The translations under genes and the position numbers were made by a program. A model generated the notes under the pieces. The model was not told the origin of the DNA, did not search any database, and worked only from the letters and a program-made list of their open reading frames with translations. Below are positions 1 to 64,000 of a stretch of 64,000 bases of DNA, in pieces; positions within the stretch are counted from its first letter, which is position 1; each line of letters starts with the position of its first letter. This DNA comes from Maribacter sp. MJ134 (GTDB lineage Bacteria; Bacteroidota; Bacteroidia; Flavobacteriales; Flavobacteriaceae): contig NZ_CP034570.1 of NCBI RefSeq assembly GCF_003970695.1, forward strand, positions 248,001 through 312,000. The letters run 5' to 3'.

Positions 1-488
1 GAATTGTCTCGCAATTCATTAGAGCTCACCGAGTCGTCCCCCAACTTGCTTTCTCCGATGGAGTTATCCTGTATGTCATCCCCGTTAATACCACCATCTA
101 CAATATTTTCACTTCTAATACTGTTGGGCGCAACCTCTAGGTTTATAGAGGAGCCATTGTCAACAATACTAATGGTTGTGTTACTATTTTCAATAGGATC
201 ATTGGTTAGGTTAAAGCTTACTGCATCGCACAGATTTACCCATTGGGTTCCATCAAAATAATGTAAGCACTCCGTGTCCGTATTATAGACCACCCCACCT
301 CTTTGTGGAGCTATGGCTTCCATTTGTGGTGTACTAACTCTAGAAATGACCAACACCCGGGAAGAACTCTCCAGTTCCAAAAGAGAAGCGGGGTCAATGT
401 TCTGCGGATTATCTCCTATTTTTATTTGTCCGGATACGGTAAAAATACCGAATATCGTAAGGAGGGCGATGAGGACTATTGATTTCAT
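1..488 (-). CDS. Secreted fibre-like surface protein, N-terminal part (3' end outside window)
   Basis: The minus strand is open from an ATG at 488 to the window edge (about 162 codons) with no stop. The protein begins with a signal peptide (MKSIVLIALLTIFGIFTVSGQ), then a segment ending in HYFDGTQWVNLCD that resembles the N-terminal head of long flavobacterial surface or tail-fibre-like proteins. It continues into a hydrophilic repeat-like stretch (NIVDGGINGDDIQDNSIGES). In that family the short repeat stretch is usually followed by a long stalk, but this cannot be seen here. The role is probably export and surface display; no enzyme motif is visible. The function is not known. Confidence 0.75.
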   Translation of the reverse strand, partial: MKSIVLIALLTIFGIFTVSGQIKIGDNPQNIDPASLLELESSSRVLVISRVSTPQMEAIAPQRGGVVYNTDTECLHYFDGTQWVNLCDAVSFNLTNDPIENSNTTISIVDNGSSINLEVAPNSIRSENIVDGGINGDDIQDNSIGESKLGDDSVSSNELRDN

Positions 489-788
489 ACTTAGTGTTTT
501 AAAGCTGTTAAGATAAAGGGGGAAACAAAAATAGGATTATCCCAATATTAACCTAAGTTTAATGGTCAAAAATTACGATCTTTAGGATAAAGTGAAGGCA
601 AATCTCGTTAAAAAGAAATAGGAGTTGGGAACTTGTCTTAAATTGTGCTAAGAATGCTGCCATGAGGTCCTTCTACTAGAAATTAACAAAAGTTTATTGG
701 TAGTGGTTTTTTTTAAACGGGTACAAGTGTTTTCTTTATAGACTGTTTCATGGAACATTCCATGATGAAAGTCTTTATACCGACTATT
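489..788. other. Divergent intergenic region
   Basis: This 300 bp gap separates the minus-strand surface protein from the plus-strand envelope operon. Apart from the minus-strand -7 candidate at 526-533 it is AT-rich, with no open frame of note and no clear hairpin. Promoters for both directions must lie here. The plus-strand promoter was not identified with confidence. Confidence 0.5.
526..533 (-). promoter_or_regulatory. Candidate -7 box (TATTTTTG)
   Basis: On the minus strand the 8-mer fits the Bacteroidota -7 consensus TAnnTTTG and lies about 38 bp upstream of the ATG at 488. No convincing -33 TTG was found at the usual spacing, so only the -7 element is proposed. Confidence 0.4.
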
Positions 789-1529
789 ATGATTAAAAAT
801 TTACTTAGCGCTGCGCTACTATTTTTTACGGCAATATCTTTTTCACAAGACGATGATCGCCGTATTTTAATGGGTCAGGTTATTTATAAGAACGTTAATG
901 TTGCCAATGAGTACGTTATAAATTCTACGACTGAAAAGGCTACGATAACCAACGATGATGGTGAATTTTCCATAAAAGTTAAGGTGGGTGACGAATTGGT
1001 ATTTACTGCGGTAAATTTCCAATATAAATTGGTGAAAATAACCCCTGAGATTTTAGCGAATAACAGGTTAGTAGTTTCTGTGAACGAAAAGGTTACCGAA
1101 TTGGATGAGGTGGTGCTAACACCAGAAGACCAAGAACGCTACTTACAAGTGAAGAATGAGGAATTTAAGGAGTATGAATATGAAGTGGACCGTGGTACGG
1201 AGGTTGAGAACGTAGCGCTCTCCCAATCGGAAAGGGGAATGCAGGACGGCATTAATTTTGTCAATATTTTCAGGGCAATTTTTAAGTCCAAGGAAATTGA
1301 CCCAGAAGTAAAACCTATGTTGGCCAGTGAGGTATTACGCCAAGTATATGACGATCAATTTTTTGTCATGGATTTGAACATACCACAAGACAAAATTGAC
1401 GCATTTTTACTGTATTGTGACCCTAAAATGCCCGCAAGATCCTTATTGAAAAAAGAAAACGAGTTTCAATTAATCGATTCCCTGGTGAATCTCAGCAAAT
1501 CTTTCCTGGCGTCATTGAATGAGGAGTAA
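789..1529 (+). CDS. Carboxypeptidase-regulatory-like domain protein (first copy)
   Basis: The predicted product is an exported protein of about 246 residues. I chose the ATG at 789 because it puts a signal peptide (MIKNLLSAALLFFTAISFSQ) at the very start; an in-frame ATG at 750 would add 13 residues of no obvious use. Residues about 25-110 match the CarboxypepD_reg-like beta-sandwich: a GQV strand, then NSTTEKATITNDDGEFSI and a VTELDEVVLTPE end motif, as found in plug-like domains of Bacteroidota. The C-terminal half is unassigned. The stop overlaps the start of the next gene by 11 bp, so the two are probably translationally coupled. They look like paralogues. The role in the envelope is unknown. 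Confidence 0.8.
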   Translation: MIKNLLSAALLFFTAISFSQDDDRRILMGQVIYKNVNVANEYVINSTTEKATITNDDGEFSIKVKVGDELVFTAVNFQYKLVKITPEILANNRLVVSVNEKVTELDEVVLTPEDQERYLQVKNEEFKEYEYEVDRGTEVENVALSQSERGMQDGINFVNIFRAIFKSKEIDPEVKPMLASEVLRQVYDDQFFVMDLNIPQDKIDAFLLYCDPKMPARSLLKKENEFQLIDSLVNLSKSFLASLNEE

Positions 1530-2295
1530 AATCTTTATATGCTGTTGTACATTGCCTGTACTTTCCTTGGCTCAGATTGATAATGCCAAGGATTTAGATG
1601 GGAGGGTAACTAGTAGGGACGGAGATGTAGCTGCAACCCATGTTTTGAATACCACTACGCAAAGGGCAACGATTACGGACCTAAACGGTTTTTTTGATAT
1701 ACCTGTGCACCTTAACGATACCCTTATATTTTCTGCCGTTCAGTTTAAAAAAAAACAAATCGTAATAACGCAGTCCATTTACGATAGTAAAATGCTTGTA
1801 GTGCCTTTGGAAGACGAGCTTACGGAGTTAGAAGAGGTTGTGGTTACGCCTTACAACCTTTCGGGAGATATCACCAAAGATTTGCTTTCTTTAGAAATAG
1901 AGCCTGTGGTAACGGCCTCCACATTAAATTTACCTAATGCTTATGTGCGCGTACCCACAAAGGCGGAACGGGAATTATATGAGGCTACCTCCGGCGGAGG
2001 GCTGATTCCTGTAACACCCATTTTAAACGCGATATCCGGAAGGACTAAAATGCTGAAAAAACGTTTGGCCCGCAATAAATTATATGATCGGACCTTGCGG
2101 GTAAGGGAGTTCTATGCAGATTCCCTTTATCGAACAAAGCTTCATATACCCGAGGCCAACACGGACGACTTTTTCTATTACTGTGAAATCGATCCTTCCT
2201 TTCAATCCATTGTAGATACCCACGATTTATTTAAAATATGGGAATTTTTGGAAAGAAAAAGCATCGTATACTTAGAAAACAATGATATTGACTAA
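1519..2295 (+). CDS. Carboxypeptidase-regulatory-like domain protein (second copy)
   Basis: This 258-residue protein is a paralogue of the product just upstream. It shares the order of a short signal peptide (ending about SLAQ), a regulatory-like beta-sandwich with NTTTQRATITDLNGFFDI, a VTPYN end motif after a TELEEVV strand, and a helical C-terminal half with a conserved FYYCEIDP-like segment (the neighbour has LLYCDPKMP). The ATG at 1519 lies inside the end of the previous gene. Export to the periplasm or outer membrane is inferred from the signal sequence. No catalytic residues are visible. The pair probably arose by tandem duplication followed by strong divergence. Confidence 0.8.
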   Translation: MRSKIFICCCTLPVLSLAQIDNAKDLDGRVTSRDGDVAATHVLNTTTQRATITDLNGFFDIPVHLNDTLIFSAVQFKKKQIVITQSIYDSKMLVVPLEDELTELEEVVVTPYNLSGDITKDLLSLEIEPVVTASTLNLPNAYVRVPTKAERELYEATSGGGLIPVTPILNAISGRTKMLKKRLARNKLYDRTLRVREFYADSLYRTKLHIPEANTDDFFYYCEIDPSFQSIVDTHDLFKIWEFLERKSIVYLENNDID

Positions 2296-2341
2296 TTCAT
2301 TTTTTGGCATATCGTTTGCTTATTTTTATAAAAACAACAAT

Positions 2342-2848
2342 ATGGGCTATTTAAGGAAAGGACTTTTACTTTTAATACTACCGCTTTTTGCATTTACGAT
2401 AGCACATAAATTTTATATCAGTGTAACGCACGTGGGCTACTCTGAAAAAGATGATGCCTTACAGGTTACTACAAGGGTTTTTATAGATGATATGAACAGT
2501 GTGCTTAACGAGCGTTACGATATTAGTTCTAAACTAGGTACCGATGAAGCATCTAAGGCGGATAATTCGTATTTTGAAAAGTATTTGCGTACCAAATTCG
2601 TTATTGAGATCAACGGAAAACCAGTACGGTACACCATGATCGGTAAAGAGTATGATACGGACATGATTGTTTGTTATCTTGAAGTTCCAAAAATTGATTT
2701 ACCCACCGTTAAGACTGTTGCTATTACGAACGAAATGCTAACCGACCTTTTCGATGAGCAACAGAATGTGTTGCATATTAAAATAAAGGGAAAAAAAAAG
2801 AGCTTCGTCTTGCTTAAATCTGATGCTAAAGGAATGTTAAACTTGTAA
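2342..2848 (+). CDS. DUF6702 family protein
   Basis: The product has about 168 residues if translation starts at the ATG at 2342, which gives a signal or anchor segment (YLRKGLLLLILPLFAFTIA). A longer frame from 2282 exists, but its extra 20 residues overlap the upstream gene and break the signal peptide. The motif HKFYISVTHVGYSEKDDALQ near the mature N-terminus is characteristic of DUF6702, a small exported Bacteroidota family of unknown function. In flavobacteria I know this family as a neighbour of M1 metallopeptidases, which is the arrangement here (the peptidase starts 61 bp downstream). A linked role with the peptidase is inference only. Confidence 0.8.
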   Translation: MGYLRKGLLLLILPLFAFTIAHKFYISVTHVGYSEKDDALQVTTRVFIDDMNSVLNERYDISSKLGTDEASKADNSYFEKYLRTKFVIEINGKPVRYTMIGKEYDTDMIVCYLEVPKIDLPTVKTVAITNEMLTDLFDEQQNVLHIKIKGKKKSFVLLKSDAKGMLNL

Positions 2849-2909
2849 CATTCTCCTCGGAAATCCTTTAAAAAACTTTATTTTCCCCCGACTAAAAATG
2901 GAATAGAAA

Positions 2910-5219
2910 ATGATAAGATTCAAGTACACTTTTGCCTCGGTTTTATTTTTATTTGCTGCGATTTCCTTTGCACAGGAAGAAGAAAAGCAAGAAAAAGAGC
3001 CAGGTCATTACAATCAGAGTAAATTCAAGCAACTTTACGAAGAGTTTGCAACGCCCAATACCTATCGTTCCGCTTCCGGGGCACCTGGTCCCGATTACTA
3101 TCAACAGCAGGCAGATTATGTGATGGACATTCGTTTAGACGATAAGAATGCCAAAATATATGGGGAAGAGACTATAACGTATACGAATAATTCTCCCGAT
3201 AACCTGGAATATCTTTGGGTGCAGTTAGACCAAAACGTTAGGGCTAAAGACTCCAAAGCACCCTTGCGTAATGGTGGCGGGGTACCCATGGCAGAAGGTC
3301 CAAGTGGCTTTGCTGCAAAATACTTGACCGAACCTTTTGATGGGGGTTTTAATATAGAACACGTAAAGGATGCCAATGGTAGAGCCCTTTCGCACACCAT
3401 CAATTTTACTATGATGAGGATAAATATGCCAAAAGCGCTGAAGAGCGGAGAGCAGTACACCTTCTCTATTAAATGGAATTATAACATACCCGATCATACT
3501 GTGAACAGAGCACGCTCTGGTTATGAGTATTTTCCAAAAGACGGAAATAGAGCCTATGTCATTGCGCAGTTTTTTCCTAGAATGGCCGTTTACAGTGATG
3601 TGGAAGGATGGCAGAATCATCAGTTCTGGGGCAGTGGAGAGTTTGCATTGCCTTTCGGGGACTATGAAGTGAATATTACCGTTCCTGCAGACCATGTTCT
3701 AGATGGTACAGGTGTTCTTCAAAATAGAAAAGAGGTCTATTCCAAAGAGATGATGAGGCGCTATGAGATGGCTAAGAAGTCTTACGATAAACCTGTAATC
3801 ATTGTTTCCCAAGCGGAAGCCGAAGCAGCCGAAAAGTCTTTTTCCGATAAAACGAAGATTTGGAAATTAAAGGCCGAAAACGTAAGGGATTTTGGATTTG
3901 CCACTTCAAGAAAATTTATTTGGGATATGCAGGCCGTTAAATTAGGGAATAGGGATGTCATGGCCGTATCCATGTACCCTAAAGAAGGTAATCCCCTTTG
4001 GGAGGAATATTCTACCAAAGCGGTAGCCCATACCTTAAAATCCTATTCCGCACATACTTTTGATTATCCTTATTCAAAGGCCATATCCGTACATGCAAAG
4101 AATCAGGGTATGGAATATCCTATGATATGTTGGAATTACGGAAGACCAAATGAAGATGGAAGCTATTCGGACCGAGTAAAATATGGTATGATCAGTGTAA
4201 TCATACACGAGGTTGGTCATAACTTTTTTCCAATGATCGTCAATTCCGATGAGCGTCAATGGGGTTGGATGGACGAAGGTTTGGATACCTTTATGCAGTA
4301 TATGGCAGAGCAGGAATTCGGAGAAGCATTTCCGGAGGCAATCGCGCCAAATAGTGCTTACCCATCTAGAAGAGGGGCTCCGGCAAAGATAGTCCCGTAT
4401 ATGAGTGGTGACCAAAGTACGATTTCCCCAATTATGTCCAATCCTGAAAACGTTTATCAGCTGGGTCCTAATGCTTACGGAAAACCGGCTACGGCCTTAA
4501 ATATTCTTCGCGAAACGGTTATGGGCAGAGAACTTTTTGATCATGCCTTTAAAACCTATTCCAAACGTTGGATGTTTAAACACCCTACCCCGGAAGATTT
4601 CTTTAGAACTATGGAAGATGCCTCTGCCGTAGATTTGGACTGGTATTGGAGAGGATGGTTTTATACTACGGATTATGTAGATATAGGTGTAAAGGGTATA
4701 AAGAAGTACTACGTGAGTGATAAACCCAATAAAAAAATGCAGGAGTATATGGCTGCAAGGAACCTTACTGAAGCAGATTTAAGACCCTTGGTTTATTTAG
4801 CTGATGCGGAGGGTGATGATGCAGATCCTGAATTAAAAGGTAAGTTACCTTCTGAAAGTTCTACGACTCTCAAAGAGTTTATGATGGATAATATGACGGA
4901 GGCCGAAAGAGCTGCTGTCAAAGAACCCAAATATTTTTATGAGGTTACTTATGACAAGCCCGGTGGTATTCCAATGCCATTAATCGTAGAGTATACCTAT
5001 GCGGACGGTACTACGAAAAATATGACTTATCCCGCAGAAATTTGGAGAAAAAACGATAAAGAAGTTAGTATTGTTATGGCATCCGAAAAAGAATTGAAGG
5101 GAATCGTGGTAGATCCAAAACTGGAGACCGCGGATATTGATACTACCAATAACTCTTGGCCTAAGAAAGAAGAGCAGAACAACTTTGATAAGTTCAAAGA
5201 GAATATTAAAGGAAAATAA
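2910..5219 (+). CDS. M1 family zinc metallopeptidase (aminopeptidase-like)
   Basis: This 769-residue exported protein has a signal peptide (RFKYTFASVLFLFAAISFAQ), an N-terminal beta-sandwich typical of M1 enzymes, and a gluzincin catalytic core. The zinc site is HEVGH at residues 433-437, followed after 18 residues by the third ligand Glu456 in WMDEG. The substrate-anchoring motif upstream reads GMEYP in place of the classic GAMEN. It should cleave N-terminal residues of peptides in the periplasm or on the outer membrane, feeding amino acid uptake. It is the last gene of the envelope operon, and a rho-independent terminator follows 16 bp after the stop. No type IX sorting domain is seen; the C-terminus is lysine-rich. 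Confidence 0.92.
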   Translation: MIRFKYTFASVLFLFAAISFAQEEEKQEKEPGHYNQSKFKQLYEEFATPNTYRSASGAPGPDYYQQQADYVMDIRLDDKNAKIYGEETITYTNNSPDNLEYLWVQLDQNVRAKDSKAPLRNGGGVPMAEGPSGFAAKYLTEPFDGGFNIEHVKDANGRALSHTINFTMMRINMPKALKSGEQYTFSIKWNYNIPDHTVNRARSGYEYFPKDGNRAYVIAQFFPRMAVYSDVEGWQNHQFWGSGEFALPFGDYEVNITVPADHVLDGTGVLQNRKEVYSKEMMRRYEMAKKSYDKPVIIVSQAEAEAAEKSFSDKTKIWKLKAENVRDFGFATSRKFIWDMQAVKLGNRDVMAVSMYPKEGNPLWEEYSTKAVAHTLKSYSAHTFDYPYSKAISVHAKNQGMEYPMICWNYGRPNEDGSYSDRVKYGMISVIIHEVGHNFFPMIVNSDERQWGWMDEGLDTFMQYMAEQEFGEAFPEAIAPNSAYPSRRGAPAKIVPYMSGDQSTISPIMSNPENVYQLGPNAYGKPATALNILRETVMGRELFDHAFKTYSKRWMFKHPTPEDFFRTMEDASAVDLDWYWRGWFYTTDYVDIGVKGIKKYYVSDKPNKKMQEYMAARNLTEADLRPLVYLADAEGDDADPELKGKLPSESSTTLKEFMMDNMTEAERAAVKEPKYFYEVTYDKPGGIPMPLIVEYTYADGTTKNMTYPAEIWRKNDKEVSIVMASEKELKGIVVDPKLETADIDTTNNSWPKKEEQNNFDKFKENIKGK

Positions 5220-5234
5220 ATTCCATTTTTTACT

Positions 5235-5265
5235 AAAAGCCTCGTTAATTCAACGGGGCTTTTTT
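5235..5265 (+). terminator. Rho-independent terminator after M1 peptidase
   Basis: The sequence AAAAGCCTCGTT, a 5-nt loop and AACGGGGCTTTTTT form an 11-12 bp stem with one G-T pair and a T tract. It sits just after the peptidase stop and before the tatA start. Confidence 0.8.
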
Positions 5266-5285
5266 AGTTAGCATCTAAACTTGTT

Positions 5286-5293
5286 TATATTTG
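5286..5293 (+). promoter_or_regulatory. Candidate -7 box (TATATTTG) directly before tatA
   Basis: The 8-mer fits TAnnTTTG exactly and ends four bases before the tatA ATG. Transcription would then start at or next to the start codon, giving a leaderless or nearly leaderless message. A good -33 element was not found. Confidence 0.4.
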
Positions 5294-5297
5294 TAGA

Positions 5298-5636
5298 ATG
5301 ATAGCGACCCATTTTTTGTTCATCAGTGGTGGTGAGATTTTCTTTATCATGTTCATAGTGGTAATGGTCTTTGGTGCAGATAAAATTCCAGGAATCGCCA
5401 AAGGTCTTGGAAAGGGCATGCGCCAGTTAAAGGACGCCACTGAGGATATAAAGCGAGAGATTCAGCGCAGTGCGGACAAGCAGGGTATAGATACAAGCGT
5501 AATTACGGATATCCAAAAGGATATAGATGATGTTAAGAACAGTATAGATACCGGTATTGCTAAAGACGTAAAAAAGGGTTTTGGTGATGTGGGTAAAAGT
5601 ATTAGTGATGCTGCCGGTTCCGTAAAAAGAAAATAG
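5298..5636 (+). CDS. tatA: Sec-independent protein translocase TatA/TatE family
   Basis: The 112-residue product has one N-terminal membrane helix (residues about 5-25, starting with the family's GGxEI motif), the conserved FG hinge, and an amphipathic helix (IPGIAKGLGKGMRQLKDA). This is the standard layout of TatA-class pore-forming subunits, which move folded proteins across the inner membrane. The C-terminal tail is longer than usual and contains a predicted helical repeat of charged residues (about 50-112), which could also suit a TatB-like role. No tatC is nearby. It is four bases from the PAP2 gene and may be cotranscribed with it. Confidence 0.9.
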   Translation: MIATHFLFISGGEIFFIMFIVVMVFGADKIPGIAKGLGKGMRQLKDATEDIKREIQRSADKQGIDTSVITDIQKDIDDVKNSIDTGIAKDVKKGFGDVGKSISDAAGSVKRK

Positions 5637-5640
5637 TCCC

Positions 5641-6201
5641 ATGCTCGATAAACTTTTAAAATGGGATCGTGAAACCTTTATTTATTTAAACAGTCTTGGT
5701 ATTGAACAGTTCGATGTGTTTTGGTCAACGGTAACCAAAATTCCCACTTGGACCCCTCTTTTTCTTCTCTTTGGATTCTTATTTTTCAGAACATACCCTA
5801 AAAAACAAGCACTAGGTATCATTATAACCTTGTTGGTTATGGTCTTCTTTGTAGTAACCTTAACAGATTTGACCAAGGAAGTCGTTGCGAGATTAAGGCC
5901 CAACAACGATACTGAAATAAATACGCTTATTCGAATCTTAAGAAGTCCTACAGGCTACAGTTTCTTTTCCGGTCACGCATCTTCATCATTCTCTATCACA
6001 ACATTGGTTTTTTTGTTTTTAAGGAAGCATGTTAAATGGGCGGCCATATTTTTTATGTGGCCATTACTGTTTGCCATGAGTAGGATTTATGTAGGTGTTC
6101 ATTTTCCCATTGATTTAATCGTGGGAGCTTTGGTGGGCGCCTTTTCGGCGTGGTTGTTCTACCGTCTTTATCTTAGGCTTATTTTACCCTACTTAGCGTA
6201 A
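5641..6201 (+). CDS. PAP2 family membrane phosphatase
   Basis: The 186-residue integral membrane protein carries the three motifs of type 2 phosphatidic acid phosphatases: KEVVARLRP, FSGHAS (with the catalytic His) and SRIYVGVHFPID. Five to six membrane helices are visible. Family members remove phosphate from lipid phosphates such as undecaprenyl pyrophosphate or phosphatidic acid, facing the periplasm. The exact substrate cannot be read from the sequence. The 3' end overlaps the convergent methyltransferase gene by 23 bp. Confidence 0.88.
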   Translation: MLDKLLKWDRETFIYLNSLGIEQFDVFWSTVTKIPTWTPLFLLFGFLFFRTYPKKQALGIIITLLVMVFFVVTLTDLTKEVVARLRPNNDTEINTLIRILRSPTGYSFFSGHASSSFSITTLVFLFLRKHVKWAAIFFMWPLLFAMSRIYVGVHFPIDLIVGALVGAFSAWLFYRLYLRLILPYLA

Positions 6202-6820
6202 GGCCATCCCGTACCGGTAGTAGAACGGTCTCTAGTTTTGGATGTTCTTTTAGGGCTTTGTTATATTCCAACAGTATTTTTGTAGTCTTATCCTTGGGGT
6301 CTAGGGCTTCAATTACCTTTCCGGACCAAAGCACATTGTCCGACAGGAGTATAGCGCCTGTTTTGGTCTTGGGGAGTACAACATCTAAATAGTTGAGGTA
6401 TTCTTTTTTTTCCGCATCAATAAATACGAGGTCAAAGGTGGTATCTAGCTCTGGAATAATATTCAGGGCATTACCTACGTGTTGCTTAATATGAGTTCCA
6501 TATCCACTTTTATCAAAGTATTTACGCTGTATGTCAAACAGCTCCGCATTTACGTCTATCGTATGCAGAGTGCCACCCTTTTGAAGTCCTTCTGCCAGGC
6601 AAATTGCCGAGTACCCAGTGTAGGTTCCAATCTCTAAAATATTTTTGGGACGTACTATTTTGGAAAGAAGACTAAGGACCCTTCCCTGAAAATGACCCGT
6701 AAGCATTCTCGGTTGTATTACCTTTAAATGGGTTTCCCGGGTTAGCTCCTTCAAAATATCAGGCTCGTCTTGCGAGTTGTCGCTGATATAATTCTCCAAT
6801 AAAGTAGATAGGAAGTGCAT
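6179..6820 (-). CDS. Class I SAM-dependent O-methyltransferase
   Basis: The 213-residue cytoplasmic protein belongs to the caffeoyl-CoA/catechol O-methyltransferase type (pfam01596). The SAM-binding motif I is EIGTYTGYSAICLA (residues about 66-80), and the metal and cofactor motif DLVFIDAEKKEYLNY follows. Bacteroidota members of this group methylate small hydroxylated substrates that are mostly unknown. The gene converges on the PAP2 gene with a 23 bp overlap of the coding ends, so the two transcripts would be complementary at their 3' ends. It is divergent from the acetyltransferase gene 62 bp away. Confidence 0.9.
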   Translation of the reverse strand: MHFLSTLLENYISDNSQDEPDILKELTRETHLKVIQPRMLTGHFQGRVLSLLSKIVRPKNILEIGTYTGYSAICLAEGLQKGGTLHTIDVNAELFDIQRKYFDKSGYGTHIKQHVGNALNIIPELDTTFDLVFIDAEKKEYLNYLDVVLPKTKTGAILLSDNVLWSGKVIEALDPKDKTTKILLEYNKALKEHPKLETVLLPVRDGLTLSRVK

Positions 6821-6882
6821 GACTTAATTTATGTCAAAAATACCATTTTAAGCAGTACCTTAGGTCATCATAATTTTTCTGT

Positions 6883-7353
6883 ATGACCGAAGAAATAGTG
6901 ATAAGAAAAGCTGTTGATGCTGATTTAGAGGTGTTGTTGGCCATGGAGCAGGGCGTAATAACTGCCGAGAGGCCTTATGATCCTACCATAAAGGAAAATC
7001 CTGTACATTATTACGATTTAAAGGATTTAATGGCCAATCCAAAGGCAATACTATTGGTCGCCCTGTACAAAGAGAAAATTGTAAGTTGTGGATACGCGCT
7101 TGAAAAGGCGGCTAGGAGTTATTTGGACCACGATACGTATGCCTATTTAGGATTTATGTTCACGGTATCGGATTACCGGGGTCACGGTATCAACAAGCAG
7201 ATAATAGAAGGTTTAAAGGAGTGGGCGTACTCCCGGGGTCTGTCGGAAATTAGACTTACCGTATACAGTGATAACCATCCTGCAATCCGAGCGTATGAAA
7301 AGGTTGGTTTTAAGAGTCATATGATAGAGATGCGAATATCGAATAAGCAATAA
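6883..7353 (+). CDS. GNAT family N-acetyltransferase
   Basis: The 156-residue cytoplasmic protein shows the GNAT fold: an N-terminal EEIVIRKAVDADLEVLLAME segment, the acetyl-CoA loop (VSDYRGHGINKQIIEGL, with RGHGIN as the Q/RxxGxG/A variant), and the C-terminal AIRAYEKVGFK motif. It should transfer an acetyl group from acetyl-CoA to an amine whose identity is unknown. It lies just upstream of kynureninase in the same direction (67 bp gap), but nothing links the two functions. Confidence 0.88.
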   Translation: MTEEIVIRKAVDADLEVLLAMEQGVITAERPYDPTIKENPVHYYDLKDLMANPKAILLVALYKEKIVSCGYALEKAARSYLDHDTYAYLGFMFTVSDYRGHGINKQIIEGLKEWAYSRGLSEIRLTVYSDNHPAIRAYEKVGFKSHMIEMRISNKQ

Positions 7354-7420
7354 ATTATAATTCTACTACCAAGTTCTACGCTTTCCTTTTGTATCAGTAT
7401 TTTTACATAAAATTTTGTCT

Positions 7421-8701
7421 ATGGAATTTAAGAACACCTTATCCTTTGCACAGGCGATGGATAGTGAAGATGCATTACAATCGTATAGGGACGAGTTTCT
7501 ATTTCCAAAAGTCAATGGCAAGGATGTTATTTATTTTACTGGTAACTCTCTTGGCTTGCAGCCAAAGCGTACCAAGAAGTATATAGACGAGGTCATGAAC
7601 GATTGGGCTTCACTTGCGGTAGAGGGTCATTTTTACGCTGATAAACCTTGGTGGGATTACCATGAGCGTCTAGCAGAGCCCCTAGCTAAGGTGGTAGGTG
7701 CCAAACCTAAGGAAGTATCCGTAATGAATACCCTAACGGTAAACCTACATCTCTTAATGGTATCCTTTTACAGGCCAGATAAAAAACGATTTAAGATCAT
7801 ATGCGAAGAAAAAGCATTTCCAAGTGATCAGTACATGCTTCAAAGTCAGGTTAAGTTTCATGGACTAGATCCGTCAGAGGCAATTATAGAGGTTAAAAAA
7901 CCGGAAGGTGCACATGCTTGGAAGACCCAAAATTTTATTTCTAAAATTGAAGAGGTCGGGGATGAGTTGGCATTGGTTTTAATTGGTGGAGTAAATTATT
8001 ACAACGGACAGGTTCTGGATATGGAAGCGATTACCAAGGCAGGTAAGGCCGCTGGGGCCATGGTAGGATGGGATTTGGCCCATGGCGTAGGTAATGTTGC
8101 TTTAGAATTACACGATTGGAACGCAGATTTTGCGGCATGGTGTAGTTATAAGTATATGAACAGTGGTCCAGGTAATGCTTCTGGAATTTATGTACACGAG
8201 CGCTATTTGAACAGGAAGGACATTCCACGTTTTGAAGGATGGTGGGGTACCAAAAAAGAAACACGTTTTCTTATGAAACCAGAATTTGAGCCTATGGAGA
8301 ACGCAGATGCGTGGCAGGTGAGTAACGCACCTATTTTATCCATAGCACCCTATCTAGCCTCCTTAGAGCTATTTGAGGAAGTAGGTATGGAAGCGTTGAT
8401 CAGGAAAAGAGATAAAATTGTGGCTTACTTGGAGTTTGTATTAACGGAAATCGATAAAGAAGTAGCCAGTTCTTTTGAAATTATAACGCCAAAGGATAGG
8501 GGATGTCAGCTGTCGGTCTTTTTACATGGTGAAGGTAAAGCGCTGTTTCAATATTTAATGGATAACGGTGTCATTACGGATTGGAGAGAACCAAATGTTA
8601 TAAGATTGGCACCAGCACCTTTTTATTGTTCTTTTGAGGATATGTATAGATTCGGTCAGATTTTGAAAAATGGAATTCTTTCTAAATCAATTAAAAACTG
8701 A
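7421..8701 (+). CDS. kynU: Kynureninase
   Basis: The 426-residue PLP enzyme cleaves kynurenine or 3-hydroxykynurenine to anthranilate or 3-hydroxyanthranilate and alanine, in tryptophan degradation and in NAD synthesis from tryptophan. Family signs are YFTGNSLGLQPK near the N-terminus, WDLAHGVGN (PLP-contacting Asp) and the Schiff-base lysine Lys244 in CSYKYMNSGPG. I use the ATG at 7421; a TTG two codons upstream is also in frame. The length matches the usual 410-430 residues. The gene for the enzyme acting just before it, kynurenine 3-monooxygenase, lies in the same window at 55.9 kb. An MFS gene follows 67 bp downstream and may be cotranscribed. Confidence 0.95.
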   Translation: MEFKNTLSFAQAMDSEDALQSYRDEFLFPKVNGKDVIYFTGNSLGLQPKRTKKYIDEVMNDWASLAVEGHFYADKPWWDYHERLAEPLAKVVGAKPKEVSVMNTLTVNLHLLMVSFYRPDKKRFKIICEEKAFPSDQYMLQSQVKFHGLDPSEAIIEVKKPEGAHAWKTQNFISKIEEVGDELALVLIGGVNYYNGQVLDMEAITKAGKAAGAMVGWDLAHGVGNVALELHDWNADFAAWCSYKYMNSGPGNASGIYVHERYLNRKDIPRFEGWWGTKKETRFLMKPEFEPMENADAWQVSNAPILSIAPYLASLELFEEVGMEALIRKRDKIVAYLEFVLTEIDKEVASSFEIITPKDRGCQLSVFLHGEGKALFQYLMDNGVITDWREPNVIRLAPAPFYCSFEDMYRFGQILKNGILSKSIKN

Positions 8702-8768
8702 AATCTTATCAAGGAAACAGAGAACACTAATGTTCAATATATTTTAAACCCGTAAGCAACATATACTA

Positions 8769-9917
8769 TTGAAATCACTTCTCCTAATATTGGGTAATGC
8801 ACGGTATTTTGGCCCCTCTTGGGTATTTGCCAGTTTAAATATTCTTTTTGGTACTTGGGCCATTTATATCCCAAGCGTAAAAGAATCGTTGGCGATAAAC
8901 AATTCGGAGTTAGGAATTGCCATTTTCTTTCTGTCACTTGGCGTATTCTCCATATTTCCGTTTGCGTCAACCATAATTAATAGGTTTGGGGTAGGTAAAA
9001 CAACCTGGTATGGGGTAATAGGTAGTTCGTTTGCCGCTATGTTACCTTTACTTGCACCATCCTATTATAGTTTGATGGCGGCACTATTCATTTTCGGAGC
9101 TACCAATGGTTTTACGGATATTTCTATGAATACCTTGGTCACGGAGATAGAGAAGAAAGATAAAGCGAAGTTTATGTCCGCGTCCCATGGTTTTTTCAGT
9201 CTTGGTGGGGTTTTGGCGGGTTTAGGTAGTTTTCTCATAGGACCTTTAGATAATCCTGTTTTGCATATGGGCATGGCCGTACTTCTGGTGCTTGTGGTAA
9301 ATCTTGTTTTTTATAGAAAGTACGTATCCGTTATAGCAGCACCTATTGTAAAAGAGCCTTTTAGTTTAGGATTATTTAAACCGCTTATGCTTTTAGGGAT
9401 AATTTCATTTATTGCTATGGGGAGTGAAGGCGCCATAGTAGATTGGAGTGGTATTTATTTAAAGGAGGTTAGCATAGCTCCGGAAGCACTCTGGGGCGTA
9501 GGATTTTTAGGGTTTCAGATAACCATGACCTTGGGGCGTTTCTTAGGTGACCAAATGAGCAACGTAATGGGCTCTGTAAAAATGGTGGCCCTGGGTACAA
9601 TTTTAGCTGTAGCGGGCTATGTTCTTGTGTTAACCGTTAATACGGGTCTGGTCATAGCAGGCTTTGCTTTGTGTGGTCTTGGTTTTTCGGTAATGGTGCC
9701 AGAAATATTTAGAATAGGAGGTAATGTCAAAGGAGTGGATTCTTCCCAAGGTGTGGCTTTTATTGCAGGAACCGGTTATGCAGGTTTTCTGTGTGCTCCC
9801 CCTATTTTGGGATTTTTAGCGGAAAACTATTCACTCAAAGTCTGTTTCATGGTTCTTTTGGCAGTGGCGTTGTTAATTCTAATGGCAACTTTGAGTCTAA
9901 AAAAACGACCAAGCTAA
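8769..9917 (+). CDS. MFS transporter
   Basis: The 382-residue protein has about twelve hydrophobic helices and the organisation of small major facilitator permeases (loop motif NRFGVGKTTWYG between helices 2 and 3, GRFLGDQ between helices 8 and 9). The likely start is the TTG at 8769, because the first in-frame ATG falls after the second helix. Several flavobacterial relatives are annotated as sugar or fucose-type MFS proteins, but the substrate is not evident. Its position after kynureninase makes an aromatic amino acid derivative one possibility, which is inference only. Confidence 0.85.
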   Translation: MKSLLLILGNARYFGPSWVFASLNILFGTWAIYIPSVKESLAINNSELGIAIFFLSLGVFSIFPFASTIINRFGVGKTTWYGVIGSSFAAMLPLLAPSYYSLMAALFIFGATNGFTDISMNTLVTEIEKKDKAKFMSASHGFFSLGGVLAGLGSFLIGPLDNPVLHMGMAVLLVLVVNLVFYRKYVSVIAAPIVKEPFSLGLFKPLMLLGIISFIAMGSEGAIVDWSGIYLKEVSIAPEALWGVGFLGFQITMTLGRFLGDQMSNVMGSVKMVALGTILAVAGYVLVLTVNTGLVIAGFALCGLGFSVMVPEIFRIGGNVKGVDSSQGVAFIAGTGYAGFLCAPPILGFLAENYSLKVCFMVLLAVALLILMATLSLKKRPS

Positions 9918-9933
9918 TTTTATAAAACTATTT

Positions 9934-10259
9934 TTAATCTAGGTTGTTCCTAATTTTAAATTCCTTGTTTCCTTCGCCCATTTGTCTTATGAAATCTTGC
10001 ATCTCCTTTGTAAGTAAAAGCTGGTTTTGTGTATCCCAATAGGTCTTTTTGTATGGAAATTTTAATTTGAAGATATCCTTTTGTTCATTTACGTTACTCT
10101 TTATTCTCTCATTGCCAAAAATTATGTGCGGTGTTGGAGGTAATTTCTACTTTAAATAGGCATTTCAATTAAGGAATCGGCGATTAAGGCTTTGTGATTA
10201 TTTTGACAAAGCAGTAAAAAAGCAATAAAAAGAATGACTTTGGTAAGGTTGATTTTCAT
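9934..10259 (-). pseudogene. Decayed gene for a small secreted protein (two frameshifts)
   Basis: On the minus strand an ATG at 10259 opens a clear signal peptide (MKINLTKVILFIAFLLLC), but the frame stops after 35 codons. Reading then continues sensibly in a second frame (LFKVEITSNT) and, after another shift, in a third frame (PHIIFGNERIKSN through KKTYWDTQNQLLLTKEMQDF) to a stop at 9934-9936. The rebuilt product would be about 105 residues. Either the gene is broken by two small indels or the sequence has two errors. The family was not recognised. It fills most of the gap between the MFS and lipoprotein genes. Confidence 0.6.
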
Positions 10260-10301
10260 GAATAACTATGCTATTCTTTCTCAATTAAAAATAAGACCAA
10301 A

Positions 10302-10976
10302 TTACTTCACTTCAATGCCTGTAAAATAGAGCATAAAGTTGCTATCTGGCATTTTATGCATACCGGCTATATGTAAACCGTTTAAATTCTTATAATCTTC
10401 CCAACTGGTAATCATGGAAGGTTCCTCTTGGTTTCCTTTTCTAAAGACCCATTCCTTTATCCTATAGTCTTTACCAAAGTAAAAATCATAGGCGTCTCCC
10501 GGAGTATAACCACCTTCACTACCATAAACAATGGTCAGTTTTTGCATAGCTTCCTTGCTTATAGGAGCGTCGCTAGTGGCTTCATGTTCGTAGGTGAAAT
10601 TATTCTGGTCCCAAACCAATTGGAAGGGTCCTAAAAGCCAAAATTTATCGTTAATAAATCCACCATCTGTTTTCATGATGGTACTATCCATGGACATTCG
10701 ATTATAACGAACCGTGTCCTCTCTCGTCGTCAGAACTATGTTATTGGTTTTTGGCTCCCAGAGCCAGGTACGCTCAAAATGAGAGGAATCCCTATCTACA
10801 TTAAAAGTGTATTTGATATGAGATATGGTTTTCCAGTTCTCAAAACCGTGTGCATTGGCTACTTTTTCTAAAATTGTAAGTTCCTTTATAGCGGTTTTTG
10901 GTTCTTCCTTTTTATCATCTTTACAACTTACAGAAAGAAGAAGAATTGCCATTATTCCTAAGATATAGTTCTTCAT
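10302..10976 (-). CDS. Hypothetical lipoprotein
   Basis: The 224-residue product starts with a lipoprotein signal (MKNYILGIMAILLLSVSC), with Cys18 as the expected lipidation site followed by charged KDDKKEE. The mature part is rich in beta strands with conserved-looking aromatic positions (WKTISHIKYTF, RTWLWEPKTN, DAYDFYFGKDYRIKEWVFRKG). This resembles LolA-like or DUF-type lipid-carrier beta-barrel halves, but I cannot assign a family. It is expected at the inner or outer membrane facing the periplasm. It diverges from the sigma factor gene, and the 77 bp between them contains a 16 bp palindrome. Confidence 0.8.
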   Translation of the reverse strand: MKNYILGIMAILLLSVSCKDDKKEEPKTAIKELTILEKVANAHGFENWKTISHIKYTFNVDRDSSHFERTWLWEPKTNNIVLTTREDTVRYNRMSMDSTIMKTDGGFINDKFWLLGPFQLVWDQNNFTYEHEATSDAPISKEAMQKLTIVYGSEGGYTPGDAYDFYFGKDYRIKEWVFRKGNQEEPSMITSWEDYKNLNGLHIAGMHKMPDSNFMLYFTGIEVK

Positions 10977-10996
10977 AAAACTTGGTATTTAGCGTA

Positions 10997-11012
10997 AAGA
11001 TATTAATATCTT
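10997..11012. promoter_or_regulatory. Perfect 16 bp palindrome, possible operator
   Basis: AAGATATTAATATCTT is its own reverse complement and lies in the 77 bp divergent region between the lipoprotein and sigma factor genes, about 12 bp upstream of the plus-strand -7 candidate. It would cover the -33 area of that promoter. A dimeric regulator site is plausible, but AT-rich palindromes also arise by chance. Confidence 0.4.
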
Positions 11013-11023
11013 AATCTTATGCC

Positions 11024-11031
11024 TATTTTTG
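11024..11031 (+). promoter_or_regulatory. Candidate -7 box (TATTTTTG) for the sigma factor gene
   Basis: The 8-mer matches TAnnTTTG and ends 22 bp before the GTG at 11054 and 79 bp before the alternative TTG at 11111. No standard -33 TTG was seen; the palindrome occupies that place. Confidence 0.4.
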
Positions 11032-11053
11032 AAATACCTAAAAATACCAGAGA

Positions 11054-11683
11054 GTGACCTTCATAAGAAAACTGTGTCTAATCATCATAAACAACCAATT
11101 CAAAATAAAATTGGATTCTGATGACCCCTACAAGGACGTAAGTGACGAAGATCTAGTTCTTAAAATAGTTGAAAAGAAAGACTCTATGATGTTTGGAGTC
11201 TTGTACGACCGTTACGCAAAAATGGTCTATAACAAGTGTTATGGCTTTGCCAAATCCCAAAAGGAGGCAGAGGATTTAACGCAGGATGTCTTTTTAATGC
11301 TATTTGTTAAATTAGGTTCTTTTAAAGGAAGGTCTAAGTTTTCGACCTGGCTTTATTCGTTTACCTATAACTTTTGTGTAAATTATGTAAATAGGGATAA
11401 AGGAAGGAAAATTAGTGATAAGGCCAATAACATAGAGGACACCGAATATAAGTTGTCAGTTGAGGTGACGGATGAGAGTTTGTTGGACCTACAAGTAGAG
11501 AAGTTGAAAAGAGCGTTGGAAATGATACCGCCAGAGGATAAGAGTTTATTATTACTTAAATATCAAGATGGAGTATCTATTAAAGAGTTGGAGACTATCT
11601 TGGAGATAGGCAGTAGTGCGGTAAAAATGCGCTTAAAAAGAGCAAAAGCAAGAGTAATTGAAACCTATAATTCATTACCCTAG
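11054..11683 (+). CDS. ECF-type RNA polymerase sigma factor
   Basis: The 209-residue protein has sigma-70 region 2 (FGVLYDRYAKMVYNKCYGF, AEDLTQDVFLMLF, FSTWLYSFTYNFCVNYVNR) and region 4 (IPPEDKSLLLLKYQDGVSIKELETILEI and MRLKRAKAR as the recognition helix). It would direct RNA polymerase to a small regulon. The start is uncertain: GTG at 11054 (209 residues) or TTG at 11111 (190 residues, beginning just before DSDDPYKDVSDEDLVL). A 65-codon gene starts immediately after the stop and may encode its partner. No classical anti-sigma membrane protein follows. Confidence 0.9.
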   Translation: MTFIRKLCLIIINNQFKIKLDSDDPYKDVSDEDLVLKIVEKKDSMMFGVLYDRYAKMVYNKCYGFAKSQKEAEDLTQDVFLMLFVKLGSFKGRSKFSTWLYSFTYNFCVNYVNRDKGRKISDKANNIEDTEYKLSVEVTDESLLDLQVEKLKRALEMIPPEDKSLLLLKYQDGVSIKELETILEIGSSAVKMRLKRAKARVIETYNSLP

Positions 11684-11881
11684 ATGTTAGAACAAAACAA
11701 AAATCCGTTTAAGGGAATTCAGGGAGATCTTAAGGATGTTCCACCAGAATTGCGTAAGAAAGTGATGCACGATATCGCCATAGCGAAACTTATCATGGAA
11801 ATGGCTACATTGTTTACGGGTAATTATTCAGCGATAATAGAAGGTATGCTTAAAACATCGGATTCAAATAGTAAGAAATAA
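11684..11881 (+). CDS. Small conserved-looking protein, possible sigma-factor partner
   Basis: The ATG abuts the stop of the sigma factor gene with no spacer, so translation is almost surely coupled. The 65-residue product is hydrophilic with helices (PPELRKKVMHDIAIAKLIME), no membrane segment and no metal motif. Its tight coupling suggests a regulator of the sigma factor or of the MscS-type channel 24 bp downstream, but this is inference from position. No family was recognised. Confidence 0.7.
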   Translation: MLEQNKNPFKGIQGDLKDVPPELRKKVMHDIAIAKLIMEMATLFTGNYSAIIEGMLKTSDSNSKK

Positions 11882-11905
11882 TAATTAAAGAGATAGTCAT
11901 AAATT

Positions 11906-12733
11906 ATGGAAACAGTAGGACAATGGAAAGATCTTATATTTGAGACATTGGGCTCAATCTTAAAGGATATTGCTTCGGCACTACCCGGCATTTTTGGCGC
12001 CTTTGTAGTGTTGTTATTCGGATGGATTACGATAAAAATAGTCTCTTTTATCGTTAAAAAAATCCTTAAAATAGCCAAGGTAGAAGTATTATCTAACAAG
12101 GTAAACGACGCAAAACTTTTCGGAGACTCTGACATAAAGATAGATATAGCCAAGGTACTCCTAAGTTTTATAAAGGGTGTGTTATGGTTGGTATTCATAA
12201 TCGTTGCCGCAGATGTAATGAACTTAAAGATTATCTCCAGTGAGATAGCTAATCTATTAAGGTACCTTCCCATACTATTGTCCGCCCTCATCATTTTCAT
12301 GATAGGGCTGTATTTGGCAAAAGCCATCAAGAACACGGTTACCACGGTTTTTGAGTCTATGGACTTGGGCGGTGGCAAGATGTTGGGCAACGTTCTTTTC
12401 TATATGATAATAATTTTTGTGAGTATTACCGCGCTCAATCAGGCAGGTATTGATACGACCATAATTACTAGTAATTTCACTATAATATTAGGTGCTTTTC
12501 TTTTTGCTGCTGCCTTGGCGTTAGGTCTAGGTTCTAGAGAAGTGGTGGGTGACCTGCTACTAACCTTTTATACGAGAAAAATTTATGAAGTGGGGGATAA
12601 GGTTAAAATAGGTAAAATAGAAGGTAGGGTAGAGGCTATCGATAATATTTCTGTTATTGTTAAAACTAAATCCGGTAAGGTAGTTGTTCCCATCAAAAAA
12701 GTGGTGAATAAAACCGTTGAGGTAGAAGATTAA
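11906..12733 (+). CDS. MscS-type mechanosensitive channel protein
   Basis: The 275-residue membrane protein has an N-terminal helix (ALPGIFGAFVVLLFGWITIK) of the kind repeated in conserved-TM-helix channel proteins, further helices at about 85-110, 115-140 and 170-190, and the pore-lining third MscS helix (AAALALGLGSREVVGDLLL) followed by the start of the beta domain (VGDKVKIGKIEGRVEAIDNI). The cytoplasmic C-terminal domain of full MscS is mostly missing, so the protein stops after the beta domain. It should release solutes under hypo-osmotic stress. It is the third gene of a run with the sigma factor and the 65-residue protein. Confidence 0.85.
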   Translation: METVGQWKDLIFETLGSILKDIASALPGIFGAFVVLLFGWITIKIVSFIVKKILKIAKVEVLSNKVNDAKLFGDSDIKIDIAKVLLSFIKGVLWLVFIIVAADVMNLKIISSEIANLLRYLPILLSALIIFMIGLYLAKAIKNTVTTVFESMDLGGGKMLGNVLFYMIIIFVSITALNQAGIDTTIITSNFTIILGAFLFAAALALGLGSREVVGDLLLTFYTRKIYEVGDKVKIGKIEGRVEAIDNISVIVKTKSGKVVVPIKKVVNKTVEVED

Positions 12734-12757
12734 AGATTAGTAAATTATTATAGGTAT

Positions 12758-12786
12758 AGGCGGGGCATATTGCTCCGCTTTTTTTA
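12758..12786 (+). terminator. Rho-independent terminator after the channel gene
   Basis: GCGGGGCA and TGCTCCGC form an 8 bp stem with one G-T pair, followed by a T run. It lies 25 bp after the stop at 12733. Confidence 0.75.
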
Positions 12787-12836
12787 TTTATTATGATTAT
12801 CAAATTTTTGCGTGGTAGGTTTAGTAATTATTTCCT

Positions 12837-12844
12837 TAATTTTG
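12837..12844 (+). promoter_or_regulatory. Candidate -7 box (TAATTTTG) for the ClpP gene
   Basis: The 8-mer matches TAnnTTTG and ends 22 bp before the ATG at 12867. An upstream TTTTTG at 12805-12810 is a possible -33 element, although its spacing is longer than usual. Confidence 0.4.
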
Positions 12845-12866
12845 ATGTCTAGAAAAAACTTTATTT

Positions 12867-13415
12867 ATGAGTGCTAAAAAAGGAAAAATACAAGAGGCTA
12901 TAGATGAGAAAATGCTAGAAGAAAGAAAGGTATTTCTTTGGGGCATGGTAGACGATGATTCAGCAAAACATGTGATAGATAGATTGTTGTATTTGGATAT
13001 GCAAAATAATAAGGAAATACAATTATACATTAATAGTCCCGGTGGTTATGTTACTTCCGGATTTGCCATGTATGATACCATTAAGGCATTGAAAAGTCCC
13101 GTTTCTACTATATGTACTGGCCTTGCGGCGTCTATGGGGTCTATCTTACTTTCTGTTGGAAAAAAAGGAAGACGTTTTATACAGCCACATGCACAGGTGA
13201 TGATTCATCAACCAAGTGGAGGAGCAAGGGGACAGGCCTCTAATATAGAAATCCAGGCAAGGGAAATTATTAAGACCAAAGAGTTAAGTGCCCAAATCCT
13301 TGCGGATAATTGTGGTCAAAAATTTGATAAGGTCCTAAAGGATTTTGATAGGGATTACTGGATGAACGCCCAGGAGTCAATTGAATATGGTATTGTAGAT
13401 GGTGTTCTAGAATAA
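12867..13415 (+). CDS. clpP: ClpP-family serine protease
   Basis: The 182-residue protein contains the full Clp peptidase triad: Ser89 in GLAASMGSIL, His114 in QVMIHQPSGGARGQASNIE and Asp163 in DRDYWMNA. Standard ClpP forms a tetradecamer that degrades unfolded proteins delivered by ClpX or ClpA. This copy has a short N-terminus with no propeptide and is somewhat shorter than housekeeping ClpP (about 195-225 residues). It is not next to tig or clpX, so it may be a second ClpP paralogue. The gene is flanked by terminators on both sides and is probably monocistronic. Confidence 0.9.
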   Translation: MSAKKGKIQEAIDEKMLEERKVFLWGMVDDDSAKHVIDRLLYLDMQNNKEIQLYINSPGGYVTSGFAMYDTIKALKSPVSTICTGLAASMGSILLSVGKKGRRFIQPHAQVMIHQPSGGARGQASNIEIQAREIIKTKELSAQILADNCGQKFDKVLKDFDRDYWMNAQESIEYGIVDGVLE

Positions 13416-13430
13416 CCATTCTATATCGGT

Positions 13431-13473
13431 ATTAAAAAAGTCCTTCTCTTAATTTGAGAAGGACTTTTTTAAT
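13431..13473. terminator. Bidirectional terminator
   Basis: A perfect 18 bp inverted repeat (ATTAAAAAAGTCCTTCTC, 7-nt loop, then its complement) has T runs on both strands. It serves the plus-strand clpP and the convergent minus-strand OmpA-family gene. Confidence 0.9.
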
Positions 13474-13491
13474 ATTCACTTATTGTATGAT

Positions 13492-15438
13492 TTATTTGGT
13501 GCTCAATACTCCTTTTTTGATTTGAACTATTGGAAACTCCGTTCTTCTGTTCAACTCTAATTCTTCCGGTGAACAGTCTTTTTTGCTGGTACAATGGTTA
13601 ATGGGCATTCGTTTACCAAATCCTTTGTAAGAAATTATTCTGTCTTCCGATATACCATTGGCAATCAAATATTCGTAGGTAGATTTTGCTCTTCTTTGAG
13701 AAAGACCATCGTTATAGTTATGACTTCCAACAGGGTCTGTGTGGGCCTCTAATTTTATGATCATATCAGGATAGGTCTTGGTCATTACACGAACAACTTT
13801 ATCCAATTCCAAGGCGGCATCCGGTCGTATGTTACTTTTATTGAAATCAAAATAAATCTTGTTCAAATCGGCCAAAAGCTTAAGGTCCAGTACCGGTTCT
13901 AAGACAATATCTTTTCGTATCATCTTCTGTTTATTAGGTGTTTCCGATGTATTGAAATAGATAGTTTTGTGTGGGTGGGTTTTTCTAACCGCTTCAATCA
14001 TGTAGGTCGTTTTTCTATTGATTGGAAATCTGTAGTAACCCTTCTCATCGGTAACAGCCTGTGCTACCAAAGTATTTGTTTTTTGGTCAAATAATTTTAT
14101 ATGAACACTATCTAGGGGTTGTTCGTTAACACCATCAATTACAAATCCTTCTACATCCAAAGCAGGGGTAAACTTAAACTTATAGATATCATCACCACCC
14201 ATTCCTCCTTCTCGGTTAGAACTTACATAACCGTCTATTCCGTTTGGAAGACCATAGTAACCAAAATCGTCGCTAGAGCTGTTAATAGGAGTACCTAAAT
14301 TAATTACATCTACGATTTCACCTTCTTCATTGGATATGGTTGAAAACACATCTAACTGACCAAATCCTACATGACCATCAGAACTAAAGAACAATTTTCC
14401 TTCTTCGTTTATGAAGGGAAACATTTCGTTACCTTCCGTATTCACAGCGGGCCCTGCGTTAATAGGTGAACCAACACCACCTCGGTCATGAATTTCAGAA
14501 TAATAGATATCCGTACCACCGTACCCTCCAGGTCTATCAGAAGTAAAATACAGTCTTTTTCTGTCTGGTGTAACGGATGGGTGACCTGTGGAATAGTAAT
14601 CACCATTTACGCGCAAACCCCTGTTTTCCGTCCACTCACCATCTACAAGTTTAGCACTATATATTTTCAGGTTTATTTCATCGAACGCACCATAGCCTTC
14701 TTTTTTGTCAAAGAAATTGTTTCTAGTGAAGTAGATGATAGTATCATTCTTATAATCCGTGGAAAATATTAAAGAGCTTTCATGAAATTTGGTATTTACA
14801 TCGCCCTTCAATCTAGTAGGAACAGATAATTCGTTATCTCCCTGCACTACAAACAGGTCTAGCCAAGGCTCTTCGTTCCAACCATAAGTGTCTCCGGTAA
14901 CAATGTCTCTCCTAGAAGAAGCAAAATACAGGTCTCCACCTCTTGAGAAGGTTCCAAAATCACTTTCGGTAGAGTTGAAAGTAACCGGTTCTACCTCGTA
15001 ACGCTGTCTACTATTAAAAACTACAGAGGCCATATTCCCATCTTTAAGAAAACGCTTTAAACGAGAATCATTTTTGTTGAACTTTTTATATTTCCTCAAC
15101 CATTTTGCTGACTCCTCATGATTACCATTGCTATAAAGTGCCATGGCGTATTTAAAGTAATAGTCCGTAGGTAGCGTAGCATTATTGATTACCGCCTTAA
15201 AGTGTGGAATCGATTTTTTGTAATCTCTGATAAGCAGGTAACATTCTGCTAATTGTTGGTGGGCATAATCGCTGTTAAGCCCTCCTTCTATCATTCGTTC
15301 ATACTCCGCAATTGCTTTGATATAAGAGAATTTACTAAAGAAATAGTCTCCTTTTTTCTGTGCACCATACTGCGCAATGGTAAGTTGGCAGGCAAACAGA
15401 AAGGCGACCAATAAAACTGAATTTTTAAAACTTTTCAT
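13492..15438 (-). CDS. OmpA-family protein with TPR and beta-propeller (PorE-like)
   Basis: The 648-residue outer membrane or periplasmic protein has a signal peptide, TPR-like helices (about 35-130), WD40-like PD40 repeats (for example RLYFTSDRPGGYGGTDIYYS), a carboxypeptidase-regulatory domain (about 420-500) and a C-terminal OmpA peptidoglycan-binding domain (IYFDFNKSNIRPDAALELDK, EAHTDPVGS). This order is that of PorE-type proteins, which anchor the type IX secretion machinery to peptidoglycan, and of relatives encoded behind PorP/SprF genes. It is 48 bp behind such a gene and forms an operon with it. It is probably a paralogue dedicated to one or a few adhesins rather than the core PorE; this is inference. 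Confidence 0.88.
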   Translation of the reverse strand: MKSFKNSVLLVAFLFACQLTIAQYGAQKKGDYFFSKFSYIKAIAEYERMIEGGLNSDYAHQQLAECYLLIRDYKKSIPHFKAVINNATLPTDYYFKYAMALYSNGNHEESAKWLRKYKKFNKNDSRLKRFLKDGNMASVVFNSRQRYEVEPVTFNSTESDFGTFSRGGDLYFASSRRDIVTGDTYGWNEEPWLDLFVVQGDNELSVPTRLKGDVNTKFHESSLIFSTDYKNDTIIYFTRNNFFDKKEGYGAFDEINLKIYSAKLVDGEWTENRGLRVNGDYYSTGHPSVTPDRKRLYFTSDRPGGYGGTDIYYSEIHDRGGVGSPINAGPAVNTEGNEMFPFINEEGKLFFSSDGHVGFGQLDVFSTISNEEGEIVDVINLGTPINSSSDDFGYYGLPNGIDGYVSSNREGGMGGDDIYKFKFTPALDVEGFVIDGVNEQPLDSVHIKLFDQKTNTLVAQAVTDEKGYYRFPINRKTTYMIEAVRKTHPHKTIYFNTSETPNKQKMIRKDIVLEPVLDLKLLADLNKIYFDFNKSNIRPDAALELDKVVRVMTKTYPDMIIKLEAHTDPVGSHNYNDGLSQRRAKSTYEYLIANGISEDRIISYKGFGKRMPINHCTSKKDCSPEELELNRRTEFPIVQIKKGVLSTK

Positions 15439-15486
15439 GATGTAGGATTTAATATTTTTGGGACTAAACGTATTGGGGTTCTTTAA

Positions 15487-16392
15487 TTAGAAATATCTTG
15501 GGGACTTTATTGGACCTCTTTGTTTCTTTCTAAGTTCATAGATTAGAATTATTTCGTGGGTTCCTCCAGTATAAGGTCTAATAGTTGAGGTAGGTAAATC
15601 ATAGGCATAACCTACTCTAATATCTTTCGAAACTTGATAATCCATCATTGCTCCAAAGTTCGAAGCGTCATTAACCCTGTAGGAAGCACCTATCCAGAAC
15701 TTTTCATTAAAAAGAAAGTTTGCCGTAAAATCATAAGTGGCCGGAGCTCCGTTCGTAAATTTTGTAATAACGGTCGGTTTAAATTTTGTGTTTTCAGATA
15801 TATCTAAAACCAAGCCCCCAATAGCGTAATAACTATTTCTTTCTAGAGCCTGGAACTCACCTTCGTTCAAATCCGTGTTAAGAATTCTCGGAGATGAAAT
15901 CCCCGCATACCATCTATTGGAACCAATATAAAAACCCGCTCCAAAATTGGGGTTCCAACTATTAAAGTTAGAATTAAAGAACACGTCGTTGGGGTCAGGA
16001 TTTTCCAAGGTATAATTGGTAAAACCTGCCTTGAGACCAAATGACATTTTTACTTCTTCGTTTACTGGAACGGTATAGGAGAAATCCCCATATACATAAT
16101 TTGTACTTTCAAAACCTAAACGGTCGTTTATATAGGAAATACCCAAACCAACCCTATCGTTTCTTAAGGGAGAGTGAACGGAAAATGTGCTAGTTCTTGG
16201 ATTTCCTTCCAATCCGGCCCACTGATTTCTATGAAGAACAGTGGCGTTAAGTGTTCCTCTGCTTCCTGCATAGGCTGGGTTAACAGAGATTGTATTGTAC
16301 ATATACTGTGTAAATTGGGGTAACTGTTGAGCGGTAGCAATGGTTCCGATAAAGACCATTAGGATTAATGTTACCTTTTTAAGATTGTTCAT
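15487..16392 (-). CDS. Type IX secretion PorP/SprF family outer membrane protein
   Basis: The 301-residue protein has a signal peptide ending about IATAQ and the family signature QFTQYMYNTISVNPAYAGSR, followed by an outer membrane beta-barrel ending in an aromatic residue (SPRYF). SprF of Flavobacterium johnsoniae is needed to secrete the adhesin SprB, and each SprF-like protein is thought to serve a cognate type B cargo. It leads a two-gene operon with the OmpA-family gene. The gene before it encodes a type A cargo and is separated by a terminator, so its own cargo is not obvious from position. Confidence 0.9.
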   Translation of the reverse strand: MNNLKKVTLILMVFIGTIATAQQLPQFTQYMYNTISVNPAYAGSRGTLNATVLHRNQWAGLEGNPRTSTFSVHSPLRNDRVGLGISYINDRLGFESTNYVYGDFSYTVPVNEEVKMSFGLKAGFTNYTLENPDPNDVFFNSNFNSWNPNFGAGFYIGSNRWYAGISSPRILNTDLNEGEFQALERNSYYAIGGLVLDISENTKFKPTVITKFTNGAPATYDFTANFLFNEKFWIGASYRVNDASNFGAMMDYQVSKDIRVGYAYDLPTSTIRPYTGGTHEIILIYELRKKQRGPIKSPRYF

Positions 16393-16721
16393 GATTTTTA
16401 GATTAAATTCTTACTAGCTGATACTGGGGTATCGTAAATAGGTTAATTATAAGACAAATTTAGATATAAGTACATAAACTTGCTAAATTGCACGACTAAG
16501 GTGTAAGTAAATTCGTTCTTGTGTATAAAAATCGTTTAACCGTAGGGTATCTTGGTTGTAATTATGAGGGTGTTTACTCCAAGTGTCTTACACATGTTGG
16601 CTCTTATACAAAGAGATTTCAAAAGGTATTTCCCAGAATCCTTTGGAAAATATAGTATGGTTACTGTCCCGCAGTTAATATGTTGTCTTGTAGAAGGATT
16701 TTATGAATTTTCGAAAAAAGA
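16393..16721. other. Intergenic region upstream of the PorP/SprF operon
   Basis: This stretch carries the promoter region of the minus-strand PorP/SprF gene. A TAAATTTG box on the minus strand at 16455-16462 is the best -7 candidate. A plus-strand frame of 73 codons (16552-16773) ends inside the terminator hairpin of the neighbouring gene and has no recognisable features, so it is not called. Confidence 0.5.
16455..16462 (-). promoter_or_regulatory. Candidate -7 box (TAAATTTG) for the PorP/SprF operon
   Basis: The element matches TAnnTTTG on the minus strand and lies 63 bp upstream of the ATG at 16392, which would give a short leader. Confidence 0.4.
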
Positions 16722-16768
16722 GTTGGCCCGAACCGTAATACACAAATATGCGAACGGTTCGGGCCAAC
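16722..16768 (-). terminator. Strong terminator after the galactose-oxidase-like gene
   Basis: GTTGGCCCGAACCGT and its exact complement form a 15 bp GC-rich stem with a 17-nt loop. On the minus strand it is followed by TCTTTTTTCG. It lies 21 bp after the stop at 16790 and isolates this gene from the PorP/SprF operon. Confidence 0.85.
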
Positions 16769-16789
16769 AGTAATAAATAATATCTTGCT

Positions 16790-19700
16790 CTACTTGGAAA
16801 TTATCAAGGATTTCACGTTGGTTGTGGCACCCTTTGTTATTTGCACATAGTAGATGCCGTTATCTAGGAACTCAAGGTTCAAAAACGCTACCGTACCATA
16901 ATTGTTGCCGTAGTCCTTTTCAAACACCATTTTCCCGTCGCTACTGAATATCAGTATTGAAACATCACCCACATCGGGCATGTTCGCCAAGTTCAAACTC
17001 AACTCACCGGATGTAGGGTTTGGATAGATTATGACATCCATTTCCCCTTGCGCCCGGTCTTTAGAGAGCTCTGCTTGGAGATTTGTGGCTGCCGATAAGA
17101 AGGAGCCAAAGACTTGGAACTCGGATAGCCCTACATTGGGACCAACGCCATCCGTTACCTCAAAACGTACCGAGGTTATATTTCGTTCATTGAAAGTTAC
17201 AGGTAGTGCTCCGCCATTTGCGGGCAAATTCCCTACTTGCACGACACTACCATCGGAGAATACCAGCCTACCGGCATTGATGTTCTCATTTATCAAAGGT
17301 CTGTCAAAAAGCACGATTCTATCCGTTCTAATGGGTTGGTTCCAGTTCAGAGTAACGCTTGGTCGCTGCTCGCCAAGACTAGCCCATTCCCCTGGGTCTA
17401 CCAATCCAATTATACCGTCTACGATTTTCCTCTTGGCAAATCGAGCAGAGAATTCTGAAGATGCCGTAATACTACTGGCCTGAGGTGCTATATTCGTAGT
17501 TGGTGTGGCAGCAAATTGGCTACCGGAAAATTTTCCATAGACCTCGAACTCTGCTAGCCCCACGCTGTAACCTTGCCCGTTTGTAATATCAAACTCTACC
17601 CAGGTAATCGTCTTTTGTTGAAAGTTTATGATATTAGCCGTACCTGAATTTTCTAGACCGTTAACATTGACCGTACTTCCATCGCTGAATTTTAGTACGC
17701 CTTGAAATATAACATCTACTACATTAGGTCTGTCGTAAAGTACAACTTGGTTTGTGGTCACCGGTCTGTCCCATGTAAGTCTAATACTTGGGTTCTGTTC
17801 TCTAAAACTTGCCCATTCCCCTGGGTCTACAAATCCAGTGATACCGTCCACTAGTTTACTTTTTGCATATCGTGTGGAGAACTCCGAGGATACGGTTATG
17901 CTGCTGGCTTCCGGTGCCAGGTTGGTACCTGTAACCGTTGGCGGTACGGCCGCGAATTCGCCAAAGACTTGGAACTCCGACAGCCCTACGTTGGGACCAA
18001 CGCCATTGGTCACCTCAAAACGTACCGAGGTAAAGATGCGTTCGCTAAAGTCCACTATTAAGGCACTGCCATCGGTGGGTAGGTTTCCTACCGCTACGAC
18101 ACTGCCGTCGGAGAATACCAGTCTACCGGATAAAATATTCTCGTTAAACAAAGTTCTGTCAAAGAGCACAATTTGACTCCCGATCACCGGTCTGTCCCAG
18201 TTCAATGTTACGGTAGGCTTCTGCTCACCGAGACTTGCCCATTCACCGTTACCGAACTGGCCTGTAATACCGTCCACGAGCTTGTCCTTGGAAAATTGCG
18301 CGGAGAACTCCGAGGATACGGTAATGCTGCTGGCCTGCGGTGCCAGGTTGGTGCCTGTAACCGTTGGTGGCACGGCCCCGAATTCGCCAAAGACTTGAAA
18401 CTCCGCCAGCCCTACATTGGGACCAATACTATTGGTCACCTCAAAACGCACGGAGGTAAAGGTACGTTCACTGAACGATACCAAGAAGGCACTGCCATCT
18501 GTGGGCAGGTTTCCTACCGCTACGACACTACCGTCCGAGAATACCAGCCTACCGGATTCGATGCTCTCGGTAAGTATAGGTCTGTCGTACAAGACGATTT
18601 GGCTCGCGATCACTGGTCTGTCCCAGTTCAATGTTATGGTAGGGTTCTGCTCGCCGAGACTTGCCCATTCACCGTTACCGGGCTGTCCTGTAATACCGTC
18701 CACAAGTTTATCTTTGGAAAATTGTGCCGAGAACTCCGAGGATACGGTAATGCTGCTGGCCTCCGGTGCCAGGTTGGTACCGGTAACCGTTGGTGGTGCG
18801 GCCCCGAATTCGCCAAAGACTTGAAACTCCGCCAGCCCTACATTGGGACCAATGCTGTTGGTCACCTCAAAACGCACGGAGGTAAAGGTACGTTCACTAA
18901 AGGATACCAAGAAGGCACTGCCATCGGTGGGCAGGTTTCCTACTTCTACGATACTACCATCGGAGAATACCAGTCTACCGGATTCGATGCTCTCGGTAGG
19001 TATAGGTCTGTCGTACAGTACTATTTCGTTGGCGATCACCGGTCTGTCCCAGTTCAATGTTACGGTAGGGTTCTGCTCGCCGAGACTTGCCCATTCCCCA
19101 TTACCGGGCTGTCCTGTAATACCGTCCACGAGCTTGTCCTTGGAAAATTGCGCGGAGAACTCCGAGGATACGGTAATGCTGCTGGCCTGCGGTGCCAGGT
19201 TGGTACCGGTAACCGTTGGTGGTGCGGCCCCGAATTCGCCAAAGACTTGAAACTCCGCCAGCCCTACATTGGGACCAATGCTGTTGGTCACCTCAAAACG
19301 CACGGAGGTAAAGGTACGTTCACTAAAGGATACCAAGAAGGCACTGCCATCGGTGGGCAGGTTTCCTACTTCTACGATACTACCATCGGAGAATACCAGT
19401 CTACCGGATTCGATGCTCTCGGTAGGTATAGGTCTGTCGTACAGTACTATTTCGTTGGCGATCACTGGTCTGTCCCAGTTCAATGTTATGGTAGGGTTCT
19501 GCTCGCCGAGACTTGCCCATTCCCCATTACCGGGCTGTCCTGTAATACCGTCCACAAGTTTATCTTTGGAAAATTGTGCCGAGAACTCGGAGGATACGGT
19601 AATGCTGCTGGCCTCTGGGGCCAGGTTGGTACCGGTTACGGTTGGTGGTGTTACGCCAATCTCGCCGAATACTTGAAATTCTGACAGCCCTACATTGGGA

Positions 19701-22033
19701 CCAATACCATTGGTTACCTCAAGACGTACGGACGTAATGGTACGTTCGCTAAAGGATATTAATGTCGCACTACCATCTGTAGCTAAATTTCCTACTTCTA
19801 CGACACTGCCGTCGGAGAATACCAGTCTACCAGATATAATTCTCTCGAAGGCTGTAGGTCTGTCAAAGAGTACTATCTCACTGGTTTTTACTGGTCTGTC
19901 CCAATTTAAGGTTATAGTTGGGGTCTGCTCACCAAGACTTGCCCATTCCCCTGCACCGAACTGGCCTGTAATACCGTCCACGAGCTTGTCCTTGGAAAAT
20001 TGTGCGGAGAACTCCGATGATACGGTAATGCTGCTGGCCTCGGGTGCTACATTGTTTCCACTAACCGCTAGTGGCGATGTTGCGGTGTATTGGCCAAAGA
20101 CCTGAAATTCCGCCAGCCCTACGTTGGGACCAACGCTGTTGGTCACCTCGAAACTTACGGAGGTAAAGGTGCGTTCGCTGAAGTTTACCAAAAAGGCACT
20201 GCCATCGGTGGGTAGGTCTCCTACCGCTACCACACTGCCGTCTGAGAATACCAGTCTACCGGATACGATGCTCTCGGTAGGTATGGGTCTATCGTATAGT
20301 AGAATTTGGCTCGCGATCACCGGTCTGTCCCAGTTCAATGTTATGGTAGGGTTCTGCTCACCGAGACTTGCCCATTCACCGTTACCGGGCTGTCCTGTAA
20401 TACCGTCCACAAGTTTATCTTTGGAAAATTGTGCCGAGAACTCGGAGGATACGGCGATACCGGCCTCCGGGGCCAGGTTGGTGCCGCTTACCGCAGGAGG
20501 TGTTGTCGTAGCGTTACCGTTGCCTACCAATACGGTTTCTGCCATACTGGGAACTCCATTGGAATTTAATGCAAAAAGCATGTAATTACCAGGAGGCATA
20601 ATGTTGGCGTTAGGAACATTGATGGTGTACTGATTGCCGTTTTTTGTATAGCTTACAGGTACCCTGCGCTGCTCATTATTGGTACTATGGGTCGCGGAGG
20701 ACATTCTTATAAAGGAAAACGCTCCAATATCATCGGAACCTGTTACCGTAAACTGTTGGTCAAAGCCAGCGGTTGCAGGTGCGTTCAACGTAGGGCGTTG
20801 TGCTAGATTTCCGTTTCCGTCAAAAAGATAGGGCGGGCTATATATCTCAGCATCAAGATGGTTCTGACTTCCGCCGCCGAAAAAAAGACCACCCCCACCA
20901 ACAAAGACTCTACCATCTGTCATCAGAATGGATACACTATGGTATGTCCTAGGTATTTGCATCCCTGCCACGGTTCTCCAACTATTGGTCTGTGGGTTCC
21001 AGATTTCCGCTTCAAAACGTGCCCCGGTATCGGTAAAAACGCTAGAGGTGCTTATACCTCCGGTAACCACTACCTCTCCGTTGGGCAGCACTACGCTGTT
21101 ATGATAGGATCGGGATAATTGTAAGTTGTTGGCCGTAGGGCTTACGGTTACGTTGTTCTCGTTATTGATATCGATTACGAAAGAGTTGTCCTTGGAGGGA
21201 AAGCCCTGTTGATAATTCAAAGCACCCCCTACCTTTAAAATCTTACCTATATCGTACATGATGGTGGTACCTGTAATGGAAAAGGTATCATCCGCTCTTT
21301 TACCGGCAAAGGTAGACGAACCATTTCCGCGTACATCAAACCAGTGCATATCTTCACTTGGTCCGGCATGAAAAATTTTACCGTTGGGAGCTACCCAGAC
21401 CCATGCATGGTCGTTGGGTCTTATAGGATTGCCTTGCAGATCGTTATCATTATAAAGAATAGTTCCCGGTAGTCCTGGTAAACTGACCCAACCTTGTCCT
21501 TTCGTCCAAATTTCTCCAAGTTTTCCGGAGAAACCGCCGTTCCATTGACCTCCAATGGTGAACGCTCTGCCGTCTGGTAAGGTCACGTTTCCTTGATACC
21601 CTCTTGGTACGTTCATATCATCGGAAACCTCCCATGAATTCGTTGCCACATTATAGATGGTCGTTTTTGGCGCGGAACCGCCACCGGCCACCAAGATATC
21701 CCCGTTGGCTAGATTATTGATTCCCGGACAGAACATATTGTGATTGTTCGGGGTTATTTGGGTTCCTAATGCCGTACCATTGGGCCCTTGAAAAGGATCG
21801 TAGATTTCTGTATACGTGTTTCCGTCAGCGGCATCAAAACCGGCATCCCTAAATCGGGATGACCAGGTCAATAGACGACCATCTGGTAGGTTTGCTACGG
21901 CAACAGGTACAAGCCCAAATTGAATAGGTTCGCTCCACTGGCCATCTTGGCTTGGGTTCTGCCCCAAGATACTTCCCCATACGAGGAGTAAGCCTAGTGA
22001 AAATAATTTTGTAATGGTGTAATGTTTTTTCAT
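16790..22033 (-). CDS. Secreted galactose-oxidase-like copper radical oxidase with eight discoidin-like repeats
   Basis: The 1747-residue protein has a signal peptide (ending about SILGQ), a kelch-type catalytic region (residues about 30-505), eight repeats of about 142 residues, and a C-terminal type A T9SS sorting domain (last 85 residues, YPNPTSGELSLN). The catalytic region follows fungal galactose oxidase closely, and every copper-radical residue is in place: Cys102 in MFCPG and Tyr146 in PRGYQ (the thioether pair), Trp164 in GGQWNGG (stacking Trp), Tyr364-His365 in RTYHS, and His449 in SATHS. The family oxidises primary alcohols, or aldehydes in glyoxal oxidase, to aldehydes or acids with O2, making H2O2. 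The repeats resemble F5/8 type C or CBM32-like modules (DGITG, EWASLGEQ, ITLNWDRPV) and probably bind polysaccharide. The substrate is unknown. Confidence 0.9.
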   Translation of the reverse strand: MKKHYTITKLFSLGLLLVWGSILGQNPSQDGQWSEPIQFGLVPVAVANLPDGRLLTWSSRFRDAGFDAADGNTYTEIYDPFQGPNGTALGTQITPNNHNMFCPGINNLANGDILVAGGGSAPKTTIYNVATNSWEVSDDMNVPRGYQGNVTLPDGRAFTIGGQWNGGFSGKLGEIWTKGQGWVSLPGLPGTILYNDNDLQGNPIRPNDHAWVWVAPNGKIFHAGPSEDMHWFDVRGNGSSTFAGKRADDTFSITGTTIMYDIGKILKVGGALNYQQGFPSKDNSFVIDINNENNVTVSPTANNLQLSRSYHNSVVLPNGEVVVTGGISTSSVFTDTGARFEAEIWNPQTNSWRTVAGMQIPRTYHSVSILMTDGRVFVGGGGLFFGGGSQNHLDAEIYSPPYLFDGNGNLAQRPTLNAPATAGFDQQFTVTGSDDIGAFSFIRMSSATHSTNNEQRRVPVSYTKNGNQYTINVPNANIMPPGNYMLFALNSNGVPSMAETVLVGNGNATTTPPAVSGTNLAPEAGIAVSSEFSAQFSKDKLVDGITGQPGNGEWASLGEQNPTITLNWDRPVIASQILLYDRPIPTESIVSGRLVFSDGSVVAVGDLPTDGSAFLVNFSERTFTSVSFEVTNSVGPNVGLAEFQVFGQYTATSPLAVSGNNVAPEASSITVSSEFSAQFSKDKLVDGITGQFGAGEWASLGEQTPTITLNWDRPVKTSEIVLFDRPTAFERIISGRLVFSDGSVVEVGNLATDGSATLISFSERTITSVRLEVTNGIGPNVGLSEFQVFGEIGVTPPTVTGTNLAPEASSITVSSEFSAQFSKDKLVDGITGQPGNGEWASLGEQNPTITLNWDRPVIANEIVLYDRPIPTESIESGRLVFSDGSIVEVGNLPTDGSAFLVSFSERTFTSVRFEVTNSIGPNVGLAEFQVFGEFGAAPPTVTGTNLAPQASSITVSSEFSAQFSKDKLVDGITGQPGNGEWASLGEQNPTVTLNWDRPVIANEIVLYDRPIPTESIESGRLVFSDGSIVEVGNLPTDGSAFLVSFSERTFTSVRFEVTNSIGPNVGLAEFQVFGEFGAAPPTVTGTNLAPEASSITVSSEFSAQFSKDKLVDGITGQPGNGEWASLGEQNPTITLNWDRPVIASQIVLYDRPILTESIESGRLVFSDGSVVAVGNLPTDGSAFLVSFSERTFTSVRFEVTNSIGPNVGLAEFQVFGEFGAVPPTVTGTNLAPQASSITVSSEFSAQFSKDKLVDGITGQFGNGEWASLGEQKPTVTLNWDRPVIGSQIVLFDRTLFNENILSGRLVFSDGSVVAVGNLPTDGSALIVDFSERIFTSVRFEVTNGVGPNVGLSEFQVFGEFAAVPPTVTGTNLAPEASSITVSSEFSTRYAKSKLVDGITGFVDPGEWASFREQNPSIRLTWDRPVTTNQVVLYDRPNVVDVIFQGVLKFSDGSTVNVNGLENSGTANIINFQQKTITWVEFDITNGQGYSVGLAEFEVYGKFSGSQFAATPTTNIAPQASSITASSEFSARFAKRKIVDGIIGLVDPGEWASLGEQRPSVTLNWNQPIRTDRIVLFDRPLINENINAGRLVFSDGSVVQVGNLPANGGALPVTFNERNITSVRFEVTDGVGPNVGLSEFQVFGSFLSAATNLQAELSKDRAQGEMDVIIYPNPTSGELSLNLANMPDVGDVSILIFSSDGKMVFEKDYGNNYGTVAFLNLEFLDNGIYYVQITKGATTNVKSLIISK
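17085..20490 (-). repeat. Eight discoidin-like coding repeats, 426-nt period
   Basis: Eight tandem units of about 142 codons within the copper radical oxidase gene start with NLAP(E/Q)ASSITVSSEF and end with the GLxEFQVFG motif. The middle units (about 18.4 to 19.7 kb) are nearly identical in DNA, while the C-terminal two (17.1 to 17.9 kb) and the N-terminal one have diverged. This suggests recent amplification of the core. Boundaries are approximate. Confidence 0.85.
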
Positions 22034-22775
22034 ATTAAAAAATTTATCGGTAAAAGTCGGGTTCTTAATCCGGTTTTAGGCAAAAAACCGTTGAAAAGCA
22101 CGTTTTGCAAGTCGAACTAATAGGTTGAAAAAATCACATATGTTAATTAGTGTTAAAATTTAAGAAAGAACTTACGTTTAAGTGTCAAAATAACATCAAC
22201 TATTATAGTTCAGATACAAGATAAGGTTTGAAACAAAAGGAGTGTTGGCTAAAGTACTCTCCGAGATAGGAGTTTGGGCACAATTTGTATTTCCGTGAAG
22301 TGCCTCCCCATTTTATAATGACCATTTTCATTTATTCACATTCATGATATACTATAAATTACAAGGTATTCCCGGTGCCCCAAAATAGTAAAAAATTTGA
22401 ATAGGGCGTTACGTTGTTCCATGTATAGGATGGGGCTCTGTTGAGCGTGCGTTGTAAAATACTATCTCATATTATTTTTGTTTCATGGATAAGTCATGTT
22501 TTTTCTATATATCTACCGCACTAAACAATACTGCGCAAAGTCGGTGAAAATTATTTTTTAGATATGGGTAAAGTTTAAGTTTGCCCCAATATGATGAAGT
22601 ACTAATACATTCAGGTTTCTGTTCGGTCATCAGTACTATACTTGTGAAAAAATATTCATGCGAGCATCCATTTTCATTGTAAAATCCTAGTAGGATTATA
22701 AATGGTAAATGCTGTGCTATTTTGATTTTTACGTTCAGTTCAGGTTACAAATATTAATGGATTTATTTTTAGGCC
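22034..22775. other. Long AT-rich intergenic region
   Basis: About 740 bp separate the oxidase gene from the duplicated 3' block of the next giant gene. Neither strand has an open frame longer than a few dozen codons. I saw no tRNA-like fold and no insertion sequence ends. The part next to 22033 must carry the promoter of the oxidase gene, but no exact TAnnTTTG/TTG pair was identified. Confidence 0.5.
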
Positions 22776-24861
22776 AAATCGTAGTCATGTTTTTTTTATG
22801 AACGGAGAGAGAAACAAGTGTTTCTCTCTCCGTTCTATTGTTTGCTTTTATGTTCTTGGTTCTTTGGCATTATTCGGCACCTAAGTATATATAACCGTTC
22901 AACTGTTTAAAGTCAGCTCCGTTAACATTTATGATGTAGTAGTAGGTACCTGTAGGGAGGAAGCCTGATTTTCCGAAGGAGTTGTTCGGTGCAAATCCGC
23001 CCCAATCATTTCTATAATCCTTTCCTTCGTAGACCATGTTCCCCCATCTGTTGAATATCATAACATCGAAGGTGTAGTCACAGTATTCGGCCCCCCTAAT
23101 TTCGAACATGTCGTTCACTCCATCTCCGTTGGCCGTTACAGCTTTACTTACTTCGATATCGTCGATGCCGCAAGGAACACAATCGCTATTGGTCGTTATG
23201 GTAAAGTCCGCATAATATTTACATTCGCCGCCCGTAGAGGTATAGGCGATTCTATATTCGCCCAATTCCAAGCCTTCGGGGACAAACATACTGCCGTTCA
23301 ACATTACATCTCCTTCCGTGACCTCGAACACACCGTTTGTATCAAACCCTTCTGGAAGATAGTCCAGAAGATCGATAGGTTCGTCTTCAACACAAATGTC
23401 AATAGTGATTTCCTGTAATTGAGGTTGTAACACGAATATGATCTGCTCAAAAGAGGCCGTATTGTCGCATGTATCCGTTACGTTCCACGTTCGTATGATC
23501 ATAAAATCCTCGGAATCGCTTGCATTTTGAATTTCTTCAGAGAACAGGACCTCGTAATCTCCACTTCCGCCGGTAAAGGTAAGTTGTGGAACCTCTGGAG
23601 TCTCGTCTCCACAGAGATTGGTTATCTCTGCCTCAAAATCACTCGATGTCAATGCTTCCTCGTCATCTATTATGGTTATCGTCGCATTACCGTCAATCAC
23701 CGGAACAAAATCGGGAGCGTTCAATAGTTCCGCAAAAAATACTTCTGTGCTTTCAATCAAGCAATCATCGATTATGACCACGTTAAAAGTTATGCTGGAC
23801 TGTCCTTCAGCAAAGGCTAAAGTTCCGTTAGACGCTGTATAATCTACACCACCAGCAGTCGCAGTTGCTGTTCCACCACCATCATTGGTTGCGTAGTCAA
23901 CGTTAAAGGCCGTAAAAGAACCTTGAACGCGAACCGTAACAGTTGCTACACCGGTCTGCTCATTGACTTGAAGGTCGTCTATATAGAGACCGTCGTTCAT
24001 TCCAGGTGCATCGTTATCGGTAATGGTACCTACACCTGCATCGTCGAGCATGTTCACACCGACAGGTGGAACGGCATCGAAGGTGAGAGCGATATCCATG
24101 GTCTCCGTATTCTCTATGATCGTGTCGTCCACGATGTTGATGGTCACCAGTTGTGTATCCCCGGTTGCCGTACCGGCAGGGAAGGTCACAAAGGTATCGG
24201 TGTTCGCTACGGTATAGTCATCGGGATCGATCGCTGAATTATCTGTCACGTTAAAGTTGACGTTGAAAGCGTTTTGTACGGTGTTCCCTGTATACGAGAT
24301 TACGAACGTTGCCGTACCGGCATCTTCGTTCACGGTAAAGTCGCTCACTGCGATACCTTCGGTAGGTCCGTTAGCATCGTTGTCAGTGATGGTACCTACA
24401 CCTGCATCGTCGAGCATGTTCACACCGACAGGTGGAACGGCATCGAAGGTGAGAGCGATATCCATGGTCTCCGTATTCTCTATGATCGTGTCGTCCACGA
24501 TGTTGATGGTCACCAGTTGTGTATCCCCGGTTGCCGTACCGGCAGGGAAGGTCACAAAGGTATCGGTGTTCGCTACGGTATAGTCATCGGGATCGATCGC
24601 TGAATTATCTGTCACGTTAAAGTTGACGTTGAAAGCGTTTTGTACGGTGTTCCCTGTATACGAGATTACGAACGTTGCCGTACCGGCATCTTCGTTCACG
24701 GTAAAGTCGCTCACTGCGATACCTTCGGTAGGTCCGTTAGCATCGTTATCTGTAATGGTCCCCAGTCCCGTATCGTCTACCATGGCCACAAGAGGGTTGG
24801 AGATGTTGGATAGGGTAATGTTAAGGTCTTCATTTGCTTCAAGGATAGCGTCGTCCACGAT
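22776..24861. repeat. Left copy of a 2.1 kb direct repeat
   Basis: This block is nearly identical to 36778-38863 (offset 14,002 bp, same orientation). It covers the hairpin, the stop codon, the CHU_C domain and the last Calx-beta modules of the minus-strand giant gene. By eye I found about ten differences, including a few amino acid changes (for example Asp to Gly in LLDYLPEG, and Glu to Asp in FAELLNAP). Similarity continues beyond it as 360-nt repeats in different order. Confidence 0.9.
22801..22834. terminator. 16 bp stem hairpin downstream of the first Calx-beta gene
   Basis: AACGGAGAGAGAAACA and its exact complement flank a two-base centre. It lies 36 bp after the stop at 22870. There is no T run after it on the minus strand (A-rich instead), so it may stabilise the 3' end or terminate weakly. 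An identical copy is at 36803-36836. Confidence 0.6.
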
Positions 24862-27800
24862 ATTGATGGTGACCACCTGGGTAGTTCCGGATGTCGTATT
24901 CGCAGGGAACGCCACATTGGTACCTGCGGTAGCAACGGTATAATCATCGGGATCGATCGCCGAACCATCGGTCACGTTGAAGTCCACGGTGAAGGCGTCC
25001 TGCACGGTAGGACCGGTATAGGTAACTACAAAGTCAGCGGTACCGGCATCTTCGTTCACGGTAAAGTCGCTCACTGCGATACCGTCTCCAGCACCAGGCG
25101 CATCGTTATCCGTAATGGTCCCCAGTCCCGTATCATCTACCATGGCCACAAGAGGGTCGGAGATGTTGGATAGGGTAATGTTCAAATCTTCCGCACCTTC
25201 CAATAAAGCGTCGTCCACGATATTGATGGTGACCACCTGGGTAGTTCCGGATGTCGTATTCGCAGGGAACGCCACATTGGTACCTGCGGTAGCAACGGTA
25301 TAATCATCGGGATCGATCGCCGAACCATCGGTCACGTTGAAGTCCACGGTGAAGGCGTCCTGCACGGTAGGACCGGTATAGGTAACTACAAAGTCAGCGG
25401 TACCGGCATCTTCGTTCACGGTAAAGTCGCTCACTGCGATACCGTCTCCAGCCCCAGGCGCATCGTTATCTGTAATGGTCCCCAGTCCCGTATCATCTAC
25501 CATGGCCACAAGAGGGTCGGAGATGTTGGATAGGGTAATGTTCAAATCTTCCGCACCTTCCAATAAAGCGTCGTCCACGATATTGATGGTGACCACCTGG
25601 GTAGTTCCGGATGTCGTATTCGCAGGGAACGCCACATTGGTACCTGCGGTAGCAACGGTATAATCATCGGGATCGATCGCCGAACCATCGGTCACGTTGA
25701 AGTCCACGGTGAAGGCGTCCTGCACGGTAGGACCGGTATAGGTAACTACAAAGTCAGCGGTACCGGCATCTTCGTTCACGGTAAAGTCGCTCACTGCGAT
25801 ACCGTCTCCAGCCCCAGGCGCATCGTTATCTGTAATGGTCCCCAGTCCCGTATCATCTACCATGGCCACAAGAGGGTCGGAGATGTTGGATAGGGTAATG
25901 TTCAAATCTTCCGCACCTTCCAATAAAGCGTCGTCCACGATATTGATGGTGACCACCTGGGTAGTTCCGGATGTCGTATTCGCAGGGAACGCCACATTGG
26001 TACTTGCGGTAGCAACGGTATAATCATCGGGATCGATCGCCGAACCATCTGTCACGTTGAAGTCCACGGTGAAGGCGTCCTGCACGGTAGGACCGGTATA
26101 GGTAACTACAAAGTCAGCGGTACCGGCATCTTCGTTCACGGTAAAGTCGCTCACTGCGATACCGTCTCCAGCACCAGGCGCATCGTTATCCGTAATGGTC
26201 CCCAGTCCCGTATCGTCTACCATGGCCACAAGAGGGTCGGAGATGTTGGATAGGGTAATGTTCAAATCTTCCGCACCTTCCAATAAAGCGTCGTCCACGA
26301 TATTGATGGTGACCACCTGGGTAGTTCCGGATGTCGTATTCGCAGGGAACGCCACATTGGTACCTGCGGTAGCAACGGTATAATCATCGGGATCGATCGC
26401 CGAACCATCGGTCACGTTGAAGTCCACGGTGAAGGCGTCCTGCACGGTAGGACCGGTATAGGTAACTACAAAGTCAGCGGTACCGGCATCTTCGTTCACG
26501 GTAAAGTCGCTCACTGCGATACCTTCTCCAGCCCCAGGCGCATCGTTATCCGTAATGGTCCCCAGTCCCGTATCGTCTACCATGGCCACAAGAGGGTCGG
26601 AGATGTTGGATAGGGTAATGTTCAAATCTTCTGCACCTTCCAATAAAGCGTCGTCCACGATATTGATGGTGACCACCTGGGTAGTTCCGGATGTCGTATT
26701 CGCAGGGAACGCCACATTGGTACCTGCGGTAGCAACGGTATAATCATCGGGATCGATCGCCGAACCATCTGTCACGTTGAAGTCCACGGTGAAGGCGTCC
26801 TGCACGGTAGGACCGGTATAGGTAACTACAAAGTCAGCGGTACCTGCATCTTCGTTCACGGTAAAGTCGCTCACTGCGATACCGTCTCCAGCACCAGGCG
26901 CATCGTTATCTGTAATGGTCCCCAGTCCCGTATCGTCTACCATGGCCACAAGAGGGTCGGAGATGTTGGATAGGGTAATGTTCAAATCTTCCGCACCTTC
27001 CAATAAAGCGTCGTCCACGATATTGATGGTGACCACCTGGGTAGTTCCGGATGTCGTATTCGCAGGGAACGCCACATTGGTACCTGCGGTAGCAACGGTA
27101 TAATCATCGGGATCGATCGCCGAACCATCTGTCACGTTAAAGTCCACGGTGAAGGCGTCCTGCACGGTAGGACCGGTATAGGTAACTACAAAGTCAGCGG
27201 TACCTGCATCTTCGTTCACGGTAAAGTCGCTCACTGCGATACCGTCTCCAGCACCAGGCGCATCGTTATCCGTAATGGTCCCCAGTCCCGTATCATCTAC
27301 CATGGCCACAAGAGGGTCGGAGATGTTGGATAGGGTAATGTTCAAATCTTCCGCACCTTCCAATAAAGCGTCGTCCACGATATTGATGGTGACCACCTGG
27401 GTAGTTCCGGATGTCGTATTCGCAGGGAACGCCACATTGGTACCTGCGGTAGCAACGGTATAATCATCGGGATCGATCGCCGAACCATCGGTCACGTTGA
27501 AGTCCACGGTGAAGGCGTCCTGCACGGTAGGACCGGTATAGGTAACTACAAAGTCAGCGGTACCTGCATCTTCGTTCACGGTGAAGTCGCTCACTGCGAT
27601 ACCTTCGGTAGGTCCGTTAGCATCGTTATCTAGGATAGTCCCAACTCCTAGACCGTCAACAATAGCCACTCTATTATTGGAAATGTTGGAAAGAACTAAA
27701 TTTAGGTTTTCATCGCCCTCGATAATATTGTCATCCACAATATTAATGGTTACTGAGCGTACTTCGTTCAGAATTCCAGTAAAGTTAAGGTTTCCTGTTG

Positions 27801-28782
27801 GGGAGGATACAGTGTAGTCATTCGGTCTAGATGCTGAACCGTTGTTTATCGTATAATCTACATTAAAGCCATCTTGTGCTTGCGTATTCAGGGTAACGTC
27901 AAAAGTTGCAGTGCCAGCGTTCTCGTTTACCGAGAAATTAGAAACAGAAATACCGTTGGAACCATTACTGTCGTTATCCGTTATTGAAACAGAAACCTGT
28001 TGTGTTCTGGCTAATCCGTTAAATACATAATCAATATTAACAAAAAATCGCTCTGTGAGCTGTTCTATATTTAAATCATCCGTAATTGGAACAAAAATAT
28101 CCAAAAATTCGTCATTTCCATCTCCAACGGTATTTTGAACTCCTGATACCGTAGTGTAGTCCTCACCGGCGATAGCGGTATCATCGGAAAGGGTATAATT
28201 TATATCCAAGTTTTCAAAATTGGTACTATACCGTATTCTTACTAAGGCTGTTCCCGCATCCTCGTTTACCGTGACGCTACTGGTACCTATATTCAAATTA
28301 GCGTTACCCACATTGAAGTAAGAGGTGGCGGTAGCTCTGTTGCCGTTGGCATCTATTAATTGGTATACAAAGCTGTAACTGCCTTCAGTTTCTAAATAGG
28401 TAATGGAAATTACATCGTCTAAAGGATTTGTTGGCGTTCCATTATCATTGACCGTAGCGGTAATACCTCCCGTTGGTTGTGTTATAATTTCTATGGCCGA
28501 GTTAGCCCTGGGTCCTGCGGGTCCAAAATCGTCATTTGCCAAAACGTCTATATCCCGCGTTATAGTAAGGGTCGTTCCGGGTAATAAAGTATGTTCCTTA
28601 TTGGCGGTAGGCATATATACCGGCGTTTTGGTTAACTCCATATTGTCCTTACCCATAACAGGTCTAAGGTGGTTGGCCGAAAACGAGTTGTTGGCTTGGG
28701 TGAAAACACCACAAAATAGTACAAGAAGTAGCAAAAACTGCCTCAATAAAATTTTACATTTAGTGAAAATTATAAGTAGCAT
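22870..28782 (-). CDS. Giant Calx-beta adhesin with type B T9SS sorting domain (1970 residues)
   Basis: The protein has a signal peptide (about 1-30), a short bacterial Ig/cadherin-like segment (DVLANDDFGPAGPRAN), about thirteen Calx-beta modules and a C-terminal gliding-associated CHU_C domain (NGDGVNDMFEIRG, FNRWGNMVYEG). The module array holds eight near-identical 120-residue copies (NEDAGTADFVV start, GLGTITDND end), two copies of a second type (NEDAGTATFVISYTGN) and one divergent module (YIDDLQVNEQTG). Calx-beta folds bind calcium through acidic loops, here TDNDAPG and DPDDYT. Such proteins are T9SS cargo at the cell surface, used for adhesion or gliding. No PorP/SprF gene is directly attached. 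The 3' end is duplicated in the 2790-residue protein gene. Confidence 0.9.
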   Translation of the reverse strand: MLLIIFTKCKILLRQFLLLLVLFCGVFTQANNSFSANHLRPVMGKDNMELTKTPVYMPTANKEHTLLPGTTLTITRDIDVLANDDFGPAGPRANSAIEIITQPTGGITATVNDNGTPTNPLDDVISITYLETEGSYSFVYQLIDANGNRATATSYFNVGNANLNIGTSSVTVNEDAGTALVRIRYSTNFENLDINYTLSDDTAIAGEDYTTVSGVQNTVGDGNDEFLDIFVPITDDLNIEQLTERFFVNIDYVFNGLARTQQVSVSITDNDSNGSNGISVSNFSVNENAGTATFDVTLNTQAQDGFNVDYTINNGSASRPNDYTVSSPTGNLNFTGILNEVRSVTINIVDDNIIEGDENLNLVLSNISNNRVAIVDGLGVGTILDNDANGPTEGIAVSDFTVNEDAGTADFVVTYTGPTVQDAFTVDFNVTDGSAIDPDDYTVATAGTNVAFPANTTSGTTQVVTINIVDDALLEGAEDLNITLSNISDPLVAMVDDTGLGTITDNDAPGAGDGIAVSDFTVNEDAGTADFVVTYTGPTVQDAFTVDFNVTDGSAIDPDDYTVATAGTNVAFPANTTSGTTQVVTINIVDDALLEGAEDLNITLSNISDPLVAMVDDTGLGTITDNDAPGAGDGIAVSDFTVNEDAGTADFVVTYTGPTVQDAFTVDFNVTDGSAIDPDDYTVATAGTNVAFPANTTSGTTQVVTINIVDDALLEGAEDLNITLSNISDPLVAMVDDTGLGTITDNDAPGAGEGIAVSDFTVNEDAGTADFVVTYTGPTVQDAFTVDFNVTDGSAIDPDDYTVATAGTNVAFPANTTSGTTQVVTINIVDDALLEGAEDLNITLSNISDPLVAMVDDTGLGTITDNDAPGAGDGIAVSDFTVNEDAGTADFVVTYTGPTVQDAFTVDFNVTDGSAIDPDDYTVATASTNVAFPANTTSGTTQVVTINIVDDALLEGAEDLNITLSNISDPLVAMVDDTGLGTITDNDAPGAGDGIAVSDFTVNEDAGTADFVVTYTGPTVQDAFTVDFNVTDGSAIDPDDYTVATAGTNVAFPANTTSGTTQVVTINIVDDALLEGAEDLNITLSNISDPLVAMVDDTGLGTITDNDAPGAGDGIAVSDFTVNEDAGTADFVVTYTGPTVQDAFTVDFNVTDGSAIDPDDYTVATAGTNVAFPANTTSGTTQVVTINIVDDALLEGAEDLNITLSNISDPLVAMVDDTGLGTITDNDAPGAGDGIAVSDFTVNEDAGTADFVVTYTGPTVQDAFTVDFNVTDGSAIDPDDYTVATAGTNVAFPANTTSGTTQVVTINIVDDAILEANEDLNITLSNISNPLVAMVDDTGLGTITDNDANGPTEGIAVSDFTVNEDAGTATFVISYTGNTVQNAFNVNFNVTDNSAIDPDDYTVANTDTFVTFPAGTATGDTQLVTINIVDDTIIENTETMDIALTFDAVPPVGVNMLDDAGVGTITDNDANGPTEGIAVSDFTVNEDAGTATFVISYTGNTVQNAFNVNFNVTDNSAIDPDDYTVANTDTFVTFPAGTATGDTQLVTINIVDDTIIENTETMDIALTFDAVPPVGVNMLDDAGVGTITDNDAPGMNDGLYIDDLQVNEQTGVATVTVRVQGSFTAFNVDYATNDGGGTATATAGGVDYTASNGTLAFAEGQSSITFNVVIIDDCLIESTEVFFAELLNAPDFVPVIDGNATITIIDDEEALTSSDFEAEITNLCGDETPEVPQLTFTGGSGDYEVLFSEEIQNASDSEDFMIIRTWNVTDTCDNTASFEQIIFVLQPQLQEITIDICVEDEPIDLLDYLPEGFDTNGVFEVTEGDVMLNGSMFVPEGLELGEYRIAYTSTGGECKYYADFTITTNSDCVPCGIDDIEVSKAVTANGDGVNDMFEIRGAEYCDYTFDVMIFNRWGNMVYEGKDYRNDWGGFAPNNSFGKSGFLPTGTYYYIINVNGADFKQLNGYIYLGAE
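24730..27610 (-). repeat. Eight 360-nt Calx-beta repeats (type A array)
   Basis: Eight tandem 120-codon units are almost identical in DNA. The C-terminal unit (about 24.73 to 25.09 kb) is a chimera: its second half carries ILEANEDLNITLSNISNPLV in place of LLEGAEDLNITLSNISDPLV. Scattered silent and single-residue differences (AGTN or ASTN, GDGIA or GEGIA) mark individual units. Coordinates are approximate. Confidence 0.85.
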
Positions 28783-29710
28783 AAGTTAAGGTTTAAGATT
28801 TCGAAATCTGAATTCCACCGCTGATTTTCATTTTTTACCGACGATCAAAAGGTTGAAATTCAATTATAAAAAGTTTGGAATTTTTAGATTTGGGTCAAAA
28901 TTAGTTTGTCTATGCTAAAGAGCAGATTTTAAACGGTGTTAGCTTGCAATAAGTCGTTTAACTGTTATGAATAGGATTAAAAGCAAGTTATCATCGACAT
29001 ACGCATAGTAGCTCTGATAATGGTTTGTTACCCTATGAGAAACCAGTAATTTATTAGAAATTGCGACTTTTTATAGATCAGTTTTCAAAATTTTTGGTTC
29101 TAAAGATGTACCACAAATAGTACACTTAAAAGCTTTGGAAATTAATTTTATGAAAATTATTTCTTAGTTCTAAAATTCTGAATTTCAGCTAAGGCTATGG
29201 GTAATTCTGCACTATTAGAGACAAGACTCCGAACTATTGTCATTTTATAAAATTCTATTTGTGATTATGTAATTTTAAGAGATTAACAAAAGCTAGATCT
29301 TTGCTAAGAATGTGTAAAAATTTTAACGAAATCGAGAAGAGAATAGAAAAGTGTGGTATATTAAATTACGACCCTTTAAAATGAAAAAATATAGTATGAA
29401 TTATACTTCTGTAAAATATAAAAAAACAAAGGTTTACTAAATATTTGAAAATCAGCGAGGCTATCAAGCTTGCGTTCAAATGAATGTTGTTAAGCATTCT
29501 AATCCTTAATGGGCCTCTTTAAGGGTTATTTAGTAAGTCCTAAAATTAGATGCGCTATGCTGCTCGGCGTATAGGGGGTATGGTTAAACTACTAGGAGGG
29601 TAATTTCCATTTTGAGATTTAGAGAATTTTGGCAAATATATTTCCAAATGAAAACGATATTAACCGGTTTATCTAAAGTTATTCAACTTGCAGACGAAGA
29701 GCACATAATT
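28783..29710. other. 928 bp intergenic region without genes
   Basis: It separates the start of the 1970-residue adhesin gene from the end of the second PorP/SprF gene, both on the minus strand. It is AT-rich and has no frame that looks coding; the longest plausible one is a 19-codon frame near 29.38 kb. A TAATTTTG box on the minus strand at 28896-28903 is a -7 candidate for the adhesin gene. I saw no clear terminator for the PorP/SprF gene. Confidence 0.5.
28896..28903 (-). promoter_or_regulatory. Candidate -7 box (TAATTTTG) for the 1970-residue adhesin gene
   Basis: The element fits TAnnTTTG on the minus strand, about 114 bp upstream of the start codon at 28782, so the leader would be about 100 nt. 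The -33 element is unclear. Confidence 0.35.
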
Positions 29711-30640
29711 TTAGTAAAAACGTGGTTTTGGAGAACATTTACATTTTCTATCCTCAAATTCATATCGTAAAAAGAATTCGAACGATCTACCTCTAAAGCT
29801 TTGTCCGCCCAAATCGGTGAGTTCATTGTCAAAAGCAAGGCCCCCGAAAAACTTTTCTGTAAAGTGGTATCCCATTAAAGCACTTGCCGACGAACCAAAA
29901 CGATAAGATGCGCCAAATTGTAACTTATCCATATATAAAGCATTCAATGAGATGTCTAATTGTAAAGGTGCGCCAGAATTTATTTTGAGTAATGTAGCAG
30001 GCTTAATTTTCCAGTCCGGTGAAGTTTGTAAAATAATACCGGCTATGGCATGCCAAGTGACTAATTTTTGATATAGGATTTCAGCATTATTATCATTCGC
30101 AATTATGTTTTGTAAGATATTTGGCGTAGAAAGGCCAACATAATACTTAGGGTTCCTTAGAAAAAGGCCAAGTCCAAAGTTAGGGGAGAACTGTGTTCCT
30201 TGTTCATTGGTTTGATTGCTCGAAACAACGAGATTCCCTAAATTAACTTCGTTGAACAACCCACCCGCGCTAATACCGAAAGCAAGTCTTGTACTTAGGT
30301 CTCTATTTAAAGGCAAGGTGTATGAAAATATTCCCTTAATATCGGTAGTTTGTACCGTGCCGTTTCCTATAGCATCGTTATTCATTGTAAATCCAAGACC
30401 CACTCTTCTCTTGACCGGGGCGTGTATAGAAATGTTTTGGGTAGATGGAGCACCATCTATTCCTAACCATTGTGCTCTGTATAGCGATGCTATACTTATA
30501 ACCTCTCGCGACCCTGCGTACGCTGGATTAAAAAGAAGAGGGTTTAACATATATTGCGAGTACTGTGATTCTTGCTGGGCAATAGCTGTAAAGCATAGCG
30601 AACAGGTTACTACGAGTATTATAGTTCTTATCAGTTTCAT
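29711..30640 (-). CDS. Type IX secretion PorP/SprF family outer membrane protein (second copy)
   Basis: The 309-residue protein has a signal peptide (ending about CFTAIAQ), the signature QYSQYMLNPLLFNPAYAGSR, and a beta-barrel ending in a basic tail with a terminal aromatic residue (SPKPRFY). It starts 11 bp after the stop of the 1978-residue type B adhesin gene, the same order as sprB-sprF in Flavobacterium johnsoniae. The two are probably cotranscribed, and this protein is the likely dedicated outer membrane partner of that adhesin. It is a clear but distant paralogue of the protein encoded at 15.5-16.4 kb. Confidence 0.92.
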   Translation of the reverse strand: MKLIRTIILVVTCSLCFTAIAQQESQYSQYMLNPLLFNPAYAGSREVISIASLYRAQWLGIDGAPSTQNISIHAPVKRRVGLGFTMNNDAIGNGTVQTTDIKGIFSYTLPLNRDLSTRLAFGISAGGLFNEVNLGNLVVSSNQTNEQGTQFSPNFGLGLFLRNPKYYVGLSTPNILQNIIANDNNAEILYQKLVTWHAIAGIILQTSPDWKIKPATLLKINSGAPLQLDISLNALYMDKLQFGASYRFGSSASALMGYHFTEKFFGGLAFDNELTDLGGQSFRGRSFEFFLRYEFEDRKCKCSPKPRFY

Positions 30641-30651
30641 TTATGCAGTTT

Positions 30652-33600
30652 TTACTTTTTGTAGAGGTATCCACTAATTTTTTGGTAATCATCTGTGCCT
30701 ATTTTAAATTCTATTACGTAGAAATAAACTCCATTGGGTAAATTCTCGTCTTGGCTAACGATTAATTTAGTATTGGCTTTGCCATTAAATGAATTTTCAC
30801 GATTATCGTAGTTACGTACTTCATAAACTATAGCACCCCATCTATTATATATCTTCACCAGGTTCTCGGGAAAATTTTCAATACCTGAAATATTCAATAT
30901 TTCTAAATCTATCCTATTGGAGTCAATCAGGTCATTTGTTACTTTAGGTAATGGAATAGTTGAACAACTTTCCAAGACATCAATGGGTAGGGTCAATTCA
31001 CAATCATCACTGTTTGCACTTGTAATGGTAACACTGTGAGCTGTAATACCGTCTGCTGTTCCTGTGCTTAATCTGAATTGTGCCGTACTATTGAACGTTC
31101 CCGAACTAGGTTCAACGGAGCCTTCTCCATTATACGTAATAAAATAAAGGTCTCCGGTATTATTTCCGCTAACTGAGAGACTAAACTCTATAAAATCATC
31201 CTCATTTTGTGTTTCATAGGGAGTTCCATTATCGTTACATCCTATAATCGTGAGATTAAAATCATCTATGTTACATTGGTCGGAGCATGTTCTTGCCTGA
31301 AAGGATATGGGCAATGCGCATGCGGCGTCGTTTTCGTCCGTAATGGTCAGGGTATACGTGGTATCCGTGTCGGTTAGTCCCGTGAAGGTGAAGTTCGTGG
31401 TCGTTCCGTAGCTTGCCGTGGTAGGTGTAACGTTAAGACCTCCGTCCACGCTCACGGTATAGTTCGCGCCCAACCTTAGTCCCTGTGGGTTCAGGCTTAT
31501 GGCGAAACTGTCGTCCGAGGGGTCGGATGGTGTTCCGTTGCCGTCACATCCCAGGATGGTTTCGTTGGCGTTGTCCAGGGTACACTGGTCGGAGCATGTT
31601 CTTGCCTGAAATGATAGTGGCAATGCGCATGCGGCGTCGTTTTCGTCCGTAATGGTCAGGGTATACGTGGTATCCGTGTCGGTTAGTCCCGTGAAGGTGA
31701 AGTTCGTGGTCGTTCCGTAGCTTGCCGTGGTAGGTGTAACGTTAAGACCTCCGTCCACGCTCACGGTATAGTTCGCGCCCAACCTTAGTCCCTGTGGGTT
31801 CAGGCTTATGGCGAAACTGTCGTCCGAGGGGTCGGAGGGTGTTCCGTTGCCGTCACATCCCAGGATGGTTTCGTTGGCGTTGTCCAGGGTACACTGGTCG
31901 GAGCATGTTCTTGCCTGAAATGATAGTGGCAATGCGCATGCGGCGTCGTTTTCGTCCGTAATGGTCAGGGTATACGTGGTATCCGTGTCGGTTAGTCCCG
32001 TGAAGGTGAAGTTCGTGGTCGTTCCGTAGCTTGCCGTTGTAGGGGTAACGCTAAGACCTCCGTCCACGCTCACGGTATAGTTCGCGCCCAACCTTAGTCC
32101 CTGTGGGTTCAGGCTTATGGCGAAACTGTCGTCCGAGGGGTCGGATGGTGTTCCGTTGCCGTCACATCCCAGGATGGTTTCGTTGGCGTTGTCCAGGGTA
32201 CATTGGTCGGAGCATGTTCTTGCCTGAAAGGATATGGGCAATGCGCATGCGGCGTCGTTTTCGTCCGTAATGGTCAGGGTATACGTGGTATCCGTGTCGG
32301 TTAGTCCCGTGAAGGTGAAGTTCGTGGTCGTTCCGTAGCTTGCCGTGGTAGGTGTAACGTTAAGACCTCCGTCCACGCTCACGGTATAGTTCGCGCCCAA
32401 CCTTAGTCCCTGTGGGTTCAGGCTTATGGCGAAACTGTCGTCCGAGGGGTCGGAGGGTGTTCCGTTGCCGTCACATCCCAGGATGGTTTCGTTGGCGTTG
32501 TCCAGGGTACACTGGTCGGAGCATGTTCTTGCCTGAAATGATAGTGGCAATGCGCATGCGGCGTCGTTTTCGTCCGTAATGGTCAGGGTATACGTGGTAT
32601 CCGTGTCGGTTAGTCCCGTGAAGGTGAAGTTCGTGGTCGTTCCGTAGCTTGCCGTTGTAGGGGTAACGCTAAGACCTCCGTCCACGCTCACGGTATAGTT
32701 CGCGCCCAACCTTAGTCCCTGTGGGTTCAGGCTTATGGCGAAACTGTCGTCCGAGGGGTCGGATGGTGTTCCGTTGCCGTCACATCCCAGGATGGTTTCG
32801 TTGGCGTTGTCCAGGGTACACTGGTCGGAGCATGTTCTTGCCTGAAATGATAGTGGCAATGCGCATGCGGCGTCGTTTTCGTCCGTAATGGTCAGGGTAT
32901 ACGTGGTATCCGTGTCGGTTAGTCCCGTGAAGGTGAAGTTCGTGGTCGTTCCGTAGCTTGCCGTGGTAGGTGTAACGCTAAGACCTCCGTCCACGCTCAC
33001 GGTATAGTTCGCGCCCAACCTTAGTCCCTGTGGGTTCAGGCTTATGGCGAAACTGTCGTCCGAGGGGTCGGAGGGTGTTCCGTTGCCGTCACATCCCAGG
33101 ATGGTTTCGTTGGCGTTGTCCAGGGTACACTGGTCGGAGCATGTTCTTGCCTGAAATGATAGTGGCAATGCGCATGCGGCGTCGTTTTCGTCCGTAATGG
33201 TCAGGGTATACGTGGTATCCGTGTCGGTTAGTCCCGTGAAGGTGAAGTTCGTGGTCGTTCCGTAGCTTGCCGTGGTAGGTGTAACGTTAAGACCTCCGTC
33301 CACGCTCACGGTATAGTTCGCGCCCAACCTTAGTCCCTGTGGGTTCAGGCTTATGGCGAAACTGTCGTCCGAGGGGTCGGATGGTGTTCCGTTGCCGTCA
33401 CATCCCAGGATGGTTTCGTTGGCGTTGTCCAGGGTACACTGGTCGGAGCATGTTCTTGCCTGAAATGATAGTGGCAATGCGCATGCGGCGTCGTTTTCGT
33501 CCGTAATGGTCAGGGTATACGTGGTATCCGTGTCGGTTAGTCCCGTGAAGGTGAAGTTCGTGGTCGTTCCGTAGCTTGCCGTGGTAGGTGTAACGCTAAG

Positions 33601-36588
33601 ACCTCCGTCCACGCTCACGGTATAGTTCGCGCCCAACCTTAGTCCCTGTGGGTTCAGGCTTATGGCGAAACTGTCGTCCGAGGGGTCGGATGGTGTTCCG
33701 TTGCCGTCACATCCCAGGATGGTTTCGTTGGCGTTGTCCAGGGTACATTGGTCGGAGCAGGAACGCGCGTCGAATTGTACTATAAATTCGCAATCCGAAT
33801 CTTGGTTATCCGTTAACGTAATGGTATAAGTCGTTAAAGTATCTGTAATACCTGTAATTTCGAATGAAGTCGTTTGGGCATAGTTTCCTATGGCCGGTGT
33901 TATGGTAAGTCCTCCGTCGATTTGCACACTATAACTTCCATTGGGTTGATTTCCGGTAGGATTAAGCTCTATGTTGAGAATATCATCAGTGCCGTCCGAA
34001 GGAGTGGCATTATCATCACAGTTGACAATATTAAGATTGGCTTGGGTTATGGGTTCGTAATTTTCTTGATAGGAGACAAGAATCTCCTCTACCAATAAGG
34101 CTACGGGCCCTCCGGTTGAATTAACTTCAATTTGGATGGTATTTATTCCAGGTCTCCAACCGCTATTGAATACGGTGGACCGTATATTATTAAATCCATC
34201 TACTATAAAGGTATCACTATCGCTCACTCCGTTTACGCTGATTCTATGCGTATTATCGGAAGAGATATTAGCCACAGCGGAAACAGAAGCGGGTATGACC
34301 GTATTGGGCAGGGTGATCGTTGTTTCATATACCAAGCGAACCGCATCTCCCGTTGGGCCGGTTCTCGGTCCATTATTTTCGTTAATATCACCATCTCCGT
34401 CCGCATCATCTCGAGTTCTAGAGTCTAAGAGCAATTCACTGGTAATCCACCTAGTACCGTTAGTAGTTTGTACAAACCTTGGGCTAACATAGGCTGCTCT
34501 GACATCGCCGTCATTACCGGGAGCAAAGGCAAAGTCATTCGCTACAGATACCCATTCAACCGTCCAATTGGGATCTGCGCTGCCTATGGCAGTTCTGCCC
34601 GAGCCAAGGTTCGTATCTTGGTTCTGAACTGTTCTAGAACATAAATCTTCACATACCGTAGAACGAGTGTTGGCGTCTGTAGATGATACGGTACCTTGAC
34701 CCCCATTTGCTATAACCGGAACCCCGTTAGCATCAACAGCACCATTTAAACTACCATCTGGATTTAAGCTGCTAAAATCCAAAGACAAAGTACCTTCCAA
34801 CGCATCGGCACAACCGTCGTTGTCAGAATCAAGATCTTTGTCGTTGGTGATACCGTCTCCATCCGTATCAATAGTGCAAACTGCATCTAATTGGCGTAAT
34901 ATAACATCATCTAGCATATAATCATTACCAGAAGCATCTGGCCCTCTTCTTATCTGTATTTCTATTGTGGTATTGGTAATCGTACCTGTATTAAAGTTTA
35001 GCGTTCCCAATTCCCAAGCACCAAAAGGCAGGCCAGGAGTTCCTTGATAAGTGTTGACTACGACACCATTTATTACTATTTGAATAATACCCCTAGTACT
35101 CTCTATAGGGGCATCTGATCTTGACCAAATCATATGCGCAAGACTTAACTGATAATTTGTATTGGCCTGTAAGTTTTGGTTAAAACTCAGTACTGAGATA
35201 AAATCATTGCCAGGGCCGGCCTGTATTCCTAAAATTGTACCTGTTGTCTCAGACCCCGTGGTGTAGTCGGTAATGGTACCAGGAGTTGCGCCAGGGTCAA
35301 AACATATATCGTTAGGCTGTCCTATACTATACAAAGGGGCAGCATTGAACCATATGCCTTGTGTGCAATTATTTGCCTCGGTGAATGGTGGCAGGAGTGT
35401 AAAGCTATTTATGTCGAAATTTAGTAATTCTGGTAACTGACATTCTTCCGTATCCAATATTCCATCGTTGTCATCATCAAAATCAATATCATCGCAAACA
35501 CCATCATTATCAAAATCGCTTAGACAACAGGCGTAACTTCTAACGTCTGCATTTTGGTTAGAATCCGATTGTTGCCCGCCATTGGTGAGCGTTGGTATAC
35601 CATTGGTATCTACTGTACCCGCCAAGCTTTGATTCGGTTGTAAGTCATTAAATTCAAAACCGCCGTTACCCTCTAGCGCATCCGGGCAACCATCATTGTC
35701 CGAGTCAAGGTCTCTTACGTCCAATATACCGTCGTTATCGGTATCAAGGGAGCATACACGTTCTATAATACTGAAAGCGTCAAGAACTATATCTGAGCCA
35801 TTACCTCTTTCTATAGTTTGAATCAATACGATATCTATGTTCTGTGTAGCGGTCGCCGTGAAGTCGGTTTCGTTCAGTTGCCAATTTTGATTGCCCTGGG
35901 TTATATTATTAAGGGGAAAATCCGGTATGCCGGCGAGTGTATTGGTTCCTGCAATATAAAAACGAAATCTATAGGAGTCCGTAAAGGGGTCGGTATTGGT
36001 AATTTCTGCAGCGTATATGGCTACTGAGTAAGTGGTGCCAACGGTTACGGGTATATTTGATATTGCCGCAATTTCACCAAATCTACCATTACCGTTCTGG
36101 TCGCCAATACCGTTACACGTTGAGTCGTCCATTGGTCCTGTAGGTGAAATGAACGCATTGAAAACGAGTGCATTTCCTGTAGGGGTAGGGTGTGCTCCTT
36201 TAGTACCTTCGACAACTCCAGTAGTGGGGTTCCAGCAAGTTATGGTAGCGGTATCTCCTATCAGGACACTACCACCTCTCGGATTTAAGTTACATCCGGG
36301 AATTTGGCAGTTTGGGTCGTTTACGGCCGCATCACTAACAAAACCTGCAGTTTCAAAATTTTCTAGACTTATGAATACATCTATAAGAGCTCCACATTCA
36401 TCGGTATCAAGAATACCGTCATTATCATCATCTAAATCGTTTGCATCAACAATGCCATCTTGGTCGGCATCTTGTCCATACGTATTTTGCGTTGCTAGCA
36501 ATAGAAATCCAATAACAATATAGGATAAAATTTTTGTTAGAATTGAGCTGTTTATTCCAATATATTTTGCTACTTCCAAAAGGTTCAT
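30652..36588 (-). CDS. Giant TSP3-type repeat adhesin with type B T9SS sorting domain (1978 residues)
   Basis: The N-terminal part has a signal or anchor segment (ILSYIVIGFLLLATQNTYGQ) and repeated thrombospondin type 3-like calcium motifs (DADQDGIVDANDLDDDNDGI and others at about 300, 370 and 590). These are interleaved with beta-sandwich domains that look like carbohydrate-binding or lectin-like modules. The middle holds eight nearly identical 103-residue modules starting CSDQCTLDNANETILGCDGN, flanked by one divergent module on each side. The C-terminal domain is CHU_C-like (KIYNRWGAIVYEVRNYDN), a type B secretion signal. The modules contain paired cysteines (CSDQC and GCDGN) that could form disulphides on the surface. 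A PorP/SprF gene follows 11 bp downstream. Confidence 0.9.
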   Translation of the reverse strand: MNLLEVAKYIGINSSILTKILSYIVIGFLLLATQNTYGQDADQDGIVDANDLDDDNDGILDTDECGALIDVFISLENFETAGFVSDAAVNDPNCQIPGCNLNPRGGSVLIGDTATITCWNPTTGVVEGTKGAHPTPTGNALVFNAFISPTGPMDDSTCNGIGDQNGNGRFGEIAAISNIPVTVGTTYSVAIYAAEITNTDPFTDSYRFRFYIAGTNTLAGIPDFPLNNITQGNQNWQLNETDFTATATQNIDIVLIQTIERGNGSDIVLDAFSIIERVCSLDTDNDGILDVRDLDSDNDGCPDALEGNGGFEFNDLQPNQSLAGTVDTNGIPTLTNGGQQSDSNQNADVRSYACCLSDFDNDGVCDDIDFDDDNDGILDTEECQLPELLNFDINSFTLLPPFTEANNCTQGIWFNAAPLYSIGQPNDICFDPGATPGTITDYTTGSETTGTILGIQAGPGNDFISVLSFNQNLQANTNYQLSLAHMIWSRSDAPIESTRGIIQIVINGVVVNTYQGTPGLPFGAWELGTLNFNTGTITNTTIEIQIRRGPDASGNDYMLDDVILRQLDAVCTIDTDGDGITNDKDLDSDNDGCADALEGTLSLDFSSLNPDGSLNGAVDANGVPVIANGGQGTVSSTDANTRSTVCEDLCSRTVQNQDTNLGSGRTAIGSADPNWTVEWVSVANDFAFAPGNDGDVRAAYVSPRFVQTTNGTRWITSELLLDSRTRDDADGDGDINENNGPRTGPTGDAVRLVYETTITLPNTVIPASVSAVANISSDNTHRISVNGVSDSDTFIVDGFNNIRSTVFNSGWRPGINTIQIEVNSTGGPVALLVEEILVSYQENYEPITQANLNIVNCDDNATPSDGTDDILNIELNPTGNQPNGSYSVQIDGGLTITPAIGNYAQTTSFEITGITDTLTTYTITLTDNQDSDCEFIVQFDARSCSDQCTLDNANETILGCDGNGTPSDPSDDSFAISLNPQGLRLGANYTVSVDGGLSVTPTTASYGTTTNFTFTGLTDTDTTYTLTITDENDAACALPLSFQARTCSDQCTLDNANETILGCDGNGTPSDPSDDSFAISLNPQGLRLGANYTVSVDGGLNVTPTTASYGTTTNFTFTGLTDTDTTYTLTITDENDAACALPLSFQARTCSDQCTLDNANETILGCDGNGTPSDPSDDSFAISLNPQGLRLGANYTVSVDGGLSVTPTTASYGTTTNFTFTGLTDTDTTYTLTITDENDAACALPLSFQARTCSDQCTLDNANETILGCDGNGTPSDPSDDSFAISLNPQGLRLGANYTVSVDGGLSVTPTTASYGTTTNFTFTGLTDTDTTYTLTITDENDAACALPLSFQARTCSDQCTLDNANETILGCDGNGTPSDPSDDSFAISLNPQGLRLGANYTVSVDGGLNVTPTTASYGTTTNFTFTGLTDTDTTYTLTITDENDAACALPISFQARTCSDQCTLDNANETILGCDGNGTPSDPSDDSFAISLNPQGLRLGANYTVSVDGGLSVTPTTASYGTTTNFTFTGLTDTDTTYTLTITDENDAACALPLSFQARTCSDQCTLDNANETILGCDGNGTPSDPSDDSFAISLNPQGLRLGANYTVSVDGGLNVTPTTASYGTTTNFTFTGLTDTDTTYTLTITDENDAACALPLSFQARTCSDQCTLDNANETILGCDGNGTPSDPSDDSFAISLNPQGLRLGANYTVSVDGGLNVTPTTASYGTTTNFTFTGLTDTDTTYTLTITDENDAACALPISFQARTCSDQCNIDDFNLTIIGCNDNGTPYETQNEDDFIEFSLSVSGNNTGDLYFITYNGEGSVEPSSGTFNSTAQFRLSTGTADGITAHSVTITSANSDDCELTLPIDVLESCSTIPLPKVTNDLIDSNRIDLEILNISGIENFPENLVKIYNRWGAIVYEVRNYDNRENSFNGKANTKLIVSQDENLPNGVYFYVIEFKIGTDDYQKISGYLYKK
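31274..33745 (-). repeat. Eight exact 309-nt tandem repeats
   Basis: Eight copies of 103 codons each, exactly in register (8 x 309 = 2472 bp), lie inside the adhesin gene. Differences are few: an Asn/Ser change before VTPTT, a Leu/Ile change in ALPLSF, and silent sites. One T/G variant (ggtcggaTgg or ggtcggaGgg) alternates through the first six copies on the plus-strand coordinate. Confidence 0.95.
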
Positions 36589-36777
36589 AATTCGTTACGC
36601 GTTTAAGTTGTTTTGACCATCTTATCGGTTTGGAAATAATTCAAAACCATAAAGTCAATTTTGGTGTTATTGGGCATTAAAAGAATTGATTACGCTGATC
36701 AAACAAAAAAAAACTATATAAATCATTTGGACGATTTTTTGTTGTGAATAAAAGGTTTTTCGTTGTTATCCTAGTAA

Positions 36778-38863
36778 AAATCGTAGTCATGTTTTTTTTA
36801 TGAACGGAGAGAGAAACAAGTGTTTCTCTCTCCGTTCTATTGTTTGCTTTTATGTTCTTGGTTCTTTGGCATTATTCGGCACCTAAGTATATATAACCGT
36901 TCAACTGTTTAAAGTCAGCTCCGTTAACATTTATGATGTAGTAGTAGGTACCTGTAGGGAGGAAGCCTGATTTTCCGAAGGAGTTGTTCGGTGCAAATCC
37001 GCCCCAATCATTTCTATAATCCTTTCCTTCGTAGACCATGTTCCCCCATCTGTTGAATATCATAACATCGAAGGTGTAGTCACAGTATTCGGCCCCCCTA
37101 ATTTCGAACATGTCGTTCACTCCATCTCCGTTGGCCGTTACAGCTTTACTTACTTCGATATCGTCGATGCCGCAAGGAACACAATCGCTATTGGTCGTTA
37201 TGGTAAAGTCCGCATAATATTTACATTCGCCGCCCGTAGAGGTATAGGCGATTCTATATTCGCCCAATTCCAAGCCTTCGGGGACAAACATACTGCCGTT
37301 CAACATTACATCTCCTTCCGTGACCTCGAACACACCGTTTGTATCAAACCCTTCTGGAAGATAGCCCAGAAGATCGATAGGTTCGTCTTCAACACAAATG
37401 TCAATAGTGATTTCCTGTAATTGAGGTTGTAACACGAATATGATCTGCTCAAAAGAGGCCGTATTGTCGCATGTATCCGTTACGTTCCACGTTCGTATGA
37501 TCATAAAATCCTCGGAATCGCTTGCATTTTGAATTTCTTCAGAGAACAGGACCTCGTAATCTCCACTTCCGCCGGTAAAGGTAAGTTGTGGAACCTCTGG
37601 AGTCTCGTCTCCACAGAGATTGGTTATCTCTGCCTCAAAATCACTCGATGCCAATGCTTCCTCGTCATCTATTATGGTTATCGTCGCATTACCGTCAATC
37701 ACCGGAACAAAATCGGGAGCGTTCAATAGGTCCGCAAAAAATACTTCTGTGCTTTCAATCAAGCAATCATCGATTATGACCACGTTAAAAGTTATGCTGG
37801 ACTGTCCTTCAGCAAAGGCTAAAGTTCCGTTAGACGCTGTATAATCTACACCACCAGCAGTCGCAGTTGCTGTTCCACCACCATCATTGGTTGCGTAGTC
37901 AACGTTAAAGGCCGTAAAAGAACCTTGAACGCGAACCGTAACAGTTGCTACACCGGTCTGCTCATTGACTTGAAGGTCGTCTATATAGAGACCGTCGTTC
38001 ATTCCAGGTGCATCGTTATCGGTGATGGTACCTACACCTGCATCGTCGAGCATGTTCACACCGACAGGTGGAACGGCATCGAAGGTGAGAGCGATATCCA
38101 TGGTCTCCGTATTCTCTATGATCGTGTCGTCCACGATGTTGATGGTCACCAGTTGTGTATCCCCGGTTGCCGTACCGGCAGGGAAGGTCACAAAGGTATC
38201 GGTGTTCGCTACGGTATAGTCATCGGGATCGATCGCTGAATTATCTGTCACGTTAAAGTTGACGTTGAAAGCGTTTTGTACGGTGTTCCCTGTATACGAG
38301 ATTACGAACGTTGCCGTACCGGCATCTTCGTTCACGGTAAAGTCGCTCACTGCGATACCTTCGGTAGGTCCGTTAGCATCGTTGTCAGTGATGGTACCTA
38401 CACCAGCATCGTCGAGCATGTTCACACCGACAGGTGATACAGCATCGAAGGTGAGAGCGATATCCATGGTCTCCGTATTCTCTATGATCGTGTCGTCCAC
38501 GATGTTGATGGTCACCAGTTGTGTATCCCCGGTTGCCGTACCGGCAGGGAAGGTCACAAAGGTATCGGTGTTCGCTACGGTATAGTCATCGGGATCGATC
38601 GCTGAATTATCTGTCACGTTAAAGTTGACGTTGAAAGCGTTTTGTACGGTGTTCCCTGTATACGAGATTACGAACGTTGCAGTACCGGCATCTTCGTTCA
38701 CGGTAAAGTCGCTCACTGCGATACCTTCGGTAGGTCCGTTAGCATCGTTATCCGTAATGGTCCCCAGTCCCGTATCGTCTACCATGGCCACAAGAGGGTT
38801 GGAGATGTTGGATAGGGTAATGTTAAGGTCTTCATTTGCTTCAAGGATAGCGTCGTCCACGAT
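36778..38863. repeat. Right copy of the 2.1 kb direct repeat
   Basis: This is the partner of 22776-24861. It contains the hairpin, the stop codon, the CHU_C domain and the terminal Calx-beta modules of the 2790-residue protein gene. The outer boundary on the left is sharp: sequence identity starts at aaatcgtagtcatg, 92 bp outside the coding region. Confidence 0.9.
36803..36836. terminator. 16 bp stem hairpin downstream of the second Calx-beta gene
   Basis: It is identical to the hairpin at 22801-22834 and lies 35 bp after the stop at 36872. It has a perfect stem, with no T run on the minus strand. Confidence 0.6.
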
Positions 38864-41800
38864 GTTGATGGTCACCAGTTGTGTATCCCCGGTTGCCGTA
38901 CCGGCAGGGAAGGTCACAAAGGTATCGGTGTTCGCTACGGTATAGTCATCGGGATCGATCGCTGAATTATCTGTCACGTTAAAGTTAACGTTGAAAGCGT
39001 TTTGTACGGTGTTCCCTGTATACGAGATTACGAACGTTGCAGTACCGGCATCTTCGTTCACGGTAAAGTCGCTTACTGCGATACCTTCGGTAGGTCCGTT
39101 AGCATCGTTATCCGTAATGGTCCCCAGTCCCGTATCATCTACCATGGCCACAAGAGGGTCGGAGATGTTGGATAGGGTAATGTTCAAATCTTCCGCACCT
39201 TCCAATAAAGCGTCGTCCACGATATTGATGGTGACCACCTGGGTAGTTCCGGATGTCGTATTCGCAGGGAACGCCACATTGGTACCTGCGGTAGCAACGG
39301 TATAATCATCGGGATCGATCGCCGAACCATCGGTCACGTTGAAGTCCACGGTGAAGGCGTCCTGCACGGTAGGACCGGTATAGGTAACTACAAAGTCAGC
39401 GGTACCTGCATCTTCGTTCACGGTAAAGTCGCTCACTGCGATACCGTCTCCAGCCCCAGGCGCATCGTTATCCGTAATGGTCCCCAGTCCCGTATCATCT
39501 ACCATGGCCACAAGAGGGTCGGAGATGTTGGATAGGGTAATGTTCAAATCTTCCGCACCTTCCAGTAAAGCGTCGTCCACGATATTGATGGTGACCACCT
39601 GGGTAGTTCCGGATGTCGTATTCGCAGGGAACGCCACATTGGTACCTGCGGTAGCAACGGTATAATCATCGGGATCGATCGCCGAACCATCGGTCACGTT
39701 GAAGTCCACGGTGAAGGCGTCCTGCACGGTAGGACCGGTATAGGTAACTACAAAGTCAGCGGTACCTGCATCTTCGTTCACGGTAAAGTCGCTCACTGCG
39801 ATACCTTCTCCAGCCCCAGGCGCATCGTTATCCGTAATGGTCCCCAGTCCCGTATCGTCTACCATGGCCACAAGAGGGTCGGAGATGTTGGATAGGGTAA
39901 TGTTCAAATCTTCCGCACCTTCCAATAAAGCGTCGTCCACGATATTGATGGTGACCACCTGGGTAGTTCCGGATGTCGTATTCGCAGGGAACGCCACATT
40001 GGTACCTGCGGTAGCAACGGTATAATCATCAGGATCGATCGCCGAACCATCGGTCACGTTGAAGTCCACGGTGAAGGCGTCCTGCACGGTAGGACCGGTA
40101 TAGGTAACTACAAAGTCAGCGGTACCTGCATCTTCGTTCACGGTAAAGTCGCTCACTGCGATACCGTCTCCAGCACCAGGCGCATCGTTATCCGTAATGG
40201 TCCCCAGTCCCGTATCGTCTACCATGGCCACAAGAGGGTCGGAGATGTTGGATAGGGTAATGTTCAAATCTTCCGCACCTTCCAATAAAGCGTCGTCCAC
40301 GATATTGATGGTGACCACCTGGGTAGTTCCAGTTGTCGTATTCGCAGGGAACGTCACATTGGTACCTGCGGTAGCAACGGTATAATCATCGGGATCGATC
40401 GCCGAACCATCGGTCACGTTGAAGTCCACGGTGAAGGCGTCCTGCACGGTAGGACCGGTATAGGTAACTACAAAGTCAGCGGTACCGGCATCTTCGTTCA
40501 CGGTAAAGTCGCTCACTGCGATACCTTCTCCAGCCCCAGGCGCATCGTTATCCGTAATGGTCCCCAGTCCCGTATCGTCTACCATGGCCACAAGAGGGTC
40601 GGAGATGTTGGATAGGGTAATGTTCAAATCTTCCGCACCTTCCAGTAAAGCGTCGTCCACGATATTGATGGTGACCACCTGGGTAGTTCCGGATGTCGTA
40701 TTCGTAGGGAACGCCACATTGGTACCTGCGGTAGCAACGGTATAATCATCGGGATCGATCGCCGAACCATCTGTCACGTTAAAGTCCACGGTGAAGGCGT
40801 CCTGCACGGTAGGACCGGTATAGGTAACTACAAAGTCAGCGGTACCGGCATCTTCGTTCACGGTAAAGTCGCTCACTGCGATACCGTCTCCAGCCCCAGG
40901 CGCATCGTTATCCGTAATGGTCCCCAGTCCCGTATCGTCTACCATGGCCACAAGAGGGTCGGAGATGTTGGATAGGGTAATGTTCAAATCTTCCGCACCT
41001 TCCAATAAAGCGTCGTCCACGATATTGATGGTGACCACCTGGGTAGTTCCGGATGTCGTATTCGTAGGGAACGCCACATTGGTACCTGCGGTAGCAACGG
41101 TATAATCATCGGGATCGATCGCCGAACCATCTGTCACGTTAAAGTCCACGGTGAAGGCGTCCTGCACGGTAGGACCGGTATAGGTAACTACAAAATCAGC
41201 GGTACCTGCATCTTCATTTACGGTAAAGTCGGCCACGGAGATGCCATTGTTTGGATCATCGAAGTCACAGGAGTCCCCAATTCCGTCGCCATCACTGTCC
41301 GTATCGCCTGTGTTGGACGCCAGAAAACAATCAGGGTCATCGCAATCAACGAGGCCATCGCCATCATCGTCTATACCATTTGCACAATCTTCCGGAAATG
41401 GGAGTACAACGGCCAGAGCAAACTCGGAGGTTGATCCGAATGTGGTGCCACTTAGTATTTCGGTAGTAGTTGCGGACAAATGCCATCCACTATTAACTCC
41501 ATTGGGAGGTGTTATGTTCATAGCTTGATTGGAAACATCACCAGCTACATTCATTGAACCTAAATAAACCTGTCCTTCACCATAACCACTTACACCGACC
41601 ACAGGGCTGGCAAAAAATTCTATGCGGTAGCCGTTTACAACGTTAGTGTCGTCAATGTCAAGGTCAAAAGTAATGTTGAAAACTCCGTTATTTAAAACAA
41701 TGGAGTTAATGACCGGATAGTTCAATAAGTCGTTAGAGCCCGTATCGGTATCACCTAAATCATTAATGTCTGGATCGTTCTGGTCTCCGGATAGATCAAT

Positions 41801-44800
41801 ACCTAGATTTGTACTTGAATGAATGCTGTTCCCCAAAAAGGAGTTGTTCAGCCCAGCTGGGGCAAATGAAGCACTAATGTTATTACCATTAAAAGCAATG
41901 AGGTTGGCAGCTCGCGGGTCTGTACCGCCAACAAGGTTATTACTGGCGGATGGACTTATCTCAACACCTCTTGACATACCCCGATTAAGAGTTCCACTAA
42001 TATCCGTTCCGATATAATTACCTTGTACTATATTGTTGTCGGAGTAAATGTCAACACCTTCGAAATTTGATCCGATAATATTCCGTTGTGCAGCTAGAAT
42101 GCCCCCAACAGTATTAGAGCCACCGCCAATGAGTAAAACCCCTGGATTAGTGTTACCCGCCGGGGTTATACCATCTGGCTCCAAACCTACGATATTTCCT
42201 ATAATGTTATTGCTGTAAGAACTAGGGCCGTCTACAAATATGCCGTTAACAAAGCTATTGGCTATTACGTTCCTGTCCAATGCGTTGGTACCACCGATGG
42301 TCGTGAAGGCACCTTGGACCAAAATGGCGTCAATATTTTGCCCAAGCGAGGTATCTCCGGTACCGTCCGTACCTATCCAGTTTCCTGCAATGGTGATATT
42401 ATCGGCGCCAGGCTCTATTACTATTCCGCGAACAGCTCTGGTTAGTATAATATTCCTAATCTCACTAAAATCGCTATTTGCCGAGAAGGTTAGCAAATCA
42501 TTAATCCCTATTAAATCCCCATCTATCCTTATCAAAGGGCTGTCTAGAAAACCAGGTTGGGTAGTTCCGTCGATTACTAGTGTTTCCGTGATGTCAGGTA
42601 ATACGGTATTGGGGCTTATAATTTGAATACCGGCACCGGATATGTTAAAATGAATGGAGTCCGCACCAGCGAGTGCGTTGGCCTCTTCAATGGCGGCCCT
42701 AAGGGTACATTCGCAGTTAGAATCTGCACAATTGCCATCACCAGGATTAACGTCACCACCATCTCCGGTACTGTTAACCGTAATATTACCGCCAATAACG
42801 TTACTTTCGCTACAAACTTCGTTGTCCGTGATGGTTCCTAAACCGTTATCATCAGTAATAATTCCAGTAGAACCAGAAAAGTTTACCTGAAAGGTTTCAC
42901 TCCCTTCCAAAATATTATCATCCGTTGTGTTTACGGAGAAAGTCACCGTATTACTATTTGCGAATAGGGTAACGGAAGCTGGGCCGCTGTAATCAGAAGC
43001 ACTTGTTTCAATATCAGTATAAGACAAGGTAAATACTTGGTCCGTATCAAATTGATGTGAAGAGGAAATAGTAAATACTAAGTCTCCACCTTCTGTAACG
43101 GAGGAATCATTTATTGAAATAGTTGGCTGAATGCTGATCTGAAGCATGTCGTTATTACCAAAACCACAATCTTCCAATGTTCCAGAACTTAATGTGCTTA
43201 TGGATGTGGGGTTAATTTGACCATCGTAGGTAGCCAGTGCCTGTATGCCTGTATTTGTCGAACAATTGGTACACGGGTTAACGACCAAAGCATTAAAATC
43301 TATCACATAAGCAGGATCGCCCACATCTGAAATTCCATCAGGAACCTGTATGGTCAATGTACGACTAGGCGCGTCATATGAAGATGTTGTCCCGGCTGGT
43401 GAATTGGTTATCGAGGTAAAATCTAACTGATCAGGAAAAGCAAGCGTTACCTCTAAATTTTCGATATTATCGTTACCAAAATTGTCAAAATTCAGTGTTA
43501 GGGGCAACGTAGATCCCGGAGGTACATTAATTGTACTACTTGCAGTTTCCAATTGAAAAGAACCTAGATTAGGCTCATAAACTTCTACACTTAATCCTAA
43601 TAGATATATTCCATAAGACTCCTGTGTAGAGGTAATACGCATTGTAGCCGAAGTTTGACTATTTGCTATTTTATCGTTCGTAGTGTTGTCTAACTCAAAG
43701 ATAGCAGCATCAAAACCTAAGGTGTTGGTACTGTTTGGAGTTCTGTTCGTAACTATTGTATTATCAATAGTAATTTTACTATTAAAAAAATTAGTCGCAG
43801 GCCTTTGTGTCGTGGATAAATTGACCCAATTGTTGGAGGTATCCAGAATTTGTAGTTCGTCACCGGTGATTTCACGGTCACCTTCTAAAGCACCGATCAT
43901 AACGTCCGCGTTTACCGGTCCTGTGGGAATCGTTTGGAAACCATCAAAATCAATATCCAATATATTTTCAGATGCCGTAACATGGGCATACCCATCGAAT
44001 AGGGTCACATTTTTTGGGGGCAAATCAAAACTTTCATAAACGAATACGATTTGCCAACCGCCAGAGGTGCCCGTAGCACTCCCCGAATGCGATTGTAACA
44101 CGCCTTCAGCTCCTTTAACATTCGCCACTTGGTATGTGCCATAGGGGCTAGCTAGAGCATCTACATCAGCGGTGATATCCTTGAAAAGTACGATAGGGTC
44201 ATTTTCAAAATGATCGGCCCTACCATTGTATATTACTTCATCCGCAGTATACGTAGTATAGGTACTGGATCCTGGTAGCATCAATTTTACATCATCAAAA
44301 TCCCATATGGGTTCTGATCCGCCGTCACCAGTATTGGCACTATACTCTTTATTGGAAGCTGCCCAGTATAAAAACACTTTACGGTAATTTAAACAAGCGA
44401 TTGAGCCCTCTGGGTTGGCGAGTACTGCATTACTTGAATTGAAAGTAGTACCATCAGAATCAATATCAATAAATTGTGTGGTTAAGGTTGAATTACCATC
44501 TGTTCCATTGTAAGGAACAACTGGGTCCGTACCAATAGTAGTATTTGCAATAAATGTGAAATCTCCTTTTAAATTTTGTGAAAAACGAGGAACAAATGGT
44601 CTTTTTATCTCTGCATCGGCGGCGTTGTTGGAAATATTTGTAGAAATACGGAAATGATTAATATGAATTGTCTCACCAGCCGCCCAATCATCTGGTGCTT
44701 TAGGTACAAAACGAAAAGCAGTATTGGAATGTAAAAAGCCTGTACCAGAAAATGTTGAAGAACGATTTCCCGAAGTAGCTGTTGTTTGTATGGTGAGCAA

Positions 44801-45244
44801 TTCTCTCCAAGTACCATTTGATTGTAATATCTGCAGTTCTAGTTCTGCATTCCCTCTAAGTGCCGAGGTATAGTTAATTGAAATAGAGGCAGATGAGGCA
44901 GCGGCCAAATTAACTGGTCTGCTTAGCGCATCCGTACTTTGTAGACTGGTGAACGTAAGTCTGTTATCTGCAATAAAAATGTTCCCACTATTTTCTGCGC
45001 CACCATTTGCATCATTCTCTACCCAATTGGTATCAAAATTAGCTGTACCATCATTATTGCCGTATGAAATAACAGAAAATTCGTCGTTGTATGTGGTTTG
45101 TGCGGCTAGTTTGTTTCCGCTGGCCACAAGTAGTAGGAATAGCATAACTTTTAAAACCCTAGATGAAATACGGTTGTTTTTAGCTAACATGGGAAGAAAC
45201 AAATCCTTCATATAAGGTTGGTTGGTGTTTGAATTCATGTGCAT
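36872..45244 (-). CDS. Giant Calx-beta/beta-helix adhesin with type B T9SS sorting domain (2790 residues)
   Basis: After a signal peptide (core KVMLFLLLVASGNKLAAQ at about 33-49) comes an N-terminal region of about 650 residues with DUF-like beta domains. One Calx-beta module follows, then a CSLREA-type segment (CTLRAAIEEANALAGADSIH) leading a right-handed parallel beta-helix (about 840-1240, repeated NxIxGNxIG turns), and a TSP3-like acidic motif (NGIDDDGDGLVDCDDPDC). Six near-identical type A Calx-beta modules, three of type B, one divergent module and the CHU_C domain complete it. Beta-helices of this class often bind or cut polysaccharides, but no catalytic site is evident. It is probably calcium-stabilised, surface-displayed and exported by T9SS. 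Confidence 0.9.
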   Translation of the reverse strand: MHMNSNTNQPYMKDLFLPMLAKNNRISSRVLKVMLFLLLVASGNKLAAQTTYNDEFSVISYGNNDGTANFDTNWVENDANGGAENSGNIFIADNRLTFTSLQSTDALSRPVNLAAASSASISINYTSALRGNAELELQILQSNGTWRELLTIQTTATSGNRSSTFSGTGFLHSNTAFRFVPKAPDDWAAGETIHINHFRISTNISNNAADAEIKRPFVPRFSQNLKGDFTFIANTTIGTDPVVPYNGTDGNSTLTTQFIDIDSDGTTFNSSNAVLANPEGSIACLNYRKVFLYWAASNKEYSANTGDGGSEPIWDFDDVKLMLPGSSTYTTYTADEVIYNGRADHFENDPIVLFKDITADVDALASPYGTYQVANVKGAEGVLQSHSGSATGTSGGWQIVFVYESFDLPPKNVTLFDGYAHVTASENILDIDFDGFQTIPTGPVNADVMIGALEGDREITGDELQILDTSNNWVNLSTTQRPATNFFNSKITIDNTIVTNRTPNSTNTLGFDAAIFELDNTTNDKIANSQTSATMRITSTQESYGIYLLGLSVEVYEPNLGSFQLETASSTINVPPGSTLPLTLNFDNFGNDNIENLEVTLAFPDQLDFTSITNSPAGTTSSYDAPSRTLTIQVPDGISDVGDPAYVIDFNALVVNPCTNCSTNTGIQALATYDGQINPTSISTLSSGTLEDCGFGNNDMLQISIQPTISINDSSVTEGGDLVFTISSSHQFDTDQVFTLSYTDIETSASDYSGPASVTLFANSNTVTFSVNTTDDNILEGSETFQVNFSGSTGIITDDNGLGTITDNEVCSESNVIGGNITVNSTGDGGDVNPGDGNCADSNCECTLRAAIEEANALAGADSIHFNISGAGIQIISPNTVLPDITETLVIDGTTQPGFLDSPLIRIDGDLIGINDLLTFSANSDFSEIRNIILTRAVRGIVIEPGADNITIAGNWIGTDGTGDTSLGQNIDAILVQGAFTTIGGTNALDRNVIANSFVNGIFVDGPSSYSNNIIGNIVGLEPDGITPAGNTNPGVLLIGGGSNTVGGILAAQRNIIGSNFEGVDIYSDNNIVQGNYIGTDISGTLNRGMSRGVEISPSASNNLVGGTDPRAANLIAFNGNNISASFAPAGLNNSFLGNSIHSSTNLGIDLSGDQNDPDINDLGDTDTGSNDLLNYPVINSIVLNNGVFNITFDLDIDDTNVVNGYRIEFFASPVVGVSGYGEGQVYLGSMNVAGDVSNQAMNITPPNGVNSGWHLSATTTEILSGTTFGSTSEFALAVVLPFPEDCANGIDDDGDGLVDCDDPDCFLASNTGDTDSDGDGIGDSCDFDDPNNGISVADFTVNEDAGTADFVVTYTGPTVQDAFTVDFNVTDGSAIDPDDYTVATAGTNVAFPTNTTSGTTQVVTINIVDDALLEGAEDLNITLSNISDPLVAMVDDTGLGTITDNDAPGAGDGIAVSDFTVNEDAGTADFVVTYTGPTVQDAFTVDFNVTDGSAIDPDDYTVATAGTNVAFPTNTTSGTTQVVTINIVDDALLEGAEDLNITLSNISDPLVAMVDDTGLGTITDNDAPGAGEGIAVSDFTVNEDAGTADFVVTYTGPTVQDAFTVDFNVTDGSAIDPDDYTVATAGTNVTFPANTTTGTTQVVTINIVDDALLEGAEDLNITLSNISDPLVAMVDDTGLGTITDNDAPGAGDGIAVSDFTVNEDAGTADFVVTYTGPTVQDAFTVDFNVTDGSAIDPDDYTVATAGTNVAFPANTTSGTTQVVTINIVDDALLEGAEDLNITLSNISDPLVAMVDDTGLGTITDNDAPGAGEGIAVSDFTVNEDAGTADFVVTYTGPTVQDAFTVDFNVTDGSAIDPDDYTVATAGTNVAFPANTTSGTTQVVTINIVDDALLEGAEDLNITLSNISDPLVAMVDDTGLGTITDNDAPGAGDGIAVSDFTVNEDAGTADFVVTYTGPTVQDAFTVDFNVTDGSAIDPDDYTVATAGTNVAFPANTTSGTTQVVTINIVDDALLEGAEDLNITLSNISDPLVAMVDDTGLGTITDNDANGPTEGIAVSDFTVNEDAGTATFVISYTGNTVQNAFNVNFNVTDNSAIDPDDYTVANTDTFVTFPAGTATGDTQLVTINIVDDAILEANEDLNITLSNISNPLVAMVDDTGLGTITDNDANGPTEGIAVSDFTVNEDAGTATFVISYTGNTVQNAFNVNFNVTDNSAIDPDDYTVANTDTFVTFPAGTATGDTQLVTINIVDDTIIENTETMDIALTFDAVSPVGVNMLDDAGVGTITDNDANGPTEGIAVSDFTVNEDAGTATFVISYTGNTVQNAFNVNFNVTDNSAIDPDDYTVANTDTFVTFPAGTATGDTQLVTINIVDDTIIENTETMDIALTFDAVPPVGVNMLDDAGVGTITDNDAPGMNDGLYIDDLQVNEQTGVATVTVRVQGSFTAFNVDYATNDGGGTATATAGGVDYTASNGTLAFAEGQSSITFNVVIIDDCLIESTEVFFADLLNAPDFVPVIDGNATITIIDDEEALASSDFEAEITNLCGDETPEVPQLTFTGGSGDYEVLFSEEIQNASDSEDFMIIRTWNVTDTCDNTASFEQIIFVLQPQLQEITIDICVEDEPIDLLGYLPEGFDTNGVFEVTEGDVMLNGSMFVPEGLELGEYRIAYTSTGGECKYYADFTITTNSDCVPCGIDDIEVSKAVTANGDGVNDMFEIRGAEYCDYTFDVMIFNRWGNMVYEGKDYRNDWGGFAPNNSFGKSGFLPTGTYYYIINVNGADFKQLNGYIYLGAE
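38010..41245 (-). repeat. Nine 360-nt Calx-beta repeats (types A and B)
   Basis: Six type A units (about 39085-41245) and three type B units (about 38010-39085) are arranged in tandem. The first type B unit read from the N-terminus is a chimera: its first half is type B (ATFVISYTGN) and its second half is the ILEANEDL type seen in the chimeric unit of the other gene. Coordinates are approximate. Confidence 0.8.
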
Positions 45245-45435
45245 ACTTATTTTTTGTCACGTGTTCTCAGTGGGGGGATGTCCGAAAACAATTAGCTGGA
45301 AAGAAAGACAATAACACTGTCTTGATAAATAAAAAGTTGTAAAAGCCCTTATTTTTGTGGTGACACAAGACGAACTGCACTATTTGTAAGAATTGTAAGA
45401 ATACTATTTTGGTTAAAAGAAAATAAGTTATAAAC

Positions 45436-45465
45436 AAAAAACACCAGTCAAAGACCGGCGTTTTT
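45436..45465 (-). terminator. Rho-independent terminator of the split giant gene
   Basis: On the minus strand AAAACGCCGGTC, TTT and GACTGGTGTTTTTTGTTT form a 12 bp stem with G-T pairs, followed by a T-rich run. It lies about 26 bp after the stop at 45491. Confidence 0.8.
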
Positions 45466-45490
45466 ATGATTTGCAATTATTAAAGTTATA

Positions 45491-48400
45491 TTAATTTGAA
45501 CCTAAATAAATGAATCCGTTGAGTGGTTCCAAAGTATTCCCTGTTTCTGTATCTGTAGTATTAATAATGTAGTAATACGTACCTGCGGGTAGCATTCCAG
45601 AGCTGCCAAAAGATCCATCAGGAGCTTCCCCGCCCCATGTATTTTGGTAGTCCATAACTTCGGCTACTTTATTGCCCCATCTATTGAACAAGACCACATC
45701 AAAAGTAAACTGACAGAATTCAACGCCTCTTATTTCAAATGTATCATTTACGCCATCACCGTTAGGAGTAATAGCTTTGGAGATTTCAATTTCATCTCTA
45801 CCGCAAGGCACACAATCTGTATTCACTATGATTGTAAAATCAACATAATACTTACATTCGCCGCCAAGAGAAGTATAAGCGATTTTATACTCACTAGGTT
45901 GATGGTCAAGAGGGTCGAACATATTACCATTTATAGTAGCATCTCCTTCTAGGACCATAAATTCACCATTTGCATCAAACCCTTCTGGAAGGTAGTCCAA
46001 GAGGTTTATAGCTTCTTCTTCTACACAGATGTCGATAGTAACTTCTTGTAATTGAGGTTGTAGCACGAATATAAGCTGCTCAAAAGAAGCTGTGTTGTCA
46101 CAAGAGTCGGTTACATCCCACGTACGTATAATCATGAAGTCGTCAGAATCACTAGATTTTTCGATCTCTTCATTGAATACTACTTCATAATCACCACATC
46201 CACCAGTAAAGTTTAGTACAGGAGCATCTGGAACAACATCACCACAAAGAATAGTAATCTCTTCTTCGTAAGGTCCGGCCACTATAGGTCCCGTCGGTGG
46301 TATCGTAATAATCTGCGTATGATCTACCGTATTCCCTGCACAGTCGCTTGCCGTCCATGTGCGCGTAACGGTATATCCCAAGGCGCAGTTTGCATCATTA
46401 CTAACTATTTCTAGGAAAGTAACTTCGATATCCGGTTCACAGCTGTCAAGAGCGGTCAGAACGTCCGCTTCTGGAACTTCGTTACAAGCGACCGTGATAT
46501 CTTGCGGCAAGGCTTCTACAAATGTTGGAGCAACCGTATCTTCAATTGTAATTACTTGGATGTGCTCACGTATGTTACCAACACAATCTGTTATGGTCCA
46601 CGTTCTTGTAATGGTATACTCGGTTGCACATTCATCATCCTGACCTTCAATTACCTCGTTAAGTACAACGCTAATGGCGCAATCACTTGTTGAAGTTATA
46701 TCCGCTGGAGGAGGAATCGTATCACAAGCTTCAATTGTAACGTCTTCTGGCCACCCCTCATTACCATCGTTGTCGATGATGTTCACAATAGCAGTATCAT
46801 TGGCCAAAACCGAAACAAGGGTAGTGGTGATATTGCTCAAGATTACATTAAAGTCTTCCGTACTTTCTATGATAATATCATCGATAATAGGGATTACAAT
46901 AGTCTGAGTATTCGGATTAGTACCACCAAATGTCAAGGTCTGTGAGCCTGAAGGAATACCTGTATAGTCAAAAACATCCATCGCCAATATATCCTCCGTA
47001 TGGTATTCAATAGTGAATTCATCTTGAACATTAGCATTAAGTACAACATTTAAGGAAACCGTTCCGGCCGCTTCATCAATATTCACGGAAGTCACATCAA
47101 ACTGTATCCCTAGAGAAGGGTCGTTGTCATCATCAAGTATAGTTCCGTTTGCCTGTGGTGTATTTATGGTTACCAACGGATTGTTAGTTCCCGTAAGGTT
47201 TACCGTATAACTTTCGGTAGGCTCTATAATGTTGTTGTCCAATATGGTAACGACGATCGTTTGAACCTCTCCGTCAGCACCCGTGAAAGAGATGTTCCCG
47301 GTCTGTGCTTCAAAGTCCGTATCCGTGGCGGTACCGAAAGCGGTCTCGAAAGATACGTCAAAGGCATCCTGAAAGTTCCCCGTAAGGATAACCTCGAAGG
47401 TAGCCGTTACACCTACACCCTCTGTTACTTCAACATCGGTATTCACAAAACTGAGACCATCCGTAACCATAAGGTCATCATCAAGTATAGTTCCGTTTGC
47501 CTGTGGTGTGTTTATGGTTACCAACGGATTGGTAGTTCCCGTAAGGTTTACCGTATAACTTTCGGTAGGCTCTATAATGTTGTCGTCCAATATGGTAACG
47601 ACGATCGTTTGAACCTCTCCGTCAGCACCCGTGAAAGAAATGTTCCCGGTCTGTGCTTCAAAGTCCGTATCCGTGGCTGTACCGAAAGCGGTCTCGAAAG
47701 ATACGTCAAAGGCATCCTGAAAGTTCCCCGTAAGGGCAACCTCGAAGGTAGCCGTTACACCGACACCCTCTGTTACTTCAACATCGGTATTCACAAAACT
47801 GAGACCATCCGTAACCATAAGGTCATCATCAAGTATAGTTCCGTTTGCCTGTGGTGTATTTATGGTTACCAACGGATTGGTAGTTCCCGTAAGGTTTACC
47901 GTATAACTTTCGGTAGGCTCTATAATGTTGTCGTCCAATATGGTAACGACGATCGTTTGAACCTCTCCGTCAGCACCCGTGAAAGAAATGTTCCCGGTCT
48001 GTGCTTCAAAGTCCGTATCCGTGGCGGTACCGAAAGCGGTCTCGAAAGATACGTCAAAGGCATCCTGAAAGTTCCCCGTAAGGGCAACCTCGAAGGTAGC
48101 CGTTACACCGACACCCTCTGTTACTTCAACATCGGTATTCACAAAACTTAAACCGTTTTCTGCCACTGCATCATCGTCATTAATAATACCATTTGCTGTG
48201 TTGGAAGTATTTCCATCCACGAATCCAATTCCGATAGTAGACTGTATATTTGAGAGTACCACTGTAAATGCTTCTTGTGGTTCAATAATTACGTCATTAA
48301 TTATAGGTATATCGATATCGAATGAATTTGTACTTGAAGTAAAAGTTATAGTACCTGATTGCGCTGTTATATCTGCTCCGTTTAGGGCAGTTCCATTGTT

Positions 48401-51400
48401 AGTAACATAGTCCACAGTTACATTCTCTTCGATATTACCTGTCAAGGTTACTGTGAATCGTGCAAAGGAGTCAGTGCCTTCGGTGACTATAACATTGTTA
48501 TTGGTGAAAGAAACGCCTGTTCCTGCCACTGCATCATTATCAATAATTCTACCTCTGGCCTGTGCTGTATTAATTGCAATTAGGCTTGTGCTTATATTGA
48601 TTAAATTGATGTTGAAATCTTCAGTGGTCTCAATTACCGTATCATCAATAATTGGTACTGTAATCGGTAAAACTTGGCCGTCGACGCCGCTAAAAGTTAG
48701 GATATCGGAAACACCGGTATAATCTTGTGTGTTAGTCGCAGTACCATCATTACTACTGTAGCTAACAGTAAATGGCGTTGGAAAATTACCAACGAACCTC
48801 ACGTTGAATGTTGCTGTACCATCTCCTTCGTTTACCGTAACATCGGTATTGTCAAAGAAGATACCCGTGCCCGCACCACCGTCGTTATCGGTAATGGTAC
48901 CGACGCCGTTGGCATCGACGATATTGATAAGAGTCGTGGAAATATTCGAAAGTGTTATGGAGAGGTCCTCGGCACCTTCGATAAGCGTATCGTCTATAAT
49001 GTTCACGGTTACGGTCCGTACCTCGCCGTTGTTCCCTGCGAAGTTGAGTGTACCCGAGGCACTGGCCACGGTATAGTCGTCGGGACTGATGGCGGAACCA
49101 TCGGCAATATCAAAGTCCACGTTGAATCCACCCTGCACGTCCGCGTTGAGCGAAACGTTGAAGGTAGCGGTCCCTGCGCTTTCGTCGACCGTAAAGTCGC
49201 TTACGGAAACACCGGTCCCCGCACCACCGTCGTTGTCGTTAATGGTACCTACACCGTTGGCATCGACGATATTGATAAGAGTCGTGGAAATATTCGAAAG
49301 CGTTATGGAAAGGTCCTCGGACCCTTCGATAAGCGTATCATCTACGATAGTAACCGTGACGGTCCGTACCTCACCGTTGTTCCCTGCGAAGTTGAGAGTA
49401 CCCGAGGCACTGGCCACGGTATAGTCGTCGGGACTGATGGCGGAACCATCGGCAATGTCAAAGTCCACGTTGAAGCCACCCTGCACGTCCGCGTTCAGTG
49501 TTACGTCAAAAGTAGCGGTCCCCGCATTTTCATCCACTGTAAAGTCGCTTACGGAAACACCGGTCCCCGCACCACCGTCGTTGTCGGTAATGGCACCGAC
49601 ACCGTTGGCATCGACGATATTGATAAGAGTTGTGGAGAGATTGGATAATTTACCTTCCAAGTTTTCTGTCTCTTCAATTATACTATCATCAATTATAGGA
49701 ACATTTATAACATATGATTCGCCATCGTTTCCAGTAAAAGTAATAGTTCCCGAGCTGCCCGTGTAATCTTCAGCTTCTGTTGCAGAACCATCTATAAGGT
49801 CATAATCAACAGTAAAGCTATTTTGGACATTTCCATTTAAGGAAACCGTAAAGCTTGCGGTTCCAACATCCTCGTTTACGGTAAAATCGTTAATCGAAAC
49901 TCCTTTGTCGGCACCATTGTCATTATCGGTTATGGAAACGGAAACGCTAGCTGTAGCAGAAATAGCTGGTGTGTCATATGCGAAATTCACTAAGAAAGAC
50001 TCGCTTGGTTCAATTAGATTATCGTCCGTAATGGGAATTAAAATATCAAAAGAAGTGATATTCTCCGTCGCAAGTGTATACGTTTCGGATACCGAAGAAT
50101 AATCTTCTCCCGCAATCGCTGAGACGTTACTTGTATTATAATTGATAGTTGCTCCTGGTCTATACGTACCCTCAATACCAATGGTTAGTACAGCCAAGCC
50201 AATATCTTCCGGTATTGTAAGACTTTGAACGGTTATGGCAAGATTATAAGAAGTATCCAGTTCAACAGTTATGTCTACATTTGCTGTTGCAACGGTTCCG
50301 TTAGCATCGGTGATCTCATATGTTAAACTATCTGACCCGCTGTAATAGGCATCCGGCGTGTATTCAATGAAATCATCTAAGGGATTGGTTGGCGTTCCAT
50401 TGTTATTAACGGAAGCCGCACCATATGTTGGGCTAGATAGTATTGTTAAGGCGGTATTTTCTTGTGGACCGTCTAGCCCAAAATCATCATTGCTCAGTAC
50501 GTTAAAAGCATTGTTGGTAGTGCCTTCGTCGATGGTGTAGTTATCATCAATTGCCGTTGGTGAATTATCTGGTTTTACCGTAAGCGTTACTGTTGAAGTG
50601 TTACATACGGCTTCGTTAGGAGCTGGTAGGCATACTTCAACTTCAAAAACATCTGTACCCACAAAACCAGGATTTGGAGTGTAGGTAAAAGTACCGTCAG
50701 CGTTGACGACTACAGTTCCGTTTAAAGGTGAAAGACTAGTAAAATAACTATATGAAGAACCAACAGGAACGTTATCATTTGCTCCCACATCACCGTTGAA
50801 CGTTTCGTCAAACTCCGAATCAAATATATCATCAACGGCATAGGTCTGCATCAAAAAGAATTTTCCATCTCCATTATCATTGGAAGCGGATAAATATCTA
50901 ATGGAAGTAATCGTTGAGCCTACAGGAGCAATATCGGACAACTTAAAGAGGGCTATTCCGATAATTTGATCATTTTCGTTATTTCGGCCACTACTCCAAT
51001 AGTCGGAATTACCAATAGGTGGAGCTTGGGGCTTAATACCTCTTAGGTCTCCGCTTGACCTAACAAAAGTTCTTCCCAATAGACTTTCTGTACTTTCTCC
51101 ATTTCGGATTCCGTATAACTCTAAATATTGACAGTTATTACCACCTCTTTCTGTTACTGCAAGAATGCCATCTGGATTGGAAGGAATACCCGGACTATAG
51201 TTAATTGTTTGTATTTGTGAATCCGTAATAAGAGCTTTATCAAAATTCCCACAAAAAGAATCCCCATTATTATTAGATTCGAAATAATGATTTAGATTTA
51301 TTGATTGGTAAGCTTTGATAGCTTCGCTTTCCCAATTTGAGGCATTACTGGCTCCCACTATTTGTGTGCCGTTCTCCCAAATACGGTTTCCGCTGTGACC

Positions 51401-51656
51401 TCCGGGTCCTAAGCGCGTCATTTCATACGTAGAGGGGACTAAAGGTATTGTAGATGGCCCCATCTATTTCAATGAAATCCAGTGTAGCGGGGTCATCAAA
51501 TGTAGTCTGAGTATCTGACCAATTAAATGTAACACCAGAGGAAATTCCTTGAGCGTTAATTTCTGTTTGGATACCTAGTGATATTAGTACAAAAAGTACC
51601 AGACCTATAAGGTTGATTTTTTTCTTTTCAATTGCTTGTTGCGTGGAATGTTGCAT
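45491..51656 (-). pseudogene. Giant Calx-beta adhesin gene split by a one-base frameshift (about 2050 residues)
   Basis: An upstream frame (start 51656, 77 codons, signal peptide ending about TEINAQ, then GVTFNWSDTQTTFDDPATLD) ends at a TGA near 51425. The remaining 1990-codon frame overlaps it in another phase. Removing one base around 51438-51443 joins them as DGAIYNTF-VPSTYEMTRLGPGG, which reads like the continuous N-terminus of related proteins. Without the join the long frame lacks a signal peptide. Domains in order are an N-terminal globular part, an Ig/cadherin-like module (NADGTFTYTPNPGFVGTDVF), a DxNGTVA-type module, about ten Calx-beta modules, two HYR/Ig-like modules (ITRTWTITDCVGN, TVTRTWTASDCAGN) and CHU_C (TPNGDGVNDTFEIRG). 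It may be a recent mutation, an assembly error or phase variation. Confidence 0.8.
47117..49600 (-). repeat. Two families of 348-nt Calx-beta repeats
   Basis: Three copies of a 116-residue module (FVNTDVEVTEGVGVTATFEV) lie at about 47117-48160, and two to three copies of another (VSVSDFTVDENAGTATFDV) at about 48870-49600. Both have exactly 348-nt spacing where measured (47453 to 47801; 49209 to 49557). Copies differ mainly at silent sites. Confidence 0.75.
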
Positions 51657-51985
51657 AGCTTAAAATTTGGCGGGATTTTAGATTGGGAAACTGAAAATCT
51701 CTAATTTGGGTTTTGATTCTTTAGGTTAAATTTCTAACATCAAATAAAGGACAAAGTCTTCAGGCCCCGTAGCTAATTGGTTTAAGGGTGCATTTTGTCG
51801 ATAGCGAACAAATCTTTCGGTGAAGTGTAAATTTTGATAGATAAAGGAAAAAGACCAAGAACTATAAAGTGTCGGTGAGTGGTCTAGAATATACTTTGAA
51901 CGGAATTTATTTTTAATAAAATTCAGTTGAAAATCAGCTCTTTGTATGTTCTAATGAGAAGGTGTTAGTACGATTTTATAACAAC
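51657..51985. other. Intergenic region upstream of the split adhesin gene
   Basis: About 330 bp with no coding frame of note. It should hold the promoter of the minus-strand adhesin gene, but no clear TAnnTTTG element was found. A segment at 51763-51791 looks like the acceptor and D-arm part of a tRNA, but no anticodon or T arm follows. Confidence 0.5.
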
Positions 51986-52024
51986 AAAAAGTCCTTTTCA
52001 ATCTGAATTGAAAAGGACTTTTTT
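51986..52024. terminator. Bidirectional-type terminator after the photolyase operon
   Basis: AAAAAGTCCTTTTCAAT, a 4-nt loop and ATTGAAAAGGACTTTTTT form a perfect 17 bp stem with A and T runs on either side. It lies about 95 bp downstream of the stop of the FeS cryptochrome gene. Confidence 0.85.
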
Positions 52025-52118
52025 ATATATAGACGCTCTCGCGGAATAGTTTCTTTATGTACGTTGCAAAACTAATTTTTAGACGTATGACCCACGTTAA
52101 ATAAAAGTGAAATCTGGA

Positions 52119-53651
52119 TTAATAAATATCGGGATTCTTGATAATATCTTGCGCTCTATTTTTAAGTTCTTGGAGCTCGTCTTTATCTTTCTTATGTAGT
52201 AAATTCATCATCATTGCCATACGGTTGTTATTGTTAAAATGCTCTTTTTTCTCATCTAAAAAGTTCCAGTACAACGAGTTAAAAGGACAAGCGTTTTCTC
52301 CTGTTTTTTTAGTGTGACTATAATCACATTTAGTGCAATAATTACCCATCTTATTGATGTAATTAGCGCTACTTACGTAAGGTTTTGTGGCTACGATACC
52401 GCCATCGGCAAACTGGCTCATTCCTCTAGTATTGGTGATTTCCACCCATTGGATGGCGTCTATATATACCCCTAAGTACCATTTGTCTACCTCATCCGGG
52501 TCTATTTGAGTTAAGAGGGCATAATTGCCTATAATCATTAAACGTTGAATATGATGGGCGTAGGCTTCGTCTAAACTTTGGCCTATGGCATGCTTCAGGC
52601 AGTTCATCTTTGTTTTTCCTGTCCAAAAGAAATCGGGTAGGGGATTCTTGTTCTCTAGACTATTCATCTGTGCATATTCCGGCATTTCTTTCCAATATAT
52701 ACCTCGCATATATTCTCGCCAGCCCAAGATTTGCCGTATAAAACCTTCTACCTGCGAGATATCTATTTGCGAGCTATGCTCATAGTAATGGTCCAGTACG
52801 GCGTTAATCACCTCTTTTGGAGCTATTATTTTGGCGTTCATGGCAAAGGAAAGTCGGGAATGGAATAAAAATTTCTCTTCCGTATGCAGCGCATCTTGAT
52901 AATCGCCAAAGTGGACCAAGAGATTTTCACAGAAATAATGAAGTGTGGCCAAACAATCTTCTCTGCTAGTGGGCCAATTAAATTTGGTCGTATCAATTTC
53001 TCCAAACGATACTATGGCCGCACTATTAATTTCGTCAACTACTTTATGTGCATCTTGCCCAAAAGTTAATGCTTTTGGTATGCCCGGTGTGCCTTTCCAC
53101 TTTTTACGGTTGCTATGGTCAAAATTCCATTTACCCCCTTCAGGTTGTCCGCCAACAATCATGATATCATGTTTTTTTCGCATCATACGATAAAAATTCT
53201 CCATGATCAATTGCTTTTTCCCTTCAAAAAAGTTTTTAAGTTCATAACGTGTGGTGTAAAAGTGTTCGGTGTCTACCGAAGCGGTTTTCGTTTTTAAGCG
53301 TTCGCAAATACCTTTTAACTGGCTGTCTAGACGGTATTCATCAGGTAATTGGTATTCGAATTTGGCTGCGCTCGTAGATTCAATATTTTTCTGTATAATT
53401 TTTTCTAAATCATGCAGATTGTTATTGTCACTAATTTTGTAGTATATAAAATGATGTCCCTTTTTAGACAGCTCATCGGAAAAGCTACGCATGGCCAGGA
53501 AAAATGCGGTAATTTTCTGTATATGATGTTTTACATAGTCAGTTTCCTGTCTCATTTCTGCCATGAGATACGTAACGTTTTCATCGACTTCATTGAACCA
53601 AGAATGGTTTTGGTTCAGTTGGTCACCAAGAATTAAGCGAAGTACTTTCAC
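52119..53651 (-). CDS. Iron-sulfur bacterial cryptochrome/(6-4) photolyase (FeS-BCP, PhrB-like)
   Basis: The enzyme binds FAD and, in characterised members such as Agrobacterium PhrB, a lumazine antenna and a [4Fe-4S] cluster, and repairs (6-4) UV photoproducts. I place the start at the GTG at 53651 (510 residues, beginning VKVLRLILGDQLN), because the frame further upstream runs into the preceding DASH gene. With this start the cluster cysteines fall at 351, 439, 442 and 455, one position from PhrB (350, 438, 441, 454). FAD-site segments include QILGWREYMRGIYW and DKWYLGVYIDAIQWVEITNTRGM. It is the last gene of a four-gene operon, 22 bp behind cryptochrome DASH. Confidence 0.93.
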   Translation of the reverse strand: MKVLRLILGDQLNQNHSWFNEVDENVTYLMAEMRQETDYVKHHIQKITAFFLAMRSFSDELSKKGHHFIYYKISDNNNLHDLEKIIQKNIESTSAAKFEYQLPDEYRLDSQLKGICERLKTKTASVDTEHFYTTRYELKNFFEGKKQLIMENFYRMMRKKHDIMIVGGQPEGGKWNFDHSNRKKWKGTPGIPKALTFGQDAHKVVDEINSAAIVSFGEIDTTKFNWPTSREDCLATLHYFCENLLVHFGDYQDALHTEEKFLFHSRLSFAMNAKIIAPKEVINAVLDHYYEHSSQIDISQVEGFIRQILGWREYMRGIYWKEMPEYAQMNSLENKNPLPDFFWTGKTKMNCLKHAIGQSLDEAYAHHIQRLMIIGNYALLTQIDPDEVDKWYLGVYIDAIQWVEITNTRGMSQFADGGIVATKPYVSSANYINKMGNYCTKCDYSHTKKTGENACPFNSLYWNFLDEKKEHFNNNNRMAMMMNLLHKKDKDELQELKNRAQDIIKNPDIY

Positions 53652-53673
53652 GAATATTAATTTTTTTAAATGT

Positions 53674-54969
53674 TTAGAACAAGGTTTCTTGTAACCATAG
53701 TTTTTGAAATTTACCATTAGCATCGTACATGCTAGCTTGTCTTGGAATATTGAATTTTCTGTTCCTAGGGTCATTTCCCACTCCGCTGTTGTACATCCAA
53801 TTGCCCCAATTACTATGTACATCGTAATCAATGAGCATGCTTTCAAAATACGCCGCACCAATACGCCAATCTTGTTCAAGCTCTTTGGACCAAAAACTGG
53901 CTACGTTCTGCCGACCGCGATTACTCATCCATCCGGTTAGGGCAAGTTCCTTCATATTTGCGTTCACAAAGGGTTCTTTGGTATTTCCCTTAATCCAATT
54001 TTCTTTTGCGAGCCTAGCGTTATCCCAGTGATAATCCGCATTAAGAATGCCTCCAAGATGAAAAATCTTATTTTGATGTTTTAGGGAGACGTACTTAAAA
54101 TAATCGCGCCAAATGAGTTCAAAAATAAGCCAATAGGTATCTTGGTTTTTTATGACCTCCTTTTCAAATTTTTTCACTTGCCAGTAAATAGTCCTCGCCG
54201 ATATACTGCCGTTTGCCAACCAAGCCGAAAGTTTGGAACTGTAGTCCTTTCCGATTAGTCCGTTCCTGGTCTTTTTGTAGTGGGCTAGTTTCCCTGTTTC
54301 CCAGAAGTATGATGCTATGCGGTTATTGGCTTCATCCTCTCCTCCTTTAAAAGGAAATGCCGTGCGGGAATCCGTTGTAAAGTCCGATAATCCTAATTGA
54401 GCAAGCGTGGGTATTTTTGTGGTATTCGCTATGAAGTTGGTGGGGTTCTTTGACTCAGGGATTGGATATGTTGATTTAATTTGTGCATATTTTTCACATT
54501 TTTTCCTGAAGTTGGTAAATACCTCAGGTATATTTTCAAAGCTATCAAATGGTATGTCATCAGGGTGAAAAAGAAACTGCTGATAAGCCGTTTCAAAATT
54601 GACCAAAGCGGGAACATTTGCTATGACCGAATCAAAAACAGCATTTTCTTCAGAAGTCCACTCTTTTTGAAGAAAGATATTATTAATCTCGTTTTCCTTG
54701 ACCAGTTTGGGAAGCACAACTTCCGGTTTATCATGAAACACGAAGAGGGTTACGTTTAGTTGTTTAAGATTGGCGCGTAGGTTGGCAATGGTCTCCATTA
54801 GGAACTTGGCACGGTATTTTTCTGTTTTTTTAAATCCAAAATTATCCGCCTCGTAATGCCTTGGGTCAAAACAATATACTGCTATAACATTATTGCCGTT
54901 CATAGCCTTGAGCAATGATTCATTATCAGTAACCCTAAGGTCATTCCTAAACCAGATGAGATTGTTCAT
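53674..54969 (-). CDS. Cryptochrome DASH
   Basis: The 431-residue protein has the N-terminal antenna-binding Rossmann domain (IWFRNDLRVTDNESLLKAM) and the C-terminal FAD domain (FELIWRDYFKYVSLKHQNK, GGILNADYHWDNA, GWMSNRGRQNVASFW, DWRIGAAYFESMLIDYDVHS, WGNWMYNSGVGNDPRNRKF), typical of the DASH clade. DASH proteins repair cyclobutane dimers in single-stranded or loop DNA and may also act in light sensing. The length matches the family (about 430-480). It sits 6 bp behind the DUF2256 gene and 22 bp before the FeS cryptochrome, so all are probably on one transcript. Confidence 0.95.
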   Translation of the reverse strand: MNNLIWFRNDLRVTDNESLLKAMNGNNVIAVYCFDPRHYEADNFGFKKTEKYRAKFLMETIANLRANLKQLNVTLFVFHDKPEVVLPKLVKENEINNIFLQKEWTSEENAVFDSVIANVPALVNFETAYQQFLFHPDDIPFDSFENIPEVFTNFRKKCEKYAQIKSTYPIPESKNPTNFIANTTKIPTLAQLGLSDFTTDSRTAFPFKGGEDEANNRIASYFWETGKLAHYKKTRNGLIGKDYSSKLSAWLANGSISARTIYWQVKKFEKEVIKNQDTYWLIFELIWRDYFKYVSLKHQNKIFHLGGILNADYHWDNARLAKENWIKGNTKEPFVNANMKELALTGWMSNRGRQNVASFWSKELEQDWRIGAAYFESMLIDYDVHSNWGNWMYNSGVGNDPRNRKFNIPRQASMYDANGKFQKLWLQETLF

Positions 54970-54975
54970 TCTATA

Positions 54976-55128
54976 TTATTTATCGGCTTTATCCGTTTTA
55001 TTACTGCGACACCTCTTGCTGCAATATTTTACATGAGCCCAGTTCTTTTCCCACTTCTTTCTCCAATTAAAGGGTAGGCCACACGTAGCACAGGTTTTGC
55101 TAGGCAAGTCACTTTTTTTATAGCCCAT
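54976..55128 (-). CDS. DUF2256 family small zinc-finger-like protein
   Basis: A 50-residue protein begins at an ATG at 55128 and ends at 54976. It carries [18 protein letters not shown] and VKYCSKRCR, so two CxxC-like pairs (C13/C16 and C36/C40) are set for a metal site, and the tail is basic. This is the DUF2256 pattern, a family often found beside photolyase or cryptochrome genes in many bacteria. Its role is unknown; a DNA- or protein-binding zinc knuckle is a reasonable guess. Its start overlaps the end of the flavin reductase gene by 11 bp, which suggests coupled translation. Confidence 0.85.
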
Positions 55129-55762
55129 CTAGTACGGAGCTTGTTTCTTGGTCCGGTTTGGCATAGGATAGTCTATCCAGAATTTTCGGTAAGGCATAGC
55201 CATCTAGCCCTATGTTCGTTACAGTATCCGCTTTGTCTAATTGTACCCAACCATCTTTATGAATAAGTTCTTCTGGTAGGTACAGGTGTTCTATTTTACC
55301 AATTATCAAAATGCACCCGTTCTCTTTTATTTCGTATTCATTTTCATAACTACAGCCTATCTTTATGGTACTTTCCTTTACGTAAGGTGCTTTAAAATCG
55401 TCTAAATATTCTTCGGAGAGTCCGGTTTTCGCAAATTCTGAAACTCCTTTGTCATATTTTGCCGCGGTTTGGTGCGCTTGCTTAAAGTTGTTCTTGGAAA
55501 CTTGATTTACAGTGAAATATCCAGTTGCCTTAAAATTTTCATAGGTGTCCCTTCGCACGGTCAGTGGCCTTAACACAAAACCCAACATGGGCGGGTTGCT
55601 TCCAATATGTACTATAGAGTTGAAAATAGCCAAGTTGCTTTCCCCTTTCTCATTACAGGTAGCCAATAAATTTGAAGACCTATATCCGCTGCAACTATTT
55701 ATAAGGTTCGCCTTGAATCTACTTTGAAGATTAGAAAAATGGACGGTATTAAAATGTTTCAA
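55118..55762 (-). CDS. Flavin reductase-like (flavoredoxin-type) protein
   Basis: The 214-residue protein has the split-barrel FMN-binding fold of the flavin reductase-like family (NLATVCNEKG-like segment read here as [45 protein letters not shown]). The start appears to be TTG at 55762, since no nearby ATG is in frame. Members reduce FMN or FAD with NAD(P)H or serve as flavoredoxins. As the first gene of an operon with two FAD-dependent light enzymes, it might supply reduced flavin; this is inference. A TAAATTTG -7 box lies upstream at 55783-55790. Confidence 0.88.
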
Positions 55763-55782
55763 ACGATTCTATTTTTGTTTAT

Positions 55783-55790
55783 CAAATTTA
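55783..55790 (-). promoter_or_regulatory. Candidate -7 box (TAAATTTG) for the photolyase operon
   Basis: On the minus strand the 8-mer fits TAnnTTTG and ends about 20 bp before the TTG start at 55762. No matching -33 element was seen at the usual distance. Confidence 0.4.
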
Positions 55791-55922
55791 TAAAAAAGCT
55801 AAACATTTTAAAGTTAAATTTTACACAAATACGAACTGTCCATAGCGTTTTATAGTTCATTTTGTCCGTTTATATTTCTTATTTTAGCGATTGAACCAAT
55901 CTAGGACATCACTCCATTTTCT

Positions 55923-57266
55923 ATGAAACAGACCCCAAAGAACATAGCCATTATAGGATCCGGCCTAGTGGGTTCTTTACTTGCTATTTATCTGAGAAAA
56001 TACGGCCATAGTATCACTGTTTTTGATCGTAGGCCAGATATAAGAGGGATAGAATTCTCCGGACGGTCCATCAATTTAGCCATGAGTAATAGGGGGTGGA
56101 CAGCATTGGAGGAAGTGGGTATAGCAGAGGATATAAGAAAAATAGGTATTCCGCTCGATAAAAGGGCCATGCACGTAGTTGGCAAGGAAGAGTACTATCA
56201 AAAATACGGAAAAGAGGGGGAGGCCATTTGGTCTATCTCCAGAGGCGTTCTCAATAAAAGGATGATTGATTTAGCTGAAACGGCCGGCGTTCATTTCAGG
56301 TTTGAAGAAAAGGTTTGGGATATAGATTTGCCGGAAGCGAAAATTTATACGGGAGCTTCGGAAAAGAGTGAATGGAAATCATACCAATATGATATGGTTT
56401 TTGGGTGTGACGGAGCTTTTTCCCGGGTAAGGCATAAAATGCAACGAAGGAGCCGGTTTGATTATTCTCAAGATTTTATAGATGTAGGGTACAAGGAATT
56501 GACCATTCCGCCAAACACCGACGGAACTCATAAATTAGATAAACACTCTTTTCATATATGGCCAAGGGGCAAATTTATGCTTATTGCCATGCCTAATTTA
56601 GACGGTAGTTTTACCTGTACCCTGTTTCTTCCTTTTGAAGGGGACATCTCCTTTGAAAAGCTTACCACCAGAGCGGAGGCCAAGCATTTTTTTAAGACGT
56701 ATTTCCCTAATGTCAGCAAGGATATAGAAAACTTAACGGAGGACTTTTTTAACAATCCCACAAGCGCCATGGTTACCATGAAGTGCTATCCTTGGACGTA
56801 TTGGGACAAGGTGGCCTTAGTCGGTGATTCTGCCCATGCTGTGGTTCCCTTCTATGGACAAGGAATGAACGCTGGTTTTGAGGATATTTATAGTTTAAAC
56901 AAAATCATTGGTAAATTTGGGGACGATTGGGAGGCTATTTTTAGAACCTACCAAGAGGAGCGGAAACCTAATGCCGATGCCATTGCAGAATTAAGCTATC
57001 GAAATTTTATAGAGATGAGCAGCAAAACGGCTGATAGCAATTTTTTATTACAAAAGAAGATTGAAAAGCATTTTGCCGCTAAATACCCAGATAAATGGAT
57101 TCCTGTGTACTCCCGTGTTACTTTTTCTAATAGGCCTTACGCTGAAGCCTTGTCCATTGGGGACAACCAAGAATTGATTATGAAGCAGATTATGCAAATC
57201 CCAAATATCGCCGACATTTGGGATTCGATGGAGGTTGAAAATAAGATTTTGGATTTATTATCTTAA
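55923..57266 (+). CDS. kmo: Kynurenine 3-monooxygenase
   Basis: The 447-residue FAD-dependent hydroxylase converts L-kynurenine to 3-hydroxykynurenine with NADPH and O2. The Rossmann motif GSGLVG is at residues 12-17, and the FAD-binding GDSAHAVVPFYGQGMNAGFED motif follows at about 305-325. IRGIEFSGRSINLAMSNRGW is typical of KMO. The length matches the family. The product of kynureninase (7.4 kb in this window) is the next step towards 3-hydroxyanthranilate. Its stop codon overlaps the stop codon of the convergent DUF4174 gene by 4 bp. Confidence 0.95.
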   Translation: MKQTPKNIAIIGSGLVGSLLAIYLRKYGHSITVFDRRPDIRGIEFSGRSINLAMSNRGWTALEEVGIAEDIRKIGIPLDKRAMHVVGKEEYYQKYGKEGEAIWSISRGVLNKRMIDLAETAGVHFRFEEKVWDIDLPEAKIYTGASEKSEWKSYQYDMVFGCDGAFSRVRHKMQRRSRFDYSQDFIDVGYKELTIPPNTDGTHKLDKHSFHIWPRGKFMLIAMPNLDGSFTCTLFLPFEGDISFEKLTTRAEAKHFFKTYFPNVSKDIENLTEDFFNNPTSAMVTMKCYPWTYWDKVALVGDSAHAVVPFYGQGMNAGFEDIYSLNKIIGKFGDDWEAIFRTYQEERKPNADAIAELSYRNFIEMSSKTADSNFLLQKKIEKHFAAKYPDKWIPVYSRVTFSNRPYAEALSIGDNQELIMKQIMQIPNIADIWDSMEVENKILDLLS

Positions 57267-57673
57267 TCTTTCATTTCTGCCCTTCGCATTGGCATACCAT
57301 CAATGAGCTCAAAAATAGTTTCCGCTTTAACGGGGTAAGGTTCCTTGAATTTTACGCCTCCATCTTTACCCAGTAAAATAATACCGTCAAAAGAAGATTC
57401 AATAGGGCGGCTACTCTTTAATCGAAGACGTACTCCGTCGCAATTGAAGAACGCACCTTTTGAGTACACAAAGAGCAGTAGTGCCCGCTCCTTAACCTCT
57501 TTTTCTAACGATTTAAAAACTTGTATTGCGGATTTTGCTTTGATAAGCTTTTGGTCACTATCGGCAAAGATGAGTATCCTGTTTGTCCATTTAAAATCGG
57601 CCATATCTTGTGAGTATAGCATAAAGCAAATAGCATAAATGATTGTGAAACAAAAAGTCTTTTTGGAATGCAT
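57263..57673 (-). CDS. DUF4174 domain protein
   Basis: Starting from the ATG at 57673 the product has about 136 residues, with a signal or anchor segment (KKTFCFTIIYAICFMLYSQ) and the DUF4174 core. The core has FDGIILLGKDGGVKFKEP and ends ELIDGMPMRRAEMK, a highly conserved family end. Upstream in-frame ATGs (57679, 57700) overlap the terminator of the zinc-ribbon gene. DUF4174 proteins are small, exported and thioredoxin-like in shape, but without a known reaction. The gene converges on kynurenine 3-monooxygenase with a 4 bp overlap. Confidence 0.85.
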   Translation of the reverse strand: MHSKKTFCFTIIYAICFMLYSQDMADFKWTNRILIFADSDQKLIKAKSAIQVFKSLEKEVKERALLLFVYSKGAFFNCDGVRLRLKSSRPIESSFDGIILLGKDGGVKFKEPYPVKAETIFELIDGMPMRRAEMKD

Positions 57674-57687
57674 GTACATTAATATAA

Positions 57688-57717
57688 ATAAAAAAGCCAT
57701 CTTTTTAAAGATGGCTT
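57688..57717 (-). terminator. Terminator after the zinc-ribbon-like gene
   Basis: AAGCCATCTTT, a short loop and AAAGATGGCTTTTTTATT on the minus strand form an 11 bp stem with a T run. It ends the Nif3/zinc-ribbon transcript. Confidence 0.85.
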
Positions 57718-57739
57718 AACTATTAAATTTTCTATGCTC

Positions 57740-58519
57740 TTATAATTTAGCGAACATCTTTTGCATTTTTTCTGATTCTTCTTCCGCCAAAGCAGGGTCA
57801 ACCAAAATTCTACCACTGTGTTCGTCCGTGATTATTTTCTTACGAGAAGCAATTTCTACTTGTACTTGAGGCGGTATTGTAAAAAATGAACCCCCAGAAG
57901 CTCCTCTTTCGATGGGAACAACCGCCAGGCCGTTTTTAACGTTATTACGTATGCGGGCGTAGGCCTTCACCAAGCGTTCTTCTATTTTATCTTGGAATTT
58001 TATTGATTCTTCCAATAGTGCTTTTTCTTCTTTCTCGGTTTCTGCAAGAATAGCATCTAGCTCTCCTTTTTTATGTTTAAGATGTGCCTCGCGTTCGCTT
58101 AAACGCTCCTTTGTTTCAGAAATAACCTCTTTCTTTTGGTCTATCTGAGCTTTGAATTCCTTGATGTTTTTTTCAGCTAGTTGTATTTCCAACTCCTGAA
58201 ATTCTAGTTCTTTACTAATAGAGTTGAATTCTCTACTGTTACGGACATTTTTCTGCTGCTCCGTGTATTTCTTGATTAAAGCTTTTGCTTCCTCGATTAG
58301 ATTTTTCTTAGCACCTATTTCAAAATTGATAGTTTCTAAATCGGTTTTAAGTTTATCCATTCTAGTTTTTAGGCCTAGGACGTCATCTTCCAAATCTTCA
58401 ACTTCCAAAGGTAACTCACCGCGAACGTTGCGTATTTCATCTACTCTAGAGTCAATTAATTGCAGGTCATATAAAGCTCTTAATTTTGCTTCTACAGATG
58501 AATCTTCTTTTTTTGCCAT
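57740..58519 (-). CDS. Coiled-coil protein of the C4-type zinc-ribbon family without the cysteines
   Basis: The 259-residue protein is a long coiled coil (about 10-185), then a compact C-terminal segment (VVPIERGASGGSFFTIPPQV and IASRKKIITDEHSGRIL). In the typical family (pfam02591, CT398/zf-RING_7 type) this C-terminal part holds four cysteines that bind zinc in the pattern GACGGC and CEYCGR. Here those positions read GASGGS and DEHSGR, so no metal ligand remains, although the fold sequence is otherwise kept. It starts 2 bp after the Nif3-like gene and is in the same operon. The role is unknown; a structural or RNA-associated role is speculation. Confidence 0.88.
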   Translation of the reverse strand: MAKKEDSSVEAKLRALYDLQLIDSRVDEIRNVRGELPLEVEDLEDDVLGLKTRMDKLKTDLETINFEIGAKKNLIEEAKALIKKYTEQQKNVRNSREFNSISKELEFQELEIQLAEKNIKEFKAQIDQKKEVISETKERLSEREAHLKHKKGELDAILAETEKEEKALLEESIKFQDKIEERLVKAYARIRNNVKNGLAVVPIERGASGGSFFTIPPQVQVEIASRKKIITDEHSGRILVDPALAEEESEKMQKMFAKL

Positions 58520-58521
58520 AC

Positions 58522-59622
58522 TTAAAAATACTTGATAGGATTTGTTATACTTTCCGATAAACGGATTGCAAAATTAGGAATTTTTTTTGTAAGATAATCA
58601 ACTAATAGCGTTTTTGTAAACTGCTCAGTTTCAAAGTGTCCAATATCCGCAATTACCATTTGTTTTTCCGCTTCGTAAAATTGATGGTATTTTATGTCGG
58701 CCGTGACAAATACATCTGCCTTGGCTCGCTTTGCCGCACGTATTGCGAACGCTCCGCTACCTCCTAGAATAGCAACTTTTTTGATAGGCTTCCCAAGGAA
58801 CTCGGAATGTCTTACGACCGATGCGTTCATTTTGTCCTTAAGAAAGGTCATGAAAGCTTCTTCGGTTTGTGGCTCGTCTAGTTCACCTATCATCCCCATA
58901 CCAATATGTTGGTTGGTGTTTTCCAGTGTTGTCACTTCATAAGCTACTTCCTCATAAGGATGGTTCTCTTTTAGGGAAGTTAAAATCTTATGCTCGTTCA
59001 TTTTTGGATAAGTAAGAGATATCATTACCTCTTCTTCGATATGTGTTTTTCCTTTTTCTCCTTTTAGCGGATTGGTGTTTTCTCCAGGCCTAAAACTTCC
59101 TTTGCCTATAGTTGTAAAACTACAGTTGTCGTAGTTGCCAATAGTGCCAGCTCCTGCTTTAAATAATTCTTCTCGTAGTTGGTCTGCGGCGGCGATAGGT
59201 ACGTAGGTGACCAATTTTTTGATCGTTCCTAATTGAGGAATTAATATTTGTCTATTTTCTAATCCTAAAACTTCGCAAATTTTTGCATTTACACCATTAA
59301 AAGAATTGTCTAAGGCCGTATGAGGAGCGTAAATGGCTATATCGTTCCTAATGGCTTTTAAAACCGTACGCTCCACGTAATTTCTACCAGTCAGTTTTTT
59401 TAGCCCTTCAAAAATTATTGGGTGAAAGCTTATGATAAGGTTACAGTGGTTCGCGATCGCTTCATCGACAACGTGCTCCAAGGTGTCAAGGGTTACCAGT
59501 ATGCCGTTGACCTTCATATCTTTGTCACCAACGAGAAGGCCCACATTATCGAAGTCCTCTGCATAATCTAGTGGGGCCAGGTCTTCTAATATTTCTATAA
59601 CGCCATTTACTGTCATTTTCAA
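58522..59622 (-). CDS. Nif3-like dinuclear metal centre protein
   Basis: The 366-residue protein belongs to the Nif3/GTP cyclohydrolase 1 type 2 family (DUF34). Metal-binding segments are ISFHPIIFEGLKKL (His), YAPHTALDN and, near the C-terminus, DVFVTADIKYHQFYEA and IADIGHFETE. A PII-like insertion lies in the middle, as in the long bacterial forms (about 360-370 residues). The enzymatic role is unsettled. A candidate -7 box (TATCTTTG) lies on the minus strand at 59639-59646. It forms an operon with the coiled-coil gene 2 bp downstream. Confidence 0.92.
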   Translation of the reverse strand: MKMTVNGVIEILEDLAPLDYAEDFDNVGLLVGDKDMKVNGILVTLDTLEHVVDEAIANHCNLIISFHPIIFEGLKKLTGRNYVERTVLKAIRNDIAIYAPHTALDNSFNGVNAKICEVLGLENRQILIPQLGTIKKLVTYVPIAAADQLREELFKAGAGTIGNYDNCSFTTIGKGSFRPGENTNPLKGEKGKTHIEEEVMISLTYPKMNEHKILTSLKENHPYEEVAYEVTTLENTNQHIGMGMIGELDEPQTEEAFMTFLKDKMNASVVRHSEFLGKPIKKVAILGGSGAFAIRAAKRAKADVFVTADIKYHQFYEAEKQMVIADIGHFETEQFTKTLLVDYLTKKIPNFAIRLSESITNPIKYF

Positions 59623-59638
59623 TAAAATATAAGGTCAT

Positions 59639-59646
59639 CAAAGATA
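59639..59646 (-). promoter_or_regulatory. Candidate -7 box (TATCTTTG) for the Nif3 operon
   Basis: The element matches TAnnTTTG on the minus strand, 17 bp before the start at 59622, in the 45 bp divergent gap shared with lpxK. Confidence 0.4.
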
Positions 59647-59667
59647 AAATATTATATTTTCGTTCTG

Positions 59668-60666
59668 ATGCAACTGTTGAGAAAACTTCTTTTTCCCATT
59701 TCCTTGATTTATGCCCTGGTTGTACGTGTTAGGAACCTATTCTATGATAGAGGCCTATTTAAATCAACAAGCTATGAAACACCCATAATTTGCGTTGGTA
59801 ACCTCAGTGTTGGTGGTACCGGTAAGACGCCCATGGTAGAGTTTTTGATTAGAAGACTCCAAAAGGAAAATAAGTTGGCCGTATTGAGCAGAGGGTATAA
59901 ACGTAAAACATCAGGTTTTATAATAGCAAACACCAATACAGAGGTCGAGGATATTGGTGATGAACCCTTTCAGATATTTAATAAATTTCAAAACGTAAGT
60001 GTTGCGGTGGATGCCGATAGAAGAAACGGCATAGCTCGCCTTGATAAAACAGTTAATCCAGATATTATTATACTGGACGATGCTTTTCAACATAGACGCG
60101 TAAAGCCTTCACATAACATTTTACTTACTGCATATAACAATTTATATGTAAATGATTGGTACCTACCCACTGGCGATTTGAGGGATAGTAAATATGCTTC
60201 CCAAAGAGCGGATTTAATCGTCATAACCAAGTGTCCTGCTTCTATTTCTAAAAAGGAGAAAAATACGTTACGGTCACAAATTAACCCAAAAGCACATCAG
60301 AAGGTTTTATTCTCTTATTTGGAGTATGATAGTAAACTGTATAGCGGAAAAGGCGAAATTTATTTAGAGTCGCTCAAGGATAAAAAAGTTACCCTTGTCA
60401 CGGGCATTGCCAATCCACAACCATTATATCAATACGTAGTAACCAAAGGGTTGAGAGTAGAGCACTTGTCATTTGCAGACCATCATTTTTTTACGGAAAA
60501 TGAGCTGAAGTCGTTAAGGGCAAAAAGTATAATCATTACTACAGAAAAGGATTATATGCGTTTGGCTGGCAAGATTGAGAACCTTTACTATCTACCGATA
60601 AAACATGCTTTTTTTCCAGAAGATGCGACTGTAATAGAAAAGTATTTGAGTGCAATTACGAAGTAG
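59668..60666 (+). CDS. lpxK: Tetraacyldisaccharide 4'-kinase (LpxK)
   Basis: The 332-residue inner membrane enzyme adds the 4'-phosphate to the lipid A disaccharide precursor, giving lipid IVA. An N-terminal membrane-associated helix (KLLFPISLIYALVVRVRNLF) is followed by the P-loop motif GNLSVGGTGKTP (residues 44-55), the LSRGYKR motif, the DDAFQHRRV motif and the IITTEKDYMRL segment, all standard for LpxK. Length is normal. Its 3' end overlaps the convergent histidine kinase gene by 11 bp. It is divergent from the Nif3-like gene. Confidence 0.95.
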   Translation: MQLLRKLLFPISLIYALVVRVRNLFYDRGLFKSTSYETPIICVGNLSVGGTGKTPMVEFLIRRLQKENKLAVLSRGYKRKTSGFIIANTNTEVEDIGDEPFQIFNKFQNVSVAVDADRRNGIARLDKTVNPDIIILDDAFQHRRVKPSHNILLTAYNNLYVNDWYLPTGDLRDSKYASQRADLIVITKCPASISKKEKNTLRSQINPKAHQKVLFSYLEYDSKLYSGKGEIYLESLKDKKVTLVTGIANPQPLYQYVVTKGLRVEHLSFADHHFFTENELKSLRAKSIIITTEKDYMRLAGKIENLYYLPIKHAFFPEDATVIEKYLSAITK

Positions 60667-62875
60667 AGTTCTGAATTTTCTTATCAAAAATGTTCTCCCC
60701 TATTTTTTGATAGAAAATTTCTGGTTTAAAAGGTTTGGTGACTACATCGTTACATCCTGCGGCGTAAAAACTCTCCAAACTATCATCCAATGAAATAGCC
60801 GTAAGCGCTATAATCGGGGTTTGTTGGTCAAACTCACGTATTTGTATCGTTGCCTCTTCGCCACTGATTCCAGGCATGTGGATGTCCATTAAAATGGCAT
60901 CATAAACATTTTCCTTTGCAAGCACAACGGCCTCTTCGCCATTGCTGGCAATATCACTGGTGATATCTTTTTTGGTAAGCATTTTCTTGGTGATAACCTG
61001 GTTAATTTTGTTGTCCTCAACAATCATTAAATGTAGACCTTTAAAATCGTAATCTCTCTGTGTAATTTCGAAATCAACGGTATCAACAAGGTCTTCCAAG
61101 CTCTTCATGTCCACTTCAAAGAAAAAAGAACTGCCCTCGCCAAGGCTACTTTTGAGCTGAATTTTACTACCGAACAGTTTTAACAAGCTTTTTACGATAG
61201 TAAGGCCAAGACCAGTACCTCCATATTCCCTGTTTATCTGAATAGAGCCCTGTTCAAACCCTTCAAAAATACTTTGCTGTTTTTCTTTGGAAATACCGAT
61301 ACCGTCATCTTTAACCTCAAAATAGATTTTTACCTCCTCGTATTCTTTTTTTAGCAGTTTGGCAATTACGGTTACCTCTCCGTCTTTGGTGAATTTTATA
61401 GCGTTCCCTATAAGATTCATAAAAACTTGGGACAGCTTTAGAGGGTCACTCATCAAGTGGCTCGGAATGTCCGCGTCGTAATCCAGTATTATTTGTGTGT
61501 TGTTGGCTTTGGCGCTTTGCTGGAGGGAATCAATTACTTCATTGATAATCTTTTTCAAATTGAACTCCATGTTCAATGGCTCTAGCTTATTGGCATCAAT
61601 TTTATTAATGTGAAGAATATCGTTGATGAAGTTCAAAAGATAATCTCCAGAAAATTTTAATGCCTTCAGATGTTCTTTTTGATGGTCGGATGGATTTTCC
61701 TCTAAGAGTAAATGTGTAAGACCCGTTACCGCATACAATGGGGTTCTAAGCTCATGACTAACCGTGGACAAAAAGTTGGTTTTAGCTTCCATGGCCTGGA
61801 CCGCCCCATCCCTAGCAACCTGAAGTTCTTTATTTTTGGTTTGTAAGAGATCGTTTGTTTTTAATTTTATCTGGTTGTTGCGATATAGGGAAACCGCCAA
61901 AAGTGTTATGATTATAAGGAAGGCTGAGGTTAATATTGCTGTTATTTCAGACCTGTTTTGAGACTCGGTCAGTTCTTGGATTTTATCTTCCTGTCTTATG
62001 ATTTCCTCTGTTTTAAAATCATCCCGTATTTTATCGGCCGTCTTTGCTTCCAGTTTCAACTTTTCAATATTGAATATGGAATCTTTTATTTCAAGCAGAT
62101 TTCTATTGTTCGCTAAGGACTTATTGTACAGTCCTAATTTCTCATATACTTTTGTCAAGAGTTCATTAGCTTCTCTGATTTCCATAAAAAAGCCATTCTT
62201 ATTGGCCAATTCCAATGCATTTTCACCATTTTTTGCACTTTCTTCGAAATCTTCGGTACTTAGACCAAGTTCTGCAAGTCCAAGATAAGCTTGCGTGGAT
62301 AGGTAGTCTTTCTCGTAGATGTCTGTATTTACGACAAGTGAGTTTAAATTTTTTGAAGCACTCTCATACTTTTCCAAATTCATGTAAACTCGAGCTTCCG
62401 TCAAGAGAATGTTATTGAAAAAATTACGGTCATTATTTAATTGTTTGGCCTCATTGAGCATAAAAAGGGCCTGAAAATTCTGATTGCTACGGTAAAGCAA
62501 AATAGCCTCTATGTACTTGTGTATGGCATCTCCATATGGGTAGGCAATATCTTTTAGGAGTACACTAGCTCTATCCCAATAAAACTGGGTGTCGGCTTCC
62601 TTTTCTAATTTTAGGTATAAGAGCGCTAGCTCATGGTAACTGTCTATAAGCGACTTGATATCTTCGTTTTTCTCTGCCTCCTCCGAAGCCTTATCCAAAG
62701 TTTCTAAAGCTTGATCTATCTTATTCTGGTTCCTTAATTTTCGAGCTTCGTTGAAGTAGGGGGAAATATCCTTGTACGGAATGGAATCTTGTGCGTAAAA
62801 CGGGACTGCCATTACCGTGAGTAACAGTAGTAAAATAAAATTTCTAAGGCTTTTATGTAATGAAGAGAATTTCAA
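60656..62875 (-). CDS. TPR-containing hybrid sensor histidine kinase
   Basis: The 739-residue protein has a signal or anchor (NFILLLLLTVMAVPFYAQ), a periplasmic TPR-like helical domain (about 35-300), a membrane helix (TSAFLIIITLLAVSLY, about 315-335), a coiled linker, a HisKA domain with His374 in STVSHELRTP, a HATPase domain (FMNLIGNAIKFT, DDGIGISKE, GTGLGLTIVK) and a C-terminal receiver domain with Asp664 in AILMDIHMPG. It should autophosphorylate and pass phosphate to its own receiver, then perhaps to another regulator; no DNA-binding output is attached. Translation appears to start at TTG (62875), overlapping the TGA of the GAPDH gene (TTGA), so the two are translationally coupled. Confidence 0.93.
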   Translation of the reverse strand: MKFSSLHKSLRNFILLLLLTVMAVPFYAQDSIPYKDISPYFNEARKLRNQNKIDQALETLDKASEEAEKNEDIKSLIDSYHELALLYLKLEKEADTQFYWDRASVLLKDIAYPYGDAIHKYIEAILLYRSNQNFQALFMLNEAKQLNNDRNFFNNILLTEARVYMNLEKYESASKNLNSLVVNTDIYEKDYLSTQAYLGLAELGLSTEDFEESAKNGENALELANKNGFFMEIREANELLTKVYEKLGLYNKSLANNRNLLEIKDSIFNIEKLKLEAKTADKIRDDFKTEEIIRQEDKIQELTESQNRSEITAILTSAFLIIITLLAVSLYRNNQIKLKTNDLLQTKNKELQVARDGAVQAMEAKTNFLSTVSHELRTPLYAVTGLTHLLLEENPSDHQKEHLKALKFSGDYLLNFINDILHINKIDANKLEPLNMEFNLKKIINEVIDSLQQSAKANNTQIILDYDADIPSHLMSDPLKLSQVFMNLIGNAIKFTKDGEVTVIAKLLKKEYEEVKIYFEVKDDGIGISKEKQQSIFEGFEQGSIQINREYGGTGLGLTIVKSLLKLFGSKIQLKSSLGEGSSFFFEVDMKSLEDLVDTVDFEITQRDYDFKGLHLMIVEDNKINQVITKKMLTKKDITSDIASNGEEAVVLAKENVYDAILMDIHMPGISGEEATIQIREFDQQTPIIALTAISLDDSLESFYAAGCNDVVTKPFKPEIFYQKIGENIFDKKIQNSTS

Positions 62876-63882
62876 ATGTATTCTTTGTTGTTCATAAAAT
62901 GTATCAGGTCAATAATTCTACTGCTGTAGCCAGTTTCATTATCGTACCAGCCTATAATCTTAACCATTTTTCCTATTACGGACGTCATCTGAGAATCAAA
63001 CGTACAAGAATGGGAACTATTGTTTATATCAATAGATACTATAGGGTCTTCCGTATAATATAATATATTTTTCAATTCGTTTTCTGCCGACTTTTCAAAA
63101 GTATCATTTATTTCCTTAATAGTAATATTCCTTTTTACATTGAAAGTAATATCTGTCAAAGAACCATTAGGGACAGGAACCCGGATACCACAGCCACCGA
63201 TTACATCTGCTAAATCTGGAAAAATGCGGGTTAAGGCCTTAGCTGCTCCCGTGGTAGTAGGAACTATGGATTGAGATGCCGCTCTGGCCCTCCTTAAATC
63301 CCGATGCGGTTGATCGTGCAAACTTTGATCGCTCGTGTAAGAGTGAATTGTTGTAATATAAGCCTGTTCTATACCACATAGATCATTGATGACTTTTATC
63401 ATTGGCGCCGCATTGTTCGTGGTACACGAGGCGTTTGATAGTATTGCATCTTCCTTTGTTATGGTATTCTCATTAATGCCATAAACAATCATTTTAATGG
63501 CCTCGTCCACAGGTGGAACTGATAATATAACTTTCTTAGCACCATTTTTTAAATGAAAGTCCAAACTTTCCCTTGTTTTGAATTTACCCGAACATTCTAC
63601 AACTATATCAACCTTTTGATGGCTCCAATTTATCTCTTTGGGGTGGTTATGATTGGTAAGTTTTATCGCTTTTTTTTCTAGAATGATGTGTTCTTCATCA
63701 AAAGAGATGGACGAATTCATGATACCATGGATGCTATCGTATTTCAATAAATGTGATAGTGTTTTGGAATCCGCCAAATCATTAATGGCCACCACGTTGA
63801 GATTAGGGTGATGCTGAATGAGTCTAAACAATGTACGGCCTATACGACCAAAGCCATTAATACCTATGTTAACTGTTCCCAT
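62872..63882 (-). CDS. gap: Glyceraldehyde-3-phosphate dehydrogenase (type I)
   Basis: The 336-residue enzyme oxidises glyceraldehyde 3-phosphate to 1,3-bisphosphoglycerate with NAD. The NAD fold starts with NIGINGFGRIGRTLFR, the catalytic cysteine is Cys153 in SNASCTTN, and the HSYTSDQ and TGAAKALTRIFPDL segments are typical. Acidic residues after the second beta strand (VVAINDLADS) favour NAD over NADP. It is followed, with overlapping stop and start codons, by a hybrid histidine kinase. As it lies upstream of a sensor, it may be a dedicated paralogue rather than the main glycolytic copy. Confidence 0.95.
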   Translation of the reverse strand: MGTVNIGINGFGRIGRTLFRLIQHHPNLNVVAINDLADSKTLSHLLKYDSIHGIMNSSISFDEEHIILEKKAIKLTNHNHPKEINWSHQKVDIVVECSGKFKTRESLDFHLKNGAKKVILSVPPVDEAIKMIVYGINENTITKEDAILSNASCTTNNAAPMIKVINDLCGIEQAYITTIHSYTSDQSLHDQPHRDLRRARAASQSIVPTTTGAAKALTRIFPDLADVIGGCGIRVPVPNGSLTDITFNVKRNITIKEINDTFEKSAENELKNILYYTEDPIVSIDINNSSHSCTFDSQMTSVIGKMVKIIGWYDNETGYSSRIIDLIHFMNNKEYI

Positions 63883-63949
63883 GGCATAAAATTAAGGCTT
63901 TAAAAGCAGCTAAAGGCTTTAAATATTAAACTTGACGGGTATTCGAATC

Positions 63950-64000
63950 TTAATGAATATGTTTATGTGCCTTGTAGGAAGAACGCACTAAGGCACCGCT
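63950..64000 (-). CDS. lipA: Lipoyl synthase, C-terminal end (5' part outside window)
   Basis: The last 16 codons before the stop (stop at 63950-63952) read SGALVRSSYKAHKHIH, which matches the conserved C-terminal end of bacterial lipoyl synthases (the VRSSY motif with a basic tail). The reading frame is open to the window edge. Lipoyl synthase is a radical SAM enzyme that inserts sulfur into octanoyl groups to make lipoyl cofactors. Only the tail is visible, so the call rests on this motif. Confidence 0.75.
   Translation of the reverse strand, partial: SGALVRSSYKAHKHIH

Follow-up and report, generated by a model that had tools for sequence, protein, structure and literature searches.

Why would a marine flavobacterium build, in one chain, a copper radical oxidase, a row of binding-type modules and a secretion tail, and what would such a protein oxidise? 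The gene that raises this question is found in Maribacter sp. MJ134, on a stretch of 64,000 nucleotides, the whole of which is called here the window (NZ_CP034570.1, positions 248,001 to 312,000). Its parts are laid out as follows (positions in the window):

16790..22033, minus strand: whole oxidase gene, 1747 aa (open reading frame with ATG start)
21962..22033, minus strand: N-terminal stretch resembling a signal peptide, roughly residues 1-24 (judged by eye)
20798..21961, minus strand: catalytic domain, kelch propeller, roughly residues 25-412 (Pfam, phmmer, model, Foldseek)
20528..20797, minus strand: GO-like Early set domain, residues 413-502 (Pfam)
21728..21730, minus strand: Cys102 codon, GalOx Cys228 (alignment)
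21596..21598, minus strand: Tyr146 codon, GalOx Tyr272 (alignment)
21542..21544, minus strand: Trp164 codon, GalOx Trp290 (alignment)
20939..20944, minus strand: Tyr364-His365 codons, GalOx Tyr495 and His496 (alignment)
20687..20689, minus strand: His449 codon, GalOx His581 (alignment)
20078..20479, minus strand: module 1, DUF7402, CBM32-like (Pfam, repeat comparison, Foldseek)
19652..20053, minus strand: module 2 (Pfam, repeat comparison)
19226..19627, minus strand: module 3, chosen for the structure model (repeat comparison, model)
18800..19201, minus strand: module 4 (repeat comparison)
18374..18775, minus strand: module 5 (repeat comparison)
17948..18349, minus strand: module 6 (repeat comparison)
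17522..17923, minus strand: module 7 (Pfam, repeat comparison)
17093..17494, minus strand: module 8 (repeat comparison)
16799..17029, minus strand: T9SS type A sorting tail, residues 1669-1745 (Pfam, NCBIfam)

An oxidase of a known kind

Among PDB entries searched with phmmer, the best match of the window protein is the galactose oxidase of the bacterium Pseudoarthrobacter siccitolerans (9g8h/9g43, 8.7e-129), and fungal galactose oxidase 1gof (4.6e-96) and Streptomyces GlxA (4unm, 7.6e-30) come after it; by sequence, kinship with galactose oxidases is far beyond chance. Propeller and Early set domain are both present, according to Pfam (Kelch_6; GO-like_E_set at 413-502, 2.7e-19), to Foldseek and to an AlphaFold2 model of the catalytic part built on alignment A1 of 25 sequences (pLDDT 90.9, pTM 0.92). 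The top Foldseek match of this model is again 9g43 (TMq 0.92, 1.7 Å, 45% identity), followed by fungal AA5_2 enzymes (TMq 0.86-0.93), then by GlxA (0.80-0.82) and glyoxal oxidase (0.81). The corresponding E values run from 7.4e-56 to 5.0e-44 for AA5_2 entries and, for GlxA together with glyoxal oxidase, from 4.8e-33 to 5.3e-30; they place the protein nearer to AA5_2 than to the two others. The superposition on fungal galactose oxidase called for by the original prediction gives TMq 0.92 to 1gof at 38% identity, with the same fold and active residues, and it is only indirectly, via superposition, that the model would bring Cys, Tyr and His together. Judged by sequence and model, the enzyme belongs to a known kind, AA5_2.

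Membership of GlxA and of glyoxal oxidase was considered and rejected. NCBIfam model NF052501, which has its cut-off at 800 bits, gives 136.9 (the fold match to 4unm being TMq 0.81 at 20% identity), Glyoxal_oxid_N stays below cut-off, and both score far under the galactose oxidases. The belief that bacterial members are few is contradicted by 386 stretches encoding relatives, retrieved with two peptide patterns from a single collection comprising 84,980 species genomes (the genes are fewer than 386, one gene being able to bear both patterns), by the bacterial structures 9g43 and 9g8h, and by the published GlxA and FbfB. Bacterial AA5 enzymes also exist outside both subfamilies, according to a section of PMC11267884 that refers to an AA5-CE3 protein from a Burkholderia. 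AA5 annotations of Flavobacterium and Sphingobacterium proteins appear in a portion of PMC4666044, with OmpA and MotB proteins as best matches; as described in that portion, they do not look like the galactose-oxidase family discussed here.

What sets the window protein apart from relatives of solved structure is its layout. The matched part starts at chain residue 141-142 in 9g43/9g8h and at residue 159 in 1gof, whose discoidin domain is presumably a single N-terminal copy. In the window protein, by contrast, the N-terminal CBM32 domain that is common but optional in AA5_2 is absent; the catalytic domain comes first, and eight C-terminal modules and the T9SS tail follow.

A complete set of active residues

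Residues C102, Y146, W164, Y364, H365 and H449 align with C228, Y272, W290, Y495, H496 and H581 of galactose oxidase (GalOx), which we take to be its active site; for W290, this agrees with the titles of PDB mutant entries. All four copper-ligand positions (GalOx Tyr272, Tyr495, His496, His581) are filled, as are, at the residue level, those of Cys228, which forms the thioether, and Trp290, which lies over it. The six residues, the same as originally predicted and shared with 9g43/9g8h, are identical in 80 of the 80 bacterial rows of the alignment, a set biased toward close kin because its named loci stem from the top matches among the 386 stretches. These rows comprise 70 named loci, obtained from the best 80 stretches, along with seven second copies found in those loci and all three copies of the MJ134 genome; the peptide patterns used for fetching exclude the six residues. 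Trp at GalOx 290 is missing in four of 34 aligned relatives (G372, G442a, G442b, G356), all outside the family. Such a residue set suggests that the window protein would load copper and form the Cys102-Tyr146 thioether bond.

Could the catalytic part be inactive and the protein an adhesin? It stands among giant T9SS proteins and PorP/SprF genes, and the conserved cysteine at GalOx 515, present in 1gof, is lost in the window copy alone, in one row out of 80, which would suit this reading. Yet the six active residues are kept and all other cysteines gone, as expected under selection for the site: Cys102 is the sole cysteine among 1747 residues, and relatives carry from 3 to 52 per frame in 100 frames counted (59 in one further frame). 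We consider an inactive adhesin highly improbable.

Positions that may bear on the substrate are less uniform. Compared with 1gof, GalOx 329 and 333 are changed, to Ile and Asp respectively. This change, together with the inclusion of alcohol oxidases in AA5_2 and with TM values of 0.91-0.92 to 5c86 and 6ryx, would fit an AA5_2-type alcohol or aryl-alcohol oxidase with a small-molecule substrate. It is nevertheless an improbable alternative: Arg330 is retained (73 of 80 rows have it, window protein included), the protein stands closest to bacterial galactose oxidases, and eight binding-type modules would be odd in such an enzyme. Arg330 by itself leaves the substrate unsettled, since fungal 6ryx, presumably an aryl alcohol oxidase, shares it in the alignment.

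Eight modules and a sorting tail

The modules start at residues 519, 661, 803, 945, 1087, 1229, 1371 and 1514, a period of 142-143 aa. Modules 3 and 4 share 97% DNA identity, and divergence is greatest in modules 7 and 8. Pfam recognizes eight stretches of DUF7402 (1.4e-242) as well as F5_F8_type_C above cut-off (9.8e-19), and together with Foldseek on a single-module model derived from the eight repeats (pLDDT 78, residues 16-35 poorly modelled) indicates a discoidin beta-sandwich. The nearest structures are carbohydrate-binding modules, mostly of family 32, several of them solved with galactose or GalNAc; 2j7m, 2j1e and 2v72 match at TM 0.68-0.69, and the first match is a chitosan-binding module (TM 0.66, 7.2e-6).

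In contrast to this likeness in fold, one repeat searched by sequence has no match in the PDB. Likewise, phmmer at 1e-5 finds none among the ORFs of 86 loci (some being one place under two ids), and in the MJ134 genome only the eight repeats inside the window gene itself; Pfam reports weak DUF7402 in L024 and L057. The idea that the DUF7402 array is a trait of the oxidase family was rejected on these grounds.

At the C-terminus, Por_Secre_tail (PF18962, residues 1669-1745, 3.1e-12) and the NCBIfam T9SS type A sorting domain TIGR04183 are both above cut-off. By this tail the protein would be T9SS type A cargo, probably exported to the cell surface. The architecture first proposed, a secreted copper radical oxidase of galactose-oxidase type with a full active-residue set, eight discoidin-like modules and a type A sorting domain, is thereby upheld, Pfam/NCBIfam, phmmer, model and alignment being in agreement.

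Paralogues and relatives

An enzyme of this type had been considered new for a marine flavobacterium, but the gene is no solitary case among them. Besides the window copy, MJ134 has two more, whose catalytic parts are 56% and 54% identical to that of the window; at E 1e-20 and with MJ134 counted each time, the oxidase is found within the genus in 9 of 36 genomes, and in samples of the family and of the phylum in 10 of 199 and 5 of 395 genomes, respectively. The 70 named loci include Flavobacteriaceae, Saprospiraceae, Leucothrix, cyanobacteria and Burkholderiales. Non-catalytic parts vary among relatives (LamG, F5/8, Big_2, PKD, PA14 and others). A T9SS tail is borne by all scanned flavobacterial copies with a complete end (the copy of locus L055 runs off its contig), and in genome G000 three of the 13 T9SS type A tails, 11 of which are above cut-off, belong to oxidases.

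Copy 2 of MJ134 (L022:4821-9929) carries an in-frame stop at codon 698, inside its LamG domain, past which the frame is open to the T9SS tail; this may be a decayed gene, a sequencing error or readthrough. In Maribacter halichondriae, loci L098 and L102 have identical catalytic domains at different sites, one capsule-linked and one not, and this identity suggests gene conversion.

Capsule export genes beside the paralogues

The only Wza gene of the MJ134 genome lies 3.9 kb from oxidase copy 3. This company recurs: among the 17 oxidase-bearing genomes of the family and genus samples, all of which have Wza, 22 of 31 oxidase genes stand within 5 kb of it, in 14 genomes and six of nine genera; the three other genera lack this proximity. 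Random placement would give 0.145 such genes, a figure that ignores relatedness. The phylum matches G356, G372 and G442 stand outside the 17-genome count, and a Wza row below cut-off (G603:C423) outside the 5-kb count. The proximity is not shared by T9SS cargo in general: within 20 kb of Wza we find 5 of 7 oxidase tails versus 0 of 57 others, a count made by hand on the complete set of 64 T9SS type A tails from G000, G591, G018 and G129. Neighbouring genes encode Poly_export/SLBB (Wza), Wzz/AAA_31 (Wzc), Polysacc_synt_2 (CapD), CpsB_CapC, DegT aminotransferase and Bac_transf.

Wza, Wzc or CapD is also found in 20 of the 70 named loci, all of Flavobacteriaceae or unplaced Bacteroidota, in a set that overlaps the 17 genomes and in which many flanks stop at contig ends. 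Among the 20 named loci outside the flavobacterial clade, there is no Wza match except a weak one in L115 (Cupriavidus sp. YR651, not a member of Bacteroidota), where Wzc-like (141 bits) and Wza-like (57 bits) matches lie within about 8 kb of the oxidase gene; these matches do not enter the count of 20 loci with Wza, Wzc or CapD.

Is this proximity only inherited gene order, with no bearing on function? In a tree made by a quick method, the capsule-linked rows sit in one 36-row clade, with seven sigma-operon-linked rows and three others; since most linked copies share one clade, the capsule linkage may have arisen once or a few times. The sigma-factor operon, another neighbourhood that recurs, resembles an inherited site. 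It is near the oxidase in 15 of 70 named loci (L056-L058, L061, L064, L067, L075, L077, L084, L087, L096, L099, L100, L102, L110) and consists of an ECF sigma factor, 186-aa and 364-aa proteins with no Pfam match and a 241-aa lipoprotein-like protein. We rejected this operon as proof of function and read it as an inherited site, because its own flanks are conserved too. Around Wza, however, the arrangement differs among genera: Wzc, CapD or the aminotransferase adjoins the oxidase, sometimes on both sides. Mere inheritance is a serious possibility, to which we give clearly less than an even chance. What is new here is the genomic company, an oxidase beside the capsule exporter, and not the kind of enzyme.

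The window copy in its surroundings

The window copy itself lies 1.2 Mb from Wza, outside the 5-kb criterion for a capsule-linked oxidase, and in the same tree it groups with L055 (99*; 69-70% identity), outside the capsule-linked clade. A PorP/SprF gene flanks it on one side and a giant T9SS protein of type B on the other; an OmpA/PD40 gene and giant proteins bearing CHU_C type B signals are also among its neighbours. The scanned window ORFs are 25 of at least 250 aa, excepting 11906-12733 and the overlapping plus-strand frames 18173, 47261 and 48725; among them there are no capsule genes near the oxidase, and no SusC/SusD, glycoside hydrolase, lyase or sulfatase families. At window positions 22870-51463, giant type B proteins of the T9SS stand in a row (1970, 1978, 2790 and 1990 aa, three with Calx-beta repeats), and the DNA has tandem arrays whose units, of 360 and 309 bp, match at 95-98%.

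These surroundings leave room for the same enzyme to act outward, oxidising galactose-containing polysaccharides of algae or other organisms, or releasing H2O2 as a weapon, its modules binding foreign glycans. A CBM32-like array fits foreign glycans as well as own ones, capsule genes are missing nearby, and the genus Maribacter is known from algal surfaces. On the other side stand the location of the paralogues at export loci and the lack of SusC/SusD and degradative families in the scanned ORFs. We consider outward action unlikely, though by no means negligible. Action on the cell's own matrix is carried over to the window copy by analogy with its paralogues, because this copy is far from Wza and outside the capsule clade, and for this copy it has an even chance of being right.

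A metal-efflux neighbourhood is found with the closest relative. In three of 70 named loci (L055:4121-9531, L081:4064-9485 and L095) the oxidase has a divergently oriented CusB/CusA-like pair beside it, which we count in favour of a copper enzyme, Pfam supporting both L081 genes and the CusB-like gene of L055, tblastn the rest. The tree forces two changes of this label; L079 and L086 have only weaker CusA-like matches near the edge.

Oxidases fused to a peroxidase-like module

The L055 oxidase, the closest relative of the window copy among the best 80 of the 386 stretches, is fused to a di-haem peroxidase-like module. Its chain runs from the oxidase through a propeller to a region with two CxxCH motifs, which matches the CCP_MauG and RoxA-like models and, in the PDB, hydrazine synthase gamma and di-haem peroxidases. 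The same layout is found in L121, L123 and L124 (Sphaerotilus, Aquabacterium), and CxxCH was checked by eye or script in these four loci only:

L055:9935-15460, oxidase-propeller-di-haem fusion
L121:7625-15163, oxidase-propeller-di-haem fusion
L123:9830-15430, oxidase-propeller-di-haem fusion
L124:9782-15172, oxidase-propeller-di-haem fusion

In the Burkholderiales family to which the genome of L124 belongs, 9 of 150 drawn genomes have the oxidase, and in 9 of these 9 a propeller-haem module is located in an open frame that agrees with the oxidase frame in length, strand and contig. By its sequence, the fused chain is likely to be a maker and a user of H2O2 in one. In the Burkholderiales fusion rows Gly replaces Arg330, which may mean a different substrate. 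The CxxCH haem motif is absent from the window protein, and a search of the MJ134 genome for a stand-alone version of the di-haem module of L055 gives one weak match (2.0e-5). Propeller-haem modules are also found in frames apart from the oxidase (G622:C6, G693:C11:948494 and G736:C6:37634, one with an inner TAG) and therefore occur with other partners.

Parts of two papers describe comparable pairs: a fungal copper radical oxidase with a peroxidase (PMC9770985), and GlxA working with the peroxidase DtpA in Streptomyces (PMC4736821). There the partners are separate proteins, whereas L055 and its Sphaerotilus counterpart unite them in one chain. Among the matches listed for di-haem peroxidase literature, galactose oxidase is absent.

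A possible role in the cell's own polysaccharide

We propose that the window protein is a T9SS-exported AA5_2 oxidase of the cell surface acting on the cell's own exported polysaccharide, an explanation that, taken whole, we judge equally likely to hold or to fail. The N-terminal propeller, bearing the copper site with its Cys102-Tyr146 cofactor, would convert a primary alcohol and O2 into an aldehyde and H2O2; the likeliest such alcohol is C6-OH on a galactose-type residue. The eight C-terminal CBM32-like modules would hold the enzyme on a polysaccharide, most likely the surface polysaccharide that the cell itself exports. Aldehydes formed there could cross-link the matrix, and H2O2 would be a by-product or feed a peroxidase. 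As far as sequence tells, the chemistry of the Maribacter enzyme is ordinary; its delivery, module array and genomic company are unusual.

Precedents come from other bacteria. According to PMC11022532, GlxA, likewise a copper radical oxidase, acts with the cellulose synthase CslA in Streptomyces and is in this way linked to polysaccharide synthesis. In Stigmatella, as stated in part of PMC3543389, the galactose-oxidase-like gene fbfB adjoins a glycosyl transferase and is required for fruiting bodies; the likeness drawn here is one of gene context and description. In openly licensed literature, which leaves most subscription journals outside, nothing joins galactose oxidase with Flavobacteriaceae, type IX secretion, Maribacter or Pseudarthrobacter, and only work on Vibrio genomes matched galactose oxidase with capsule and Wza.

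Extended to the family, the proposal becomes a more tentative and rather doubtful one: in Flavobacteriaceae, oxidation would be coupled to the capsule, T9SS-displayed paralogues with swapped C-terminal modules oxidising galactose-type sugars of their own polysaccharide. Aldehydes would cure the matrix and H2O2 would be used by peroxidases, fused in some lineages; the window copy would be the member with an eightfold matrix-binding array.

The natural role of galactose oxidases is called elusive in the same part of PMC3543389. An oxidase that recurs beside a capsule exporter, sometimes beside metal-efflux genes, and that in some relatives is fused to a peroxidase-like module suggests one theme, the oxidation of the cell's own polysaccharide, common to GlxA-CslA and perhaps FbfB. 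Its role becomes testable by gene deletion in an ordinary marine bacterium. Moreover, natural oxidase-peroxidase fusions and module arrays would be useful biocatalysts.
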